From Parasulfitobacter algicola (GTDB lineage: Bacteria > Pseudomonadota > Alphaproteobacteria > Rhodobacterales > Rhodobacteraceae): a DNA stretch of 64,000 nucleotides. Positions 1-64,000 of the stretch are shown in pieces; position 1 is the first letter of the stretch, and each line of letters opens with the position of its first letter. The translations under genes and the position numbers were made by a program. Location of the stretch: positions 62,001 through 126,000 of the forward strand of contig NZ_JABUFE010000003.1 of the NCBI RefSeq assembly GCF_013315265.1, given 5' to 3'. The notes below the pieces were generated by a model. The model saw only the letters and a program-made list of their open reading frames with translations. It ran no database searches and was not told the DNA's origin.

Positions 1-383
1 TTCCCGAAGAAAGTGCTGATTTCGGTGAAACTTTGGCCGTCTGGGGCGCCGCGGAAGGGGCCTATGTTGAACTGCCCGTTCTTGGTCCATCTACGCAACG
101 TGATGCTGCGGGTCGTATCGTAGATATTTTTACAAATCCGCTAAGTTATGCCCTTGAAGCGCCGGTTAACGCATTGCCACCGATTGCGGGTGCTGCTTCA
201 AGATTTGGTGATCGCTATAGATTTTCTGATACAATAGACTCAGTTCTATATGAAAGTGCCGATAGCTATGCGCAGGCAAGATTGTTATATTTACAGTCGC
301 GCCGGTTTGAGGTTGGCCAAACAAATGATGATGCATTAATTGACCCTTACGAGGATCCCTATGACACAGTTTACGATGAATAA
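1..383 (+). CDS. mlaA: MlaA (VacJ) family outer-membrane lipoprotein, 3' part
   Basis: The reading frame is open from the window edge, so the 5' part, including the lipoprotein signal, lies outside. MlaA is the outer-membrane component of the Mla system, which removes misplaced phospholipids from the outer leaflet and passes them to periplasmic MlaC. Visible family hallmarks are the PEESADFGETLAVWG stretch at the edge, the LPVLGPST segment, and a C-terminal LYESADSYAQARLLYLQSRR block. The last codons overlap the start of mlaC by about 23 nt, so the two are translationally coupled. An internal TTG at 33 is not the real start, because conserved residues precede it. Confidence 0.93.
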   Translation, partial: PEESADFGETLAVWGAAEGAYVELPVLGPSTQRDAAGRIVDIFTNPLSYALEAPVNALPPIAGAASRFGDRYRFSDTIDSVLYESADSYAQARLLYLQSRRFEVGQTNDDALIDPYEDPYDTVYDE

Positions 384-975
384 TATATCTCGGCGTGCAA
401 TGCTGACCGGTGTGGCTGCAAGCTTTGCAGCGTTTGGCCTGCCGGGCATTGCGCGGGCACTGACGCCGGCGTCGGCATCGACATTGGTGACCAGTGTTGT
501 CGACGACATCAACAGCATCATCAACTCAGGTCGATCCGAAGCGGCAATTTTGCGTGATTTCGAACGCATTTTTCTGACCTATGGCGATGTGAACACGATT
601 GCACGTTATGCATTGGGCGCCGATGGGCGCAGTGCATCACGGGCGCAAATGGCAGCATTTACAGATGCCTTCACGCATTACATATCACGCAAATATGGTC
701 GCAGGTTTCGTGAATTCGAAGGTGGTCGCATCGAAGTGAATGCTGCACGCGAAGTGAAAAACTTCTATGAAGTTCGCACCACCGCAAGGCTGCGAGGCGA
801 AGCACCGTTCAGTGTTGTTTTCCTGGTTTCAGACAGATCTGGCCAAGGCAAGTTCTTCAATATCTTTATCGAAGGTATTAACATGCTGGCCAGCGAACGG
901 ACTGAAATTGGTGCAATGCTTGATCGTCGTCGTGGCAATCTTGATGCACTGATTCAAGATCTGAAACGCGCATAA
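361..975 (+). CDS. mlaC: MlaC-type phospholipid-binding periplasmic protein
   Basis: A 204-residue ABC-type auxiliary protein (Ttg2D/MlaC family) that carries phospholipid between MlaA and the inner-membrane MlaFEDB complex. The N-terminus has a twin-arginine-like leader (SRRAMLTG followed by a hydrophobic stretch and an Ala-rich cleavage zone), so export may go through Tat. The ATG at 361 has AGGA about 7 nt upstream; a TTG at 340 and an ATG at 376 are alternatives. It overlaps the end of mlaA. The body fits the family (YARFFxxxGG-like central region, F-x-V-VFLVSDRSG near the end). No mlaFED genes are in the window. Confidence 0.92.
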   Translation: MTQFTMNNISRRAMLTGVAASFAAFGLPGIARALTPASASTLVTSVVDDINSIINSGRSEAAILRDFERIFLTYGDVNTIARYALGADGRSASRAQMAAFTDAFTHYISRKYGRRFREFEGGRIEVNAAREVKNFYEVRTTARLRGEAPFSVVFLVSDRSGQGKFFNIFIEGINMLASERTEIGAMLDRRRGNLDALIQDLKRA

Positions 976-987
976 CACATCAATAAA

Positions 988-1020
988 AGCCGCCCATTTA
1001 ATTGGGCGGTTTTTGTTTTT
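988..1020 (+). terminator. Rho-independent terminator of mlaA-mlaC
   Basis: A perfect 7-bp stem CCGCCCA (990-996) / TGGGCGG (1003-1009), with a 6-nt loop, is followed by a T-rich tract at 1010-1020. It lies 15 nt after the mlaC stop. The other side (AATAAAAG) is A-rich, so it may also stop transcripts arriving from the convergent penicillin-binding protein gene. Confidence 0.88.
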
Positions 1021-1060
1021 GCGAAAAACGCCCGCAAGGGCATGATGAGCATTAGGGGCG

Positions 1061-3202
1061 TCAGTTACGCCCCCCGCCCAGAATTTCATTTAGAACATCA
1101 AGCAGAACGCGTTCTGTATTATTGTTGCGATTGTTTCTGCGAGACGGCTGTTGCGTTTGAACGACGCGGGGTGGTTCAGGGTTGCTCATCGGTAATGGGT
1201 TTGCTGGCAGTCCTGCATGCACACGTTTCATCGTTTCATGCCATATTTCCGCAGGTAAACCACCGCCTGTCACGCCGCGTAAAGGCGTATTGTCGTCATA
1301 GCCCATCCATACGCCTGCAACATAATCCGCTGAAAAACCGATAAACCATGCATCCCGCAATGCGGTTGTCGTACCAGTCTTTCCTGCGACTTGCCGGCCG
1401 TCCAAAGCTGCGCGTCGTCCGGTGCCGTTTTCAACCACCTGATTCATCATGAAAATCAGATCTGCGGCAGCCCGTTCGGAAATAACGCGTTCGCCGATAC
1501 CGCCTTCTGCGTTGTCCATCAAAGGCTCATTGTCGCCCTTCAGACGAAGCTGCACCAAACCGTAAGGTGTCACCGATGATCCGCCATTCAAAATGCCAGC
1601 ATAGGCCCCTGTCATTTCGATCAAGGTGGCCTCAGACGTGCCAAGTGCGATGGCGGGTCCTTCGGCAAGACTGCTTTTGATCCCGAAATCACTTGAAACT
1701 TTTGCCACATTTTCACGACCGACAGCTTCGGATACGCGTATGGCAGGGATATTCAGGGAATCTTTCAGTGCATGGGTCAATGTCACCACACCGCGAAATT
1801 GACGGTCATAGTTTTCCGGTTTCCAAGGATCTGATCCGGGGATATCCATGACAAGCGGTGTATCTTCCACCCGGTCATAAGGGCCGTAACCAAGTTCCAT
1901 GGCAGTCGCATAAACAAAAGGTTTAAAAGCCGATCCGGTTTGGCGCATCGCTTGTGTCGCGCGGTTCCAGCCGCCCGGAACATTGCTTTTGCGTCCACCC
2001 ACCATGGCCCGCACCGCGCCATCCGCTGACATGACAATAATGGCAGCTTGTGCTTCTGATCCTTCTTTCACTTTATTTTCAAAGATATATGCCATTGCTT
2101 CTTCTGCAGCGCGTTGCATGTTCTGATCCAGCGTCGTGCTGATAATCACATCTTCGGTGGTGTCGCGGGTAAAGAATTCGGGCCCACTTTGCATGACCCA
2201 ATCAGCAAAATATCCCCCTGCGCGGGCCTGTGCAGCTTGTGACAAGATCGCAGGGTTATTTCGCGCGGTATTGGCTGCACTGGCCGACAAATATCCCTGA
2301 TCTTCCATCAGACTAATAACCACAGCAGCCCGGTTTTGGGATCGGTCCAGATTGTTGGTGGGGGCAAAGCGGGTGGGTGCCACTAGCAGCCCGGCCAACA
2401 TCGCCGATTCCGCAGGCGTGACTTCTGCGGCTGATTTTCCGAAATATCGCTGGCTGGCAGCTTCGAAGCCACGGGCACCTGCACCCAGAAACGCGCGGTT
2501 CAGATAGATCGTCAGGATTTCGTCCTTGGTGTATTTGACTTCCATCGCCATGGCGTAAGCAGCCTCTTGTGCCTTGCGTGATAGTGTCCCACGGCGGCAG
2601 TCGGCCTCGTACTCGGCCTCAGTCATACCGCTGGAGGGGTCAAAAGGCACACCAAGACAAAGCAACTTGGCGGTTTGCTGGGTTAAGGTGGATCCACCGT
2701 GGCCCTGCCAGGGCTTGCGCCCTTCACGAATGTTGATCTTGATCGCACTTGCGATGCCGCGCGGATCAACGCCTGGATGCCAATAAAAGCGTTTATCTTC
2801 GGTTGCGATGACGGCGTGTTTCAGATGTTCGGACACACTGTTGGCGGTGATCATTCCGCCAAACTGATCGCCACGCCAGGCAAAGATCTTATCTTCGCGA
2901 TCAAGCAGCGTCACCGATCCGCGCACGCGTCCATCCACCAGATCAGAGGCGTCTGGTAGGGTTGTCGTATAATAGCCCACAGCGATGGCCACAATCAGCA
3001 TGACCACAACAGCGGACCGCCAGAACAGTTTCCAAATCAGGCGCAGAACAAAAAGTGCAATATGCTTAAGCCAGCCCAAAGGTCCCTTTGGCGCAACTTT
3101 TTTAGGCCGCGCCTTTCGTTTGCGCGGCTTTGCGGCAGGTTTTGATGCCGAATATCTTTTATCGGCCACAAGGGCCGGACGTTTTGTTCTGTTTGTGCTC
3201 AT
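1061..3202 (-). CDS. Class A penicillin-binding protein (PBP1A/1C-like)
   Basis: A bifunctional peptidoglycan synthase of 713 residues. It has a very basic cytoplasmic N-terminus (about 1-45), one membrane anchor (about 48-78), a GT51 transglycosylase domain (about 105-290) and a penicillin-binding transpeptidase domain (about 385-640). The GT catalytic Glu is in the ATEDKRFYWHPG motif (E135). The transpeptidase shows S424-x-x-K427 in GSAFKPF, an SLN-type second motif, and K608-T-G. The C-terminal tail is Asn/Arg-rich and low in complexity. It is convergent with mlaC and transcribed alone. Length and the lack of a large C-terminal domain fit the alphaproteobacterial PBP1A-like family; mrcA or pbpC naming would be guesswork. 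Confidence 0.93.
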   Translation of the reverse strand: MSTNRTKRPALVADKRYSASKPAAKPRKRKARPKKVAPKGPLGWLKHIALFVLRLIWKLFWRSAVVVMLIVAIAVGYYTTTLPDASDLVDGRVRGSVTLLDREDKIFAWRGDQFGGMITANSVSEHLKHAVIATEDKRFYWHPGVDPRGIASAIKINIREGRKPWQGHGGSTLTQQTAKLLCLGVPFDPSSGMTEAEYEADCRRGTLSRKAQEAAYAMAMEVKYTKDEILTIYLNRAFLGAGARGFEAASQRYFGKSAAEVTPAESAMLAGLLVAPTRFAPTNNLDRSQNRAAVVISLMEDQGYLSASAANTARNNPAILSQAAQARAGGYFADWVMQSGPEFFTRDTTEDVIISTTLDQNMQRAAEEAMAYIFENKVKEGSEAQAAIIVMSADGAVRAMVGGRKSNVPGGWNRATQAMRQTGSAFKPFVYATAMELGYGPYDRVEDTPLVMDIPGSDPWKPENYDRQFRGVVTLTHALKDSLNIPAIRVSEAVGRENVAKVSSDFGIKSSLAEGPAIALGTSEATLIEMTGAYAGILNGGSSVTPYGLVQLRLKGDNEPLMDNAEGGIGERVISERAAADLIFMMNQVVENGTGRRAALDGRQVAGKTGTTTALRDAWFIGFSADYVAGVWMGYDDNTPLRGVTGGGLPAEIWHETMKRVHAGLPANPLPMSNPEPPRVVQTQQPSRRNNRNNNTERVLLDVLNEILGGGRN

Positions 3203-3473
3203 CTGCTCTGCCGCTGGCTTATTTGTTTAAGCAATCATATCCAATCTACATGGAAATGTAGAGTGCCAATACTGAGACCCGCCGACTTTTTAGTATGCAC
3301 AATATTTAAACAACACTGCTTAATTGTTCAAATTTTGAGCAGAAAACGTGCAAACATCCTTTGAAAGACCCGATGTGGCGCTTGTTTCAGCGTCGTACCT
3401 GCGCCCCTTTGCAAGCGAGAAGCCGCGTAAAGGCTTCGTGAAATAGACTGCCACGGGGAAGGAAGGGACAACT

Positions 3474-3812
3474 GTGAAACTTATCATTGCAGCAATCAAG
3501 CCGTTCAAGCTGGAGGAGGTCCGCGAAGCACTGACCGCCATCGGTGTGCGCGGCATGATGGTGACGGAAATCAAGGGCTTTGGCTCGCAATCAGGCCATA
3601 CCGAAATCTATCGCGGGGCTGAATACGCCGTGAACTTCGTGCCAAAGGTCAAGCTAGAGCTGGTCGTCAGCGCGGCCATGGTCGACCAGGTGGTCGAGAC
3701 CATCGCAACGACGGCCAAGACCGACAAAATCGGTGACGGCAAGATCTTCGTGCTGGACGTGCAAAGTGCGGTTCGTGTGCGGACCGGCGAAACGAATGAA
3801 GAAGCGCTTTAA
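3474..3812 (+). CDS. glnK: Nitrogen regulatory protein PII (GlnK type)
   Basis: A 112-residue PII signal protein that senses 2-oxoglutarate, ATP/ADP and glutamine and docks on AmtB to close it. The start is GTG at 3474, with a strong purine-rich RBS (GGGGAAGGAAGGG, 3455-3467). The T-loop carries the uridylylation target Tyr51 in the RGAEYAVNF context. The C-terminal GDGKIFVLDV and VRVRTGE signatures are intact. It lies 27 nt upstream of amtB, which points to GlnK rather than GlnB. Expression is probably NtrC-dependent, but I could not find a convincing sigma-54 promoter upstream. Confidence 0.96.
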   Translation: MKLIIAAIKPFKLEEVREALTAIGVRGMMVTEIKGFGSQSGHTEIYRGAEYAVNFVPKVKLELVVSAAMVDQVVETIATTAKTDKIGDGKIFVLDVQSAVRVRTGETNEEAL

Positions 3813-3839
3813 GGCGTGTCTGAGAAGGAATAAATCCGA

Positions 3840-5243
3840 ATGAAACTTCTGAAATCACTCCCGCTTGCTGCTGCCGTGATCGCCGCACCAAGCCTGGGCT
3901 TTGCGCAAGATGCGGGTGCGGCGGCTGCCGAAACCCAGTTTATTTTCACAACCCTGCTGTTCCTGATGGGCGGTTTTCTGGTGTTCTGGATGGCCGCAGG
4001 CTTTGCCATGCTGGAAGCCGGTCTGGTCCGGTCGAAAAACGTGACCATGCAGCTGACCAAGAACATCGCGCTGTTTTCCATCGCCGCGATTATGTTTTGG
4101 TTGATTGGCTATAATATCATGTATCCGGGCGATTACGGCGATGCACTTGGTGATGGTGAAACCAGCAAATGGCTGATTGATGGCGTTCTGGGTAACTTCA
4201 TGTCACCCAAAGACATCAAGACCGAAATTGACGCGGGCGGTTATTCCAACGCCTCTGACTTCTTCTTCCAGCTGATGTTCTGTGCAACGACGGCCTCGAT
4301 TGTGTCAGGAACTCTGGCCGAGCGGATCAAGTTGTGGCCCTTTCTGCTGTTCGTCGTCGTTCTGACAGGCATCATCTATCCGATCGAGGCATCCTGGCAG
4401 TGGGGCGGTGGCTGGTTGGCCAACATGGGCTTCTCTGATTTTGCCGGGTCGACGCTGGTGCACGCCGCAGGTGGTTTTGCAGCCTTGGCCGGTGCGATCG
4501 TACTGGGACCGCGTCTGGGCAAGTATAAGGACGGTCGCGTCAATCCAATGCCTGGTTCGAACCTTGCGCTGGCCACACTGGGGACTTTTATCCTGTGGCT
4601 GGGTTGGTTCGGCTTCAATGGCGGATCGCAATTGGCCATGGGCACGTTGTCTGATGCCAACGCTGTCGCCGAGATCTTTGCCAACACCAACATGGCCGCG
4701 GCTGCTGGTGCTGTAACAGCGCTGATCCTCACGCAGGTCATGTACGGCAAGGTCGACCTGACCATGGTGCTGAACGGTGCGCTGGCCGGTCTGGTGTCGA
4801 TCACAGCAGAACCTCTGGCCCCGTCGCTGTTCGACGCGCTGTGGATCGGTGCCGTGGGTGGTTTGATCGTTGTGTTCACTGTACCGCTGCTGGACAAGCT
4901 GAAAATCGACGACGTCGTTGGCGCGATCCCGGTTCACCTGATTGCAGGTGTCTGGGGCACGCTGATCGTGGCGTTGCATACGCAGGCGACATTGACCGAC
5001 GCAGATGGCAACCCGGTCCTGGATGCCGAAGGCGCGGAACAAACCGTTGGCTTCTTTGCACAGCTGATCACACAGGCCATCGGTGTGATTTCAATCGGGC
5101 TGTTTGTTTTCGTCGTCAGCTTTGTGGTCTGGTATCTGATGAAACTGACTGTGGGTATCCGTGTCAGTGAAGAGGCCGAAGTAAACGGTCTGGACGTGTC
5201 CGAGCTGGGCATGGAAGCGTATCCTGAATTCTCAAAAGGCTGA
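3840..5243 (+). CDS. amtB: Ammonium transporter AmtB
   Basis: A 467-residue Amt/Rh channel for ammonium uptake in the inner membrane. A cleavable signal peptide (about 1-22, ending GFAQ) is followed by about 11 membrane spans. The two pore histidines are recognisable: H208 in STLVHAAGG and H366 in AIPVHLIAG. The pair glnK-amtB forms one transcription unit, with GlnK as the inhibitory partner under nitrogen excess. A periplasmic loop rich in Asp/Gly around residues 95-140 is typical of the longer proteobacterial forms. Confidence 0.97.
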   Translation: MKLLKSLPLAAAVIAAPSLGFAQDAGAAAAETQFIFTTLLFLMGGFLVFWMAAGFAMLEAGLVRSKNVTMQLTKNIALFSIAAIMFWLIGYNIMYPGDYGDALGDGETSKWLIDGVLGNFMSPKDIKTEIDAGGYSNASDFFFQLMFCATTASIVSGTLAERIKLWPFLLFVVVLTGIIYPIEASWQWGGGWLANMGFSDFAGSTLVHAAGGFAALAGAIVLGPRLGKYKDGRVNPMPGSNLALATLGTFILWLGWFGFNGGSQLAMGTLSDANAVAEIFANTNMAAAAGAVTALILTQVMYGKVDLTMVLNGALAGLVSITAEPLAPSLFDALWIGAVGGLIVVFTVPLLDKLKIDDVVGAIPVHLIAGVWGTLIVALHTQATLTDADGNPVLDAEGAEQTVGFFAQLITQAIGVISIGLFVFVVSFVVWYLMKLTVGIRVSEEAEVNGLDVSELGMEAYPEFSKG

Positions 5244-5274
5244 TTTTCCTTCCTTTCAGCTGACCTGAGATCAC

Positions 5275-5303
5275 GACCCGGGCGTCCGCGCCCGGGTTTT
5301 TCA
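5275..5303 (+). terminator. Rho-independent terminator of glnK-amtB
   Basis: A perfect 8-bp GC stem CCCGGGCG (5277-5284) / CGCCCGGG (5289-5296), with a 4-nt loop, is followed by TTTTTT at 5297-5301/2. It lies 34 nt after the amtB stop. Confidence 0.93.
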
Positions 5304-5391
5304 TTGAGCATCGGCCGCGATCTGCGTACGGATGTGGTTAATGCATCGACCGTTGCGTAAGAGCGGCCAAAATACCCCCATCGTCACGCAG

Positions 5392-5439
5392 TTTTGTAAA
5401 ATTTGCACACTGCTTTTGTACAAACTATTTTGTACAAAA
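5392..5439. promoter_or_regulatory. Array of TTTTGTACAAAA-type palindromes
   Basis: TTTTGTAAAA (5392-5401), TTTTGTACAAA (5414-5424) and TTTTGTACAAAA (5428-5439) lie in a row. The last two are palindromes whose centres are 14 nt apart. They look like tandem operator sites for a dimeric repressor. The spot is between the 3' ends of two convergent genes, so no annotated gene is in position to be controlled. Confidence 0.45.
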
Positions 5440-5521
5440 CTTCCGATCTGACCGAATATTCATGGAAAATTCAGACCTGTGACGACCGCACCCGGCATGT
5501 TCTGTTAAAGGATGCGATCGT

Positions 5522-5548
5522 GTTTACCTTTATGAAAGAAAGGTAAAC
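5522..5548. repeat. Perfect inverted repeat, 10-bp arms
   Basis: Arms GTTTACCTTT (5522-5531) and AAAGGTAAAC (5539-5548) flank a 7-nt spacer. There is no T tract on either strand, so it is not a standard terminator. It could be an operator or the stem of a small RNA. Together with 5392-5439 it accounts for the structure seen in the 345-nt gap between amtB and the next gene; no convincing ORF is present there. Confidence 0.5.
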
Positions 5549-5588
5549 AATATCTGATTTGTTACCACGACAGATTAGTTTTTACTGG

Positions 5589-6107
5589 TTACCAACTGGT
5601 ATAATACAATCTGCATCTATCCGGTTGGTCTGCTTTGACTTCGGCCATCATGGCATCCCAGTCTGCTTCTGTCTTGATGGTGTCGCGTGCGCTTTTGACC
5701 CGGGCTTGCAGCGTTTCGCAGAGTTCCTTGTTGGCGGTGACTGCCATCAGGCGTTCTGTGACCGCGGCTTTGGTGCTGTCAGTGTCAACGCGGGCATAGG
5801 ATTGATCGCCGAACACAACGATGGCATCCTTGTCTTCCTGATACAGGACGGGAACCGGATTGTTGGGAACTTGAACGGTAAATACACCATTGTCATATGT
5901 TCCGGGAAACTCGGTTTTTTCAAATGTACTGTCCCAGCTGCTGGGACGATAAACGGCGACCATATAGGCGTCGCCATTTGCTGTAATCTCAATATAATTT
6001 CTGTCGTCAGCCTTCCAGAAGCCGATTTGTGAGATTGCTTCATCTTTGCAGGCGGACAGGCCCAATGCAATGAACAGGATGAAGAACAACTTAGAGAAGG
6101 ATGTCAT
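5589..6107 (-). CDS. Putative lipoprotein of unknown function
   Basis: A 172-residue protein starting at the ATG at 6107, which has a GGGGG stretch upstream. The N-terminus is a clear lipoprotein signal with lipobox LSAC (Cys about residue 20). The mature part begins with a segment that reads like a small beta domain (GFWKADDRNYIEI, then a YDNGVFTVQVPN segment). It ends in a helical region with a Cys pair (KELC and DRCRLYY). I do not recognise the family. It is transcribed toward amtB, behind the MFS carrier gene, with a 65-nt gap that leaves room for its own promoter. Periplasmic location, anchored in a membrane, is inferred from the lipobox. Confidence 0.72.
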   Translation of the reverse strand: MTSFSKLFFILFIALGLSACKDEAISQIGFWKADDRNYIEITANGDAYMVAVYRPSSWDSTFEKTEFPGTYDNGVFTVQVPNNPVPVLYQEDKDAIVVFGDQSYARVDTDSTKAAVTERLMAVTANKELCETLQARVKSARDTIKTEADWDAMMAEVKADQPDRCRLYYTSW

Positions 6108-6172
6108 GGAGTGCCCCCGTATTTTATAAAACCCGGCAACAATAGGCATTTTTTAAGTGATCTGTAAACTGA

Positions 6173-7405
6173 TCATGCCGCAGCGGGCAGGGGACGTTCT
6201 TTGATGGGCAGGTGCACGATGGCCGAGAATGCGCCGACGCCGACTCCGATCCACCAGACAAGGGTGTAATCGCCATAGATGTCATACAGCCGCCCGCCCA
6301 GCCAAACGCCCAGAAAGCTGCCAAGCTGGTGGCTGAAAAAGACGATGCCGTACAGCGTGCCCATATAACGCAGCCCATAGATATGAGCGACCAAGCCACT
6401 GGTTAATGGGACAGTGGCCAGCCACAGCGACCCCATGGCGATGGAAAAGATGATCACGGACATGGGCGTGATTGGCATCAAAATGAACGCTGCCGCCACG
6501 ACCGTACGGGCGACATAGATACCCGCCAACAGGTATTTTTTGGAATAGCGTTTGCCAGCCCATCCTGCGGCCAATGTACCGCCGATGTTGGCAAGACCAA
6601 TCAGCGCGATAGCTGCCGCCCCAAGCGCCGAGGTTGTGGTGATGCCCATCGTATGCAACACGCCGCCGGGCGCGATGGGGCCGCACATTTCTGTGACAAA
6701 GGCGGGAAAGTGCGCCGTAATAAAGGCCAGTTGATAGCCACAACTGAAAAAGCCCAGAAAGATCAGTGTATAGCTGGGGTCTCGAAAGGCTTTGATCAGG
6801 ACCTGGCCCAGACTTTCTTCTAGTTCTGCGCGCGTGGCAACGACGTTTGTCCGCATCATGGGCAGCATGAAAAGCGACAACAGGATGATCGTGGCAAAGG
6901 TGATAAAGACCATCTGCCAGCTCATCAATGTCATCAGAAATTCGGCTGTGGGCGCACCGACGATCTGGCCTGCGGACCCTGCAGCAGTGGCGATGGCCAA
7001 CGCCATGGACCGGTTTTCGTCACTGGCCGCGCGTCCGACAACGGCCAGAATGACGCCAAAGCCGGTGCCAGCGATGCCGAAGCCCACCAGGATTTCAAGG
7101 AACTGATGGGCCAGCGGGGTTGTGGCGAAGGACGACAGCATAAGCCCCAGCGCATAGGTAATGGCCCCGATCACAATGGCTTTGCGGTCACCGATCTTTT
7201 CGGCAATGGCGCCAAAGATCGGTTGGCCAATGCCCCAGGCCAGGTTCTGGATCGCGATCGCCAGCGAAAATTCCGACCGCAACCAGCCGAATTCTTCGGC
7301 AATCGGGATCTGGAAAACGCCAAAGCTGGCGCGGACTGCGAAGCTGATCAGCATGATCACGCAACCTGCGATCAGGATCGGAGTGATAAGGGGCGTTTTG
7401 GCCAT
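6173..7405 (-). CDS. Major facilitator superfamily transporter
   Basis: A 410-residue secondary transporter with 12 predicted membrane spans. The first half has the IAEKIGDRKAIVIGA loop between spans 2 and 3, equivalent to the MFS A motif (GxxxDRxGRR). The overall pattern (VRASFGVFQIPIAEEFGW at the start, GRLYDIYGDYTLVW near the end) resembles the monocarboxylate/oxalate-formate antiporter branch, but the substrate cannot be read from the sequence. It is monocistronic or leads into the lipoprotein gene 65 nt downstream. The short tail after the last span is PIKERPLPAAA. Confidence 0.88.
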   Translation of the reverse strand: MAKTPLITPILIAGCVIMLISFAVRASFGVFQIPIAEEFGWLRSEFSLAIAIQNLAWGIGQPIFGAIAEKIGDRKAIVIGAITYALGLMLSSFATTPLAHQFLEILVGFGIAGTGFGVILAVVGRAASDENRSMALAIATAAGSAGQIVGAPTAEFLMTLMSWQMVFITFATIILLSLFMLPMMRTNVVATRAELEESLGQVLIKAFRDPSYTLIFLGFFSCGYQLAFITAHFPAFVTEMCGPIAPGGVLHTMGITTTSALGAAAIALIGLANIGGTLAAGWAGKRYSKKYLLAGIYVARTVVAAAFILMPITPMSVIIFSIAMGSLWLATVPLTSGLVAHIYGLRYMGTLYGIVFFSHQLGSFLGVWLGGRLYDIYGDYTLVWWIGVGVGAFSAIVHLPIKERPLPAAA

Positions 7406-7507
7406 TGGGCAACAGTGGATAAGAAGTTGCAGCAGGTCAATTCAGTCTTTTTGATGTGTCGGATTATAGATTTTGATGTCGGCTCATTTTGACGGTATGG
7501 CGATGGC

Positions 7508-8578
7508 ATGGATTTGATTGAGCTATATGACACCAAGGTTGCGGCAGGACAGTTAAACGCTGACCCCGCGCAACAGGCTGTTTTGCCCGAGCTTGAGCGT
7601 ATTCGCGCGGCTTTGGCCCAGCCTGTGAAAAAGGGTCTGTTTCGCAAACCGCCTGCGCCGCCCAAGGGTCTGTATCTGTGGGGCGGGGTTGGACGTGGCA
7701 AGTCGATGTTGATGGATCTTTTTGCCGATCATGTGGGCGCGGGCTCTCGCCGGGTGCATTTTCATGCTTTCATGCAAGAGGTGCATCAGGGCATGCACGA
7801 GGCGCGCAAACGTGGTGTGGATGATGCGATTGTCCCTGTGGCGGATGCCGTGATTGCCAAGGTGCGGTGTTTGGCCTTTGATGAAATGCAGATCACCGAT
7901 ATTACCGATGCAATGATCGTTGGCCGGTTGTTTGAAAAGCTGTTTGAAGGGGGCGTCGTTGTGGTGACGACGTCAAACCGGGTGCCGGATGATCTGTATA
8001 AAGACGGGCTGAACCGGCAGTTGTTTTTGCCATTTATCGATCTTTTAAAGGATCGCATGGTCGTGATGGAATTGGCGTCACCTAAGGATTATCGTCAGGA
8101 CCGGCTGGCGGGGGCGCAGGCCTATTTCACGCCGATAAACGCACAGGCCCGCGGGCAGATTGATGCGATCTGGGACCAGATGACAGGCGGGCAGGGCGCG
8201 CCGCTGGTGTTGCGGGTCAAGGGCCGCGATGTTGAGATACCAGCGTTTCATAACGGTGTGGCGCGGGCGGCATTTTATGATTTATGCGGGCGGCCGTTGG
8301 GGCCTGCGGATTATCTGGCGCTTGCGGATGCTGTGCGGGTGCTGATTTTGGAAAATATCCCCTGTCTGGGGCGGTCAAATTTTAATGAAGCCAAGCGGTT
8401 CGTGACGCTGATTGATGCGCTGTACGAGGCACGCGTGCGACTGATCGCATCGGCCGAAGCCACACCCGAAATGCTGTATCTTGAGGGCGAGGGGACGTTT
8501 GAATTTGAACGCACCGCCAGCCGCTTGCGCGAAATGCAGGCGGACGGTTGGGGGGGGCAAACGAATAAAGCGCGTTAA
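7508..8578 (+). CDS. zapE: Cell division protein ZapE (AFG1-like ATPase)
   Basis: A 356-residue P-loop ATPase of the AFG1/ZapE family, which associates with the Z-ring and affects constriction under stress. Walker A is GGVGRGKS (59-66). Walker B is the LAFDEMQITD segment, followed by a sensor-type TTSNRVPDDLY. The C-terminal half contains the family-specific FDLCGRPLG-like block (here YDLCGRPLGPADY) and LYEARVRLIASAEA. Length is normal. It is divergent from the MFS gene. In many alphaproteobacteria it precedes mdh, but here an orphan gene follows. Confidence 0.93.
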   Translation: MDLIELYDTKVAAGQLNADPAQQAVLPELERIRAALAQPVKKGLFRKPPAPPKGLYLWGGVGRGKSMLMDLFADHVGAGSRRVHFHAFMQEVHQGMHEARKRGVDDAIVPVADAVIAKVRCLAFDEMQITDITDAMIVGRLFEKLFEGGVVVVTTSNRVPDDLYKDGLNRQLFLPFIDLLKDRMVVMELASPKDYRQDRLAGAQAYFTPINAQARGQIDAIWDQMTGGQGAPLVLRVKGRDVEIPAFHNGVARAAFYDLCGRPLGPADYLALADAVRVLILENIPCLGRSNFNEAKRFVTLIDALYEARVRLIASAEATPEMLYLEGEGTFEFERTASRLREMQADGWGGQTNKAR

Positions 8579-8672
8579 AGTGGTAATGAGGTATCTGATC
8601 ATAGCGGTTCAGAATGTCGCGATTTAGAAGTGTTGATATGTTGAATTATGGCGTCCAACTGAAGAGAGAAGT

Positions 8673-9272
8673 ATGACTTTGTTAAGTTCTGCAATGAACG
8701 ATATGTCGAACAATGTTCATATTTACAGAGAATTGTTTGACACTGTGCCAAATGACAGATTTTCAGTGCTTGAGGTCAATTCTGGAGAAGAATTGCAAGG
8801 TTTTGCTTATGCTGCTGTGTTGGAAAAGCCGGTTCGCCTGTCTTTAAAGCGTGTTTTATCGCTTCTTTGGTCCCGTATTTTTGTTTTTAGCGAAGAATGG
8901 GACATGGATGGATCGAAGGATCTAGACAGGGTTTGGGAGTACGCATTGAGCGGAAACTATATGAACCAGGCGTTTCAGCGCTTTGTAACTAGGGGAAGGT
9001 TTTCTTCGATTGAGCCCATTTCAGCAAGAAAGCAAATCAGAAACCTGATGCATAATCTTCGCTTTGATGAGTCGACCAAGCAAAGCAGGCCGCGCCGAGG
9101 TTTTTCCGAACATTGTTTTGGTCAAATATCGTCTATTTGCGAATTTCATGACAGGTTGGCAGGAGCTGAATTTTTACAAGCTTTTGAGATTACAAACGAT
9201 TGGAATGACGTCTCTTATTTTTTTGAAACGCCCAAGCATTTTGGATACTTTGAGTGGGGAACGTCAGCTTAA
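8673..9272 (+). CDS. Orphan protein of unknown function, AT-rich
   Basis: A 199-residue ORF with a good RBS (GAGAGAAG, about 6 nt before the ATG). The stretch 8579-9300 is visibly more AT-rich than its neighbours, with different codon use (many TTT, AAT and AGA codons). No signal peptide, membrane segment or known motif is seen. A central part is basic (ISARKQIRNLMHNL, KQSRPRRGF), and the C-terminus is aromatic (YFFETPKHFGYFEW). I do not recognise the family. Its composition suggests recent acquisition, inserted between the core gene zapE and the MATE gene. Confidence 0.6.
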   Translation: MTLLSSAMNDMSNNVHIYRELFDTVPNDRFSVLEVNSGEELQGFAYAAVLEKPVRLSLKRVLSLLWSRIFVFSEEWDMDGSKDLDRVWEYALSGNYMNQAFQRFVTRGRFSSIEPISARKQIRNLMHNLRFDESTKQSRPRRGFSEHCFGQISSICEFHDRLAGAEFLQAFEITNDWNDVSYFFETPKHFGYFEWGTSA

Positions 9273-9308
9273 AGGCGCGCGCAGGAACATTGTTGTTTTG
9301 TACAACTA

Positions 9309-10622
9309 TCAGACGTGGGCAACATCACGTTCCAGAGCGGGATAGCGGCTGCCCAGCGTGATGCCGCGGGCGATAAAGCTGATTAGTAGTGCGATCCACA
9401 GCCCGTGATTGCCGTACCAGGATGTCAGCACGATGGCGCTGGCGAAATAGATGACGGTCGTGATGATCATCATATTACGCATGTCGGCGGTGCGGGTGGC
9501 ACCGATAAAGATGCCGTCCAGCATCCATGCGGCGACACCTAAAATTGGGGCCAGCACCATGTAGATCAGATAATCCCGCGCCAGTATGCGCACAGGTTCG
9601 GCGGTGGTCATGATGTCGATGATCGTCCCGCCTGCAATATAAAATATTGCGGCCATGCCGACACATATGCCGAGCCCCCACAGCGATGTCATGCCCGCCG
9701 CGCGCCTGAGTGCCAGGCGGTTGCGCGACCCAAGGGCGCGCCCCACAAGCGTTTCGGCGGCAAAGGCAAAGCCATCCAGCGCATAGGCCGTGATATGCAG
9801 AAATTGCAGCAGGATCTGGTTAGCAGCCAGTTCCAGATCGCCAAAATCCGATCCCCAAAACGTAAAGGACACAAAGATCGATAACAGCAAAACCGACCGG
9901 ATCAGGATGTCGATGTTGACCAGCATCATGCGTGTCAGACGCTGGGCCTCAAGGATCTGATCCCAGTTGCGCCATGCGGTTCCGAGAAATGCGCCGCGAC
10001 ACAGCCAAATGGCCAGCGCCAACCCCGACCATTCTGCGATGAAAGTGGCCCAGGCCACGCCTTCTACGCCCCAATCGAACCCCAGCACAAAGACGAAATT
10101 CAGCACGATGTTCAGCACATTCATGCCCACCTGCAATACCAGAACGCCGCCTGTGCGTTCCTGCGCGATCAGCCAGCCGGTGACGCCGTAAATGGCAATA
10201 GCGGCGGGGGCGGAAAAGATACGGATGCCCATATAATCGCGCGCCAGGGTTTCGACTTCGGCGCTGGCAGGTGCGATCGAAAGCGCCTGATGGAAAATCG
10301 GGATCTGGAACGCAATCAAGACAGCGCCAGCGGCCAAGCCGATCAGCAGGGCGCGGGATAAAAGGGCCACTACTTCGGCCTGATCATCTGCGCCAAGGGC
10401 CTGGCTGGTCAGCCCGACGGTACCCATACGCAGAAAGCCGAAAATCCAATAAATCGACGTCAGGATGATTGCGCCGATCCCGACAGCGCCGATGGGGGCG
10501 GCCTGACCCAATTGCCCGACAACGCCTGTATCAACTGCCCCTAACAGGGGCACCGTGGCGTTTGACAGCACAATGGGCAGCGCGATTTTCAGCACGCGCC
10601 GGTGGGTCAATATATCAACCAT
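9309..10622 (-). CDS. dinF: MATE family efflux transporter (DinF-like)
   Basis: A 437-residue multidrug/toxic compound extrusion protein with 12 predicted spans and a two-fold repeat. The N-terminus (LKIALPIVLSNATVPLLGAVDTGV) and the GFLRMGTVGLTSQALG segment match the DinF/eukaryotic-like branch of MATE. It exports organic cations in exchange for H+ or Na+. It overlaps the upstream thioesterase gene by 8 nt, so it is the last gene of a three-gene operon with the two hot-dog proteins. The substrate is unknown. Confidence 0.87.
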   Translation of the reverse strand: MVDILTHRRVLKIALPIVLSNATVPLLGAVDTGVVGQLGQAAPIGAVGIGAIILTSIYWIFGFLRMGTVGLTSQALGADDQAEVVALLSRALLIGLAAGAVLIAFQIPIFHQALSIAPASAEVETLARDYMGIRIFSAPAAIAIYGVTGWLIAQERTGGVLVLQVGMNVLNIVLNFVFVLGFDWGVEGVAWATFIAEWSGLALAIWLCRGAFLGTAWRNWDQILEAQRLTRMMLVNIDILIRSVLLLSIFVSFTFWGSDFGDLELAANQILLQFLHITAYALDGFAFAAETLVGRALGSRNRLALRRAAGMTSLWGLGICVGMAAIFYIAGGTIIDIMTTAEPVRILARDYLIYMVLAPILGVAAWMLDGIFIGATRTADMRNMMIITTVIYFASAIVLTSWYGNHGLWIALLISFIARGITLGSRYPALERDVAHV

Positions 10623-11124
10623 CGCGGCTGGGCATCAGGAAATGCCCGGTGGCCTGTGCGAAGAGTTTGCTGCGATTGTCTTGCCACGCTTCGACATGCA
10701 CACTGGCATAGCGGCGACCAGATCGGTTCACCCGCGCGCGGGCATAGGCATCGCGGGGCAGGCCGGACCGCAGATAATCCACTGTGAAATCAATGGTTTT
10801 CGGCAAGCGCGGCAGGGTGTCGGGCCCCAGGGTGTCAACATCAATCGTACCATTTTCGATATCGGTCCATAAGCTGGCCCAACTAAGTTCGATCACGGCT
10901 GTGACCTCAAGAAACGCTGCGGTGGCGCCGCCATGCAGGGCAGGCAGCATCGGATTACCGATCAGCTTGTCGTCATATTTCAGGGTCGATGTCAGTTCAT
11001 CGCCGCGGCGTTCAAATTCGATACCCAGAAATTGCGCATAGGGGATGCTGGCGGCCAAAGCGGTCAGTGCACCATCGCGACGTTGTTTGACGACCTGCAT
11101 CGGTTCAGGCTTTTTGCGGTTCAT
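10615..11124 (-). CDS. PaaI-family hot-dog thioesterase
   Basis: A 169-residue hot-dog fold acyl-CoA thioesterase-like protein. The family motif around the active site is visible as PALHGGATAAFLEVTA (compare HGG in PaaI proteins), with the C-terminal DYLRSGLPRDAYARARV strand region. It probably hydrolyses acyl- or aryl-CoA in the cytoplasm. It overlaps the next thioesterase by 4 nt upstream and the MATE gene by 8 nt downstream. It is longer at the N-terminus than its tandem neighbour. Confidence 0.88.
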   Translation of the reverse strand: MNRKKPEPMQVVKQRRDGALTALAASIPYAQFLGIEFERRGDELTSTLKYDDKLIGNPMLPALHGGATAAFLEVTAVIELSWASLWTDIENGTIDVDTLGPDTLPRLPKTIDFTVDYLRSGLPRDAYARARVNRSGRRYASVHVEAWQDNRSKLFAQATGHFLMPSRDG

Positions 11125-11543
11125 TCTGCGTGCTCCACAGTGAATGTTCCGGTTGCGGTTGCGACGGGGTTATCGCGATCATCGTCGGTTGCCGTTGCCC
11201 GGATAAAAGCCACAGTGCGCGTGACGTGATAGCATTCTGCGCGGGCGCGGATCGTTTGGCCGGGCGTGGCTGACCGCATGTAATCAATGCGCAGATCAAT
11301 CGTGGCGGTACTGACCGGGTTTGATTTATGTGCGATCACGGCGGTGCCGCTGCTGGCATCCATCAGTGCATAGACGACACCCCCATGGATCACGCCGGTT
11401 TTGGGGTCACCGATAAAGCGTTCATCATAAGGCATTTCGGTTTCGACAACGCCATCCCCGACAGAAATCAGCTTCATGCCCAGGGCGTTATTGTGGGGAA
11501 CGGCCTCCATAAACACTTTTGCGAATTCCGGTTTGTCTATCAT
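11121..11543 (-). CDS. PaaI-family hot-dog thioesterase
   Basis: A 140-residue hot-dog thioesterase with the family signature GVIHGGVVYALMDASSG and the DLRIDYMRSATPGQTIRARA strand. The start is the ATG at 11543 (MIDKPEF); the frame runs further upstream but overlaps the divergent exporter gene and its promoter. It is a paralogue of the next gene in the operon, suggesting a heterodimer or diverged substrate ranges. It is the first gene of the thioesterase-thioesterase-MATE operon, divergent from the metal exporter. Confidence 0.9.
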   Translation of the reverse strand: MIDKPEFAKVFMEAVPHNNALGMKLISVGDGVVETEMPYDERFIGDPKTGVIHGGVVYALMDASSGTAVIAHKSNPVSTATIDLRIDYMRSATPGQTIRARAECYHVTRTVAFIRATATDDDRDNPVATATGTFTVEHAE

Positions 11544-11615
11544 GGATCTGCCTTTTGATTTGTTGGCACTGTTATTCGCCCTTGCAAAGCTGGCTTCAAG
11601 TGCTATCTTCTGCAT

Positions 11616-11632
11616 TTGAGAACTATTCTCAA
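11616..11632. promoter_or_regulatory. ICE/Irr- or Fur-like iron-response box
   Basis: A perfect 7-3-7 inverted repeat: TTGAGAA, CTA, TTCTCAA. Its AGAA-N3-TTCT core is the core of the iron control element bound by Irr in alphaproteobacteria (TTTAGAA-N3-TTCTAAA type); Fur-family boxes are also similar. It lies 20 nt upstream of the exporter ATG and 72 nt upstream of the divergent thioesterase start, so it could control either or both. Confidence 0.6.
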
Positions 11633-11652
11633 TATCAAGAGTTGACGCACAA

Positions 11653-12819
11653 ATGGCAATGACCCCCGATACCCTTTCCAAGACAAGTCCTGCACGGGCT
11701 ATCTTTGGGTTGCCGGAAAAGCTGGGCCCGCTGCGCACCAATAGGCTGATTTTCACGCTGTTGATCATGATGGCCGCGGCAATGCCGGGGCAGTTTGGTG
11801 AGGTGACGCAAGGCACGCTATATGATGCCTATATCGGTGTGACTGTGTTTGTCGCAGGCACACTGCTGTTGTTCTATGGTGCTGAAAAGATTTTCAAATT
11901 CGACATTGGGGCCAGTTTGCGCAATGCAAAATGGGCCCAGGTTCCGGCTGCAGCCCTGATGGGGGCGATGCCCGGATGTGGTGGTGCTGTGGTTGTCGTT
12001 GCAGCCTATTCATCGGGCAATGTCGGCATGGGTGCCGTTGTGGCAGCGCTGACGGCAACGATGGGTGATGCGGCGTTTTTGCTGATTGCAACGCGGCCGG
12101 ATGCGGCGTTAGTTTTGTTGCCGATTTCGCTGTTTGTCGGCGTAATCACAGGATGGATCGTGGATCGATTTGATCACACACATCTTCAGCGCAGTGCTGT
12201 AAAATCCGGCGATATCGCGCCGATTATCGGAAATACGCCCCGCAAGCGCGATTATCTTTATGCAGCACTGGTTTTGCCGGGCATTGTCTTTGGGATTATG
12301 GATTTGGCGCAGGTCGAGCTGACTGCGGCGCTATCCACAGGTGTGCATATCATGGCGATGGCCGCGATTGCGATTGGTCTTTTGATCTGGACGGTTTCAC
12401 CGGTCAAAGCGACAACAAACCCGGCAGACGGCGCGATTGCGCGGATGACAGAAGAAACCAGCTTTATCACTGTTTGGGTGCTTGGTGCTTTTCTGGCCTA
12501 TGAATATCTGGTGGTCTTTGGCGGGCTGGATTTACAGACGATTTTTTCATCCGTTGCGATGTTGTTACCACTGATCGCGATCCTGATTGGATTTATCCCG
12601 GGATGTGGCCCGCAGGTCCTGGTGACGACGCTTTATATCAACGGATTGGTTCCATTCGCGGCACTGATCGGGAACGCGATTTCCAACGATGGCGATGCGC
12701 TGTTCCCCGCGATTGCCCTTAATCCCAAGGCTGCGGTCGTCGCGACGGTCTATTCGGCGATACCTGCACTGATCGTTGCTTATGGTTTCTTTTTCCTCGC
12801 ACCCGGCTTCATGAATTGA
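11653..12819 (+). CDS. Putative metal (Mn/Fe-type) exporter, ArsP_2-like permease
   Basis: A 388-residue polytopic membrane protein with about 10 spans and two matching half-motifs, AMPGCGGAVVV (about 100) and FIPGCGPQVLV (about 315). This internally repeated PGCG pattern is typical of the ArsP_2/10-TM heavy-metal exporter family, annotated in many genomes as a putative manganese transporter. The paired Cys residues in membrane segments are plausible metal ligands. The inverted repeat right upstream suggests iron- or manganese-dependent control, which fits a role in metal efflux. ATG codons at 11653 and 11662 are both possible starts. The metal itself is an inference. Confidence 0.75.
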   Translation: MAMTPDTLSKTSPARAIFGLPEKLGPLRTNRLIFTLLIMMAAAMPGQFGEVTQGTLYDAYIGVTVFVAGTLLLFYGAEKIFKFDIGASLRNAKWAQVPAAALMGAMPGCGGAVVVVAAYSSGNVGMGAVVAALTATMGDAAFLLIATRPDAALVLLPISLFVGVITGWIVDRFDHTHLQRSAVKSGDIAPIIGNTPRKRDYLYAALVLPGIVFGIMDLAQVELTAALSTGVHIMAMAAIAIGLLIWTVSPVKATTNPADGAIARMTEETSFITVWVLGAFLAYEYLVVFGGLDLQTIFSSVAMLLPLIAILIGFIPGCGPQVLVTTLYINGLVPFAALIGNAISNDGDALFPAIALNPKAAVVATVYSAIPALIVAYGFFFLAPGFMN

Positions 12820-12852
12820 TTGACTTGCCCCTAGGTTAGATTTGACGTTATC
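12820..12852 (+). promoter_or_regulatory. Possible MerR-type promoter with long spacer
   Basis: TTGACT (12820-12825) is followed, after a spacer longer than 17 nt, by GTTATC near 12846-12851. The start TTGACTTGCCCCTAGG resembles the layout of MerR-family promoters, where the regulator lies over a long -35/-10 spacer. It is just upstream of the merR-type gene, so autoregulation is possible. Only one weak site is seen. Confidence 0.3.
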
Positions 12853-12871
12853 TTTCCTATGGGAGTGACCA

Positions 12872-13240
12872 ATGACAGAAACTCGTCTTAATTTCAAAGA
12901 GATGTGCGCAAAGTTCGACGTAACACCGCGTACGTTGCGGTATTATGAATATATCGAATTGCTGACACCGGATCGCGAAGGTCGGTCGCGGTTTTATGGC
13001 GCGCGTGAAATTGCGCGCATGACGCTGATCTTGCGAGGTAGGCGTTGGGGCTTTTCACTGGAAGACGTCAGACAGTGGCTTTTGATCTATGAAAAAGAAG
13101 GCACAGACGCGCAAATGCGTGCTTTTGTCGAACTTGCAGACCGTCAATTGGCGGATTTAACAGAACAGAAAAAGCAGCTGGAAGAAACGATGGATGAGCT
13201 TCAATCGCTGCGCGACGACACCATCAAATCCTTGGGCTGA
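12872..13240 (+). CDS. MerR family transcriptional regulator
   Basis: A 122-residue regulator. The N-terminal winged helix-turn-helix is clear (FDVTPRTLRYYEYIELLTP, then the SRFYGAREIARM wing), followed by a coiled-coil dimerisation helix with many Gln/Glu/Leu (about 85-120). There is no C-terminal effector domain and no Cys pair, so it is not a classical metal sensor. RBS GGGAGTG lies 6 nt before the ATG. It sits alone between the metal exporter and the K+ uptake genes. Its target may be itself or a distant gene. Confidence 0.88.
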   Translation: MTETRLNFKEMCAKFDVTPRTLRYYEYIELLTPDREGRSRFYGAREIARMTLILRGRRWGFSLEDVRQWLLIYEKEGTDAQMRAFVELADRQLADLTEQKKQLEETMDELQSLRDDTIKSLG

Positions 13241-13332
13241 TCGTGGTACGCCAAGATGTTTTGGCGAAAGTGTGGAACCAACTGACCCCGTATCGGGTTT
13301 ATTTCCACGAAATAGATTAAAAGATTGGTTTC

Positions 13333-13998
13333 ATGGCAAAACTAAAACCCCGGAATTTCGCAGTTATTGGGTTGGGCACCTTTGGCACAACCGTCGCCGA
13401 AGAACTGGCACGTTTTGGAAATTATGTCGTTGGGATCGACCGCGATGAAAAGGCGGTCAACCGACTGGCTGATACGTTATCACAGGCGGTGATTGCCGAT
13501 GGTAAAGACGAAGATGCGCTGAAGGAACTGGGCATCGGCGATTTTGATGTCGTGATTATCGCGATGGGCCAGGATCTGGAAGGCAGTATCGTGTCTGCGA
13601 TCACGGTCAAGATGACCGGCGTCAAGGAAGTCTGGGCTAAAGCTGTCAGCAAGATGCATCACCGCATTTTATCGAAAATTGGTGTTGACCGTGTGATCCA
13701 CCCCGAAAAGGAAATGGGCCAGCATATTGCGCAGATGCTGCACAATCCGCTGGTTCGCGATTACGTCAGTCTTGGAAATGGGTTTCATGTGGTGAATATC
13801 GTCGTGCCCGAAAGACTTGCGGGGAAATCCTTGGACCAGCTTGACCTGCACGCCAAATTTGAATTGCGCTGCGTTGGCGTCATGAAGGGCAGTGAATACA
13901 AAGGCAGCGATTATGCCAGCTGCGATTTGGAGGAAGGCGACAGGCTGCTTATTCTAGGCGAACGCAGCAATTTGCGTCGCTTTACAGACAGCATCTGA
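13333..13998 (+). CDS. ktrA: K+ uptake regulatory subunit (KtrA/TrkA family)
   Basis: A 221-residue cytoplasmic RCK protein. It has a Rossmann RCK_N domain with GLGTFGTTVAEEL (nucleotide-binding GxGxxG) and the acidic end GIDRDE, then an RCK_C (TrkA_C) domain from about 135. It gates the partner membrane subunit in response to ATP/ADP, NAD(H) or c-di-AMP in related systems. It lies 4 nt upstream of the ktrB/trkH-like gene, so the two form an operon. A single RCK unit, not two as in long TrkA, points to the Ktr type. Confidence 0.92.
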   Translation: MAKLKPRNFAVIGLGTFGTTVAEELARFGNYVVGIDRDEKAVNRLADTLSQAVIADGKDEDALKELGIGDFDVVIIAMGQDLEGSIVSAITVKMTGVKEVWAKAVSKMHHRILSKIGVDRVIHPEKEMGQHIAQMLHNPLVRDYVSLGNGFHVVNIVVPERLAGKSLDQLDLHAKFELRCVGVMKGSEYKGSDYASCDLEEGDRLLILGERSNLRRFTDSI

Positions 13999-14002
13999 TC
14001 GC

Positions 14003-15358
14003 ATGTCGCGTCGGGCACAATCTGCCAGTTTTTTTCTGGTCGCAACCATCAGCAGATTACCTGCGCCCGCTTTGTTGGCGTCGCTGTACGCGATCCTGAT
14101 CGGTGTCGGCACGATATTACTGCGTCTGCCGTTTTCGCATTATGGCGATGTTGGCTGGATGGATGCACTTTTTACATCGACCTCAGCTGTGACGGTGACC
14201 GGGCTGGTCGTGGTTGATACCGGGTCGGCTTTTACCTTTGCCGGACAAGCCATCGTCGCTGTGCTGATCCAGATGGGTGGGCTGGGTCTGATGACTTTTG
14301 CAGTGCTTTTGTTGTCAGCACTTGGCATCCCCATCGGCATGCCGCAGCGGATCATTCTGCGCGAGGATCTGAACCAGACGTCGCTGTCCAATCTGGGTGT
14401 GCTGGTTCGGCGTATTTTCAAGATTGCGTTGGTGGTGGAAATTATTGGTGCGGCACTTTTGGCGATTGTTTTTGTGCCGCAGTTTGGCTGGGCTAATGGT
14501 ATATGGCAGTCCGTGTTTCATTCGATATCTGCCTTTAACAATGCCGGATTTTCGCTGTTTTCAGACAGTTTATCGGGATGGGTGACGCATCCATTGATCA
14601 ACTTTGTGGTCCCGATGATGTTCATTGTCAGCGGGCTTGGGTTTGTCGTCGTGGGCGACATAATGAAACATCGTACATGGCGACCGCTTAGCTTGCACAC
14701 CAAACTGATGATCGTGGGCACTGTGTCGCTGATTATCTGGGGCACGGCCAGTTTTGCGGTGTTGGAATGGACAAACCCTGGAACACTTGGTGCGATTGAT
14801 GGCTTTTGGGGCAAGCTGACGGCTGCATGGTTTCAGGGCGTGACACCGCGTACGGCAGGTTTCAATACGCTGGATACTGGCGCGATGCGCGATGAAACGA
14901 CGCTGATGACGATATCGCTGATGCTGATCGGTGGGGGCAGTACATCCACGGCAGGTGGTATCAAGGTGACGACATTTATCGTGCTAATCCTGGCGACGAT
15001 TGCGTTTTTTCGCCGTCGCACACAATTACACGCATTCGGGCGCAGTATCGAAAAAGACGAAGTAATGAAGGTCTTGGCCCTGACGATGGTCAGCATGTTT
15101 CTGGTTTTCGTGGCCTTGTTTGTGCTGTTGGTCGTCGAAGATCAGGATTTTATGGTGCTGGGCTTTGAAGTGGCATCGGCCTTTGGCACAGTCGGTCTGT
15201 CCATGGGCGCCACTGGGGAATTGGGGACGGTCGGCCAGTTTATCATCATCTTTGTGATGTTTTTGGGCCGTGTCGGGCCACTGACGCTTGGCTTTTTTCT
15301 GGCAACTCGCAGCATCCCCCGGGTACGTTATCCCGAGGGTCAGATTTATCTGGGTTAA
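14003..15358 (+). CDS. ktrB: K+ uptake membrane subunit (KtrB/TrkH family)
   Basis: A 451-residue channel-like K+ transporter of the TrkH/KtrB family with four M1-P-M2 repeats. Pore-loop signatures are visible: TSTSAVTVTGLVV, SIFAFNNAGFS-like (here SISAFNNAGFSLF), TPRTAGFNT and SAFGTVGLSMG. Na+- or H+-coupled K+ uptake is the family function. It is four nt downstream of the RCK subunit gene. The GGGSTSTAGGIKVTTF segment after the third repeat is the intramembrane gating loop. Confidence 0.93.
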   Translation: MSRRAQSASFFLVATISRLPAPALLASLYAILIGVGTILLRLPFSHYGDVGWMDALFTSTSAVTVTGLVVVDTGSAFTFAGQAIVAVLIQMGGLGLMTFAVLLLSALGIPIGMPQRIILREDLNQTSLSNLGVLVRRIFKIALVVEIIGAALLAIVFVPQFGWANGIWQSVFHSISAFNNAGFSLFSDSLSGWVTHPLINFVVPMMFIVSGLGFVVVGDIMKHRTWRPLSLHTKLMIVGTVSLIIWGTASFAVLEWTNPGTLGAIDGFWGKLTAAWFQGVTPRTAGFNTLDTGAMRDETTLMTISLMLIGGGSTSTAGGIKVTTFIVLILATIAFFRRRTQLHAFGRSIEKDEVMKVLALTMVSMFLVFVALFVLLVVEDQDFMVLGFEVASAFGTVGLSMGATGELGTVGQFIIIFVMFLGRVGPLTLGFFLATRSIPRVRYPEGQIYLG

Positions 15359-15392
15359 CGTGCTGCCGGGCGAAGGTGATATGCCATTTTGA

Positions 15393-16898
<1,506 letters not shown>

Positions 16899-16961
16899 TT
16901 GATGCTCCAACAACACGAAACTATAGCTTAGAGGAATAAGAGGGGGGGTGGTCAAGTCTAG

Positions 16962-16981
16962 AGTTTTAATGAAGTTTTAAT
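16962..16981. promoter_or_regulatory. Tandem 9-mer direct repeat with 11-nt period
   Basis: AGTTTTAAT occurs at 16962-16970 and again at 16973-16981, exactly 11 nt apart, in the divergent region between the protease and the sigma factor genes. One-helical-turn direct repeats are the usual target of OmpR/PhoB-type response regulators. It supports the downstream ATG (17019) as the sigma-factor start. Confidence 0.4.
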
Positions 16982-17018
16982 GTTGACTTATCCCCGGAAT
17001 ATTGGATTGAGCGATAGT

Positions 17019-17546
17019 ATGTCAGATAGCTTTGCCGATGATATCATTGCCTTTTTGCCGAACCTGCGTCGGTTTGCCTTGTCGCTGTGTCGTCAAGCGG
17101 ATCTGGCTGATGATCTGGTGCAGATTACGGTTGAACGTGCGTTTCGGGGGCGTGATCAGTTTGATCCGGCAACGCGGTTGGACGCGTGGCTGTTCCGGAT
17201 TTTGCGAAATGCCTGGATCGATATGGTGCGTCGTAAAAAGACCCAAGGGATCGAGATTGATATTGATGACGCTGCTGATGCGCGCGTGGTAGACGGGACG
17301 CAGACGGTCGAGACATCGCTGATGTTGCAGTCTGCGAAACAGGCCATGGCGGAATTGCCTGATGATCAGCGCGAAGTGATGATGCTGATCTGCGTCGAAG
17401 AGATGAGCTATAAAGAAGCGGCGCAGATTTTGGATGCGCCGATTGGAACAGTGATGAGCCGACTGTCCCGCGCCCGGATTACAATTGCGAAAAAGCTTGG
17501 AATAAACGCGGCGCCCGCGCGTTCATCTGATAGTGAACAGGAGTAA
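17019..17546 (+). CDS. ECF-type RNA polymerase sigma factor
   Basis: A 175-residue sigma-70 family factor with only regions 2 and 4. Region 2 has DLVQITVERAFRGRDQFD and the WLFRILRNAWIDMVRRKK block. Region 4 has LPDDQREVMMLICVEEMSYKEAAQIL and the HTH IGTVMSRLSRAR. I chose the ATG at 17019 (MSDSFADD). An in-frame ATG at 16980 would add 13 residues, but it overlaps a likely operator. The anti-sigma gene follows after 5 nt. The divergent subtilase is the most likely neighbouring target. Confidence 0.9.
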   Translation: MSDSFADDIIAFLPNLRRFALSLCRQADLADDLVQITVERAFRGRDQFDPATRLDAWLFRILRNAWIDMVRRKKTQGIEIDIDDAADARVVDGTQTVETSLMLQSAKQAMAELPDDQREVMMLICVEEMSYKEAAQILDAPIGTVMSRLSRARITIAKKLGINAAPARSSDSEQE

Positions 17547-17551
17547 CTGAT

Positions 17552-18331
17552 ATGGCCGATGCCATGTTTACCGACGAAGAATTGATGGCCTATGCCGATA
17601 AAGAGTTGCCTGACGACCGCGCGGCGTTGATTGATATGGCCTTGCTTGAGGATGCCGCACTGTCTGACAGGCTGGCTGTGTTCACGGGCAGCAAAGAGGC
17701 TGTGGCTGAAGCCTATGGCGGTGATCTAGGCGATGGCGTACCTAATTATCTAGTCGCACATGTTCGCAAAGTGCAGGCGGAACATGCAGGTGCCGGTGAC
17801 GAACCCAGCAATGTTCAAAAGATGCCTGTGGATGTACCGCAGCCCGCAAATGCGGATCGCAGGCCGCTTTGGCAGTTGCCTGCCGCCGCCGCTGTTGCAT
17901 TGGCGGTTGGGCTGGGTGCTGGCATGATGATCATGCAACCAATAGAGCAGGCGCAACAGAATGGTTTGCAGGTTGCTGCGTTTGATGATCCTGAAATTAT
18001 GGATGCTTTGGGTCGCATGGCGTCGGGTACTGATATCACTTTTGAAAGCGGTAACCGTTTTTCGGTCATTTCCACGTTTCAGGATGGCGATGGATCGCTG
18101 TGTCGCGAGTTTGAGTATGATCAAGCATCAGGTAAAACGGTGGTGTCTGTTGTTTGCCACGAAGGTGGGGTCTGGGATGTACAGTTTGCAGTTACTGCGA
18201 CTGCCGCAGATGACAGCGGATATGCGCCCGCGTCATCTTTGGAAACGCTGGATGCCTATTTAAGTTCAACTGGGGCGCAGCTGCCAATGTCACCCGAGGC
18301 AGAAGCCGCAGCCTTGGCGGCAATCAGGTAG
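17552..18331 (+). CDS. Membrane anti-sigma factor
   Basis: A 259-residue protein encoded 5 nt after the sigma factor. The N-terminal cytoplasmic domain begins FTDEELMAYADKELPDD, the usual start of anti-sigma factors. It lacks the HxxxCxxC zinc motif, so it is not a redox-sensing ZAS protein. One membrane span (LPAAAAVALAVGLGAGMMIM, about 110-130) separates it from a periplasmic sensor domain with two Cys (LCREFEY and VVCHEGG) that could pair. It should hold the sigma factor inactive until an envelope signal arrives. Confidence 0.85.
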   Translation: MADAMFTDEELMAYADKELPDDRAALIDMALLEDAALSDRLAVFTGSKEAVAEAYGGDLGDGVPNYLVAHVRKVQAEHAGAGDEPSNVQKMPVDVPQPANADRRPLWQLPAAAAVALAVGLGAGMMIMQPIEQAQQNGLQVAAFDDPEIMDALGRMASGTDITFESGNRFSVISTFQDGDGSLCREFEYDQASGKTVVSVVCHEGGVWDVQFAVTATAADDSGYAPASSLETLDAYLSSTGAQLPMSPEAEAAALAAIR

Positions 18332-18397
18332 TTTGACCAAATTGAGCGCTTGCGCGCGCGTCTTCTGGCACTGCGTGCAGTGGGTGCCCCGCGGCGG

Positions 18398-19519
18398 TCA
18401 GCGTTCTTTTATATAAGGTTCACCGCCTGCTTTGGGTGGGGTCGCTTTACCCACAAACCCGGCCAAAATAACAACTGTCAGGACATAGGGCAGGGATTGC
18501 ATCAGTTGTCCCGGAATGACCACGGATCCTGCCAAGCCATTTGTTGTCCAGATCAGGATGGCGATGGCGGCTGAGATGGTGCCAAGTGTGCCTAAAACGA
18601 ACATATCCAACCTGGATTTGCGAGCGGCAAAGAACAAAAGGGCCGCGATCAGGATCAGCAGTGCGATAGCAAGCCACGCGTAAAGGCTGATGTTCTGAAA
18701 CCGGTTGTCGATGGCGAAGAAGAACCCGAACAAAAGACAAGCTCCAAGGGCGTACCAGGGTCTCCATTTTGCGAAGATCAGCGCGGCCAGGGCGATATAG
18801 CCGCGATTTGCGGTCATGTTATCGGTAAAACCGGCTTGGATTGAGGTTGACAGATACGTGCCTGCGATCCCACACAGAACGCCGCAGATCATCACGGCGG
18901 CATAGCGCAGCCAGATGACAGAAATGCCGGCAGTATCCACAGCGGCCGGGTTTTCGCCCACGGCACGCAGGCGCAGGCCGAAACGGGTGCGGTACAGCAC
19001 CCACCATGTCACCGGCACCATTAAAAATGCGATATAAACCAGGATTGAATGACCCGAGATGAGTTCTTTGTAAATCGGGCCCAGGATCGGGATAACGGAC
19101 AGAGTTTCGGCGAATGGCAGCGTCAGTGAAGTAAAACGCGCATCCCCGATCAATGTGGGCGTACGGCCTGCCTGACTGAACCAGCCCTGGGCAATCAAGA
19201 CTGTCAGACCAAGCGCCAGCATGTTCAACGCCACGCCCGAAATCAGTTGGTTACCGCGAAATGTGATCGAGGCAAGCCCGTGGATCAGGGAAAAGACCAG
19301 CGATGCACCGATACCAGCGGCCAGGCCGATCCAGGCCGAACCTGTGACAAATGCGATGGCGGCTGACATAAACGCTGCGGCCAGCATTTTGCCTTCGAGC
19401 CCGATATCGAAAATGCCCGCACGTTCTGAAAAAAGCCCCGCAAGACAGGCCAGCAGCAAAGGTGTTGCAAGCCGCAGTGTGGAATCCAGAATTTGTAGAA
19501 TGGTGATGAAGATATCCAT
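18398..19519 (-). CDS. Nucleoside-type ABC importer, permease 2
   Basis: A 373-residue inner-membrane permease of the BPD_transp_2 class (NupQ/YufQ-like) with about 9-10 spans. The characteristic SERAGIFDIGLEGKMLAAAF segment near the N-terminus matches permeases of BMP-dependent purine nucleoside importers. It is separated by 3 nt from the first permease gene and is the last gene of the operon. The C-terminal tail (KATPPKAGGEPYIKER) is cytosolic. The convergent anti-sigma gene ends 66 nt away; no clear terminator was found between them. Confidence 0.9.
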   Translation of the reverse strand: MDIFITILQILDSTLRLATPLLLACLAGLFSERAGIFDIGLEGKMLAAAFMSAAIAFVTGSAWIGLAAGIGASLVFSLIHGLASITFRGNQLISGVALNMLALGLTVLIAQGWFSQAGRTPTLIGDARFTSLTLPFAETLSVIPILGPIYKELISGHSILVYIAFLMVPVTWWVLYRTRFGLRLRAVGENPAAVDTAGISVIWLRYAAVMICGVLCGIAGTYLSTSIQAGFTDNMTANRGYIALAALIFAKWRPWYALGACLLFGFFFAIDNRFQNISLYAWLAIALLILIAALLFFAARKSRLDMFVLGTLGTISAAIAILIWTTNGLAGSVVIPGQLMQSLPYVLTVVILAGFVGKATPPKAGGEPYIKER

Positions 19520-19522
19520 GGG

Positions 19523-20644
19523 CTACTCGGCTGGCTTGGGGGCTTTGGGGGTGGCCTCGGGTTTTCTGAACATCAAGAACATGGATTTCAGCGGTGCGCG
19601 CACCATATCGTCCAGCGCGCCGGTAAACAGGATCACAAGGGCCTGAATGACAACGATCAGATCGCTGGGGATCGATGTTTCAAGCGATAATTCGGCCCCG
19701 CCCTGATACAGGAACCCAAATAGGATTGCGGCCAGAAAGACGCCGATGGGATGGGACCGGCCCATCAGGGCCACGGCAATGCCGATGAAACCCGCCCCTT
19801 CGACAGCGTTTTGAACCAGCCGTTCCGCTTCGCCCATAACATTGTTGATGGCCATCATGCCTGCCAGACCGCCAGATATCAGCATCGTGACCATAATGAT
19901 TTTTTCAGGTGAAATACCTGCGTATTTGGCGGCTGATTCAGATTGGCCAAATGCACGGATCTGATAGCCAAGGCGCGTATGCCAGATCAGAACCCAGATC
20001 ACGATACAAGCCAGAATGGCGATGAAGAAACTTATATTTGCCGGCGCCGCGCGGGAAAACGGGATGCCGACGACCGACAGAACGTCGTGCAGGCTGGGCA
20101 GATTGGTGGCGTCAGGAAACCGGGCAGTGGCGGGGTTCATTGAGGTGGGCGGGCGTAGAATATCAACCAAAAGATAGTTTAGGATAGATGCGCCGATAAA
20201 ATTGAACATGATCGTAGTGATCACCACATGCACGCCTAACCGGGCCTGCAGATAGCCGGGGATCATTGCCCAGAATGCTCCGAAAATTGCAGCCCCCAAT
20301 ATGGCTGCGGGCAAGGCCATCGTCCAATGAGGAAAGGGAATATAAAGGCAGATCAGCGCCACACCAAGACCACCAAGGGCCGCCTGGCCTTCGCCGCCGA
20401 TATTGAACAGACGCGCCTGAAACGCGACGGCAACGGCCAGCCCTGTAAAGATGAAATTCGTGGCGTAATACAGCGTGTAGCCCCAGCCATAAGTTGACCC
20501 AAGCGCACCTGAAATCATGATCTGTAATGCACGGATCGGATTTTCACCGATGGCTAGAATGACCAGGCCAGACAGGAAAAACGCCAATATCAGACTGATC
20601 AGAGGGATCAAAATAACTTCGGCCCATTTTGGCATTGCATCCAT
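19523..20644 (-). CDS. Nucleoside-type ABC importer, permease 1
   Basis: A 373-residue permease of the NupP/YufP type (BPD_transp_2). Hallmarks are the ATNFIFTGLAVAVAFQARLFNIGGEGQ region and the conserved EGAGFIGIAVALMGRSHP loop. It pairs with the other permease to form the membrane channel. Its start overlaps the stop of the ATPase gene by 1 nt, so translation is coupled. Confidence 0.9.
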   Translation of the reverse strand: MDAMPKWAEVILIPLISLILAFFLSGLVILAIGENPIRALQIMISGALGSTYGWGYTLYYATNFIFTGLAVAVAFQARLFNIGGEGQAALGGLGVALICLYIPFPHWTMALPAAILGAAIFGAFWAMIPGYLQARLGVHVVITTIMFNFIGASILNYLLVDILRPPTSMNPATARFPDATNLPSLHDVLSVVGIPFSRAAPANISFFIAILACIVIWVLIWHTRLGYQIRAFGQSESAAKYAGISPEKIIMVTMLISGGLAGMMAINNVMGEAERLVQNAVEGAGFIGIAVALMGRSHPIGVFLAAILFGFLYQGGAELSLETSIPSDLIVVIQALVILFTGALDDMVRAPLKSMFLMFRKPEATPKAPKPAE

Positions 20645-22206
20645 CAGGCGGCCTGTCCTTTCATGCCCGCCATCAGAAGGCCAAGTTCCTGTTCATTGGT
20701 CTGATCGGGCAGACGTTCACCCATGATTTGGCCGTCGAACATGACGATGATCCGGTCGCTGAGCGACAGGATTTCTTCCAGCTCGACGCTGACAAGAACG
20801 ATGGCTTTGCCTTGATCGCGCAAGGCGACGATTTGTTGGTGGATAAATTCAATCGCGCCGATATCTACGCCGCGGGTTGGCTGGCCGATCAGCAAAAGAT
20901 CCGGGTTGCGCTCAATCTCGCGCGCCAGAACAATTTTCTGCTGATTTCCACCAGAAAAGCTTTTGGCAGGCTGCCAGCAATTGGGGGGTCGCACATCAAA
21001 ACGCTGCATTTTCTCTTCGGTATCGCGTCGCAAGGCGTCGTTGTCCATCAACAAGCCTTTGCTGTATTTCGGATCATTATGATAGCCGAATGCGGTATTT
21101 TCCCAGGCCGTGAAATCCATGATCAGGCCTTCGCGCTGGCGGTCTTCGGGAACGTGGGCGATGCCCCTGGCGCGGCGCGACTGGCCATCGGAAAAGCGAC
21201 CCGTCAGGTCGATATCCTGCCCGTTGACACGCACGGTGCCGGTTGCGGACTGATAGCCGCCCAGAACTTCCAGAAGTTCAGATTGCCCGTTTCCCGAAAC
21301 ACCTGCAATGCCCAGAATTTCGCCAGCCTGCACATTGAATGACACGCCTTTGAGCCGTTCGACTTTTTTTTCGTCAATGACACGCAGGTTTTCAACTTCA
21401 AGCACTTTTGCACCGGGCTGGGCAGGGCGTTTTTCCACCCGCAGCAAGACTTTGCGGCCCACCATCAGTTCCGCCAGTTGTTCGGGGCTGGTTTCGGACG
21501 TTTTGACGGTGGCGGTCATTTCGCCGCGTCGCATGACGCTGACGGTGTCGGTGATATCCATGATTTCGCGCAGTTTATGGGTGATCAGGATGATGGTTTT
21601 GCCTTCGTCTTTCAGGCCGTTCAGGATGCGAAACAGGTGGTCGGCCTCGGACGGTGTCAGCACGCCGGTGGGTTCGTCCAAAATCAGGATATCAGCATGA
21701 CGATACAGCGCTTTCAGAATTTCAACACGCTGCTGCATGCCCACGCCGATATCTTCGATCAAGGCATCAGGATCAACGTTCAGTTCATATTCTTTAGACA
21801 ATTCACCTAGCAATTTACGGGCCTTGGCCAGCGATGGCCGCAATAGTCCGCCATCTTCTGCCCCAAGGATCACGTTTTCAAGAACGCTGAAATTTTCGAC
21901 CAATTTGAAATGTTGGAAGACCATGCCGATGCCTGCGGCGATGGCGGCCTGGCTATCGGGGATCGTGGTGGGTTTGCGGTTGATGATAATCTCGCCGGCG
22001 TCCGCTTTGTAAAATCCATAAAGAATCGACATCAGGGTCGATTTGCCAGCGCCATTTTCACCGATAATGCCATGAATGGTGCCGGGCATAACACGCAGGG
22101 TGATATCCTTGTTAGCCTGCACAGGCCCAAAGGATTTCGAAATACCGCGCAGTTCAATTGAAGGAACGGCCCCGTCAGGCCGCCCCTTTGTTTCCGGATT
22201 TGCCAT
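20644..22206 (-). CDS. Nucleoside-type ABC importer, duplicated ATP-binding protein
   Basis: A 520-residue ABC ATPase with two ABC domains in tandem. The first has an intact Walker A (GENGAGKST, about 54-62), Walker B (ILILDEPTG) and a degenerate signature. The second has an altered P-loop (GVSGNGQSE) and an intact LSGGNQQK-type signature (here FSGGNQQKIVLARE). This asymmetry is normal for the NupO/YufO and sugar/nucleoside ATPase families. It is encoded 6 nt after the binding-protein gene. Confidence 0.93.
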   Translation of the reverse strand: MANPETKGRPDGAVPSIELRGISKSFGPVQANKDITLRVMPGTIHGIIGENGAGKSTLMSILYGFYKADAGEIIINRKPTTIPDSQAAIAAGIGMVFQHFKLVENFSVLENVILGAEDGGLLRPSLAKARKLLGELSKEYELNVDPDALIEDIGVGMQQRVEILKALYRHADILILDEPTGVLTPSEADHLFRILNGLKDEGKTIILITHKLREIMDITDTVSVMRRGEMTATVKTSETSPEQLAELMVGRKVLLRVEKRPAQPGAKVLEVENLRVIDEKKVERLKGVSFNVQAGEILGIAGVSGNGQSELLEVLGGYQSATGTVRVNGQDIDLTGRFSDGQSRRARGIAHVPEDRQREGLIMDFTAWENTAFGYHNDPKYSKGLLMDNDALRRDTEEKMQRFDVRPPNCWQPAKSFSGGNQQKIVLAREIERNPDLLLIGQPTRGVDIGAIEFIHQQIVALRDQGKAIVLVSVELEEILSLSDRIIVMFDGQIMGERLPDQTNEQELGLLMAGMKGQAA

Positions 22207-22212
22207 CGGTGC

Positions 22213-23202
22213 TTAGTTCACCGGGCAAGAGTTATCGGACATATAGTCGTGTACGGTGATTTCGCCGGATACGATCTTGGCTTTGGCTTCTTCCACGGCT
22301 GCTGTCATGTCAGCTGTGACCAAGGTTGCGTTGTTGTCATCAACGGCATAACCGACGCCATCGTTGTTCAAACCCATGACTTGAAAGCCTTTTTCCAAGC
22401 CGGGACCTTCGGTAAAGGCGGCATAGACAGCGTTATCCACACGCTTGACCATGGATGTCAGAACCTTGCCTGGGTGCAGGTGGTTTTGGTTGCTGTCCAC
22501 ACCGATCGACAGGATGTTTTCGTCCGCGGCGGTTTGCAGAACGCCAACGCCTGTACCACCAGCGGCAGCATAGACCACGTCAGCGCCTTGGGAAATTTGT
22601 GCCTTTGTCAGTTCGGATCCTTTAACCGGGTCGTTCCATGCGGCAGGGGTTGTACCGGTCATGTTCTGGATCACTTTTGCATCTGGATTTGCCGCTTTGA
22701 CGCCTTGGACATAGCCACAGGCAAACTTACGGATCAGCGGAATGTCCATGCCACCAATAAATCCAACAGTGCCGGATTCAGATGCTTTGGCCGCCATCAT
22801 GCCAACCAGATACGATCCTTCGTGTTCGTTGAACACGACCGAACGGACATTGGGTTTGTCGACCACCATGTCGATCAGCACGAATGACGTGTCAGGGTAA
22901 TCATCAGCCACTTCGGTCAGCGCGTCGGCAAAGGCGAAACCTGTCATTACGATGGGGTTTGAACCGCCTTCGGCAAACCGGCGCAAAGCCTGTTCGCGTT
23001 GGGCTTCGGATTGCAATTCGATTTCGCGGAATGTGTTACCGGTTTCTTCGGCCCAACGGGTGGCGCCCCCAAAGGCGGCTTCGTTAAAGGACTTATCGAA
23101 TTTACCGCCAAGGTCGAAGATGATTGCAGGTTCGGCCAGCATGGCACCTGTGCTAAGCGCCAATGTCGCTGCCGCACCAAGCATTTTTTTCATCAGACTC
23201 AT
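22213..23202 (-). CDS. BMP family nucleoside-binding lipoprotein/periplasmic protein
   Basis: A 329-residue substrate-binding protein (Bmp/PnrA/Med family). The start is the ATG at 23202, with GGGAGAG upstream. A signal peptide of about 20 residues follows (ending AMLA), with no lipobox Cys. The mature start IIFDLGGKFDKSFNEAAF is diagnostic of BMP proteins. A later FACGYVQGVKAANPDAKV and a GVDSNQNHLHPGK segment line the ligand site. Purine nucleosides are the usual ligands, though the family also binds other compounds. It is the first gene of the four-gene importer operon. Confidence 0.92.
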   Translation of the reverse strand: MSLMKKMLGAAATLALSTGAMLAEPAIIFDLGGKFDKSFNEAAFGGATRWAEETGNTFREIELQSEAQREQALRRFAEGGSNPIVMTGFAFADALTEVADDYPDTSFVLIDMVVDKPNVRSVVFNEHEGSYLVGMMAAKASESGTVGFIGGMDIPLIRKFACGYVQGVKAANPDAKVIQNMTGTTPAAWNDPVKGSELTKAQISQGADVVYAAAGGTGVGVLQTAADENILSIGVDSNQNHLHPGKVLTSMVKRVDNAVYAAFTEGPGLEKGFQVMGLNNDGVGYAVDDNNATLVTADMTAAVEEAKAKIVSGEITVHDYMSDNSCPVN

Positions 23203-23315
23203 GAAACTCTCCCAGTTTTTTTGTTGTTCAGGATGTGCGGGGTATACCGCATTTCCCTTGTCTTGAGCAGACCCCTTAGACAAGATCTTGTGCAAATTAG
23301 GCCGCAGTGAGCCAG

Positions 23316-23350
23316 AAGGGTCAACCGCTTTTTCGGTTTGAATGACCCTT
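23316..23350. promoter_or_regulatory. Large inverted repeat between rimI and the nucleoside importer
   Basis: AAGGGTCA (23316-23323) pairs with TGACCCTT (23343-23350). Inside it, ACCG (23324-23327) pairs with CGGT (23334-23337). It lies about 40 nt after the rimI stop and about 115 nt before the binding-protein start. There is no T tract following on the minus strand, so it may be an operator or RNA stabiliser rather than a true terminator. Confidence 0.4.
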
Positions 23351-23388
23351 AGGTTGTGTAAATGGCTATCTGTTAGGCAAAAGCGCCG

Positions 23389-23802
23389 CTACGTCAACGT
23401 CTTGGTAAGGATCAAGGCGTCGATCCGGGCGCCATCGGGTGTGCGATAATAGTTCGGACGCCGACCAGATTCGCTGTATCCATGACGGGCGTAAAGCGTA
23501 CGTGCCGCAGTGTTCGGAGCGGCAACTTCCAGATATACCCGGGTACAGCCATGCATTTGGCTGTGGGTATGCAGTTGCGACAGCAGATCTGCGGCTAACC
23601 CGCCACGCCGATGATGCGGGTGTGTGACCAATGTCAGGATTTCGGCTTCATCCGCGATGATGCGGGCCAGAACGATCGACTTTTGATCACCGAACAGAAT
23701 GGTTCCCGGCAAATTCAGCAAAGATTGAAATTCCTGCGCGGTCCACGGACGGGGTGTGTCAAATCCGAGCGCATGCAGATCGGCAAGCTGATCCGGCGTC
23801 AT
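23389..23802 (-). CDS. rimI: GNAT N-acetyltransferase (RimI-like)
   Basis: A 137-residue GNAT protein. Acetyl-CoA motif A is HPHHRRGGLAADLL (compare Q/RxxGxG/A), followed by VYLEVAAPNTAARTLYARHGYSESGRR, the motif-B block of RimI-like ribosomal protein or protein N-terminal acetyltransferases. It overlaps tsaB by 4 nt; the tsaB-rimI pair is conserved in many bacteria. It is the last gene of the nfu-GFA-tsaB-rimI run. Confidence 0.9.
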   Translation of the reverse strand: MTPDQLADLHALGFDTPRPWTAQEFQSLLNLPGTILFGDQKSIVLARIIADEAEILTLVTHPHHRRGGLAADLLSQLHTHSQMHGCTRVYLEVAAPNTAARTLYARHGYSESGRRPNYYRTPDGARIDALILTKTLT

Positions 23803-24470
23803 GGCAGGATGATGGGCGCAGATGTCTTGGGCGGGGCTGCATCTGCTGCGCGAACATAAAGTGGTTTGGGGCGATCAAAACTTTCGCCATTTTGCCACCT
23901 GCTGTTCGCGATCCACGCGATGGTTTCGGCAACTGGCGGCATGTCACATTCGTCAAAGCTGGCCTGAAATTGTGCAGCGATGTCCTTGGCCTGATGTCCG
24001 ACGACGTGCATATCAGGCAGTTGCAGATCTTTAGGGGCGTTAGCAGGGTCAATCTGTATGGGAATGCCATCTTCAGAGCTTTTTACAAAGGCGGTATCGC
24101 GCGGGCCTGGCAGCGAAACCAGCGTGCCTTTTTTGCTTTTCATATACCCCATCACCTGAAAGTTCGTGACCCCGATTGCCGGAATGCCAAGACCAAGCAC
24201 CAATCCGCGTGCTGCAGAGACCGAAATGCGAATGCCGGTGAAATTACCAGGGCCGACTCCGACCGCGATGGCATCAAGGGTTTGCCAACTTTGCCCTGCG
24301 TCGGTCAGCATGGTTTCAAGCATCGGCATCAGATGTTCGGCTTGTCCTTTAGACATTGGATCTGTGCGGGTGGTTTGAATGGCCCCTTTTGCTAGTAAAG
24401 CTGCCGCGCAATATGGGTTGGATGTATCAAATGCCAAAATGATCGGATCTTGGTTTATGCGTTTCGTCAT
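23799..24470 (-). CDS. tsaB: tRNA threonylcarbamoyladenosine biosynthesis protein TsaB
   Basis: A 223-residue ASKHA-fold protein that scaffolds TsaD in making the t6A37 modification of ANN-decoding tRNAs. Motifs are ILAFDTSNPYCAAAL at the N-terminus and AVGVGPGNFTGIRISVSAARGLVLGL. It is the usual length. Its start overlaps the stop of the GFA gene by 4 nt and its stop overlaps the rimI start by 4 nt, so all three are translated together. Confidence 0.94.
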   Translation of the reverse strand: MTKRINQDPIILAFDTSNPYCAAALLAKGAIQTTRTDPMSKGQAEHLMPMLETMLTDAGQSWQTLDAIAVGVGPGNFTGIRISVSAARGLVLGLGIPAIGVTNFQVMGYMKSKKGTLVSLPGPRDTAFVKSSEDGIPIQIDPANAPKDLQLPDMHVVGHQAKDIAAQFQASFDECDMPPVAETIAWIANSRWQNGESFDRPKPLYVRAADAAPPKTSAPIILP

Positions 24471-24922
24471 TTTTCTTTGTGGCTGTTCGCTAAAGCTGTG
24501 CGGGCGCTGGCATCTGCTTTTGGCATGTCATCATGAATATTCAGCCATGACAGCTTTTCACCCCAATGGCTGTGCAATTGCGGTGGCAGGTCAGGTGCCT
24601 GATCCAAAAGGCCAAGCGGCACATAGATCTGACCGGGCAAATAATCAAAGCACGCGGCCAACGGTGATCCACAATTCACGCAAAACCAGCGTTTGGTGGT
24701 TGCGGTGTGATGTGTTGGCACGCCAAGTGCGGGGGCAAAACTGATGTCATCCAGCGCAAAGGCTGTGAAAGCTGCGACGGGCGCGCCACTGACGCGCCGA
24801 CAGTCAGAACAATGACAGTATGAGATAGCATGCGGTGGCACGTTGGCCGTCAGGCTGCTTGCCCCGCAATAACATCGCCCTGTGATAGGCAAATCACCCG
24901 CATAATTGCCTTTAGACGGCAA
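24467..24922 (-). CDS. GFA (CENP-V) family zinc protein
   Basis: A 151-residue protein of the glutathione-dependent formaldehyde-activating enzyme family. Zinc-binding Cys are visible in GRCYCGASSL, SYCHCSDCRRVSG and WFCVNCGSPLAA. The family binds glutathione adducts, but most members have no demonstrated activity. It overlaps the nfu gene by 11 nt upstream and tsaB by 4 nt downstream. The C-terminus (WGEKLSWLNIHDDMPK) is a usual end for this family. Confidence 0.9.
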   Translation of the reverse strand: MPSKGNYAGDLPITGRCYCGASSLTANVPPHAISYCHCSDCRRVSGAPVAAFTAFALDDISFAPALGVPTHHTATTKRWFCVNCGSPLAACFDYLPGQIYVPLGLLDQAPDLPPQLHSHWGEKLSWLNIHDDMPKADASARTALANSHKEK

Positions 24923-25475
24923 CCGGGCGCACCTCGACCACCTCGGGGATGTAATGACGCAGCAGGTTTTCGATACCCATTTTCAGCGTCAATGTGGATG
25001 ACGGGCAGCCCGCGCAGGCCCCTTGCATGTGCAGATAAACGATCCCGCGATCAAAGCCGTGGAATGTGATATCGCCGCCATCTTGCGCCACGGCCGGGCG
25101 CACACGGGTATCCAGCAATTCCTTGATCTGACCAACGATTTCGCCGTCTTCGCCAGTGTGTTCAGCATGGCCCGAGGATTGCGGTTGATCCCCTTCGATG
25201 ATGGGTTGACCAGATTGGTAATGTTCCATGATCGCACCCAGAAGGGCGGGCTTGATATGATCCCAATCTATGGCATCGGCCTTGGTCACGGTTATAAAGT
25301 CATTGCCGAAAAACACACCCGTGACGCCATCAACGGCGAAAAGGCGTGTGGCCAAGGGGGATTTGCCCGCAGTATCAGCGGATGGAAAATCTGCCGTGCC
25401 GGTTTCAAGCACGGACTGACCGGGCAGAAATTTCAGCGTGGCTGGGTTGGGTGTGGATTCAGTTTGAATGAACAT
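24912..25475 (-). CDS. NFU-type iron-sulfur cluster carrier
   Basis: A 187-residue protein with an N-terminal Nfu_N domain (MFIQTESTPNPATLKFLPG) and a C-terminal NifU-like domain. The latter carries the CxxC cluster ligands in GACAGCPSSTLTLKMGIE. It transfers 4Fe-4S clusters to target enzymes and is the alphaproteobacterial counterpart of mitochondrial NFU1. It is the first gene of a compact run with GFA, tsaB and rimI, all with short overlaps. Confidence 0.94.
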   Translation of the reverse strand: MFIQTESTPNPATLKFLPGQSVLETGTADFPSADTAGKSPLATRLFAVDGVTGVFFGNDFITVTKADAIDWDHIKPALLGAIMEHYQSGQPIIEGDQPQSSGHAEHTGEDGEIVGQIKELLDTRVRPAVAQDGGDITFHGFDRGIVYLHMQGACAGCPSSTLTLKMGIENLLRHYIPEVVEVRPVAV

Positions 25476-25601
25476 GGGCGATACTCCTGCTTGGATATGG
25501 ATATGCGCCCGAGCGGCGAAAGTGTCAAGGTTTAGAACAGTTCTAAATCGATCAAAGGTGCGCTTATCAGTCCTTGGGGCCTTCTTCGCGTTGTCTGTCC
25601 C

Positions 25602-26060
25602 TCAGGTAATCGCCTCAAGCCGTTCCTTGGACAGGTCCCCGGGTACGATTGTGATGGGCACTGGTAATGTACCTGAGCTGCGGGTTAGCTGAGTGACCAA
25701 TGGTCCAGGCCCTTTGTTGGCATCACTTGCACCCAGAACCAGAACGCCGACTTCATTATCTTCTTTGATCTGCGCTACAATTTCGGGGATGGTTTCGCCT
25801 TCGCGGATCACCAGTTCTGGGTCAACGCCCTGACGGTCCCGCATCCATTTTGCGAAAACCTCAAAATGGGCATGAATGCGTTCGCGGGCCTCTTCGCGCA
25901 TGATGTCACCGACACCGATCCAATGATTGAATTCCTCGGGCTGGATGATCGACAGAATTTTCACGCCGCCGCCGGTCTTGGCCGCACGCATCGCCGCAAA
26001 CCGCATGGCGTTCAGACACTCGCGGCTGTCATCCAGAATGACCAGAAATTTGCGCATCAT
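25602..26060 (-). CDS. Universal stress protein (UspA family)
   Basis: A 152-residue single-domain Usp. The N-terminal FLVILDDSRECLNAMRFA carries the ATP-contacting Asp. The C-terminal VLGASDANKGPGPLVTQL is a version of the G-x2-G-x9-G(S/T) nucleotide-binding motif. The start may be either of two adjacent ATGs (26060 or 26057). It lies 126 nt upstream of the nfu run and is probably separately transcribed. Confidence 0.88.
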   Translation of the reverse strand: MMRKFLVILDDSRECLNAMRFAAMRAAKTGGGVKILSIIQPEEFNHWIGVGDIMREEARERIHAHFEVFAKWMRDRQGVDPELVIREGETIPEIVAQIKEDNEVGVLVLGASDANKGPGPLVTQLTRSSGTLPVPITIVPGDLSKERLEAIT

Positions 26061-26116
26061 CGTCTCCCTTTAACCGATGTGATCATGACGCAGGCAGAGG
26101 CGGCTGGCAACAGATG

Positions 26117-27154
26117 TTAAATGGGTCGCAGCATTCTGCGAATGATACCCGCTGCAAAGACCAGGACTTGCGTGACCAATGCGGCCAGCAAAGCATAGGT
26201 TGCCATAAGCAAATCGCTAAGCCTGTGAATTGCGCGAAAGGTGCGGGCTTTGCCAAGTGCATAAAAAGTGGCGCGGGTGGCAGGCCCTTGTGCACGGGCA
26301 ACACGGGCCAGACTTGCGGCATCTTCGGCACTGTCGACATGGCGCATCAGTCCAAGTGTGTCGCCCAGTGAAGTATGTTTGCGCACTTCGCCCAGATTTC
26401 CGGCCAGCCGTTGCAAGCGTACAAGCTGGGCAGCATCAACGACGTCGTCCAGCCCTTTGGTCCCGATAGTATAGGCTGGAACCGCAGACCAATTCACGTC
26501 AATATCAGCCGTTTTGCGCAAGACACGCGTAAACGCAGGCGTGACAGAACCAATGCGCCGCCCCAGTCGCAACAGCGATGCACCGGCTTTCACAGTCAGA
26601 CTGCTGCCACCTGAATGCAATGTCGCTGCCGTGGCGCCCAGCCCGACAATTGCAAGACCTGCATCCAGCATATCGACCGGTTGGCCCATAATCACGTTTG
26701 TTTTAGCACGGTTCAGGGCGTTCAGATCGCCAAGTGGCGTTAGTTCGAACGGAACTGCGCAGGCAGCGATCTGGCTTAGCCGTTTACACTGCTGAATATC
26801 CACGGCACAGATCGCGCAATCGGCAATTTGCGCAGTCATGGTGTTGGCGTCGTCGATTACTTTTTGTGCCGCGGCGCGCTGATCTGCGGGAATGATAACA
26901 TCATGCATATCGGCCAGTTGAAACAGCATTTCTATGTCGTCGATATTGCCGGACACCGTCGCCTGATCCAGTCGTGGTGCGATCCAATCAACTGTCACAG
27001 TGCGTTTCAGTGTAAGGGTCAGCGCGCGTTTGGCGTCTTCGGTCGTGCGGGCCACAATTGGATTGGCAAACGGGTTTTGTGACAGAGCATAAAAATTGGC
27101 CCCGCTTGTCGCAAAAATTCCGACGGTCAATGTGCGGTAAAGCCAAAGGCGCAT
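26117..27154 (-). CDS. Membrane-associated protein of unknown function
   Basis: A 345-residue protein starting at the ATG at 27154 (MRLWLYRTLTVGIF), one nt after the aminotransferase stop, so probably co-transcribed. An N-terminal hydrophobic segment (about 5-22) and C-terminal hydrophobic segments (about 310-335) flank a long, mostly helical, soluble part. A Cys-rich patch, CAICAVDIQQCKRLSQIAAC (about 135-155), could form disulfides, because the middle part is probably periplasmic. A hydrophobic stretch around 185-200 may be a third span. The family is not recognised. Confidence 0.62.
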   Translation of the reverse strand: MRLWLYRTLTVGIFATSGANFYALSQNPFANPIVARTTEDAKRALTLTLKRTVTVDWIAPRLDQATVSGNIDDIEMLFQLADMHDVIIPADQRAAAQKVIDDANTMTAQIADCAICAVDIQQCKRLSQIAACAVPFELTPLGDLNALNRAKTNVIMGQPVDMLDAGLAIVGLGATAATLHSGGSSLTVKAGASLLRLGRRIGSVTPAFTRVLRKTADIDVNWSAVPAYTIGTKGLDDVVDAAQLVRLQRLAGNLGEVRKHTSLGDTLGLMRHVDSAEDAASLARVARAQGPATRATFYALGKARTFRAIHRLSDLLMATYALLAALVTQVLVFAAGIIRRMLRPI

Positions 27155-27155
27155 A

Positions 27156-28019
27156 TCAGGCGTCCGATAGGGCCCAGTCCCAATACAGTTCCCGCGCCCG
27201 CCGTGCCACCGGGCCGATCTGATACTGGGTGTCGTCAAAGGCGGTAACGGGCGTGACCTTGGTCATATTGCCGGACAGAAATACTTCATCCGCGTTGTGA
27301 AAATCATCAAAGGTCAGAACTTTTTCCGTGATTTTGTGGCCGTCTGCTGCCAGGTTTTTCATGTGCCGCGCACGCGTGATACCCGCCAGAAACGTGCCGT
27401 TGGGAACGGGTGTCAGCACTTCGCCATCCTTGACCATAAACACGTTCGCTGTGGCGGTTTCTGCTACATTGCCCATCGCATCAGCGGCCAGTGCGTTGCC
27501 GAAGCCTTTTGCGCGCGCTTCAGCCAGCATGCGGGCGTTGTTGGGATAAAGGCACCCGGCTTTGGCATTCACAACGCTGTCTTCCAGAACGGGTCTGCGA
27601 AAACGCGTGGTGGTCAGCGTGGTCGCGGTTAACTGCGGGGCCATTGGGATTTCTTCCAGACAAATGGCAAAGCCTGTGGCGCCGGGTTTCGGCACCACAC
27701 CAAGATCGCCACCATCCAGCGCCCAATACATTGGACGGATATAGATGGCTTTGTCTTTTGGGATGTCGTTCAGGGCGTCCCATATAATCGCAACCATGTC
27801 GGCGGCTTTCACGGTGGGCGTGATCATCAAAGCTTCGGCTGACCGGTTGACCCGTTCACAGTGGGCCAAAAGATCAGGCGCTACGCCATCAAAATAGCGC
27901 GCGCCGTCAAACACCGAACTACCCAGCCACATCGCATGATCCGCCGCCCGCATCACAGGGATATCCCCTTTGTGCCACTGGCCGTTGAAATAGGTCATGA
28001 TGTTTATGCCGGTCGCCAT
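27156..28019 (-). CDS. ilvE: Branched-chain amino acid aminotransferase-like (class IV, PLP)
   Basis: A 287-residue fold-type IV PLP aminotransferase starting at the ATG at 28019, with AGAGG upstream. It begins YFNGQWHKGDIPVMRAADHAMWLGSSVFDG in family style. The PLP lysine lies in VVNAKAGCLYPNNARMLAEA, and the EtATANVF-type motif (here AETATANVFMV) is present. Branched-chain or related transamination is expected; some homologues are D-amino acid transaminases or lyases, so specificity is uncertain. It is divergent from the SDR gene. Confidence 0.85.
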   Translation of the reverse strand: MATGINIMTYFNGQWHKGDIPVMRAADHAMWLGSSVFDGARYFDGVAPDLLAHCERVNRSAEALMITPTVKAADMVAIIWDALNDIPKDKAIYIRPMYWALDGGDLGVVPKPGATGFAICLEEIPMAPQLTATTLTTTRFRRPVLEDSVVNAKAGCLYPNNARMLAEARAKGFGNALAADAMGNVAETATANVFMVKDGEVLTPVPNGTFLAGITRARHMKNLAADGHKITEKVLTFDDFHNADEVFLSGNMTKVTPVTAFDDTQYQIGPVARRARELYWDWALSDA

Positions 28020-28160
28020 GCTATACCTCTTGGTATTTTGCAGAAACGGTAGAAGGGTCAGGCGAAAACGTCCAGATTTAATGCGGCGGGTGGTATGAAG
28101 GGTAGATTTGTTGCTTATATGTCTGTGACCATTTGCTGAACAGAGGAGGCATATAGCAAA

Positions 28161-28874
28161 ATGCACGGTAAAACGGTTGTTTGCATTGGCGGTTCTGGCG
28201 GTATGGGACGGGGTGTTGCAATTGCAGCCCTGGAAGTGGGTGCTGATGTTATTGTCACGTCACGCTCAAAGTCAAAAGCCGACGAAGCAGCCCGTCAGAT
28301 TGGGTGCCGCGGTGAAGCGATTGATATTTACAACAGCGAAAGTGTTTCGGATTTTTTCACCCGCGTTGGTCCCTTTTCGCATTTGATGATCACGGCTGGG
28401 GCTATAGGTCGATCCAGTTTTAGCGAAACCCCGCCTGATGAAGCTGACCGCTTTATGCAGGGTAAGTTATGGGGCACACATCGTTGTCTGTGGCATGCAA
28501 AAGATCAGATGGAAAAAGATGGATCCATTACATTGATAACGGGTGGATATTCCCAGGTTATCGACGATAAGGCGGGGCATGTACACGCTGCCTTCAAGGC
28601 CGTTGAGGCCATGGCGCAGGTCGCTGCCGTTTCGCTTGCTCCGATCAGATGCAATGTGATCCGCCCCGGCTTCATAGATTCTGATCTTTGGGGAGATATG
28701 AACGATGAAGATCGTGATATGCTTCGAAAGACGGAAAGCGAAAAAACGACAATTGGCCGTATCGTTGAGCCGGTTGAATTTGGTCGCTTTGCCGTTGCAT
28801 TGATGCAGACAAATGTTGTGACGGGCGCAATTATCCCGGTCGATGGCGGTCGTCATTTGAAAGTTGCAAGTTAG
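28161..28874 (+). CDS. SDR family oxidoreductase with altered catalytic Tyr
   Basis: A 237-residue short-chain dehydrogenase fold. The cofactor motif is VCIGGSGGMGRGVAIA and the NADP-favouring VTSRSKSKA follows. The active-site segment reads HAAFK where YxxxK is expected, so the catalytic Tyr is His while Lys is kept. The later IRPGFIDSDLWGDM and the C-terminal GAIIPVDGGRHL are normal. A subgroup of about 230-residue SDRs lacks this Tyr. Enzymatic activity is doubtful. RBS GAGGAGG precedes the ATG by about 11 nt. Confidence 0.82.
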   Translation: MHGKTVVCIGGSGGMGRGVAIAALEVGADVIVTSRSKSKADEAARQIGCRGEAIDIYNSESVSDFFTRVGPFSHLMITAGAIGRSSFSETPPDEADRFMQGKLWGTHRCLWHAKDQMEKDGSITLITGGYSQVIDDKAGHVHAAFKAVEAMAQVAAVSLAPIRCNVIRPGFIDSDLWGDMNDEDRDMLRKTESEKTTIGRIVEPVEFGRFAVALMQTNVVTGAIIPVDGGRHLKVAS

Positions 28875-28894
28875 GCTTTGGGCCAAAACTCAGT

Positions 28895-29911
28895 CTAACG
28901 CACCATCCCTACAATCTTATACGTCTTTTCCAAAATCGGGGCGGCAATAGCGTGGGCGCGGGTGGCGCCGTGGGCCAGGATGCGGTCGATCTCGGCGGGA
29001 TCTTGCATCAAGCGGTCCATCTCGTTGGCGATAGGGGCCAGTTTTGCCACGGCCAGATCGGCCAAGGCGGGCTTGAAATCACCAAACTGCTTGCCTGCGA
29101 ATTGTGTTACGACGGCTTGCGGTGTTGCTTCGGATAGGGCGGCATAGATATTGACCAGATTACGCGCCTCGGGGCGATCGGCCAAACCATCCAGATGATC
29201 GGGCAGGGGATCAGGGTCGGTTTTGGCCTTGCGGATTTTCTTGGCGATCGTGTCGGCATCGTCGGTCATGTTGATCCGGCTCATATCCGATGGATCGGAT
29301 TTCGACATCTTTTTCGACCCATCACGCAGACTCATCACGCGGGTTGCGACGCCTTCGATCACGGGTTCAGTGATAGGAAAGAAATCCACACCGAAGTCGT
29401 TGTTGAACTTGGCGGCAATGTCGCGCGTCAGCTCAAGGTGTTGTTTTTGATCTTCGCCCACGGGCACATGGGTCGTGTGATACAGCAGAATATCAGCGGC
29501 CATCAACGTGGGATAGCTGAATAACCCCACACTGGCTTTTTCGCGATCTTTACCTGCCTTGTCCTTGAATTGTGTCATGCGGTTCATCCAGCCCATCCGC
29601 GCCACACAGTTGAAAATCCAGCCCAATTGCGCGTGTTCGGCCACTTGTGACTGATTGAACAGAATGGATTTTTCAGGATCAAGACCTGACGCGATATAGC
29701 CTGCTGCCAGTTCGCGTGTAGCACGCTGCAGGTCGGCAGGCTCCTGCCAAACGGTGATTGCGTGCAGATCTACGATACAGTAAATCGTTTCGATCCCACT
29801 GTTCTGCATCTCGACAAAACGTTTTACGGCCCCCAGATAGTTACCCAGCTGCAAATGGTTGGTCGGCTGGATGCCTGAAAAGACGCGTGGGGTGAATTTG
29901 GTCTCTGACAT
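28895..29911 (-). CDS. trpS: Tryptophanyl-tRNA synthetase
   Basis: A 338-residue class I aminoacyl-tRNA synthetase that charges tRNA-Trp. The HIGH-equivalent is [13 protein letters not shown] (about 16-28), the KMSKS loop is [12 protein letters not shown] (about 195-206), and the Trp-pocket [16 protein letters not shown] is intact. Length and start are standard. It is convergent with the SDR gene and divergent from the rhomboid-fold gene. Confidence 0.97.
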
Positions 29912-29984
29912 GGGGCCGCTCCGGCTGGATTTCTTAGCGTTGCTGGCTTAACGATGCACCACGCCCGCGTCAAGGAAGCCCTTT

Positions 29985-30671
29985 ATGAATAGACCGTCGA
30001 ACATCAGCCCCGTGAACCCGCTGCCACCCGTTGTGATCGCACTTGTGCTGATCATGATATTGAACGAAGCGATCTTTAGCTTGGGATCAACGGGTATGCT
30101 GCCGTTTGCTGGCGCAGAAGGCTGGCGTATTCAAGCCATTCAGGATTATGGCTTTTATGGTCAGATCATCGATGATTTTCTGGCACGTGGCACCATGGAT
30201 CTTGACCGTTTGATCCGGTTTTTCACTTATCCCTTTATCCATTATTCTTTTACCAGCGCGATTTTTGGCTGCGTTTTTGTTGTGGCCTTGGGCAAATATG
30301 TCGGCGAAATCTTTCACCCCGTATCTGTTTTGATCATCTTCATAGGTTCTGCTTTGGGTGGGGCGATTGTTTATGGGCTTGTTTTGAATGCGCCACGCCC
30401 TTTGGCCGGTGCGTTTCCTAGTGCTTATGGGCTGATCGGGGCGTTCACATATATTCTGTGGCTGAAATTGGAACGGTTGGGTCAAAACCAGTTGGCCGCT
30501 TTTCGACTGATCGGATTTTTGATGTTTGCGCAACTGTTGTTTGGGCTATTGTACGGCGGTCACGTGCGCTGGGTTTCGGATGTGGCAGGGTTTGCGACGG
30601 GCTTTTTGCTGTCCTTCATCGTCAAGCCCGGTGGTCTGGCTGAACTGCGCGCCCGGATCAGACGGAATTGA
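29985..30671 (+). CDS. Rhomboid-fold membrane protein lacking the catalytic dyad
   Basis: A 228-residue, six- or seven-span protein of the rhomboid family. Aligned with GlpG, the active-site loop GLSGVVYALMG corresponds here to GAFPSAYGLIG, so the catalytic Ser is Phe144. The TM6 segment AHIAGLAVG corresponds to SDVAGFATG, so the His is Asp199. The H-x3-N motif of TM2 is also absent (SAIFG). It is therefore probably a non-proteolytic, iRhom-like protein. A nearby Ser146 and His193 are not in the usual positions. It is divergent from trpS. Confidence 0.8.
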   Translation: MNRPSNISPVNPLPPVVIALVLIMILNEAIFSLGSTGMLPFAGAEGWRIQAIQDYGFYGQIIDDFLARGTMDLDRLIRFFTYPFIHYSFTSAIFGCVFVVALGKYVGEIFHPVSVLIIFIGSALGGAIVYGLVLNAPRPLAGAFPSAYGLIGAFTYILWLKLERLGQNQLAAFRLIGFLMFAQLLFGLLYGGHVRWVSDVAGFATGFLLSFIVKPGGLAELRARIRRN

Positions 30672-30733
30672 GTTCGCATGGGCAGGCAAACCAATCGGTC
30701 AACTGGGAAAAAGCCAACCGAATAATGTTTGAT

Positions 30734-31708
30734 TTATTCCCGCAACACCAATTCGACGCGACGGTTTAAGGCGCGGCCCGCTTCTTCTGAATTATTGGCA
30801 ACTGGCGAAACTGGCCCCACACCCAACCCGGTCAGACGCCCGGTTTCTATGCCGCGTTCCTGCAAGGCCATCACAACACTTTTGGCGCGGGCTTCGGAGA
30901 GGGACATATTCATATCATACCCCCCAACCCAATCCGTGTGGCCCACAATAAAGAATTGCTGCTCTGGGTTGGCGGCCAAATAGGCCGCTGCTGTATCCAG
31001 TGTTTCATTGGATTCACTGGTTAAATCGGCGGTGCCGGTGTCAAAGTAAATGCCTTCCAAGACGACTGTTCCTGTTTCAACCAGCTTGGCGGACACATCT
31101 TCAATACTTCCAATCCCGATTTTATCAACCTCTAACGTTCCGCCGGTCACGATTGTCTGAAATATGCGGCGACTGTTGCTTGTGTTTGCAGACATCACCA
31201 GCATGATGTGCGCCTGTTGTCCGTTCTGTTCAGCCTTGGCGGTGATAATTCCAAAGTCGTTAAAGAAATCGATCCGCGATCCGCCAAACAACCCGTTATT
31301 ATTAACGCTTTTGTTATAAAAATCGTTTCCTTTGGCGCCGCATTCATCCTCTCCAAAACAGGTAAAGATAATATCTGCATTCAGATCCTGCATGGCTTTT
31401 TGGTAATTGGCATAAAGCTGAAAGCCCGAAATCGAGCCGTCTTTGCTTCTGTATTCGATATTCGTGACCTGCCCGTCGACGGTCATCATTTCATAAGTTC
31501 CATCAATCATAGCAGAGCTGATCATTTGCGCCCGGTCGAATTCGCGGGATTTATAGTCATCAATGTAAAATCCGGGATAGCGCGATAAAAGAGGATGATC
31601 TGATGATCCTGTTTTATCTGTTTCAGCGGTTGCAGGTGCAGCCACGCTGAATGATATTAGGTAAATGCACGCAATTATTCTTTTGAATAACAATGAAATA
31701 GCCCCCAC
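30734..31708 (-). CDS. OmpA-domain outer-membrane/periplasmic protein
   Basis: A 324-residue protein with a signal peptide (about 1-28, ending ATA). The central region (about 40-200, with a Cys pair in TCFGEDECG) resembles DUF4892. The C-terminal OmpA peptidoglycan-binding domain (about 215-320) carries IYFDTGTADLTSES, HTDWVGGYDMNMSLSEARA and GRALNRRVELV. It anchors to the cell wall through meso-DAP. The start is uncertain: GTG at 31708, or TTG at 31693, which has a better GGGGG RBS. It is AT-richer than its neighbours. Confidence 0.82.
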   Translation of the reverse strand: MGAISLLFKRIIACIYLISFSVAAPATAETDKTGSSDHPLLSRYPGFYIDDYKSREFDRAQMISSAMIDGTYEMMTVDGQVTNIEYRSKDGSISGFQLYANYQKAMQDLNADIIFTCFGEDECGAKGNDFYNKSVNNNGLFGGSRIDFFNDFGIITAKAEQNGQQAHIMLVMSANTSNSRRIFQTIVTGGTLEVDKIGIGSIEDVSAKLVETGTVVLEGIYFDTGTADLTSESNETLDTAAAYLAANPEQQFFIVGHTDWVGGYDMNMSLSEARAKSVVMALQERGIETGRLTGLGVGPVSPVANNSEEAGRALNRRVELVLRE

Positions 31709-31836
31709 TTAGTTCAATATTATAATTGATTTTGTAAACCGTAAGATGTCAACACATACCACGCAATGCATCTGTAATTTCGTGCAAAAAGGCGGTGTAA
31801 ACCGCACATCATTTTCAGACGAACACAAACCAAGGT

Positions 31837-32214
31837 CTATGTATTTTCCGTGGCATATTCTTTCAGCTTATCCAGTGATACGTATTGTAGCGTTTCAACA
31901 TGGGTTGCCGCCAGATTAACTGAGGGGGCCATTCCGGCAGCTTCAGCATCTTTCCAGCGTGACACGCATAAACACCACCAGTCACCTGCCTTAAGGCCCG
32001 TGAACCCGTATTCTGGGCGCGGTGTGCTTAAATCATTGCCTTGCGCTTTTGAGAAAGCCAGAAATGCATCCGTCATATGCGCGCAAACCACATGCGTACC
32101 GCCATCTGTTGGATCGGTATTACAGCATCCATCGCGGAAGTACCCAGTCATAGGGTCGGTCGAGCAGAGCTGCAATTCAGTACCAAGTACATTTCTGGAA
32201 GCAGGTCGTGCCAT
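31837..32214 (-). CDS. DUF2237 family protein
   Basis: A 125-residue protein of the DUF2237 family, widespread in proteobacteria and cyanobacteria with no assigned function. Family blocks are NVLGTELQLCSTDPMTGYFRDG, the CCNTDPTDGGTHVVCAHMT segment and LKAGDWWCLCVSRWKDAEAAG, followed by VNLAATHVETL. Its conserved Cys suggest metal binding, but this is inference. It lies 3 nt downstream of gcrA and is probably co-transcribed with it. Confidence 0.87.
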   Translation of the reverse strand: MARPASRNVLGTELQLCSTDPMTGYFRDGCCNTDPTDGGTHVVCAHMTDAFLAFSKAQGNDLSTPRPEYGFTGLKAGDWWCLCVSRWKDAEAAGMAPSVNLAATHVETLQYVSLDKLKEYATENT

Positions 32215-32217
32215 TAC

Positions 32218-32784
32218 CTATCTGCGCCGGTCGCGGCGCGAACTCATGGGTTGAAACGCCACGCCGACGTGGGCCTCGCAATAGGGTTTGCCTGCCTGAA
32301 CCGGCAAACCACAAAACCAGAAATCTTCTGTTGCAGGATCACCAACAGGCCATTTGCATGTACGTTCGGTCAGCTCCATCAGGCTGATTTTCTTGGATTT
32401 CTTTTCAATTTCATTAACCTTGGCCAATGCCTCTGGGCTGATCTCATTCGCGGATGGCTGCGGTGGCAGGGGTTGCCCTGCGGGAATGATCGCCTTGCGC
32501 ATTGGGATAATCGTTTTCGCCTCTGACGCTGGTTCTTTGGGCTTTGCGTCGGCCGGTTTGGCGCGCGGTGGCGCCTTGGCTTTGGCCTCGACTTTGGGCG
32601 CTTCTTTTTTGGCTGCGGCTTTTCCGCCACCAGATCCCGCGCGGTTCGACAGGCCCAAACGGTGCACTTTGCCGATCACAGCGTTACGCGTAACCCCGCC
32701 CAATTCCTTGGCAATCTGGCTTGCGGACTGTCCTTCGCCCCACATTTTCTTCAGGATTTCGACGCGTTCATCGGTCCAGGACAT
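32218..32784 (-). CDS. gcrA: Cell cycle regulator GcrA
   Basis: A 188-residue GcrA family protein that binds sigma-70 holoenzyme and promoters carrying CcrM-methylated GANTC sites. The N-terminal DNA-binding part (MSWTDERVEILKKMWGEGQS, then ASQIAKELGGVTRNAVIGKVHR) is diagnostic. A Lys/Ala/Pro-rich linker (about 60-125) connects to a C-terminal sigma-interacting region ending in a Cys motif (RTCKWPVGDP, FCGLPVQAGKPYCEAH). It is typical of alphaproteobacteria and helps fix the taxonomic placement. Confidence 0.95.
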   Translation of the reverse strand: MSWTDERVEILKKMWGEGQSASQIAKELGGVTRNAVIGKVHRLGLSNRAGSGGGKAAAKKEAPKVEAKAKAPPRAKPADAKPKEPASEAKTIIPMRKAIIPAGQPLPPQPSANEISPEALAKVNEIEKKSKKISLMELTERTCKWPVGDPATEDFWFCGLPVQAGKPYCEAHVGVAFQPMSSRRDRRR

Positions 32785-32892
32785 GACATTTCCTTCGTAT
32801 AAAACAAAAACAGGCCGATCGGGGTTGAGTTTGCGGCCAAGACCCTATTCTAGTCACGCAGATCAAAGTTACAAGCGACAGAGGCGGGAAAC

Positions 32893-33696
32893 ATGGCAGA
32901 ATCGACACAGATGGGCGTCAGACGCTTTGGCCGCGTTAATTGGATGGGCCTTTACACACTGTCTGAACGCGAAGTGCGACGCTTTCTAGCGGTCTGGACG
33001 CAAACTTTGGGGGCGCCGCTGGTCACCGCCGGATTGTTTTTGCTGATATTCAATCTGGCCATCGGCCCGCGTCGCGGGGATGTGATGGGGCAGCCGTTCA
33101 TCGCGTTTCTCGCACCTGGCATCTTGATGATGACCGTGATCCAGAATGCGTTTGCCAATACATCATCATCGATTGTGATTGCTAAACTGCAGGGCAGTAT
33201 CGTTGATACACTGATGCCACCCTTATCCCCGCTTGAGATGGTTCTGGGTTATATCGCAGGTGGGGTGATGCGTGGGTTTTTCGTGGCCGTTGCAATCGGT
33301 GTAGGAATGCTGGTGGTTCTGGGCGTTGGTATTCAATACCCGCTTTGGGCGCTGGTTTTCGTGCTTTTAGGGTCCATCATGTTGGCCGCACTTGGTATTG
33401 TAGCGGCGATCTTTGCAAATAAATTTGATCAGATGGCGGCAATCACCAATTTTATCATAACGCCTTTGGCTTTTCTGTCCGGTACGTTTTATTCCATAGA
33501 AAGCCTGCCGCTGGTCATGCAAACGCTGACCCATTGGAACCCGATCTTTTATCTGATTGATGGGGCACGATACGGTGTCCTTGGTGTTTCCGACAGTTCG
33601 CCCTGGTTGGGGCTGGCTGTTTGCACGACGACGACGTCGGCGCTTGTGATTTTGTGCTGGTATTGGTTCAAGCGCGGCTATCGGCTGAAAGCCTGA
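32893..33696 (+). CDS. ABC-2 type permease, orphan
   Basis: A 267-residue six-span ABC-2 permease of the NodJ/DrrB type. Family features are the TLGAPLVTAGLFLLIFNLAIG start, FLAPGILMMTVIQNAFANTSSSI, and FIITPLAFLSGTFYSIESLP with the NPIFYLIDGARYG motif. It exports lipids, drugs or polysaccharide-linked compounds in related systems. No ATP-binding partner gene lies beside it, so the ATPase must be elsewhere. The last 29 nt overlap the 3' end of the convergent EamA gene. Confidence 0.87.
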   Translation: MAESTQMGVRRFGRVNWMGLYTLSEREVRRFLAVWTQTLGAPLVTAGLFLLIFNLAIGPRRGDVMGQPFIAFLAPGILMMTVIQNAFANTSSSIVIAKLQGSIVDTLMPPLSPLEMVLGYIAGGVMRGFFVAVAIGVGMLVVLGVGIQYPLWALVFVLLGSIMLAALGIVAAIFANKFDQMAAITNFIITPLAFLSGTFYSIESLPLVMQTLTHWNPIFYLIDGARYGVLGVSDSSPWLGLAVCTTTTSALVILCWYWFKRGYRLKA

Positions 33697-34567
33697 CACG
33701 CCCTTCACGCCACGCCAGCAATAATGCGCCCGTCAAAATCGTACAGGCCCCGATGATCGAAATATGATCGGGGAATACATCAAAGATCAGCGCATCATAA
33801 AGTGCAGCAAAGATCAGTGTGGCATAGCTGAAGACCACAACAAAACTGGCATCGGCCCGCTTCATTGCGTTGACAAAACAGATTTGTGCACAGGCCATCA
33901 ACACGCCAACACCCACCATTGCGTACCACTGATGCAGGGTTGGGGCCTGCCAGACGAATATCACAGCGACACTGATCAGGCATAAGCCCATCGAGTTATT
34001 GATCAACAGGATCTGAAACGGTGCCTCGCGCCCGGACAGCTTTTTTATAAAGATCAGCTCAAGCCCCAATGCCAAAGCGGCACCCAATGCCAGCAATGCT
34101 TCGGGCCTGAAGCTGTCGGGGTTGGGCCGTAACAGAATCATCGCCCCGATCAACGCAATCGCCGCGGCCGCCCATCGCCAAGGCCCGACGCGTTCGCTTA
34201 GGAAAAAGACCGCAAAAATCATACCGAAAATCGGGTTTAGAAAACTGATCGCTGTTGCATCTGACAGCGGGATAAAGGCCACAGCTGCAAACATCAGCGT
34301 GACACCGCCAGCCCCGCATGTTGTGCGGGCCGCATGCAGTCCCAGATTGGGCCGCATATTCAGGTGGCGATAAAAGACAGGCAGCATCGCAACCAACGCC
34401 AGCCAGGCAAACGCAAACCGCCCAAAGGTAATCTGAATGGGATGCGTGGGCGGACCTAATGTGTCCGTTCCCAGTGTCTTGGCCAGTAACGTTGTTCCCG
34501 CAATGAAAACGGTTGCCGTCAGCATCAGTGCAATTGCCATAGGTGGGTTGTGTGGTGTGGGCTCCAT
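33668..34567 (-). CDS. EamA/DMT family transporter
   Basis: A 299-residue ten-span drug/metabolite transporter with two EamA repeats. The first has ITFGRFAFAWLALVA and PLSDATAISFLNPIFGMIFA. The second has ALGLELIFIKKLSG and FVVVFSYATLIFAALYDALIF. It starts at the ATG at 34567 (MEPTPHNPP); longer in-frame starts run into the next intergenic space and lack support. The substrate is unknown, with amino acid or metabolite export common in the family. The 3' end overlaps the ABC-2 permease gene. Confidence 0.86.
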   Translation of the reverse strand: MEPTPHNPPMAIALMLTATVFIAGTTLLAKTLGTDTLGPPTHPIQITFGRFAFAWLALVAMLPVFYRHLNMRPNLGLHAARTTCGAGGVTLMFAAVAFIPLSDATAISFLNPIFGMIFAVFFLSERVGPWRWAAAAIALIGAMILLRPNPDSFRPEALLALGAALALGLELIFIKKLSGREAPFQILLINNSMGLCLISVAVIFVWQAPTLHQWYAMVGVGVLMACAQICFVNAMKRADASFVVVFSYATLIFAALYDALIFDVFPDHISIIGACTILTGALLLAWREGRVRLSADSRA

Positions 34568-34827
34568 AAAGATCGCTATGACGGTGGTTTTGACGGGATT
34601 CAATTGCCCAAATGTGATTTCTTTGATCTGGACACAATAAAAGAAAGCGGCTACGTCAAGATCATGATCAAAACTGCGAACATCCTGACGCTTCGACGTC
34701 TTCGCCGACGCGCACGCTAAGCCTGCGCCTTTGATCCACCCTGTGCGTTGCACAGAAAACCTTCGTAAAACTTGACTTGGCCTTATCGCTCCGGCACTTA
34801 AAGGCTTCTAATTAAAGGACCATTCCC

Positions 34828-36006
34828 ATGATCCCGTCTGTTCTGCCCACCTATAATCGCGCGCCGCTGACATTCGTCAAAGGCGAAGGATCCTGGTTAA
34901 TTGAAGCGGATGGAACCCGATATCTGGATTTTGGGGCGGGTATTGCCGTGAATGCTTTGGGACATGCGCATCCGACTTTGATAAAAGCACTGACCGAACA
35001 GGCAGGCGCGCTTTGGCACACGTCAAACCTGTATCATATCCCGCAGCAACAGGCGCTGGCTGATAAACTGGTCGATACGACTTTTGCTGATACTGTCTTT
35101 TTCACCAATTCCGGAACTGAGGCTTGCGAGTTGGCCGTAAAAATGGCTCGAAAGTATTTTCACGAAAAAGGCCAACCTGAAAAAGTTGAAATTATTGCCT
35201 TTGATGGATCATTTCATGGCCGTTCCGCCGCTGGCATTGCAGCTGCCGGATCAGAAAAAATGACCAAGGGTTTTGGACCTTTATTGCCCGGGTTCACGCA
35301 TCTGCCTTTTGGGGATCATGATGCGCTGACAGGCGCTGTGTCGGATACAACTGCGGCTATTTTGATTGAACCGATCCAAGGTGAAGGCGGTATTCGCCCG
35401 GTTCCGGATCAATGCCTGAAAGGACTGCGCGATCTATGTGATGAATATGGTATCTTATTGATTTTGGATGAAGTTCAATGCGGCATGGGTCGCACCGGTA
35501 AGCTATTTGCCCATGAATGGGCGGGCATCACCCCTGATATTATGATGGTGGCCAAGGGCATTGGCGGCGGTTTTCCATTGGGGGCCGTTCTGGCCACCGA
35601 AAATGCGGCCAGCGGTATGACGGCAGGCACGCATGGATCAACCTATGGCGGCAACCCTTTGGGCTGTGCCGTGGGCTGTGCGGTGTTGGACCAGGTGGCA
35701 GACCATGCTTTTCTGGACCAAGTCAATCAAACGGCAGGTTTCTTGCGACAAAAACTTGAAAGTCTTGTCGCCAGTCACCCGGATGTCTTTGAAAACGTAC
35801 GCGGCAGTGGTTTGATGCTGGGCCTGAAGTGCAAAGTCACAAATACTGACGTTGTCAACGCGGGCTATGATCAACACATCCTGACCGTCCCGGCAGCTGA
35901 TAATGTTGTGCGTCTTCTTCCAGCGCTGAACATCACATCAGATGATATTGGCAAAGCGATCACGCGTCTGGACAAAGCGGCAAGCAGTTTGAAAGTCACC
36001 GCATAG
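34828..36006 (+). CDS. argD: Acetylornithine aminotransferase
   Basis: A 392-residue class III PLP aminotransferase converting N-acetylglutamate semialdehyde to N-acetylornithine in arginine synthesis. Motifs are [20 protein letters not shown] (phosphate grip), the [11 protein letters not shown] block and PLP-binding K243 in [19 protein letters not shown] lies 9 nt before the ATG. The next gene is argF, 76 nt downstream, confirming the arginine pathway assignment. It may also act as succinyldiaminopimelate aminotransferase. Confidence 0.95.
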
Positions 36007-36082
36007 CCTTCATTTTATTCCAAAATACCGTCGTTTTGCCGTGCAGACAGCCGCATTCGACGTCAGAAAAAAGCGACAAGAT

Positions 36083-37009
36083 ATGAACCATTTTCTTGAT
36101 ATCCATAAAACAGAAGCATCCGATCTGCGGTCTATTATCGATAATGCAGGTGCAATGAAGGCCGCGCGCTCAGGTCGCCCCAAGGGTACACCTGATGATG
36201 ACCAGCCTTTGTTAGGCCACATAGTGGCGCTGATTTTCGAAAAGCCGTCAACCCGTACACGCGTCAGCTTTGATGTAGGTGTGCGCCAAATGGGCGGGCA
36301 AACGATGGTTTTATCAGGCAACGACATGCAGCTTGGTCATGGTGAAACCATCGCCGACACAGCGCGTGTGATGTCACGCTATGTTGATCTGATCATGATC
36401 CGTACATTCGATGAAGCCGTCCTGACCGAGATGTCTGAATATGCCACCGTGCCTGTGATCAACGGTCTGACCGACCGTACGCACCCCTGCCAGATCATGG
36501 CTGATGTCATGACCTTTGAGGAACATCGTGGCCCGATTGCCGGTAAAAAGGTCGTCTGGACCGGCGACGGCAACAACGTCTGCGCCAGCTTCCTGCATGC
36601 CGCGGGGCAGTTTGGTTTTGATCTGACATTTACTGGCCCCGAAGTCCTTGACCCTGAACAGGAATTCGTTGATTTAGCCCGGTCCAAGGGCGCCAATATA
36701 CAGATTGAACGCGATCCGATCAAAGCTGTTGAAGGTGCAGATCTGGTGGTGGCGGACACATGGGTCAGTATGCACGATGCCCAGTCTGCCCGCGAAAGAC
36801 GCCATAATCTGTTGCGCGGCTATCAGGTCAATGACCACCTGATGGGGCATGCAAAACCTGACGCATTGTTCATGCACTGCCTTCCTGCCCACCGCGAAGA
36901 AGAGGCGACAAGCTCTGTCATGGATGGCCCCAATTCGGTGATTTTTGACGAGGCCGAAAACCGATTGCATGCCCAAAAAGCCATCATGCGCTGGTGCCTT
37001 GGGGTTTAA
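36083..37009 (+). CDS. argF: Ornithine carbamoyltransferase
   Basis: A 308-residue enzyme joining ornithine and carbamoyl phosphate to give citrulline. The carbamoyl-phosphate loop is [13 protein letters not shown], with later [14 protein letters not shown] and the [12 protein letters not shown] ornithine loop. The start is the ATG at 36083 (MNHFLDIHK), giving the standard length; the frame extends upstream without homology. It forms an operon with argD. Confidence 0.96.
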
Positions 37010-37037
37010 GTCAACTTAGTGAATAGTAGAATGATAT

Positions 37038-37068
37038 CTTAGGCGGTGAAATCTGCCTAAGGTTTAAT
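37038..37068 (+). terminator. Probable terminator of argD-argF
   Basis: A 7-bp stem CTTAGGC (37038-37044) / GCCTAAG (37055-37061) with a 10-nt loop is followed by GTTTAATC. It lies between convergent genes. The tail is short in T, so efficiency is uncertain. Confidence 0.5.
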
Positions 37069-37609
37069 CAAAAACTTGATCCATATACTGATCGGGATGC
37101 CAAACCCGCCGGATAAGCTGTTTCAGCAAAACCCAAAACAGCAATAAGTTTGTCAGGATCGATAGAATACAAATCACGATCAAAAAGACGGTTACTGATG
37201 TAATCAGTAAGACTGGAAGTAGTTTTGATATGTCGAAAAACATAGTCGTTATCAGGAATGCCGCAGAAATTTGCCCTAGGAATATAACTATGGTCGCTGG
37301 CAGCATAATTACGAATGCAACCCAAAACGATATTGGCCTGTCTTGCATGATGCGCTGTAAAAATAGCCACGCTAGCCCCAAACATAGCGGCGCAAATGGG
37401 GCTAGATAATATGAAACTGGCACAACAATTTGTAGCCATTCATAGATTTTGTTGAACCGGAAACGGTCTGATAGTGCGTCAATGACAAAGACGTCTGTCA
37501 AGTAGCCGATCAATGCGATTAGAACGGGTGTTGCTATGCATAAAAGACAATTGTGACAGAACCTTAGTGCCTGTCTTTGGTCAGGGGTGATCGCAGAAAA
37601 AAGGGTCAT
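37064..37609 (-). CDS. Four-span membrane protein, unknown
   Basis: A 181-residue AT-rich gene encoding a protein with four predicted membrane spans (about 22-42, 63-85, 97-120, 130-162). The N-terminal segment contains RQALRFCHNCLLC, with three Cys/His that could bind metal. The C-terminus is cytoplasmic and charged (RRVWHPDQYMDQVFD). The family is not recognised. It looks like accessory DNA placed between argF and the pyruvate carboxylase gene. Confidence 0.58.
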   Translation of the reverse strand: MTLFSAITPDQRQALRFCHNCLLCIATPVLIALIGYLTDVFVIDALSDRFRFNKIYEWLQIVVPVSYYLAPFAPLCLGLAWLFLQRIMQDRPISFWVAFVIMLPATIVIFLGQISAAFLITTMFFDISKLLPVLLITSVTVFLIVICILSILTNLLLFWVLLKQLIRRVWHPDQYMDQVFD

Positions 37610-37694
37610 GTGCTAAGGATTTCCGTATTAAATCTATCATGATCTTGTAGCATAAAATTGCGTACATGAAGCCTAATCAGGGCTTGATAAGTGG

Positions 37695-40600
37695 CTATTC
37701 CAGTTCGATCAACAAATCCTTGGCGTCGATTTGGCCGCCGGGTGATACATGAACGGCTTTGACCACAGCATCGCGTTCGGCGTGAATACCGGTTTCCATC
37801 TTCATCGCTTCGATGGTTAACAGCAGGTCGCCCTCTTTTACTTTTGCGCCCATTTGCACGGCGACGCTGGCCACCACGCCGGGCATGGGGGCGCCGATGT
37901 GGTTGGGGTTGCCGGGGTCGGCCTTGGGGCGGGCGGCAGTTTGGGATTTGACCATGCGGTTTGGCACGCGGATATTGCGGGGCTGGCCGTTGAGTTCGAA
38001 AAAGACTTTTACGTCGCCTTCCTCGTTCGTTTCGCCAATGGCCTGCAGGCGGATTTCAAGCGTTTTGCCGGGGTCGATTTCGACCGAGATTTCATCGCCC
38101 GGGTGCATTCCATAAAAGAAGTTCTTTGTCGGCAGGGTGCGCACGGGGCCATAGGTGCGGTGGCGGCCCATGTAATCCATAAAGACCTTGGGATACATCA
38201 GATAGCCGTTCAGGTCTTCGTCGTCGATGTCTTTGCCGTCCAGTTCGGCGCTGACCTCGGCGCGGACCTTTTCCAGATCGACGGGGGGCAGGGACTTGCC
38301 GGGGCGGTCTGTGTTGGGTTTTTCGCTTTTTAGCACTTTTTTCAGAATGCCGTCGGGCCAGCCACCGGGGGGTTGACCGAGGTTGCCGCGCAGCATGTCG
38401 ATGACGCTGTCGGGGAAGGCCACATCGGTTTTGGGGTCTTCGACCTGGGCGCGGGTCAGGTTTTGGCTGACCATCATCAGGGCCATGTCACCGACCACCT
38501 TGGACGACGGCGTGACCTTGACGATATCGCCGAACATCTGGTTGACGTCGGCATAGGTCTGGGCGACCTCGTGCCAGCGTTCCTCCAGCCCCAGACTGCG
38601 CGCCTGTGCCTTGAGGTTCGTGAATTGTCCGCCGGGCATTTCGTGCAGATAGACCTCGGACGCGGGGGCCTGCTGGCCGGTTTCGAACGCGGCATAATGG
38701 CCGCGGACAGTTTCCCAATAATTGCTGATTTCACGAATGGCGGCGATGTCCAGACCGGTGTCGCGGTCGGTGCGGGCCAGGGCTTCGACGATCGACCCGA
38801 GCGTGGGCTGAGAGGTATTACCCGACAGCGCGTCCATCGCCGCATCAGCAGCATCCACGCCAGCTTCAGCCGCGGCCAGAATGGTGGCGCCTGCGATACC
38901 TGAGGTGTCATGGGTGTGGAAGTGGATGGGCAGGCCGATCTCATCCTTCAGAGCTTTGATCAGAACCCTCGCGGCGGCGGGTTTCAAAAGGCCCGCCATG
39001 TCTTTCAGGCCCAAAACATGCGCACCGGCGGCCTTCAGATCCTTGCCCATGGCGACGTAGTATTTCAGGTCGTATTTCGCGCGGTCAGGGTTCAGGATAT
39101 CGCCGGTATAGCAGATGGTGCCTTCGCAGACCTTATCGGCTGCGATCACCGCATCCATGGCGACGCGCATGTTTTCGACCCAGTTCAGGCTGTCGAACAC
39201 GCGGAAGACATCGACGCCGGTTGCGGCGGCCTGTTTGACGAAAGCTTGCACGACGTTGTCAGGGTAGTTGGTATAGCCGACGCCATTGGACGCGCGCAGC
39301 AGCATCTGGGTCATCACATTCGGCATGGCCGCGCGCAGGTCACGCAGGCGCTGCCAGGGGCATTCCTGCAAGAAACGATAGGCCACGTCGAACGTCGCCC
39401 CGCCCCAGCATTCAACGCTGAACAGTTGCGGCAGATTGGCGGCATAGGTCGGTGCGACGCGGATCATGTCGATGGACCGCATGCGGGTGGCCAGCAGCGA
39501 CTGGTGCCCGTCGCGCATGGTGGTGTCGGTGATCAGCAGCTGTTTTTGCGCAGCCATCCAGTCGGCCACAGCCTGAGGGCCTTTTTCGTCCAGCAACGTA
39601 CGGGTGCCGGGGGGCGGTGTTTCAACGCGCAGCGCAGGGGGCTTGGGGTCTTTGACATCGGCGGCGGGCTTGGGGCGGCCATCGGTTTCGGGGTGACCGT
39701 TCACCGTGATGTCGGCCAGATAAGTCAGGATCTTGGTCGCCCGGTCGCGGCGTTTCTTGAAATCAAACAGCTCGGGCGTCTGATCGATGAATTTGGTATG
39801 GTATTCGTTGTTCAGGAAGGTCGGGTGTTTCAGCAGATTTTCGACAAAGGCGATGTTGGTCGACACACCCCGGATGCGGAATTCACGCAGGGCGCGGTCC
39901 ATGCGGGCGATTGCGGCCTCGGGCGTAGGGGCCCAGGCGGTGACTTTTTCTAAAAGGCTGTCGTAATAGCGTGTGATCACGGCGCCTGAGTACGCCGTAC
40001 CGCCGTCCAGCCTGATGCCCATACCGGTTGCACCCCGATAGGCGGTGATGCGGCCGTAATCGGGAATGAAGTTGTTCTGCGGATCCTCGGTCGTGATCCG
40101 GCACTGGATCGCATGGCCGTCGAGTTTCACGTCATATTGGCTGGATGTGCCTGTCGCGTATTCCAGACTGCGCCCTTCGGCGATCAGAATCTGGGCGCGG
40201 ACGATGTCGATGCCGGTGACCTCTTCCGTGACCGTGTGTTCGACCTGAACGCGGGGGTTGACCTCGATGAAGTAGAACTCACCCGTGGCCATATCCATCA
40301 GGAATTCGACGGTGCCTGCGCATTCGTAGTTCACATGCTGGCAGATTTTCTTGCCCAGACTGCAAAGCTGTTCGCGCTGCGTGCCGGACAGATAGGGGGC
40401 GGGCGCGCGTTCAACAACTTTCTGATTGCGGCGCTGGACGGAGCAATCGCGTTCATAAAGGTGATAGATATTGCCCTGCTTGTCGCCCAGGATCTGAACC
40501 TCGACATGGCGGGCCCTTTCGATCATCTTTTCCAGATAGCCTTCGCCGTTGCCAAAGGCGGCTTCGGCTTCGCGACGGCCTTCCAGAACTTTTTCTTCCA

Positions 40601-41138
40601 GCTCATCTTCGGACAGGATCGGCCGCATCCCGCGCCCACCGCCGCCCCAGGACGCTTTCAGCATTAAGGGATAGCCGACTTCAGCTGCTTCTTTCTTAAT
40701 TGCCTTCATGTCATCACCCAGCACTTCGGTCGCAGGAATGACCGGAACGCCAGCTTCAATGGCGACTTTGCGTGCGCTGGCCTTGTCGCCCAGGGCGCGC
40801 ATGGTTTCGGCTTTGGGTCCGATGAAGGTGATGCCATTCGCGGCGCAAGCGTCAACGAAATCGGGGTTTTCGGACAGCAGGCCATAGCCCGGATGGATCG
40901 CATCGGCGCCGCAGGCCTTGGCCACGCGGATCATTTCATCGATGCTTAGATAAGCCGCGACTGGCCCCAGACCCTCGCCGATGCGGTATGCCTCGTCGGC
41001 CTTAAAGCGGTGCAGGCACAGTTTGTCTTCCTCGGCATAGACGGCAACGGTGCGTTTTCCCAGTTCATTGGCCGCCCGCATCACCCGAATTGCGATCTCG
41101 CCTCGGTTGGCGATCAGGATCTTGTTGAATTCGGGCAT
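37695..41138 (-). CDS. pyc: Pyruvate carboxylase
   Basis: A 1147-residue single-chain biotin enzyme making oxaloacetate from pyruvate (anaplerosis). Order: biotin carboxylase (about 1-450; FNKILIANRGEIAIRV start, GGGGRGM nucleotide loop, MKASWGGGGRGM region), carboxyltransferase (about 530-800; TTMRDGHQSLLATRMR), PC-specific tetramer domain, and BCCP with biotinyl K1113 in IEAMKMETG. The start is the ATG at 41138 with AAGGAC upstream. It is high in GC compared with its neighbours and monocistronic. Confidence 0.97.
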   Translation of the reverse strand: MPEFNKILIANRGEIAIRVMRAANELGKRTVAVYAEEDKLCLHRFKADEAYRIGEGLGPVAAYLSIDEMIRVAKACGADAIHPGYGLLSENPDFVDACAANGITFIGPKAETMRALGDKASARKVAIEAGVPVIPATEVLGDDMKAIKKEAAEVGYPLMLKASWGGGGRGMRPILSEDELEEKVLEGRREAEAAFGNGEGYLEKMIERARHVEVQILGDKQGNIYHLYERDCSVQRRNQKVVERAPAPYLSGTQREQLCSLGKKICQHVNYECAGTVEFLMDMATGEFYFIEVNPRVQVEHTVTEEVTGIDIVRAQILIAEGRSLEYATGTSSQYDVKLDGHAIQCRITTEDPQNNFIPDYGRITAYRGATGMGIRLDGGTAYSGAVITRYYDSLLEKVTAWAPTPEAAIARMDRALREFRIRGVSTNIAFVENLLKHPTFLNNEYHTKFIDQTPELFDFKKRRDRATKILTYLADITVNGHPETDGRPKPAADVKDPKPPALRVETPPPGTRTLLDEKGPQAVADWMAAQKQLLITDTTMRDGHQSLLATRMRSIDMIRVAPTYAANLPQLFSVECWGGATFDVAYRFLQECPWQRLRDLRAAMPNVMTQMLLRASNGVGYTNYPDNVVQAFVKQAAATGVDVFRVFDSLNWVENMRVAMDAVIAADKVCEGTICYTGDILNPDRAKYDLKYYVAMGKDLKAAGAHVLGLKDMAGLLKPAAARVLIKALKDEIGLPIHFHTHDTSGIAGATILAAAEAGVDAADAAMDALSGNTSQPTLGSIVEALARTDRDTGLDIAAIREISNYWETVRGHYAAFETGQQAPASEVYLHEMPGGQFTNLKAQARSLGLEERWHEVAQTYADVNQMFGDIVKVTPSSKVVGDMALMMVSQNLTRAQVEDPKTDVAFPDSVIDMLRGNLGQPPGGWPDGILKKVLKSEKPNTDRPGKSLPPVDLEKVRAEVSAELDGKDIDDEDLNGYLMYPKVFMDYMGRHRTYGPVRTLPTKNFFYGMHPGDEISVEIDPGKTLEIRLQAIGETNEEGDVKVFFELNGQPRNIRVPNRMVKSQTAARPKADPGNPNHIGAPMPGVVASVAVQMGAKVKEGDLLLTIEAMKMETGIHAERDAVVKAVHVSPGGQIDAKDLLIELE

Positions 41139-41305
41139 GATGGTGTCCTTACTTTGCACTTGCAGCAAATGTGTATGAAGAAAATGTGAACAGGTAAACA
41201 CGTAGTTCTGGGTAGATTGCGGTAACTTATCAGAAAATGCGCGGAACAACACCAACGGGCAAAGGGTTCTGTATGAAACCACTATAGAAAAAGGGAACAG
41301 GTTTC

Positions 41306-42055
41306 ATGAAACGATTTGAAAACAAACGCATTCTGATTACTGGCGGTACCAGCGGGATCGGGCTTGCCACGGCCAAACGCATTGTGGACGAAGGCGGCGA
41401 GGTCGCAGTGACCGGAACTACGCAAGAGCATTTGGATGATGCAGGGCGCAGTCTGCCATCTGGCAGTTTGGTCTTGCGCAATGATGCCAGCGACCCGGAT
41501 GCCGCTGTTGAACTTGCTGAAAAGATCAAGGATCAGATGGGCCAAATCGATGGCGCTTTTTTGAATGCGGGGTTTGGCGAAAACTATGCCACAGAAGATG
41601 TGACAGCCGAAGCTTTTGATACGATGATGAACGTCAATGTGCGCGGTCCTGCGTTGCAGATGGCCAAACTGAAACCCCTGATTGCGGAAAATGGTTCGGT
41701 TTTGCTGACAGCGTCAGTGGCGCCTTATCTTGGGGGACCAAAAGGGGCGATTTATGCGGCAACCAAAGCATCTTGTCTGGCAATGGCGCGCAGTTGGGCC
41801 AAGGATATGGCAGATCGGGGTATTCGTGTGAACGCAGTCGCGCCTGGTCCGATTGAGACGAATTTTTTCGATGCGCTTGGCAAAGGTGGCGATGACGCTG
41901 ATGATATGAAAAAACAGATATCAAAAGCTGTTCCATTGGGGCGCATGGGTAAAGCAGAGGAGGTGGCTGCCGTTACAATATTCCTGCTGTCTGACGATGC
42001 AGCCTATGTCACCGGATCGGAATACATGGTCGATGGCGGCATGACCCTGCGATAA
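41306..42055 (+). CDS. SDR family oxidoreductase
   Basis: A 249-residue classical short-chain dehydrogenase with an intact active site. The Rossmann motif is ITGGTSGIGLATAKRI, the NAGFG segment follows, and the catalytic part has Ser in TASVAPYLGG and YAATK. The C-terminus GSEYMVDGGMTLR is standard. NAD(P)-dependent alcohol/ketone redox is expected; substrate unknown. It is divergent from pyc and convergent with the following MFS gene, with 6 nt between stops. Confidence 0.88.
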   Translation: MKRFENKRILITGGTSGIGLATAKRIVDEGGEVAVTGTTQEHLDDAGRSLPSGSLVLRNDASDPDAAVELAEKIKDQMGQIDGAFLNAGFGENYATEDVTAEAFDTMMNVNVRGPALQMAKLKPLIAENGSVLLTASVAPYLGGPKGAIYAATKASCLAMARSWAKDMADRGIRVNAVAPGPIETNFFDALGKGGDDADDMKKQISKAVPLGRMGKAEEVAAVTIFLLSDDAAYVTGSEYMVDGGMTLR

Positions 42056-42061
42056 AACACC

Positions 42062-43278
42062 TTAGCCAAATTTACCTGTGCGCCACTGCAAAGATGCGGC
42101 ATATAGACCGACCAATGTTAAAAGCAATCCACCTGTAACAAAGGCGGCGCCGATGGACAGCCAACTTGCAATGATCGCACCCAAAAACGGTGCGGTCAGC
42201 AGTGCGGTGGTGTTGGCGGCTTCGCTTAATGCGGTGACCCGTGCCATGTGATCCTGACGTGTTTCAGTTTGGATAATCGTTCTTATTGGTACCACGCTCA
42301 TTGCTGATGTCAGACCCAGAAAAAAGAAAACGATAAGAAATATTGGGAATAAAACTTCGGTTTTCAGCATTTCAGATATACCAAGCCCTGTGACCAATAC
42401 GCCTGCGATTGCCGATGCTAGGCTGACCAGACCGAAAGGCCTCCGGGTCGTTACGCTCATCCCAAAATAAATTGCGCCGATTACGCCACCAGCGCCGACA
42501 GCGGACAGGGCAAGACCAAGATCAGTTTGATCAAATCCCAGATCGCGGGTAAGCGGTGCGATCAGGGTGTCATAGAAAAACATGCCAAAATATCCACCTG
42601 CCATCAAGATAAGTGCACCGCGCAAAAGTGGCTTGCCGCTGATCTCTTGCCAGCCATCGCGGAGACCCGCAAAAAGGGACCCGGTATCGGTGATTTCGAT
42701 GCCCTGACGGATAATCGGTTTTAGTCCGATCAAAATCGAAACAGTAACAAGCGAGACGACGGCATTCAGCAAAAAGACCTGACTTGGCGCGAATACAATC
42801 AATAAGGCACCGCCCAATGCAGGAGCAACGATTTTTGAAGTCTGATTTATGGCGTGGCTAAACCCATTGGCGACCATTCTTTCATTTGGTGTGGTCGTTG
42901 CTTGAATTGCTGACTGCTTTGCCGGCGTGAAAAACGCATCGACGGCACTTCTTATAAAGACCAGAATCAACAAAATTTGCCAGTTTGGTGCTAAAGCCAA
43001 GCTTGCTGTCATGATGGCACGACCAAGGTTGCTGAAAATCAGCACAGTTTTAAGGCTTGATTGATCTATCAAAACGCCCGCAAAAGGCCCGACAATCACA
43101 TATGGTAGTCCAAGCGCCACAGCCAAAAAGGCGAATACAATAGGGTCTGCAGACCACGTAAAGGTCAATAGCGCCCCAATCGCCACGACATCCAGCCAGT
43201 CAGCAAAGTCCGCGGGTAGTTGCGCGATCAGAATACGGCGCAGTTGCGGTTTTTTGGAATATTACCAAGTGGTTTCAT
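42062..43278 (-). CDS. MFS transporter with apparent N-terminal frameshift
   Basis: The main frame (42062-43186, 374 residues from a GTG) encodes an MFS_3/EntS-like exporter. Upstream of the GTG the same frame continues with convincing family sequence (RRILIAQLPADFADWLDVV) but has no start codon. A different frame has an ATG at 43278 (MKPLGNIPK). The two join perfectly if the run of six A on the coding strand (43250-43255) had seven, giving MKPLGNIPKKPQLRRIL. So there is a one-base deletion, a sequence error or slippage. The RBS for 43278 is weak. It is divergent from cydA. Confidence 0.75.
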
Positions 43279-43397
43279 GGCTAATTCGTTACCGCTATAC
43301 CAACCTAATGACCAACACGTGCCATGCGGTCGCACCTAGGGTGTCACTCGTCCATCCTAACATATATACATATCAACAGAAATACGCTGAGGTTATT

Positions 43398-44777
43398 ATG
43401 GATACCCTAATCCTGTCGCGCATTCAATTTGGCGCAAATATATCGTTTCATATCCTGTTTCCCACGATTACGATCGCATTGGGTTGGGTCTTGCTGTTTT
43501 TCAAACTGCGTTTCAGCATGACAGGCAATACAAAATGGATGGAGGCCTATCGCTTTTGGGTTAAAGTCTTTGCGCTGAGCTTTGCGATGGGTGTCGTATC
43601 CGGCATCACTATGTCGTTCCAATTTGGCACAAACTGGCCCGGTTTCATGGAGGCCGTGGGCAATATCGCAGGCCCGCTTTTGGCGTATGAAGTGCTGACC
43701 GCGTTTTTTCTGGAAGCCGTTTTCCTGGGTATCATGCTGTTTGGCTTTTCCAAGGTGCCAGGCTGGCTGCATACCACGGCGACGTTTTTGGTGGCCTTTG
43801 GAACTACGATGTCAGCCTTTTGGATATTGGTGTTGAACAGTTGGATGCACACGCCTGCGGGCTTTGAAATGCGCGATGGCGTGGCCCATGCAACCGATTG
43901 GTTTGCTATCATCTTTAACCCATCCATGCCGTATCGCTTGGCGCATATGTTGTTGGCATCCGGTCTGACGGTTGCATTTCTGATTGCGGGTCTGTCTGCC
44001 TATCGTTGGCTGATCGGGGATCGCAGTGATGGCGTTCGTGCAACTTTACGTACGGGTCTTACAATTGGTGCGCTTTTGATCCCAGTGCAGATATTTATGG
44101 GTGATTTGCATGGGTTGAATACGCTGGAACATCAACCACAAAAAGTGGCCGCGATGGAGGGGAATTGGGAAACTGGCACTAATATTCCGCTGGTTTTGTT
44201 CGCAATTCCGGATGAAGAGGCACGCGAAAACCGGATGGAGATCGCAATTCCAAACGGGGCCTCATTGATTTTAACGCACTCTACTGATGGTATTGTGCCT
44301 GGGCTAAATAACTTTGTGGCCGAAGACGGCACGGTGCTTCATCCCCCTGTCGCGCCTGTATTTTATAGTTTCCGAATTATGGTTGGTACGGGCATGGCCA
44401 TGCTGCTGTTAAGTTGGGCAGGGATCGGACTGATGATGTATAAACGGCGCGGTGTTGAAGGGCTGCCCAAGCCACTGCTTTATATATTGGTTCCAATGGC
44501 CTTTTCGGGTTGGGTTGCCACGCTGGCAGGTTGGTACACCACAGAAATCGGTCGTCAACCTTGGCTTGTGCAAGGTGTTTTGACCACCAAACAAGCCGTG
44601 GCAGATGTGCCAGCACCCTTTGTTGCATCAACTCTGATTGCGTTTTTGGTCATCTATGTAGTTTTACTGACAGCCTATATCGGGGTCTTGTTCTATCTTG
44701 CGCGCAAAGCGGCCAAGGGCGAACCGATTGGCACGCGCGTTCCGCAATCACAACAAGCAATGGTCCCGGCGGAGTAA
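43398..44777 (+). CDS. cydA: Cytochrome bd-type quinol oxidase subunit I (CIO-like)
   Basis: A 459-residue subunit I of a bd-family terminal oxidase. It starts LSRIQFGANISFHILFP, with the b595-type heme His. Other marks are GVVSGITMSFQFGTNWPGF and the quinol loop. It is shorter than E. coli CydA, as expected for cyanide-insensitive (CioA) forms with a short Q loop. The start is the ATG at 43398 (GAGG upstream). An in-frame 5' extension is not supported. It oxidises quinol at high O2 affinity without pumping protons. cydB follows after 4 nt. Confidence 0.92.
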   Translation: MDTLILSRIQFGANISFHILFPTITIALGWVLLFFKLRFSMTGNTKWMEAYRFWVKVFALSFAMGVVSGITMSFQFGTNWPGFMEAVGNIAGPLLAYEVLTAFFLEAVFLGIMLFGFSKVPGWLHTTATFLVAFGTTMSAFWILVLNSWMHTPAGFEMRDGVAHATDWFAIIFNPSMPYRLAHMLLASGLTVAFLIAGLSAYRWLIGDRSDGVRATLRTGLTIGALLIPVQIFMGDLHGLNTLEHQPQKVAAMEGNWETGTNIPLVLFAIPDEEARENRMEIAIPNGASLILTHSTDGIVPGLNNFVAEDGTVLHPPVAPVFYSFRIMVGTGMAMLLLSWAGIGLMMYKRRGVEGLPKPLLYILVPMAFSGWVATLAGWYTTEIGRQPWLVQGVLTTKQAVADVPAPFVASTLIAFLVIYVVLLTAYIGVLFYLARKAAKGEPIGTRVPQSQQAMVPAE

Positions 44778-44781
44778 GCTC

Positions 44782-45792
44782 ATGTATACTTTTGGCGATC
44801 CAGCCCTTTGGCTGCCCATAGTTTTTGCCGCTCTTATGGGGCTTAGCATTTTGATTTATGTGGTTCTGGATGGGTTTGATCTAGGCGTTGGGGTCTTGTT
44901 TCCCTTTGCGACACCGGATGAAAAAGACCGTATGATCGCATCTATCGGCCCGTTTTGGGATGCAAATGAAACATGGCTTGTGCTGGCAATAGGATTACTG
45001 CTGGTGGCGTTTCCTGCGGCCCACGGCACCATTCTGACTGCGCTATACTTACCTGTAGCGATTATGCTGATCGGTTTGATCCTGCGAGGTGTGGCTTTTG
45101 AATTCCGCGCCAAGGCGCCAACCAATCACAAGGCATCCTGGAACTTTGCCTTTTTCACAGGCTCAATGATGACGTCATTGTCACAGGGTTTTATGCTGGG
45201 CATGTACATCATGGGGCTTGAATACACCTGGGCCACATTTGCGTTCGCCTGTCTCACAGCTGTATTCCTGACGGTTGGTTACAGCTTTATCGGTGCGACT
45301 TGGCTGATCATCAAAACAGATGAAGAACTGCAATTGAAGGCCGTGAAATGGGCCAAGGGCGGCATTTGGGGGCTGGTGTTGGGCCTTGGGGCAATTTCGC
45401 TTGCGTCCCCGATCGTCAGCTCGCGTATTTTTGACAAATGGTTTTCTTTCCCCGAAGCAATCTTGCTGGCACCGTTACCATTGATGTCAGGGGCCTTGGT
45501 CGTTCTGGTGTGGCTTGCACTAAAGCGGTTGCCTACTAAAGATGACAGTTGGGCCTGGTTTCCGTTTGCAGCGTCGGTGGTATTGTTCACGCTGGCTTTT
45601 TTCGGTTTGGCGTACAGCTTTTATCCGTATGTTGTTCCCGAAAAACTGACAATTTACGAAGCTGCAAGCGCACCGGAAAGTCTGTTCATTATTTTGATCG
45701 GGACATGTTTCGTGCTGCCAACGATTATAGCCTATACAGCACTTGCCTATACGGTGTTCCGCGGCAAAGCGACCGAACTGACGTATGATTAA
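44782..45792 (+). CDS. cydB: Cytochrome bd-type quinol oxidase subunit II
   Basis: A 336-residue subunit II with 8-9 spans. The YVVLDGFDLGVGVLFPF and DANETWLVLAIGLL segments near the start are family hallmarks, with RGVAFEFR later. RBS GGAG overlaps the end of cydA. No cydX-like microprotein follows; the convergent PilJ-domain gene ends 20 nt away. It forms an operon with cydA. Confidence 0.93.
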   Translation: MYTFGDPALWLPIVFAALMGLSILIYVVLDGFDLGVGVLFPFATPDEKDRMIASIGPFWDANETWLVLAIGLLLVAFPAAHGTILTALYLPVAIMLIGLILRGVAFEFRAKAPTNHKASWNFAFFTGSMMTSLSQGFMLGMYIMGLEYTWATFAFACLTAVFLTVGYSFIGATWLIIKTDEELQLKAVKWAKGGIWGLVLGLGAISLASPIVSSRIFDKWFSFPEAILLAPLPLMSGALVVLVWLALKRLPTKDDSWAWFPFAASVVLFTLAFFGLAYSFYPYVVPEKLTIYEAASAPESLFIILIGTCFVLPTIIAYTALAYTVFRGKATELTYD

Positions 45793-45812
45793 GGGTGCGC
45801 GCACCAAAGGAC

Positions 45813-46712
45813 TTAGCTTTGATTTGCAGAAAAAGTATCTAACATTTGGACAGTTTTGTTCATTTCAAAAAGAAAACTATCCATTGTCATGTTGAACTTA
45901 ATAACATCTGCTGTCTCTGGGAGTGCACCCGCAGCGACTGATTTCGCGACAGACGATACAGCATCCCAATGGGTTTTGGTCAATTCAAGCTGCGCCTTGA
46001 TTTCAGGTGAAGGCGCAGGTTTGATGCCCGCATTCGGATTACCATTTATGAATGCGTCCAATGAGGCTTCGAAAATATAAATCGTCTCTTCAAGCTCGGC
46101 GCGAATTTCTTCGTGGCCACTATGCGCGAAGCAGACTTGTTTCGCCACTTTTTGCGACAGCATCCGTTGACGACCATACATATCGATCAGTACGGCATCC
46201 GCAAACCCACCACCAATATGATCTGAATAAGCTGAATTCATCATGACAACCAAATTGTTGTTCAAATTAAGCAATTCAGGTGTCATGTTGGCAACGACGC
46301 TTGCAGCGTCTTGCGCTGCAATATTGCCATCAAGTGTTCCTTCATAAATCTTATTAAGAACGCGCCACTTTTCGTCAACTTCATTCCACGCTTGTATAAC
46401 GATCTGTTTTCTTTCGACAAAAAGTTTCAAATCAGGATTTCCCTGACGCATACCAATATGAACAGTACGATAATCGTTTTCTGCCGTTTTCAGTACTTCA
46501 CGGTTCTTTTCAACATTGATCCCACTTTCGATAAAGCAAAACGCTTTGGCCATGCGTTGTGTCAGCATCCGTTGTCTGCCGCCCAGATCAAGACGGGTGG
46601 TGACAGTTTCGGATGACACCAGCGTATCTTCTGCATGGGCCTGATGAGTTGCAATAAAAGCAGGGGATATAAGCGCTGCTGTCAGCGCGACAATTTTTAC
46701 ATAATTAGGCAT
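45813..46712 (-). CDS. Periplasmic protein with two PilJ/NIT-type sensor repeats
   Basis: A 299-residue secreted protein (signal peptide about 1-27, ending AHA). It contains two copies of the PilJ sensor core: GGRQRMLTQRMAKAFCF (about 44-60) and YGRQRMLSQKVAKQVCF (about 179-195), each followed by long helices. This is the P-box-like motif of nitrate/nitrite sensors such as NarX/NarQ and PilJ. There is no membrane or signalling domain, so it may be a soluble sensor or binding partner. The Cys in each repeat may pair. It is convergent with cydAB. Confidence 0.82.
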   Translation of the reverse strand: MPNYVKIVALTAALISPAFIATHQAHAEDTLVSSETVTTRLDLGGRQRMLTQRMAKAFCFIESGINVEKNREVLKTAENDYRTVHIGMRQGNPDLKLFVERKQIVIQAWNEVDEKWRVLNKIYEGTLDGNIAAQDAASVVANMTPELLNLNNNLVVMMNSAYSDHIGGGFADAVLIDMYGRQRMLSQKVAKQVCFAHSGHEEIRAELEETIYIFEASLDAFINGNPNAGIKPAPSPEIKAQLELTKTHWDAVSSVAKSVAAGALPETADVIKFNMTMDSFLFEMNKTVQMLDTFSANQS

Positions 46713-47097
46713 TGTTTCACTCTTTCATTAAACACACATACAAAGGATCGGCATCCCACTAGCGGCTGTCCCCCTAACAAACCACTAAGTTGACTCATAG
46801 CCTTAGACATTATCAATTGGACTTTTTTACGGAAAATTCACGCAATACTTTAGGCTAATTTACTTTAGGTAATGATTTTAGTAGTGCGAATGATTAGGAT
46901 GTAAAAATGTATGAAAATACGGGAAATCACTTATATTATAGGGAGGTTACGAAGATATGTAATTTTACTTAACTGAGTTGAGTTTAAACAAAACACAAAA
47001 ATTCATAATCCCATTACAGTGAAAAATAACATATTTTTGCAATATCCACATTTCAAATTTTAACTATTTTCTAAAACTTGGAAAGTATGTCCAGGTA
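46713..47097. other. AT-rich intergenic region, no gene seen
   Basis: A 385-nt gap of strongly AT-rich sequence. It contains a partial direct repeat (ACTTTAGG at about 46849 and 46862). No ORF with an RBS or coding pattern was found. It holds the promoter for the PilJ-domain gene. Confidence 0.6.
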
Positions 47098-47877
47098 TTA
47101 ATTACGGCTGATCACACGATGCGTGACCGCTTTCCAATCCAACGCGTCAGTCAACGCGTCTTCCATGCTTAGCGTATGTTTGAATTTACCATTTTCAAGA
47201 AATTGAGCCACTTGTGCAATCACCAGCGGGTTATTCATCATAAAGGTATGGCTGGTTTTCAAGACAATATGATCCGTCATCCCATCTAATATGGTGCTTT
47301 GGACGGACACTTTACCATCGTTTTCACCTTTAATCATTGATCCCAACACAGGGTTCAGTGAAACTGTTCCCGCGATGATGCCCACTTCATAATCAGGCGA
47401 GGGTAATATGTTCGGGGTGCTGGACGTATCAGTACCCAATTCCATACCCGCAGGACCATTTATCCACTCAAATGCACTATAGTTACCCAAAGTATCAACG
47501 ATTTCAGACCCTTGGTTCGGGGGCGCTAGCATCACAACACGGCCAAGGGCAGCTGGCTTTTCATCGGCAAGCCATGCGCGGATCAGAATGCCACCCATTG
47601 AATGAGTTACAAAATTAACTTGGTCGTAATCTTCGCATTTCGAAATAGCTTCGGGGATTGTTTTACTGGCAAGGTCATGAATGTTGCCTTCGGTCGAGGG
47701 ATAGTTTTGGTTTACAACGTTGTAACCCGCTTCGCTAAGTGCTGCTTCCATAATGGTGAAAGAGGCGTCGGTGCGGGCAAGTCCATGCAGTAGAACAACG
47801 CAATTTGACGCAGCCAAAGATGCCGTAGCTGACAGAATAAAGATAATAAATCCAAGTTTGAACATAAGGGTATACAT
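47098..47877 (-). CDS. Secreted alpha/beta hydrolase (lipase-like)
   Basis: A 259-residue hydrolase with a signal peptide (about 1-22). [14 protein letters not shown] forms the oxyanion strand, the nucleophile elbow is [11 protein letters not shown], and a late His is in KTSHTFMM. It resembles small triacylglycerol lipases/acetyltransferases related to LipA/YbbM-type esterases. The start may be at 47877 or 47865. It is AT-richer than average and probably monocistronic. Confidence 0.85.
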
Positions 47878-47983
47878 ATTACCAAATCGCAGAACCGTAA
47901 GGTGCGGAAAACCTTACCTTGCGTCACGGAAACACGTAGTTTGAAAGAATGTCAGAGTTCTTGCAATGACATGCATAAACAGA

Positions 47984-48010
47984 CCTGACGCACACGCCGT
48001 GCATCAGGTG
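47984..48010 (-). terminator. Probable terminator of cspA
   Basis: Arms CCTGACGCAC (47984-47993) and GTGCATCAGG (47999-48008) form a 10-bp stem with one G-T wobble and a 5-nt loop. On the minus strand it is followed by TCTGTTTATG. It starts 18 nt after the cspA stop. Confidence 0.6.
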
Positions 48011-48025
48011 TGATGTCTTTGGGGA

Positions 48026-48232
48026 TCAAAGGGCTTTTAATTCGCCTGCAGACTCGCGGCCATCGCGACCTTCGACCATCTCGTATTGAATTTTCATGTT
48101 ATCAGCCAAACCGGTCATACCGGCACGTTCGACAGCCGAAATATGTACAAAGATATCATTACCTCCATCGTCAGGTGCAATGAAACCATATCCCTTGGTC
48201 GTGTTGAACCACTTCACGGTTCCTGTCGGCAT
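48026..48232 (-). CDS. cspA: Cold-shock protein
   Basis: A 68-residue CSD protein that binds single-stranded nucleic acids and melts RNA structure. RNP1 is KGYGFIAPDD and RNP2 is DIFVHISAV. RBS AAGGAG lies 9 nt before the ATG. It is monocistronic, with a hairpin terminator downstream. The GC-rich 5' leader of about 150 nt may fold, but no specific cold-sensing structure was identified. Confidence 0.95.
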   Translation of the reverse strand: MPTGTVKWFNTTKGYGFIAPDDGGNDIFVHISAVERAGMTGLADNMKIQYEMVEGRDGRESAGELKAL

Positions 48233-48443
48233 TCGTCTTCTCCTTCAAGTCGTCCGCCCACGGTATTGTGGCGGGGTGGTGCAGCCTAGCCTTCCGTCGT
48301 CAGCTGTCTCAAAGAAAGAGGGCGGTCGTCAGGAATTAGTCTTCACATTTCTAATTTTATGTCGCTAGTTTGAAAGGCAAGTGAAACACTGTTTTAACAC
48401 GCTTAATTGGCGTTTTACTGCCGATTTGATGAAAAGGGATGCT

Positions 48444-48767
48444 ATGAAATTGTACATGCTGAAGGCTTGCGACACCTGTCGCAAGGCGATGAAGGAACTG
48501 CAATCTGCGGGGCATTCCATTACGACAACAGATGTCCGCGATGATGGTATATCACAGCAAGATCTTGAGCGGTTTTTGCACGCATTTGGGGATGATCTGC
48601 TGAACAAAAGATCAAAGACATGGCGCGATCTGGATGAAGATCAGCGCGCACTTGTACCGCTTGCGCTTTTACAGGCCCACCCGCTTGTGATGAAACGCCC
48701 CGTCATTGATGACGGAACGCTTTATTTGGGGTGGGGCAATGATGTGCAGGCTAAGCTGATCGGTTAA
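48444..48767 (+). CDS. ArsC/Spx family thioredoxin-fold protein
   Basis: A 107-residue protein of the ArsC/YffB/Spx group. The thioredoxin-fold start LYMLKACDTCRKAMKEL carries the CxxC pair, and the C-terminal MKRPVIDDGTLYLGW is the cis-Pro/Arg region. The start is the ATG at 48444 (GGGA upstream). The presence of CxxC and short length favour YffB/Spx-like over true arsenate reductase. Its last 17 nt overlap the 3' end of the convergent DoxX gene. Confidence 0.85.
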   Translation: MKLYMLKACDTCRKAMKELQSAGHSITTTDVRDDGISQQDLERFLHAFGDDLLNKRSKTWRDLDEDQRALVPLALLQAHPLVMKRPVIDDGTLYLGWGNDVQAKLIG

Positions 48768-49287
48768 GCAATCGGTCCAGCGACAGTGGTCCTGCACCGC
48801 GTACGATCAGAACGATCAATAAAAAGACCCAGAATGCGCGCTGATCAGAAATAATGCCGGATGATACATTGTCGAACCACGCACCGGGTGCCTGTCCATG
48901 GCCCGTAATGTCCACCAGGCTTTGCATGGCGACAAATCCGATCATACCCAAGGCGGCCAAACGGGTTAGCAAGCCTACAACGATCAATGCAGGCAGAATA
49001 AATTCTGCCCATGTCCCGGCCACGACGACAAGCCAATGAAAGATACCAAGTTGGCTGGCGTCATAGCTGATGGCCTCCATCGTTTTGGGAAAAATTTGTG
49101 CATATGCATTGAAGGATGGGCTAAACAGCCCCGTAAATCCTTCGCCTAGTTTGGTCATCGCTGAATTCCAGTAATAGATCAGTAAGACACCCGCAAAAAC
49201 GATCCGGGCCAATGTTGGCGTGATCCAGTCGCCAACATTCTGAATAGGGGTGAAAATAGAGGAGTGGAGTGCGGCGATACGGTTCAT
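48751..49287 (-). CDS. DoxX family membrane protein (bufferin operon)
   Basis: A 178-residue four-span DoxX/DoxD protein. Family marks are LARIVFAGVLLIYYWNSAMTK, and VVVAGTWAEFILPALIVVGL with LTRLAALGMIGFVAMQ. In bufferin-type operons a DoxX protein is the usual last gene, with a role in redox or membrane steps that is not settled. Here it is the fourth gene, 2 nt after the DUF2063 gene. Confidence 0.85.
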   Translation of the reverse strand: MNRIAALHSSIFTPIQNVGDWITPTLARIVFAGVLLIYYWNSAMTKLGEGFTGLFSPSFNAYAQIFPKTMEAISYDASQLGIFHWLVVVAGTWAEFILPALIVVGLLTRLAALGMIGFVAMQSLVDITGHGQAPGAWFDNVSSGIISDQRAFWVFLLIVLIVRGAGPLSLDRLLNRSA

Positions 49288-49289
49288 TC

Positions 49290-50036
49290 TTATGTCTCGA
49301 TTATGTTTGTGATGGCGCCACCAGCAAGCAGTGCGCCAAGCGTTATGGTCAGGTCGAAATCAGGTGTCAGTTCTGCGGCATCGCTAAAAGCTTCGCCGAA
49401 GGATTTCGTGCGCAAAGCCGTGATAAACGTTGCTGCGCCGGGCGGCAGCAGTGCGACTTGCGGATCATACTCGGGCCGGGTGATCAGCACCTCTTCGGCC
49501 TGCATCTGTGGCTTGGGTGCGCCAGATGACATGTTCACTTGCCAGATTGCATGGATTGGCCACGGGGACGTTACCATCTGCATAGATGGGGCAAGCGATA
49601 GTCGCGCCGTCATCAACTGATCTGGTGGCATGTTTTGCAATACATCAGGTGCAATGGCACTGCTGTCGGCGGCATGGTAAGATTGACGGATCGCCAGTTC
49701 TAACTGTGCGATATCCGGCAGATAGCCAATTTTCTGAGCAGGTTCAAACTGTTGCAGGAATGCAGGCATATCTTGGCCGTAAAACATCATCATCGGTGTT
49801 TTTGGCGGATGTTGCCGCAAATAGATTCCAGCCATAGCGCGAAAGAAATCCGGGCCGACCAGTTTATAGATGACCGGAAACGCGGCCTCTAAAGCATCTG
49901 TCAGACTGACGGCCACGTTGTTACGATAAACAGCGAAACGTTTCGGTGTCGGCAAGCCCTTGGGGTCCAGAAGGCCGGCAGGCAAAGCCATGGATGGATC
50001 CAATAAAGCGGCTGTAAATTCGGTTTGATCGGTCAT
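49290..50036 (-). CDS. DUF2063 (BufC/HvfC-type) MNIO partner protein
   Basis: A 248-residue protein with an N-terminal DUF2063 domain (about 1-95). [22 protein letters not shown] and [16 protein letters not shown] are typical. The family delivers precursor peptides to its DUF692 partner. Its ATG (50036) overlaps the stop of the DUF692 gene by 4 nt. The C-terminal half is variable. It forms part of the bufferin-like operon. Confidence 0.9.
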
Positions 50037-50890
50037 TGGACCAGTGCAGCAAGGGCTGCATCTGCGCGATCGGCTTCGGCGGCCAGTATGGGCCATTCGG
50101 GCACATCGGTGTCCCATTCGATTAATGTTGGCACGGGTCCGGTGCGGCTAATTGTGTGGGCATAAAGGGCCCAAACCGGATCAACGACTTCGCACCCGTG
50201 ACTGTCGATCAACAGCGGCGCACCATGATCATCTTTGTCTTCATCGTGCCCACCAAGATGGATTTCGCCGACATATTCCACTGGAAAGCTGTTGATATAG
50301 CTGACGGGATCGGTGTGTTGGTTTGTGGCAGATACAAACACATTATTCACATCCAGCAGCAGCCCACATTCTGTACGGGCGACGATCTGTGCAAGAAAGT
50401 CAACCTCGGCCATGGTTGACGCTTCAAACGCCAGATAATTTGATGGGTTTTCCAGCAGCATCTGACGGCCAAGAAAATCTTGCACATGTTTGATGTGATC
50501 TGCCACGCGGGCCAGGCTGGTTTCATTATAAGGTACGGGCAGCAGGTCGTTCAGGAAATGGGTGTCATGTGTTGACCAGGCTAAATGTTCTGAAAAGCTG
50601 GCGGGATTCAGCCAGTCAATCAGATGCTTTAAGCGGGCAAGGTGATCGGGGTCCAACTGGGCCTCTCCGCCGATGGACAGGCCAACGCCGTGAACAGAAA
50701 TTGGAAAACGCTGTGCAAGATGTTTCAGCTGCGCGATGGGGCGACCGCCGTCCCCCATATAGTTTTCAGCATGAATTTCCAGCCAGCAAACAGGGCCGGG
50801 GTCTTTCATGATATCAGAAAAATGCTGGGGCTTGTATCCAACACCGGGTTTGGCAGGCAGGGCGTCAAAACAGGGGCTGGTGTCAAGCAT
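50033..50890 (-). CDS. DUF692/MNIO peptide-modifying oxidase (BufB type)
   Basis: A 285-residue TIM-barrel multinuclear non-heme iron oxidase. Metal-ligand motifs are visible in order: [63 protein letters not shown] and TLIEWDTD. In described bufferin systems this enzyme converts Cys of the precursor to 5-thiooxazole. The start is the ATG at 50890 with GGAG upstream. A stem-loop separates it from the precursor gene. Confidence 0.93.
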
Positions 50891-50911
50891 GAGCAAGTCT
50901 CCGAAGCAGTG

Positions 50912-50943
50912 TTGCGCCCCCCGCAAGATAGGGGAGGGCGCAA
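50912..50943 (-). promoter_or_regulatory. Intercistronic stem-loop between precursor peptide and MNIO genes
   Basis: TTGCGCC (50912-50918) pairs with GGCGCAA (50937-50943), then CCCC (50919-50922) pairs with GGGG (50931-50934) across a 2-nt bulge, leaving an 8-nt loop. It begins 7 nt after the peptide stop. There is no U tract, so it is probably an mRNA stabiliser or attenuator that keeps peptide message in excess of enzyme message. Confidence 0.6.
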
Positions 50944-50949
50944 AATGAC

Positions 50950-51255
50950 TTATGCAGGCAGGTCGCGATCCAGTGCTTCAAGCGAACCTTCACGCTCTGA
51001 TCCGTCAGCCATTGCAGGTAGTTCGATGTCTGCACATGTGCCAGCTTCAACCAGGGTCCATGCGTTACCTTGGTAATCAACTGTTGATGTACCGGCGCAT
51101 GATGTGCCTGGGCCAGCTGCACAACCGTTTTCACCAGCAAGAGATACGCCATAGCATTTTTCTTGGGCTTGAGCGTTAACAGTTGTTGTAGAATATGCAG
51201 TCAGAGCAGCTGCGACAGCGCCGGCAACGGCAAGAGTTTTAACTTGGTTGGACAT
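50950..51255 (-). CDS. Bufferin-type precursor peptide (DUF2282, BufA1-like)
   Basis: A 101-residue secreted protein. A signal peptide of about 28-30 residues is followed by a mature part with four Cys: C34 ([10 protein letters not shown]), C45, C53 (TSCAGTS) and C74 ([10 protein letters not shown]). This is the DUF2282 pattern of bufferin 1, a ribosomally made peptide that binds copper in the periplasm after MNIO modification. The C-terminus is acidic ([18 protein letters not shown]). RBS GAGGAAC lies 6 nt upstream. It is the first gene of the four-gene operon. Confidence 0.88.
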
Positions 51256-51281
51256 GGTGTTCCTCGTGTTTTTTCATTCGC

Positions 51282-51300
51282 ATACCGCTTGTTGCGGTGT
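51282..51300. repeat. Small inverted repeat in the leader of the precursor-peptide gene
   Basis: ATACCGC, TTGTT, GCGGTGT: a stem of 5-7 bp, 27-45 nt before the precursor start codon. It could be an operator half-site pair or a leader hairpin. The rest of 51256-51515 shows no gene. Confidence 0.35.
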
Positions 51301-51515
51301 CTTAGTGGTAGCGAACTATCATACTATCTTACCACTCACGACGGCGTGTGTCGCATGCGCGTCAGCAAATGTGAGCTTTTTGTGAGGAATGTTTCAGCAT
51401 ATTCTGGCCAATCTTATGAAAATAGCGCATCTTTTCCCTGTTTAAAGGAATGGAATGTGCGACAGATTGGCACAAATGTTACAAACTCGATCACGAGAAT
51501 CGGGCATATAAAAGA

Positions 51516-53465
51516 TTATTTCAACAAATCTGGGGGCGTTGCTTCCTTGGAAAGCTGATCCGTCAGTTCTTTTAGCTCCTGAACCGATGTCTGTTTTTCA
51601 CCCAAACGTCGTACCGATACAGTCCGATCGGCCACTTCCTTCATTCCACACGCCAGAATGACAGGTACTTTGCCAACAGAATGTTCACGGACCTTATAGT
51701 TGATCTTTTCATTGCGAATATCTGCCTCAGCTCGGATGCCTGCGGCTTTCAGCGTTTCTACGACTTCACGCACATAGTCATCAGCGTCCGACACGATCGA
51801 GGCCACAACAATCTGACGTGGGGCCAGCCAGAATGGTAATCTTCCTGCTGAGTTTTCGATCAAGATGCCGATAAAGCGTTCAAAAGACCCAAGGCAAGCG
51901 CGATGCAGCATATAAGGGCGATGTTTCGCGCCATCTTCACCGATGTAAGTTGCTTCAAGCCTTTCCGGCAGGTTTGGATCAACCTGGAAAGTACCGCACT
52001 GCCATTCGCGACCAATCGCGTCGGTTAGTTTGAAATCAAGCTTGGGTCCGTAAAACGCCCCTTCGCCTTCATCCAGCGTATAGGGGTGACCTGTTGCTTT
52101 GATCGCATTTTCCAACGCGCTTTCGACATGATCCCAGCTTTCTTCGGATCCGACCCGTTTTTCAGGTCGCGTGGCGAACATGATCTCGAATGTCTCGAAC
52201 CCAAGGTCTTTATAAACGCCGGCCAGGTAATCGATAAAGGCGGCGCATTCTGCCTCAATCTGGTCTTCGCGGCAAAAGATATGCCCATCATCCTGTGTAA
52301 AGCCCCGCACGCGCATGATGCCATGCAGCGCGCCAGAGGGTTCATAGCGGTTACAAGATCCGAATTCCGCCATTCGCAGCGGCAGATCGCGATAGGATTT
52401 CAGGCCCTGATTATAGATCTGTACGTGGCACGGACAGTTCATAGGCTTCAGCGCGTTGATCGCCTTTTCGCGGGCGTGTTCTTCGTCAACCTCAACGATG
52501 AACATGTGTTCCTGATATTTGTCCCAATGCCCCGAGGCTTCCCAAAGTTTGCGATCTACGACCTGAGGCGTGTTGACCTCTTGATACCCTGCCGCACGTT
52601 GTTTGCGGCGCATATAATCTTGAAGTTCTGTATAGATCTGCCAGCCGTTGGGATGCCAAAAGACCTGGCCGGGGGCCTCTTCCTGCATATGGAACAGGTC
52701 CATTTCGCGGCCCAGTTTGCGGTGGTCACGCTTGGCGGCTTCTTCCAGGAAATGCAGATGCTTTTTCAGCCCTTCTTTATTCAGAAATGCCACACCATAA
52801 ATGCGTTGTAGCATTTGGCGATCGCTGTCCCCACGCCAATAGGCACCGGCGACTGACATCAACTTGAATGCATCGGCAGGCACTTGGCCAGTGTGCTGCA
52901 AATGTGGCCCGCGACACAGATCTTGCCAATCTCCATGCCAATACATCCGTAAAGGTTCATCCCCCGGAATGGCGTCGATCAGTTCGACCTTATAAGGCTC
53001 ATTATTATCCTGATAGTGCTTTACAGCACGGGCGCGATCCCAGACTTCGGTCGTCACGACATCACGCTTGTTGATGATCTCTTTCATCTTCTTTTCAATG
53101 GTGGCCAGATCTTCGGGGGTAAATGTTTCCTTGCGATCAAAATCATAATACCAGCCGTTTTGGATCACAGGACCGATTGTGACTTTCACGTCTGGCCAGA
53201 TTTCCTGCACTGCGCGGGCCATAATGTGCGCCAGATCGTGGCGTATTAGTTCCAGCGCCTGTGGTTCATCTTTCAATGTATGAATAGCGATGGAGGCATC
53301 AGCTTTAATCGGCCACTGCAGATCCCAATGTGTGTCATTCACAGTGGCCGAAACTGCTTTTTTCGCCAAAGAACTGGAAATGCTGGCCGCAACGTCAGCA
53401 GCTGTTATGCCAGCTTCATAACTGCGCGCATTGCCATCGGGAAAAGTAAGGGAAATCTGTGCCAT
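51516..53465 (-). CDS. thrS: Threonyl-tRNA synthetase
   Basis: A 649-residue class II synthetase. Order: TGS domain (about 1-65), editing domain (about 70-225; [15 protein letters not shown] with the HxxxH start, and a late Cys/His), catalytic core with zinc ligands in [11 protein letters not shown], motif 2 [20 protein letters not shown] and the [10 protein letters not shown] motif 3, and the anticodon domain. The start is the ATG at 53465 with GAGGAGAG upstream. It lies 104 nt downstream of the envelope operon. Confidence 0.97.
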
Positions 53466-53569
53466 TGTCTGGCTCTCCTCGTCGGTTTGGCGCCCACGGA
53501 ACGCCCGATTGCGGGTTAAAATCTGAGCTGTCTTTTGACGAGTGGGCCGAAACAAGTCAAGCCGTGACG

Positions 53570-54664
53570 TTATCCATCCATTGCGATAACAAAACCAACA
53601 GCGCCAGCCACGATAGCAAATAAGATAACAGCCATTGCAATTTTCCAGGCGGACCAGGGGCGTTCGCCCTGGACACGGCCAGTGCAGCCGTTCACGACAA
53701 AGCGATAGGTTTCACCGCGATATTTATAGGCGGCCAGCCAAACCGGTAACAGAACATGTTTGAATGTAATGGCGCTTATTTGCGTATTCATATCGCTGAT
53801 ACGTTGCCGATCACCACCGATGTCAAATTTCACGTCCCGCTCAATCACACGGTTCATAATCTCACGTGCTTCAACAAAACCGTCGTCCAGTTCGACCGTG
53901 TATCCTTCGGCGCGAAACCCTGCCAGAAATTCGGGCTGATAAGGTTCAAGCTGCGACAGATCCCAAGGCTGCAAAGCGTCTGTATATCGCTTTGGCAAAC
54001 TGTGTGATGCCAGAACAAGCACGTCATCGAAAAAGCGACCGACCCGCCCAGACGCACTGGTCCAGCGGACCTTGGCAACCTGTTCCTTACGTCGTTCACC
54101 ATTCACAACGCGCGTTCGGGTTTCATAGTAAACCGTCCCGCGCTGGCCACGGTATTGGGTCTTTGTATCGGCATCAAAGGTCCAATAGGGCACGTAGATA
54201 CCATCCATTTTCCGACCCTTACGTGCAAATTCCTGCAATCCATTAGGGGCAAACCACAATCGTCCCAGCCAATTGGTCATCGCTTTGCGTGCGTCGGTTT
54301 CATCCAGAATAAAGGGCAGCACACCTTTGGGTTTGATATGGCGATGGATGCCGGTGCCTGTGACAATAGGCGTTGCACAGAATGGGCATTCAGTGGCGTG
54401 TGTTGCGCCATCAAATTCCACCTGTGCACCGCAATTATCGCATTGAAGCACACGGGTTTCTTCGATTTCATCATCCGTCAGATCGTGAGCAAGCGCTTTG
54501 CGAAAATCCAACTCTTTGATTGAATTGCCCCAGAAACCTTTTTCGCGCAACTGTTCCTGATTACCACAATGATCACAGATCAAAAGACCTTCGCCGGGCG
54601 CGAACCGATAGTCTGCGCCACAGTTATCACAGGGAAAGCGGTGTTCCTGAACACCGTCAGCCAT
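53570..54664 (-). CDS. Zinc-ribbon membrane protein (TFIIB-type, YdjG-like)
   Basis: A 364-residue protein. Two zinc ribbons occur at the N-terminus: [20 protein letters not shown] with HCGN (about 12-36), and [10 protein letters not shown] with ECPFCATP (about 73-100). A beta-rich region with a [16 protein letters not shown] strand follows, and a C-terminal membrane span (about 340-362). It matches the B. subtilis YdjG type. Its start is 6 nt after the SPFH gene stop, and such proteins regularly accompany SPFH proteins. Confidence 0.85.
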
Positions 54665-54670
54665 TGTGGT

Positions 54671-55780
54671 TTACGCCCCTGGCGGGGGCGGGGGTGGCAT
54701 CACAGTGAAAAGCTGCGCCAATTCGTTCACATCTTCGGCTTTCATCCAGCCATCCTGACCTGCGGTCCAAACGAAGGTTTCGCGCGTCAGATTGCCGTCA
54801 GATGCCATACGGCCCATATCCGCCTTGGAATAGGGGCCTTTGGTTTGACCGTTTTCCGCAACATGCCAGACGTGTTCGACAGGTGGCGGCGGCGGTGCGG
54901 CAGAAGCGGGCTGTTGCCCCCATTGCCCGGCATTATTCATCTGGTTGGCCATTGCCATGCCCATACCCAAGCCCATGCCCGCACTCATTTCGCCACCGCC
55001 ACTTGGATTGCTGGCAGCTGTCGTCATGGCTTGGGCTGCGGAATATTGTGTGAACTTGTTCAGATCGCCCGTAATACCGATCGACGTACGTTTATCCAAT
55101 GCCTGTTCCACCGCAGGGGGCAGTGAGATATTTTCGATATAAAGTTCAGGCAATGACAGGCCATAACTTGCGATGGTTTCAGTGATCGCGGCAGCAACCA
55201 GCTTGCCCATTTCACCTGTATTGGCGGCCATATCCAAAACCGGCACACCGGATGAGGCCAGTACACGACTGAATTCCTGCACGATGATATTGCGGATCTG
55301 AAAGCTGATCTCATCCATCGTGAATTCGCCGTCAGTGCCCACGATTTCCTGCATGAACTTTGCGGCATCCGTCACGCGCACGCTGTAAGTGCCAAAAGCA
55401 CGCAAACGCACAGGGCCAAATTCCGGATCACGACACATGATCGGGTTTTTCGTACCCCATTTCATGTCATTGAAGCGGGTCGTATTTACGAAATAAATCT
55501 CGGACTTGAACGGGCTTTGAAAACCATGATCCCAATGCTGCAGCGTGGTCATGATCGGCATGTTGTTGGTCTCAAGCATGTAAAGACCGGGCTTGAAAAC
55601 ATCGGCCAACTGGCCTTCGTGAATAAATACAGCAGCCTGACCTTCGCGCACGGTCAGTTTGGCGCCGTATTTGATAGCATGCCCTTGCCGTTCAAATCGC
55701 CAGACCATGGTGTCACGCGTGTCATCCGTCCAATGGATAACATCGATCAGTTCGCCTTTTAGAAAATCCAGAATACGCAT
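54671..55780 (-). CDS. SPFH-domain protein with C-terminal GYF-like domain (YdjI-like)
   Basis: A 369-residue protein. The N-terminal part (about 1-290) is an SPFH/band-7-like domain of the virion-core/YdjI branch: LKGELIDVIHWTDDTRD start, then the TRFNDMKWGTKNPIMCRDPE block. A Gly/Met-rich linker (about 270-300) leads to a GYF_2-like domain (about 305-365; VWHVAENGQTKGPYSKADMG). It ends in poly-Pro. The start is the ATG at 55780. SPFH proteins form membrane-associated oligomers. Confidence 0.88.
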   Translation of the reverse strand: MRILDFLKGELIDVIHWTDDTRDTMVWRFERQGHAIKYGAKLTVREGQAAVFIHEGQLADVFKPGLYMLETNNMPIMTTLQHWDHGFQSPFKSEIYFVNTTRFNDMKWGTKNPIMCRDPEFGPVRLRAFGTYSVRVTDAAKFMQEIVGTDGEFTMDEISFQIRNIIVQEFSRVLASSGVPVLDMAANTGEMGKLVAAAITETIASYGLSLPELYIENISLPPAVEQALDKRTSIGITGDLNKFTQYSAAQAMTTAASNPSGGGEMSAGMGLGMGMAMANQMNNAGQWGQQPASAAPPPPPVEHVWHVAENGQTKGPYSKADMGRMASDGNLTRETFVWTAGQDGWMKAEDVNELAQLFTVMPPPPPPGA

Positions 55781-55870
55781 GGATACGCCTACCAATGATA
55801 AAGTTTCTATGTCCCCATAAAGCTGGGCATTGTTTGTATTTAAGTCAACATCCTACTGCAAATTCAATCG

Positions 55871-56839
55871 TTATGACTGGTTGCGGCCAACGATAAGTTC
55901 TCGTGCAACCTTTTCTGCAATTGGGCGTGCTTCACGTGCGGTCATTCCACTTTTCATGCGTGGATCATAAAGCATTTTCAAAAGAAATTCGTCATGATCA
56001 GTCAGAAGCCCAAATTCTTCGTCATCATTAAAGATAGATGGCCGCGCCAGCGCGCTGTCGTTGGCCAGCCCAAGACCTTGGGCAAGTTCTTCGTGAATGC
56101 ACGATAGCCGCATCAGATCAGGATGTTCGCCGCGAATGATCGCAATCGCTTTGGAATACGAACTGCTCTCTGCATCGGCAGAAAACGCAAAAACCAGACA
56201 TAACGTTGACCTTGGCATATCCACGACTGTACGAATGGATGTGTCTGAAATACCCGGTACAATTTCTTTCAATCGCGGGGCAATGGCGCGCCTGTCGTCT
56301 TCGTTCAGAAGTAAAACATGAAAGTTTGCAGTATCGTTAGAAACTGATATCGGCACCTTTGTCAGGTTCGATAGACGACTGGAATAGGATATGACGCGAT
56401 TCATATCCAACGTGCGCTGTGCTTTTGGTATCGTACGTCCGAATTCGATTTTCATACGAATGGGTTGTTCCCATTTTCGCAGACGACTTTCCGTTTCGCG
56501 CGCGATCATGATGTCACCAGCGGGGCGGTATTCATCAAAAAGTGCGATCCGGATGAAGTTTTCAACCAGATTGCGCGTGTTGAAGGGGACATCAGGGCCA
56601 CCGCCATCTTGGCGTAACAGACCTTGTGCGACCAGATCACGCTCAAGCTCATTGTAATGGCGTTCAAGCGCAAAACTTTCGGCAGACCGTCGAATAACGC
56701 GTGGCGCAGGCTGAGTGCGCGGGGCGATATTTGCCTCGGCTTCAGGCGGGGTTTCGGGTGCTTCTAGCTGAGTACACCCGGCAGCCCCTATCAATCCCAC
56801 GATCCCGGCCGTTCGAAGAAATGTTTGCGCCCCCAGCAA
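55871..56839 (-). CDS. DUF2927 lipoprotein with HEExxQ motif
   Basis: A 322-residue protein with a lipoprotein signal (lipobox GAAGC, Cys about 22). After a Pro-rich linker, the DUF2927 domain (about 95-310) includes CIHEELAQGLGLANDS, an HEExxQ motif reminiscent of metallopeptidase zinc sites but without the second His. A CLVFAF segment and DHDEFLLKMLYDPRMKSGM near the end are also conserved. It lies 5 nt after telA, so it is part of the operon. Enzymatic activity is not established. Confidence 0.85.
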   Translation of the reverse strand: MLGAQTFLRTAGIVGLIGAAGCTQLEAPETPPEAEANIAPRTQPAPRVIRRSAESFALERHYNELERDLVAQGLLRQDGGGPDVPFNTRNLVENFIRIALFDEYRPAGDIMIARETESRLRKWEQPIRMKIEFGRTIPKAQRTLDMNRVISYSSRLSNLTKVPISVSNDTANFHVLLLNEDDRRAIAPRLKEIVPGISDTSIRTVVDMPRSTLCLVFAFSADAESSSYSKAIAIIRGEHPDLMRLSCIHEELAQGLGLANDSALARPSIFNDDEEFGLLTDHDEFLLKMLYDPRMKSGMTAREARPIAEKVARELIVGRNQS

Positions 56840-56844
56840 TGTGT

Positions 56845-58041
56845 TTAGCCTTGCGTCTGGGTGTCAGCTGCATCCGGACGCGCGCGGACTTGACCAGCGC
56901 TTGCGGCGGATAATGTATCGCGCAGTTCGACTTCCATGTTTTGCAGCTCTTTTTCTGCTTCGGCCCGCTTGCGTTTACCTTCATCAGCAATTTGCAGGCT
57001 TTCTTCAATCGTAGCGATCAATTCTGAATTAGCGATTTTGACAGCTTCAATATCGAAAACGCCGCGTTCCATTTCCTGGCGAACCTGCTTATTGGCCTCG
57101 CGCAGGTTTTTCGCATTTGCCGTCAATAGTTCATTCGTCAGATCGGTGGCATCGCGCACGGCGGCGGCGGCTTCTGACGAACGTTGGATCGTTACAGCTT
57201 GTGCCAGTTGGGTTTCCCAAAGCGGAACTGTGTTGACCAGCGTCGATTTGATCTTATTGACCAATGATTTGTCATTTTCCTGGACAAGACGGATCGACGG
57301 CAATGATTGCATCGTCACCTGACGTGTTAGTTTCAGATCATGAACACGACGTTCCAGATCGTCACGGGCGGCGCGTAAATCACGTAATTCCTGCGCTTCC
57401 ATGACCTGTTTGTCTTCGTCAGCGGCTTTGACTTCGGCCTCTTTCGCCGGAATAATCTGGGTATCCAGACGTTTGATTTTTTCTTCACCTGCCGCGATGT
57501 AAAGCGCCAGTTCATCATAGAAATTCAGTGTTTTTCCATAAAGCTGATCGAGCGATTCAATATCTTTCAAAAGCGTGTGTTCGTGGCCCAGAAGCTGGTC
57601 CGTGATCATATCAATCTGATTTTGCACGCCTTCGAACTTTGCCATGAATTTGGCCGCAGGTGCCACGCGTCCAAGAAGCTTTTCCCACCAAGACAGCTTG
57701 CGATTGGTATCCAGTTCGCTGACATTGAACCCCCGAATTGTTGTCACGATTTCACGCAGGCTATCGCCAGCAGGTCCGACATCTTTGTTACGGACATCGG
57801 CCAGCATAGATTGGCTGATCTGTTGAATTTCAGACTGCGAGGCGGAGCCAAATTCGATGATCGACTGTGTATTGGACATGTCGATTTCAGCCATACGTTT
57901 TTCGATCTCGGCGCTGGATGGCGCATCGGCCTGGTCAAGCGTGATTAATTCGCCTTTGGGTTCGGGCAAAACTACTGCTGTGATCTTTTCTACGTCCTGA
58001 AGCGTTGCTTCGGCCTTTTTACGCACATCTTCTGACATCAT
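56845..58041 (-). CDS. telA: TelA/toxic anion resistance family protein
   Basis: A 398-residue, largely helical, coiled-coil-rich cytoplasmic protein (TelA/YaaN/YceH family). Family marks are the LREIVTTIRGFNVSELD and WWEKLLGRVAPAAKF blocks, TLLKDIESLDQLYGKTLNFY, and SLPSIRLVQENDKSLVNKIK. Linked to tellurite and cell-envelope stress resistance; mechanism unclear. It lies 19 nt after xpaC. Homologues pair with xpaC in Bacillus. Confidence 0.93.
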   Translation of the reverse strand: MMSEDVRKKAEATLQDVEKITAVVLPEPKGELITLDQADAPSSAEIEKRMAEIDMSNTQSIIEFGSASQSEIQQISQSMLADVRNKDVGPAGDSLREIVTTIRGFNVSELDTNRKLSWWEKLLGRVAPAAKFMAKFEGVQNQIDMITDQLLGHEHTLLKDIESLDQLYGKTLNFYDELALYIAAGEEKIKRLDTQIIPAKEAEVKAADEDKQVMEAQELRDLRAARDDLERRVHDLKLTRQVTMQSLPSIRLVQENDKSLVNKIKSTLVNTVPLWETQLAQAVTIQRSSEAAAAVRDATDLTNELLTANAKNLREANKQVRQEMERGVFDIEAVKIANSELIATIEESLQIADEGKRKRAEAEKELQNMEVELRDTLSAASAGQVRARPDAADTQTQG

Positions 58042-58060
58042 TTACTCCTTAATTTGGGCT

Positions 58061-58945
58061 TTAATCTGTTTTCAGCCCTTCACGCTGCAAGCGATCACGC
58101 AGCACTTTAATTTCAATGTCCATATCACTACGATCATCAAGTAACATTTTTTCGGTTTTGGCCGCAAAGTTGTCTTCAAGATCGGTTAAAAGGGTTTCAT
58201 ATTCGGTTCGGATTTCCCCATCCCTCTTGCGGGGATAAAGATCGGAAAACTTAATCGTCGCGTCCCGCGCGCCTTTTAGATAAACACTTAGATACTTGCG
58301 CGCAGCCGTCAGATCGCGCGGGTCATCTTCGATTGTGCGAAACATCTTGCGGGCGGTTTCGGAAAACCGATCCACCCGTCGTTCTAACGCCCTGTCCCCA
58401 AGTCGTTTGATCGCATCGTTCATCGCCACCACATGTTTTTCAGCATCGCCAACAGCCCGTGCGACACGGTCCTGCTGAAAGGTATCGACATCTTCCATGC
58501 CCTTGTTGGTCAGCGGATCGATGCCAAAAGCGAACATATGCAGCGCGGTGCCAACAGTGGCAAAGATGATCGGCGTAAGCAGCGTATCAAGCCCTGAAAA
58601 ACCAGCCAAACCCAAACCCCAGCCCGTCAGGATTGAGGCAAAGATTTTGCGCGGGATTGCAGGGCGCTTGGCAACACGCCGCGCGTCATAGGCTTCGTGG
58701 GCCAGCATTCCTTCGCGCGTCAACCAGGCGGCCAGGATCAACAAACCAAACGCAGTCAGGTTCAGGGCAAGACCGACCGGTTCGGACCAGAATGCCCGTA
58801 TTGCCAAAGGAAAAGGTGCGAAAAACAGCAGATTGACACGTCCGCCGACACGCGTTCGCTTTTTGCCAGTATAGGCATTGGGAACGTCAGCTGGTGTTTC
58901 AGATTTTCCATCGGGGCTGAATTTGCCGCCAAATCGTTGCGCCAT
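58061..58945 (-). CDS. xpaC: XpaC-like membrane protein (5-bromo-4-chloroindolyl phosphate hydrolysis family)
   Basis: A 294-residue protein with four predicted spans in the first half (about 35-165) and a helical C-terminal cytoplasmic part (about 170-294) with many charged residues (RRVDRFSETARKMFRTIEDD). It matches the XpaC family. The start is the ATG at 58945, whose A overlaps the stop codon of the upstream microprotein (TAATG), so translation is coupled. It lies next to telA, as in Bacillus. Confidence 0.85.
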   Translation of the reverse strand: MAQRFGGKFSPDGKSETPADVPNAYTGKKRTRVGGRVNLLFFAPFPLAIRAFWSEPVGLALNLTAFGLLILAAWLTREGMLAHEAYDARRVAKRPAIPRKIFASILTGWGLGLAGFSGLDTLLTPIIFATVGTALHMFAFGIDPLTNKGMEDVDTFQQDRVARAVGDAEKHVVAMNDAIKRLGDRALERRVDRFSETARKMFRTIEDDPRDLTAARKYLSVYLKGARDATIKFSDLYPRKRDGEIRTEYETLLTDLEDNFAAKTEKMLLDDRSDMDIEIKVLRDRLQREGLKTD

Positions 58946-59028
58946 TACGCCCCCCCGGACAAGGAAACATATAAAATAAAGGCAATGAGCAGAAAAAAAG
59001 CAATCTTCTGCAAACCAGTTCCAGACAT
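58945..59028 (-). CDS. 27-residue single-span membrane microprotein
   Basis: An ATG at 59028 with a strong GGGGGA RBS 5-7 nt upstream opens a 27-codon frame: MSGTGLQKIAFFLLIAF then ILYVSLSGGA. It is one hydrophobic helix with short polar ends. Its stop overlaps the xpaC start (TAATG). The RBS, hydrophobic composition and coupling support translation. It would be missed by length cut-offs. It may be a subunit of the TerC/XpaC/TelA membrane complex. Confidence 0.72.
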   Translation of the reverse strand: MSGTGLQKIAFFLLIAFILYVSLSGGA

Positions 59029-59097
59029 TTATTCCCCCGGTGTGTGGCACCACATGTGCTTATACATAGGCGATGCCCTTTGATGTTGCCAGATAAT

Positions 59098-59922
59098 TTA
59101 GCGTTGTTGGCCTGTCCGGCGTTCTGCATTAAGCTTGCGCGTGTATCCAGATTGCAGAATTTCGACGGCGACCAAGACGATCACAGCGAAGTAGAATGTG
59201 GTTTTCGACATTGGGATCAACGGATAGCCAAAGATTTTCAGCTGAAGATCATCATCATGCATGGCGTGTGATGCCGCGACGCCAGCTTCGCCCAATAAGA
59301 CAACTCCGACGATCAACAGAATAAACAGGCCAAGAACTTCGTACATGCGATTTTTTTCCAAAAACCGCGTAACGCCATCTGCAAGAACAAGCATTGCAAG
59401 CCCCGATAGAAGGATCGCTGTCGCAAGGATGGGGAAGACATCCGTGATTGCAATGGCCGATAGAACAGAGTCAAAACTAAAGATCAGGTTCATAAAGACA
59501 ATCAAAAGAACGACCTGCCGCGCTGACTTGCCGGATTTTGCTTCAACATCCGTATTCAGATGTTCGATAGACAACATGTGGCCGATTTCTTTGACTGCTG
59601 TGTAGATGATAAAGATACCACCGACGATAAAGACGCATGTGGCAAAGTTTATCCCGCCTTCCAGAATACCTGTCCAATTGAAGATATAAAACGGTTCGGC
59701 CAGCATTTCGATCAGCTGGATCATCACAAACAGCAAGATAACCCGCAAGGCAACGGCGATAATGATCCCCCAGAAACGTACTGCTTTTTGTTGCGCAACG
59801 GGCGCGCGTTGGCTTTCGATACTGATATAAAGCAGGTTATCAAATCCCAAAACTGCTTGTAAAAAGCACAGCATCAACAGATTGCCAAGGTTCTCGATGG
59901 TCAATAAATCAGCCATAGTCAC
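59098..59922 (-). CDS. terC: TerC family integral membrane protein
   Basis: A 274-residue protein with 7-8 spans. TerC marks are AVLGFDNLLYISIES at the N-terminus and FMNLIFSFDSVLSAIAITD in the middle, both containing the FDN/FDS acidic pair, proposed metal-transport residues. In other systems TerC family members export Mn2+ or take part in tellurite resistance. It is the first gene of the operon that includes xpaC, telA, SPFH and zinc-ribbon genes. The start is 59922 or 59916. Confidence 0.92.
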   Translation of the reverse strand: MTMADLLTIENLGNLLMLCFLQAVLGFDNLLYISIESQRAPVAQQKAVRFWGIIIAVALRVILLFVMIQLIEMLAEPFYIFNWTGILEGGINFATCVFIVGGIFIIYTAVKEIGHMLSIEHLNTDVEAKSGKSARQVVLLIVFMNLIFSFDSVLSAIAITDVFPILATAILLSGLAMLVLADGVTRFLEKNRMYEVLGLFILLIVGVVLLGEAGVAASHAMHDDDLQLKIFGYPLIPMSKTTFYFAVIVLVAVEILQSGYTRKLNAERRTGQQR

Positions 59923-59994
59923 GTGTCCCAGAAATTATTGTTTAAAAGCAGCAATAACGCCACGGCTTATAAAAGCAACTGTTCTAAGGTAAGA

Positions 59995-60771
59995 TCAGTT
60001 CCGTCTTGGTCTGCGTCTTTTGGGCTGTGGCTTTGGTGTTTCGTGTAATCCAAGCTGATCTTTGACCACGCGCTGTTTGATTTCTTCGACCTCGCCGGGT
60101 TTCAGATCTGCCAATTGAAACGGGCCATAGCTGATCCGCAAAAGCCGGTTGACCGTGATGCCGACAGCCTCCATTGCACGGCGGATTTCGCGGTTTTTAC
60201 CTTCGCGCAGGCCAACGGTCAGCCAGACATTTGCGCCTTGCTGGCGGTCAAGACGCACGTCCATCGGTTGATACCGGACGCCGTCGACTGTCATGCCTTT
60301 GCGCAATGGCTCTAGCGTTTCGTCTGAGGGCGTTCCCTTGGCGCGAACGCGGTATTTCCGCACCCATCCTGTTGAAGGCAGTTCCAGTTTTCGTTTGACC
60401 TCACCGTCATTTGTCAGCAGCAACAGTCCTTCTGAATTCAGATCAAGCCGCCCGATTGACATCACCCGCGGCAAATCATCGGGCAGCGTATCAAAAACAG
60501 TTTCGCGCCCCTTTTCATCGCGCGCACTGGTCACAAGGCCAATCGGTTTATAATAAAGCCAAAGACGCGGGGGTTCGGGGTCGGCCAACGGCTTGCCGTC
60601 AAAGGCAATTTTATCTGCTGTGGTTACGTTCAGCGCAGGGCTGGTGATTGTCTTACCATTGACGCTGACGCGCCCGGCTTCGATCAGCCGTTCGGCTTCG
60701 CGCCGGGATGCAAGGCCAGCACGGGCCAGAACTTTGGCGATCCGGTCGCCCTTGGGTGTGTTTTCGGTCAT
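59995..60771 (-). CDS. rluB: 23S rRNA pseudouridine synthase (RsuA/RluB family)
   Basis: A 258-residue enzyme. An S4 RNA-binding domain (about 8-70; IAKVLARAGLASRREAERLI) precedes the synthase domain with the catalytic Asp in IGRLDLNSEGLLLLTNDG and the KNREIRRAME motif. The C-terminal tail is very basic (PKPQPKRRRPRRN). RluB modifies 23S rRNA at U2605 (E. coli numbering); RluE/RluF types are possible. The start at 60771 is chosen by length; the RBS is weak. It is divergent from tadA. Confidence 0.9.
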   Translation of the reverse strand: MTENTPKGDRIAKVLARAGLASRREAERLIEAGRVSVNGKTITSPALNVTTADKIAFDGKPLADPEPPRLWLYYKPIGLVTSARDEKGRETVFDTLPDDLPRVMSIGRLDLNSEGLLLLTNDGEVKRKLELPSTGWVRKYRVRAKGTPSDETLEPLRKGMTVDGVRYQPMDVRLDRQQGANVWLTVGLREGKNREIRRAMEAVGITVNRLLRISYGPFQLADLKPGEVEEIKQRVVKDQLGLHETPKPQPKRRRPRRN

Positions 60772-60837
60772 GATCGCCGATGTAGCGGGTTTTGTTATGT
60801 CTTGCCAGCGTATCCTGTTTTGGGGCATTTGCGGATA

Positions 60838-61287
60838 ATGGTCTTTAAAAGTCATATGGATTTAGCGTTAGATCAGGCACGTTTGGCCGCAGATCGGGGC
60901 GAGGTGCCAGTGGGCGCTGTGTTGGTCGCGCCTTCTGGTCAGATCGTGGCAAAAGCAGGTAACCGAACACGTGAATTATCAGATCCCACAGCCCATGCCG
61001 AGGTTTTGGTATTGCGCGAAGGCTGCAAGGCATTGGGCAGTGAACGTCTGTCCGGATATGATCTGTATGTCACGTTAGAGCCGTGTCCGATGTGCGCCGC
61101 TGTCATATCAAATGCACGGATTGCACGGTTGTATTATGCGGCGGCTGATCCAAAATCGGGTGGTGTTGCGCATGGGGCCAAAGTGTTCAGCCATTCGCAA
61201 TGCCATCACAGGCCAGAGATCTACGATGGGCTTTCAGCAACCGAAGCAGAAGATTTGCTAAAAACATTCTTTGCAAACCGCCGTTAG
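60838..61287 (+). CDS. tadA: tRNA-specific adenosine deaminase
   Basis: A 149-residue zinc deaminase making inosine-34 in tRNA-Arg(ACG). Zinc and catalytic residues are in DPTAHAEVLVLR (HAE) and LEPCPMCAAVI (PCxxC). The GEVPVGAVLVAP start is typical. The ATG at 60838 (MVFKSHMDLALDQA) is chosen; 60856 is a shorter choice. It is divergent from the pseudouridine synthase gene by 66 nt. Confidence 0.94.
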   Translation: MVFKSHMDLALDQARLAADRGEVPVGAVLVAPSGQIVAKAGNRTRELSDPTAHAEVLVLREGCKALGSERLSGYDLYVTLEPCPMCAAVISNARIARLYYAAADPKSGGVAHGAKVFSHSQCHHRPEIYDGLSATEAEDLLKTFFANRR

Positions 61288-61639
61288 GGGGGAACCTCAG
61301 GTGCGTTTGACTTTTCGGTCAGAGTTTTGCCCATGAAAGCCTGCCGCTCGTGCGCTTCGCTGTGAAGGGCAGGCTCATACTTTTCAATTCGGTTTTCTTC
61401 ACTACAGCAAATGGCGACTTATATAAGCGGCGGCGGACTCATACGCAAAACGAATGCATCTTCACCAGTTACCTTGTCACACCGAACGATACGGTCAGTG
61501 GCGGTGATTTTCTCGGCTAGTATATGAACTTTACCAGTAAACGGCTTGAAACGCACGATTGCTTCAAGAGTATACGCCGGCTGAGCGATGATAGGCTGTA
61601 TTTACCCAAGCGGGTGTTGTGTTCTTTTAACTGGGCAAT
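61288..61639. other. Intergenic region with a possible gene remnant
   Basis: 352 nt without a clear gene. On the minus strand, 61422-61601 is open for 60 codons, with protein-like content (PFTGKVHILAEKI, VTGEDAFVLRM) but no good start codon or RBS. It may be a remnant or chance. The region ends with one copy of a direct repeat also found at 62544. Confidence 0.45.
61585..61611. repeat. Direct repeat, copy 1 (flanks mgtC-like gene)
   Basis: GCGATGATAGGCTG then TATTTACCCAAGC. Compared with copy 2 at 62544-62571 it lacks one G and has one substitution; 26 of 28 positions agree. It is 29 nt before the mgtC-like ATG. Confidence 0.75.
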
Positions 61640-62404
61640 ATGATCACTCAGCTCATAATCGTGGAAAGCCTTGCAGTGGTTCAAGTTTATTCTGACATCA
61701 ATATATCTTTGCTTTTTGCAACGATTAACATGGGTTTTGCGTTAGCTATGGGCGCCATCATCGGATCCGAGCGGCAGTTTCGCGGGCGGATGGCGGGGCT
61801 TCGGACGAATGCATTGGTTGCCCTTGGCGCTGCTGGCTTTGTTGTTTTTGCAGCACTGTTTCCCGATGATATTAACCCCACACGTGTCGCGGCTCAGGTC
61901 GTTTCGGGCATTGGGTTTCTGGGGGCCGGCATCATCTTTCGAGATGGATTTAATATCCAGGGTATAAACACTGCAGCCACGTTATGGTGCTCTGCTGCGG
62001 TTGGATTGATTTCGGGGTCTGGGCATCTTGGTTATGCGGCAGTGCTGACATCTTTGATTGTATTTGCGAACTTGGGGCTGAGGCCGGTTGTTCGAAAGTT
62101 AAAAAAGGCTGAAATCAGAAACGCACAAGGCTTTCAAACGTATCAGTTAAAGGCGGCTTGTCTTCATAAAGATGGTAAGGAAATTCGTACGATCCTGCTT
62201 GGCAGTCTTGGCGATCTGGGGCTTGGCTTGTGCCAGATTGTAAACCGTGGGGACGGTGACACCGCAGAGATCATCGTAGAGGTTCAAGGTATGGCTGCCG
62301 ATACTGGTAAAGTAGAGAAGGTAATCGGTCAGTTGTCGCTGGATTCCCGTGTTTTACGCGCAAGTTGGAGCACTATGGATGATGACGATATTACAGCCGT
62401 TTGA
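61640..62404 (+). CDS. mgtC: MgtC/SapB family membrane protein
   Basis: A 254-residue protein. The N-terminal membrane domain (about 30-155) has the family motifs MGAIIGSERQFRGRMAGLRT, VVSGIGFLGAGIIF and GINTAATLWCSAAVGLISG. The C-terminal part (about 160-250) is an ACT-like regulatory domain. Such proteins affect Mg2+ homeostasis and F-ATPase control in pathogens; here the role is unknown. The first 20-25 residues are uncertain and a later start is possible. It is bounded by direct repeats. Confidence 0.85.
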   Translation: MITQLIIVESLAVVQVYSDINISLLFATINMGFALAMGAIIGSERQFRGRMAGLRTNALVALGAAGFVVFAALFPDDINPTRVAAQVVSGIGFLGAGIIFRDGFNIQGINTAATLWCSAAVGLISGSGHLGYAAVLTSLIVFANLGLRPVVRKLKKAEIRNAQGFQTYQLKAACLHKDGKEIRTILLGSLGDLGLGLCQIVNRGDGDTAEIIVEVQGMAADTGKVEKVIGQLSLDSRVLRASWSTMDDDDITAV

Positions 62405-62543
62405 ATAGATGACTGGGGTCAGTCCAACCCGTCAAAAACTGCCATCAGCTAGTATAATCGCGTTCAACATCTTATCAAACATGAGACCTGAAAAGTGAAT
62501 TGATCGCTTTTTCCGGCCAAGTATTCAGCGCTTGTCCTGCTAG

Positions 62544-62571
62544 GCGATGATAGGCTGGTATTTATCCAAGC
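62544..62571. repeat. Direct repeat, copy 2 (overlaps end of mcd)
   Basis: GCGATGATAGGCTGG then TATTTATCCAAGC. The right end includes the last codons and stop of mcd (minus strand: CTT GGA TAA). Copy 1 lies 959 nt to the left, on the other side of the mgtC-like gene. Confidence 0.75.
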
Positions 62572-64000
62572 AAACGGCGTGCAATCACTTGTGCCTGAAT
62601 TTCAGCGGCCCCTTCGAAGATGTTCAGGATACGTGCGTCGCACATGATGCGACTGATCGCGTATTCCAGCGCGAAACCGTTCCCCCCGTGAATCTGCAAT
62701 CCGTTATCTGCGGCAGCCCACGCCACGCGGGCACCAAGAAGCTTGGCCATGCCAGCCTCAAGATCACAACGGCGACCCTCGTCTTTTTCGCGTGCAGAAA
62801 AATAGGTCAGCTGGCGTGCAACCATGATTTCGACCGCCATCATTGCAAGTTTACCGGACACCCGGGGAAATTCGATCAGCGATTTGCCGAATTGTTTGCG
62901 ATCAATGGCATATTGCATGGACACGTCCAGCGCGGATTGTGCGACGCCGATTGCGCGGGCCGCTGTCTGAATGCGCGCAGACTCAAACGTCTCCATCAGT
63001 TGCTTGAAGCCTCTGCCCTCTTGCCCACCAAGCAGATTTTCACCTTTTACATGAAAATTATCAAAGGCCAGTTCGTATTCCTTCATACCGCGATAACCCA
63101 GTACTTCAATTTCCCCCCCCGTCATTCCATCGGTTGGAAAGGGATTTTCATCAGTGCCGGGTTCTTTTTCGGCCAGAAACATTGAAAGGCCTTTGTAATC
63201 GGTCGTGTCTGGATCTGTCCGCGCCAGTAGCGTCATCATTTGAGTGCGTGCAGCATGTGTGATCCAAGTCTTGTTGCCAGTCACACGATAGTCGTCACCG
63301 TCTTTCACGGCGCGTGCACGCAGACTGCCCAGATCAGAGCCTGTATTAGGTTCTGTGAAAACGGCTGTCGGCAGGGTTTCTGCACTGGACAGACGGGGCA
63401 GCCATTTCTGTTTTTGTTCTTCCGTACCACCGCACAGGATCAGTTCAGCGGCGATTTCAGACCTGGTACCCAAAGACCCGACCCCGATATAGCCACGCGA
63501 TAGTTCCTCGGACACGACACACATGGCCGATTTCGACATGCCAAATCCGCCGTATTCCTCGGGGATGGTCAGGCCGAAGACACCCATTTCGGCCAGCTCC
63601 TGAATGATCTCGATCGGGATCAGTTCATCTTTCAGATGCCAGTCGTGGGCATAGGGTTCGACTTTATCCACGCTGAACCGGCGAAATTGTTCACGCACCA
63701 TTTCCAGTTCGTCATCCAGTCCGGTCGCGCCAACAGTAATATTGGCTGATTGTTCCTGCATCAGTTCGACAAGGCGTGTGCGCGCAGCTTGTGTATTTCC
63801 TGACTGAGTCAGTGTCATGATCGCGGGGACCATCATATCGCGCTGGTCATCCTGGATCAGACCGATATCCTGCAACCGCAGGATTTCCCCCTGGTTCATG
63901 GGAATGCCACCATAAATCTGCCAAAGGTATTCACCAAAAGCGATTTGATGGATCAGTTGTTCTGTCTCACCAAACTTATCATCTGCATTCAAGCGTTCTG
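62562..64000 (-). CDS. mcd: (2S)-methylsuccinyl-CoA dehydrogenase, 5' end outside window
   Basis: An acyl-CoA dehydrogenase family flavoprotein, open through the window edge, so the N-terminus is missing (at least 479 residues present). Distinctive Mcd features are an N-terminal extension (EQLIHQIAFGEYLWQIYGG, then TQSGNTQAARTRLVELMQ), LKDELIPIEIIQELAEMGVFG, and the EPNTGSDLGSLRARAVKDGD FAD loop. The sequence agrees along its length with the R. sphaeroides enzyme as I know it. It oxidises methylsuccinyl-CoA to mesaconyl-CoA in the ethylmalonyl-CoA pathway for acetate assimilation. The in-frame TTG at 63992 is not the start. Confidence 0.93.
   Translation of the reverse strand, partial: ERLNADDKFGETEQLIHQIAFGEYLWQIYGGIPMNQGEILRLQDIGLIQDDQRDMMVPAIMTLTQSGNTQAARTRLVELMQEQSANITVGATGLDDELEMVREQFRRFSVDKVEPYAHDWHLKDELIPIEIIQELAEMGVFGLTIPEEYGGFGMSKSAMCVVSEELSRGYIGVGSLGTRSEIAAELILCGGTEEQKQKWLPRLSSAETLPTAVFTEPNTGSDLGSLRARAVKDGDDYRVTGNKTWITHAARTQMMTLLARTDPDTTDYKGLSMFLAEKEPGTDENPFPTDGMTGGEIEVLGYRGMKEYELAFDNFHVKGENLLGGQEGRGFKQLMETFESARIQTAARAIGVAQSALDVSMQYAIDRKQFGKSLIEFPRVSGKLAMMAVEIMVARQLTYFSAREKDEGRRCDLEAGMAKLLGARVAWAAADNGLQIHGGNGFALEYAISRIMCDARILNIFEGAAEIQAQVIARRLLG

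Follow-up and report, generated by a model that had tools for sequence, protein, structure and literature searches.

A conserved XpaC-TelA-DUF2927-SPFH/GYF-zinc ribbon gene unit in Rhodobacteraceae with a possible role in membrane protection

Which genes belong with telA and xpaC at the locus described here, and what might their products do together? A link of TelA and XpaC to tolerance of tellurite and antibiotics goes back decades, and we know of no established mechanism for this tolerance. The locus lies in a window of 64,000 nt from Parasulfitobacter algicola, by which we mean the whole stretch of DNA that was analysed.

Layout and conservation of the locus

The Pfam scan at the locus covered ten proteins. 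The features discussed below are as follows.

59098-59916, minus strand: TerC-family membrane protein, likely ATG start at 59916 (PF03741, E 1.1e-37)
59064-59092, minus strand: promoter-like element CTGGCA-N16-CCTATGT, between TerC and the microprotein
58945-59028, minus strand: 27-aa single-helix transmembrane microprotein
58061-58945, minus strand: XpaC-like protein, 294 aa (PF10112, E 1.3e-26)
56845-58041, minus strand: TelA (PF05816, E 2.8e-108)
55871-56839, minus strand: DUF2927 lipoprotein, TTG start (PF11150, E 5.6e-62)
54671-55780, minus strand: SPFH + GYF_2 protein (PF13421, E 7.7e-102; PF14237, E 9.1e-21)
53570-54664, minus strand: double zinc-ribbon protein (Zn_ribbon_RRN7 and DUF1451 above the Pfam cut-off)

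The seven genes share the minus strand, as a sequence-only reading of this DNA had stated, and its description of short gaps or overlaps agrees with the ORF positions and the counted distances: 69 nt between the TerC and microprotein genes, a 1-nt overlap of the latter with xpaC, 19 nt between xpaC and telA, 5 nt between telA and the DUF2927 gene, 90 nt from there to the SPFH/GYF gene and 6 nt from that to the zinc-ribbon gene. The next gene past the zinc ribbon is thrS, after a gap of 104 nt. To judge from the sequence, this layout fits a putative operon running from the microprotein through the zinc ribbon. The seven-gene operon of the sequence-only reading is retained to that extent and loses TerC, which is optional and set off by a conserved promoter-like element.

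That reading had named in advance two observations that would speak against a single unit, namely a gene order not kept across Rhodobacteraceae and the presence of independent promoters. In 52 of 60 genus-level relatives, XpaC, TelA, DUF2927, SPFH/GYF and the zinc ribbon are encoded in the same order and on the same strand, a conservation that is more than chance, and the promoter-like element sets apart TerC only. The 60 loci are a subset of the 133 TelA-positive genomes and exclude the 30 best-scoring TelA genomes as well as many loci close to contig ends. XpaC is adjacent to TelA and on the same strand in 59 of them (PF10112, PF05816). In a second set of 80 named loci, some of which share genomes with some of the genus-level loci, 58 were fully covered; XpaC, TelA, SPFH and the zinc ribbon were each present in 58/58, and DUF2927 in 55/58. 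By eye, TelA and SPFH lie at most about 4 kb apart in all 14 Rhodobacteraceae genomes of a phylum draw in which the two occur together. The unit names likely partners for TelA and XpaC in a family in which 133 of 149 sampled genomes encode TelA. No TelA in viral contigs was confirmed.

A previously overlooked member of the unit is the microprotein, a 27-codon ORF (59028-58945) whose stop overlaps the start of XpaC (TAATG). Such a 27-aa transmembrane microprotein lies 5′ of XpaC in 133 of 136 loci, while the control counts before other genes were 5/140, 6/134 and 4/133, with a higher count of 26/124 before the zinc-ribbon gene. Differences at its three codon positions were 0.49/0.34/0.62, and the G-rich Shine-Dalgarno position of the ORF is conserved. 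The earlier proposal of a conserved unit of SPFH, XpaC, microprotein, TelA, lipoprotein and zinc ribbon stands, and the microprotein offers a target for tagging and knock-out.

The zinc-ribbon gene is more loosely placed than the rest of the unit, being inverted in 2 of the 60 genus-level loci. Outside Rhodobacteraceae, XpaC, TelA, SPFH and the zinc ribbon occur in order without DUF2927 in 5 of the 19 TelA loci read (L157, L158, L160, L162, L163), and XpaC-TelA and SPFH-zinc ribbon are found as modules apart from each other in Cytobacillus, Vibrio and Comamonas; the Rhodobacteraceae operon unites these two modules that are separate elsewhere. It could be argued from this separate occurrence, and from the common inserts between SPFH and the zinc ribbon (at 25 of 55 loci the gap is longer than 250 nt), that the two modules are independent and have stayed neighbours near rluB by shared descent, with no joint function. 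We regard this as improbable, however, given how closely XpaC, TelA and DUF2927 follow one another (median gaps of 23.5 and 7 nt) and the gene order kept across four further alphaproteobacterial families.

TerC and the promoter-like element

TerC had been taken as a core partner, which its distribution does not support: it is found at 9/60 genus-level loci, at 21/58 named loci and, matched by eye, with the locus in 25 of the 133 TelA-bearing genomes. The element CTGGCA-N16-CCTATGT lies 6 nt past the TerC stop and 64 nt 5′ of the microprotein start, and because it separates TerC from the microprotein, TerC, an accessory gene, is probably outside the main transcript.

The strict pattern of the element occurs at 43 of 133 loci, compared with a mean of 0.06 in mononucleotide shuffles (maximum 1 in 50 rounds), and gave no match upstream of six other genes. 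A weight matrix found it at 76 of 132 loci and not at the remaining 56, and held-out tests recovered it in 28/73 and 27/59 cases, in test sets that share genomes and are not fully independent. Two assignments were rejected. The RpoH factors of R. sphaeroides require TTG in the -35 box according to the relevant part of PMC3441632, and here the third base of this box is A or G; the CenR motif, given as TGA-N8-TGA in PMC9275681, differs from the element. Scans of the sigma-70 type returned fewer sites than in shuffles. The pattern had 3 matches in its own genome and 3 in the reversed control; a wide regulon was therefore rejected and none can be defined.

In an alternate explanation, along the lines of the sequence-only reading, the locus would serve metal or oxyanion defence, with TerC exporting or delivering metal, TelA conferring tellurite resistance and the lipoprotein acting as a periplasmic metal-binding partner. 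TerC proteins of B. subtilis are described in PMC12096827 as moving Mn and loading exported enzymes, telA of R. sphaeroides is given as a tellurite-resistance locus in PMC6955997, and the TerC subtype of this locus, when present, is nearly always found at the TelA locus (25 of 29 genomes, by eye). However, TerC is missing from 51/60 and 37/58 loci, the promoter-like element lies between it and the remaining genes, and three TelA-negative genomes retain the same subtype. Rfam likewise yielded nothing in the window at gathering score, hence no known Mn riboswitch, and a known riboswitch before TerC was rejected on the same ground. In view of these observations we consider metal defence unlikely as the function of the locus.

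The DUF2927 lipoprotein and its predicted fold

The sequence-only reading was right to describe a DUF2927 lipoprotein (the lipobox Cys is residue 22, counted from the TTG start), but it missed a metalloprotease-like predicted fold and a changed metal site. No paper on DUF2927 was found in the literature searched. The structure model of the protein has a pLDDT of 93.4 and matches MMP-7 in VIA with Z 12.0 and an rmsd of 2.8 over 150 residues; all 50 VIA matches listed are MMP-type domains with Z of 10.9-12.0. Among the 50 matches listed by Foldseek, 45 are MMPs, 2 snapalysin and 3 Argonaute, the best with an E of 2.9e-3 and none reaching 0.001. Sequence identity to MMPs among the matches listed is 11-20%, and sequence searches gave no link between the operon DUF2927 and any metalloprotease, solved ones included. 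The model predicts a matrix-metalloprotease (metzincin) fold for DUF2927, like that of the matrixins (the MMP catalytic domain, peptidase family M10).

Unlike the matrixins with their HExxHxxGxxH, the DUF2927 protein in the window reads EExxQxxGLxND, which includes E250, E251, Q254 and D261 when counted from the TTG start. Among 58 operon-type sequences, 57 carry EExxQ in place of the zinc motif HExxH and accordingly lack HExxHxxGxxH/D, and all three expected His ligands are substituted in the same number of copies. HExxHxxG is kept in 9 of 45 DUF2927 domains from Alphaproteobacteria. Downstream of the motif, sequence conservation reveals S-I-F and G-M, the Met-turn region being only a candidate. 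DUF2927 thereby gains a predicted fold and a residue-level hypothesis.

The SPFH proteins HflKC regulate FtsH, and by analogy DUF2927 could be catalytically active as a peptidase with an uncommon metal chemistry, regulated by SPFH, zinc ribbon and TelA in a unit for periplasmic proteolysis or quality control. The predicted MMP-like fold is compatible with such a role, as are the second Glu of EExxQ, which occupies the catalytic position and is invariant (58/58), and the relatives with a full HExxHxxG. The replacement of all three His ligands in the operon copies nevertheless argues against it, as do loci that have XpaC, TelA, SPFH and zinc ribbon but lack DUF2927, seen both beyond the family and in 3/58 named loci, and we think this explanation quite improbable.

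Comparison with known systems and proposed function

The SPFH protein has a YdjI-type (Band_7_1) domain followed by a proline-rich linker and GYF_2, and no membrane helix was seen in it by eye. Its zinc-ribbon neighbour has two Cys4-type ribbons and, by eye, a C-terminal hydrophobic helix; across 53 sequences, each of the eight ribbon Cys is conserved in 95% or more. The locus therefore contains a YdjI-type SPFH protein with an adjoining double-ribbon membrane partner, as does PspA-YdjGHI of B. subtilis, where YdjG was compared by its description in PMC11237479. In that system PspA requires YdjI to reach the membrane, and YdjI in turn needs YdjG and YdjH, according to the part of PMC8581546 that treats it. 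The present locus differs in having neither PspA/IM30 (PF04012 had no Pfam match among the operon proteins) nor a TPM-domain YdjH, and in adding XpaC, TelA, DUF2927 and the microprotein.

Could TelA take the place of PspA? Little is known of PspA-like membrane protection in Rhodobacteraceae, where PspA was matched in only 29 of the 149 sampled genomes. PspA occurs in 25/133 TelA-positive versus 4/16 TelA-negative genomes; with no anti-correlation, simple replacement of an absent PspA by TelA is not supported and was rejected. The source genome itself has one PspA, away from the operon on contig C1. An ESCRT-III/PspA-like fold for TelA was also dropped, because the model obtained for TelA is of low confidence (pLDDT 69.9, pTM 0.52) and the fold matches listed for it comprise ClyA/AhlB-type pore formers and coiled coils, generic long-helix proteins that lend a PspA-like role no structural support.

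Our preferred reading, to which we give an even chance, is that the genes from the microprotein to the zinc ribbon encode a constitutively inherited inner-membrane scaffold that would protect the membrane and envelope under stress. We infer that it would work like PspA-YdjGHI, with no PspA in the locus and with a periplasmic arm in addition. XpaC, whose N-terminal half is hydrophobic and whose C-terminal half is of cytoplasmic type, may tether the complex to the inner membrane together with the microprotein and the zinc-ribbon protein, and SPFH-GYF may form an oligomeric scaffold at the cytoplasmic face that holds TelA there, just as YdjI does with PspA in B. subtilis. The lipoprotein would face the periplasm, its metzincin fold with swapped ligands perhaps serving as a binding or sensing arm or as an unusual hard-metal site and not as a classical zinc protease. 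The whole complex could then guard membrane and envelope integrity against stresses such as tellurite and cationic peptides; disruption of TelA in Listeria, as cited in PMC12791056, led to greater nisin and tellurite sensitivity. More tentatively, one may imagine a PspA-independent, trans-envelope membrane-maintenance machine of the Alphaproteobacteria, in which TelA is a client put on the membrane by the SPFH scaffold, DUF2927 is a metzincin put to a new use, all three of its zinc ligands having been exchanged together (H/H/H to E/Q/N-D) to give an oxygen-rich metal site or a periplasmic peptide-binding clamp, and the 27-aa microprotein couples the two halves. In this full form the idea seems to us rather unlikely.

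Other known systems share parts of the locus. Ter-dependent stress systems (TerC/TerD/TelA; yceCDEFGH), which were reportedly treated by Anantharaman et al., resemble it in having TelA and sometimes TerC, but here TerC is optional and no TerD was present among the genes read, nor did any TerD/TerZ-type or other Ter protein give a Pfam match among the ten locus proteins scanned. An anti-phage defence system was rejected, since six proteins had no PADLOC match at E 0.01. The sequence-only reading had placed the Bacillus precedents in separate loci, in agreement with the relevant part of PMC3498285, where xpaC-yaaN, pspA-ydjG-ydjH-ydjI and yceC-yceH are three distinct transcription units of the sigma-W regulon. 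As in xpaC-yaaN of Bacillota, and in the same pair of Cytobacillus, XpaC is directly 5′ of TelA, but that is a two-gene unit and here DUF2927, SPFH-GYF and the zinc ribbon come after TelA. Finally, a pair on a Vibrio coralliilyticus plasmid, with neither TelA nor XpaC annotated within 7 kb of it, encodes two proteins that resemble those here along their length: one with 45% identity over 97% of SPFH-GYF and, in the gene that follows, a product with 36% identity to our zinc-ribbon protein.

Conservation of the locus in the Rhodobacteraceae

On the minus strand of the window, terC is followed by a 27-codon ORF, xpaC, telA and genes for a DUF2927 lipoprotein, an SPFH-GYF protein and a zinc-ribbon protein, and the gene set, common strand and small gaps described in the sequence-only reading were borne out. 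Conservation of the core order XpaC-TelA-DUF2927-SPFH-zinc ribbon within the Rhodobacteraceae was also confirmed: TelA was found in 133 of 149 genomes of the family (sampled one per genus), 60 of the 133 were read at the locus over about 14 kb each, and the whole core was in order in 52, several of the misses being near contig ends. Beside TelA, these 60 loci contained XpaC in 59, DUF2927 in 58, SPFH in 56 and the zinc ribbon, with order and strand kept, in 54; an rluB/rsuA-like gene lay upstream of the operon in 55. A scan with the window TelA supplied a second set of 80 named loci (closest named TelA, Pseudaestuariivita rosea, 83%); the 58 with enough flank all had XpaC, SPFH and the zinc ribbon, with DUF2927 in 55 and the rluB-like gene in 42. 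Spacing is less tight downstream than across XpaC-TelA-DUF2927, with gaps above 250 nt between SPFH and the zinc ribbon in 25/55 loci and between DUF2927 and SPFH in 11/56.

An additional ORF, about 340 aa long and XpaC-like by eye, separates the rluB-like gene from XpaC in seven of the 60 loci (e.g., locus L042:4436-5464); the L042 member, the one scanned, had no Pfam match at 0.001. Eight of the 60 carry an insertion between SPFH and the zinc ribbon (e.g., locus L086:10484-11089) that encodes a membrane protein with several helices, resembling cytochrome b561 by eye.

A microprotein, a promoter-like element and the position of TerC

The product of the 27-codon ORF (window 58945..59028, minus strand) is a single hydrophobic helix; its stop overlaps the XpaC start by one base, and a G run occupies the Shine-Dalgarno position. 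Of 136 loci whose upstream sequence was long enough, 133 have a hydrophobic ORF of 20-60 aa that ends at the XpaC start, 71 of them with the one-base overlap, while the same test gave 5/140 for telA, 6/134 for DUF2927, 4/133 for spfh and 26/124 for the zinc-ribbon gene. G dominates 6-10 nt before the microprotein start (52-78% of 132 loci). The ORF shows the pattern of a coding sequence, with differences of 0.49, 0.34 and 0.62 at the first, second and third codon positions, and has the loose consensus MSxxxLQKxAxxxLxxLxxxVxxGxxGG.

Upstream of the microprotein, the pattern CT[AG]G[CT]N-N16-C[CT]TANNT occurred in 43 of 133 loci against a shuffle mean of 0.06, and it was absent from the control regions of the rluB-like gene (0/104), TerC (0/37), TelA (0/140), DUF2927 (0/134), SPFH (0/133) and the zinc ribbon (0/124). 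A weight matrix trained on these strict matches placed the element in 76 of 132 loci, mostly 55-65 nt before the microprotein start, with 0, 0, 0, 0, 2 and 1 matches in the same control regions, respectively. Training on one set and testing on the other, the sets sharing some genomes, recovered 28/73 and 27/59 loci versus 0/1460 and 3/1180 shuffles.

The sequence-only reading had joined TerC to the operon, a grouping that was not supported. TerC is present at 9 of the 60 genus-level loci and 21 of the 58 named loci with enough flank, and in the window the element begins 6 nt past the TerC stop. Because the element separates TerC from the microprotein in 19 of the 37 loci with TerC, and the strict pattern was found upstream of TerC in none of the 37, TerC most likely belongs to a separate transcript, as judged from sequence. 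The locus-type TerC subtype, matched by eye, was found in 29 of the 149 genomes, beside TelA in 25, on another contig in one and without TelA in three; TerC is therefore a frequent companion and no core part.

DUF2927 as a probable metzincin-like family

A structure model of DUF2927 built from 58 related sequences had a mean pLDDT of 93.4. The best Foldseek match was human collagenase (E 2.9e-3), with none at 0.001 or better, and the 50 matches listed comprised 45 MMPs, 2 snapalysin and 3 Argonaute entries; the 50 matches listed by VIA were all MMP-type (Z 10.9-12.0; the best up to 150 residues, rmsd 2.8). Sequence searches with the operon's own DUF2927 branch found no peptidase. Operon-type sequences carry EExxQ followed by ND in 57 of 58. 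When 45 distinct DUF2927 domains from the Alphaproteobacteria were iteratively aligned, the four key positions read E-E-Q-G in 30, H-E-H-G in 9 and otherwise in 6, the H-E-H-G type being HExxHxxG with a further His. All eight His-type proteins scanned exceed Pfam's own DUF2927 cut-off, and weak sub-threshold matches were to Matrixin (two proteins), Astacin (two) and M57 (one). We conclude from the modeled fold and these motifs that DUF2927 is probably a family of metzincin-like proteins, one branch of which, the operon's included, would have swapped its ligands as a set.

In one of the 58 operon-type sequences, H stands in place of Q and also occupies the last ligand position (HEEHGNH pattern); this sequence is possibly an intermediate. 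In another genome (G307, contig C1, 46652-66787; locus L270), seven DUF2927 matches lie within about 20 kb, HExxH and EExxQ types mixed, and at locus L276:1448-2971 a domain with intact HExxH is fused to Sel1 repeats. The window's genome has two more paralogues (L264 on contig C11 and L265 on contig C3), both EExxQ.

Joined modules and a possible role at the envelope

Nineteen TelA loci from 17 alphaproteobacterial genomes beyond the Rhodobacteraceae were read, and five from four families (L157, L158, L160, L162 and L163) have XpaC-TelA-SPFH-zinc ribbon in order, without DUF2927. In a draw of 299 Pseudomonadota genomes (draft assemblies, by eye), TelA and SPFH lay within about 4 kb in all 14 family members having both, versus different contigs in the three such genomes outside the class. 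Elsewhere the modules stand apart: a Cytobacillus plasmid has XpaC-TelA alone, Vibrio coralliilyticus has SPFH-GYF with a zinc-ribbon protein alone (the latter 36% identical to the operon's), and in Comamonas an SPFH with a TFIIB-type ribbon stands alone. The B. subtilis sigma-W regulon contains pspA-ydjGHI, xpaC-yaaN and yceCDEFGH as separate units (PMC3498285), in agreement with the earlier statement that the Bacillus partners occupy separate loci; the alphaproteobacterial operon thus unites what Bacillus holds in one regulon.

B. subtilis PspA needs the SPFH protein YdjI to reach the membrane, and YdjI itself requires YdjG and YdjH (PMC8581546). The operon has SPFH and zinc-ribbon partners but lacks PspA and YdjH. 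By analogy, the scaffold would bring TelA and XpaC to the membrane, with DUF2927 possibly sensing or clamping on the periplasmic side; we infer all of these functional steps. TelA phenotypes of other bacteria agree with a protective role at the envelope: sensitivity to nisin and to tellurite in Listeria (cited in PMC12791056), a tellurite operon in Lactococcus (PMC13109727) and the telA locus of R. sphaeroides (PMC6955997).

PspA was found in 29 of the 149 family genomes, and an anti-correlation with TelA did not hold across them. The window strain's PspA homologue lies off the operon (L176:6385-7092, contig C1), beside a TetR-like gene by eye.

No paper on TerC, TelA and XpaC together, and none on DUF2927, was found in the openly licensed papers searched; the system may already have been described elsewhere. 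Its components are known; their fixed union appears to be new, as do the microprotein, the promoter-like element and the putative remodelled metzincin. Elsewhere in the window (50033-51255), a DUF2282 peptide gene (PF10048) is followed by an MbnB/TglH/ChrH-type RiPP enzyme gene (PF05114), a pair we take to be a bufferin-like copper-peptide unit.
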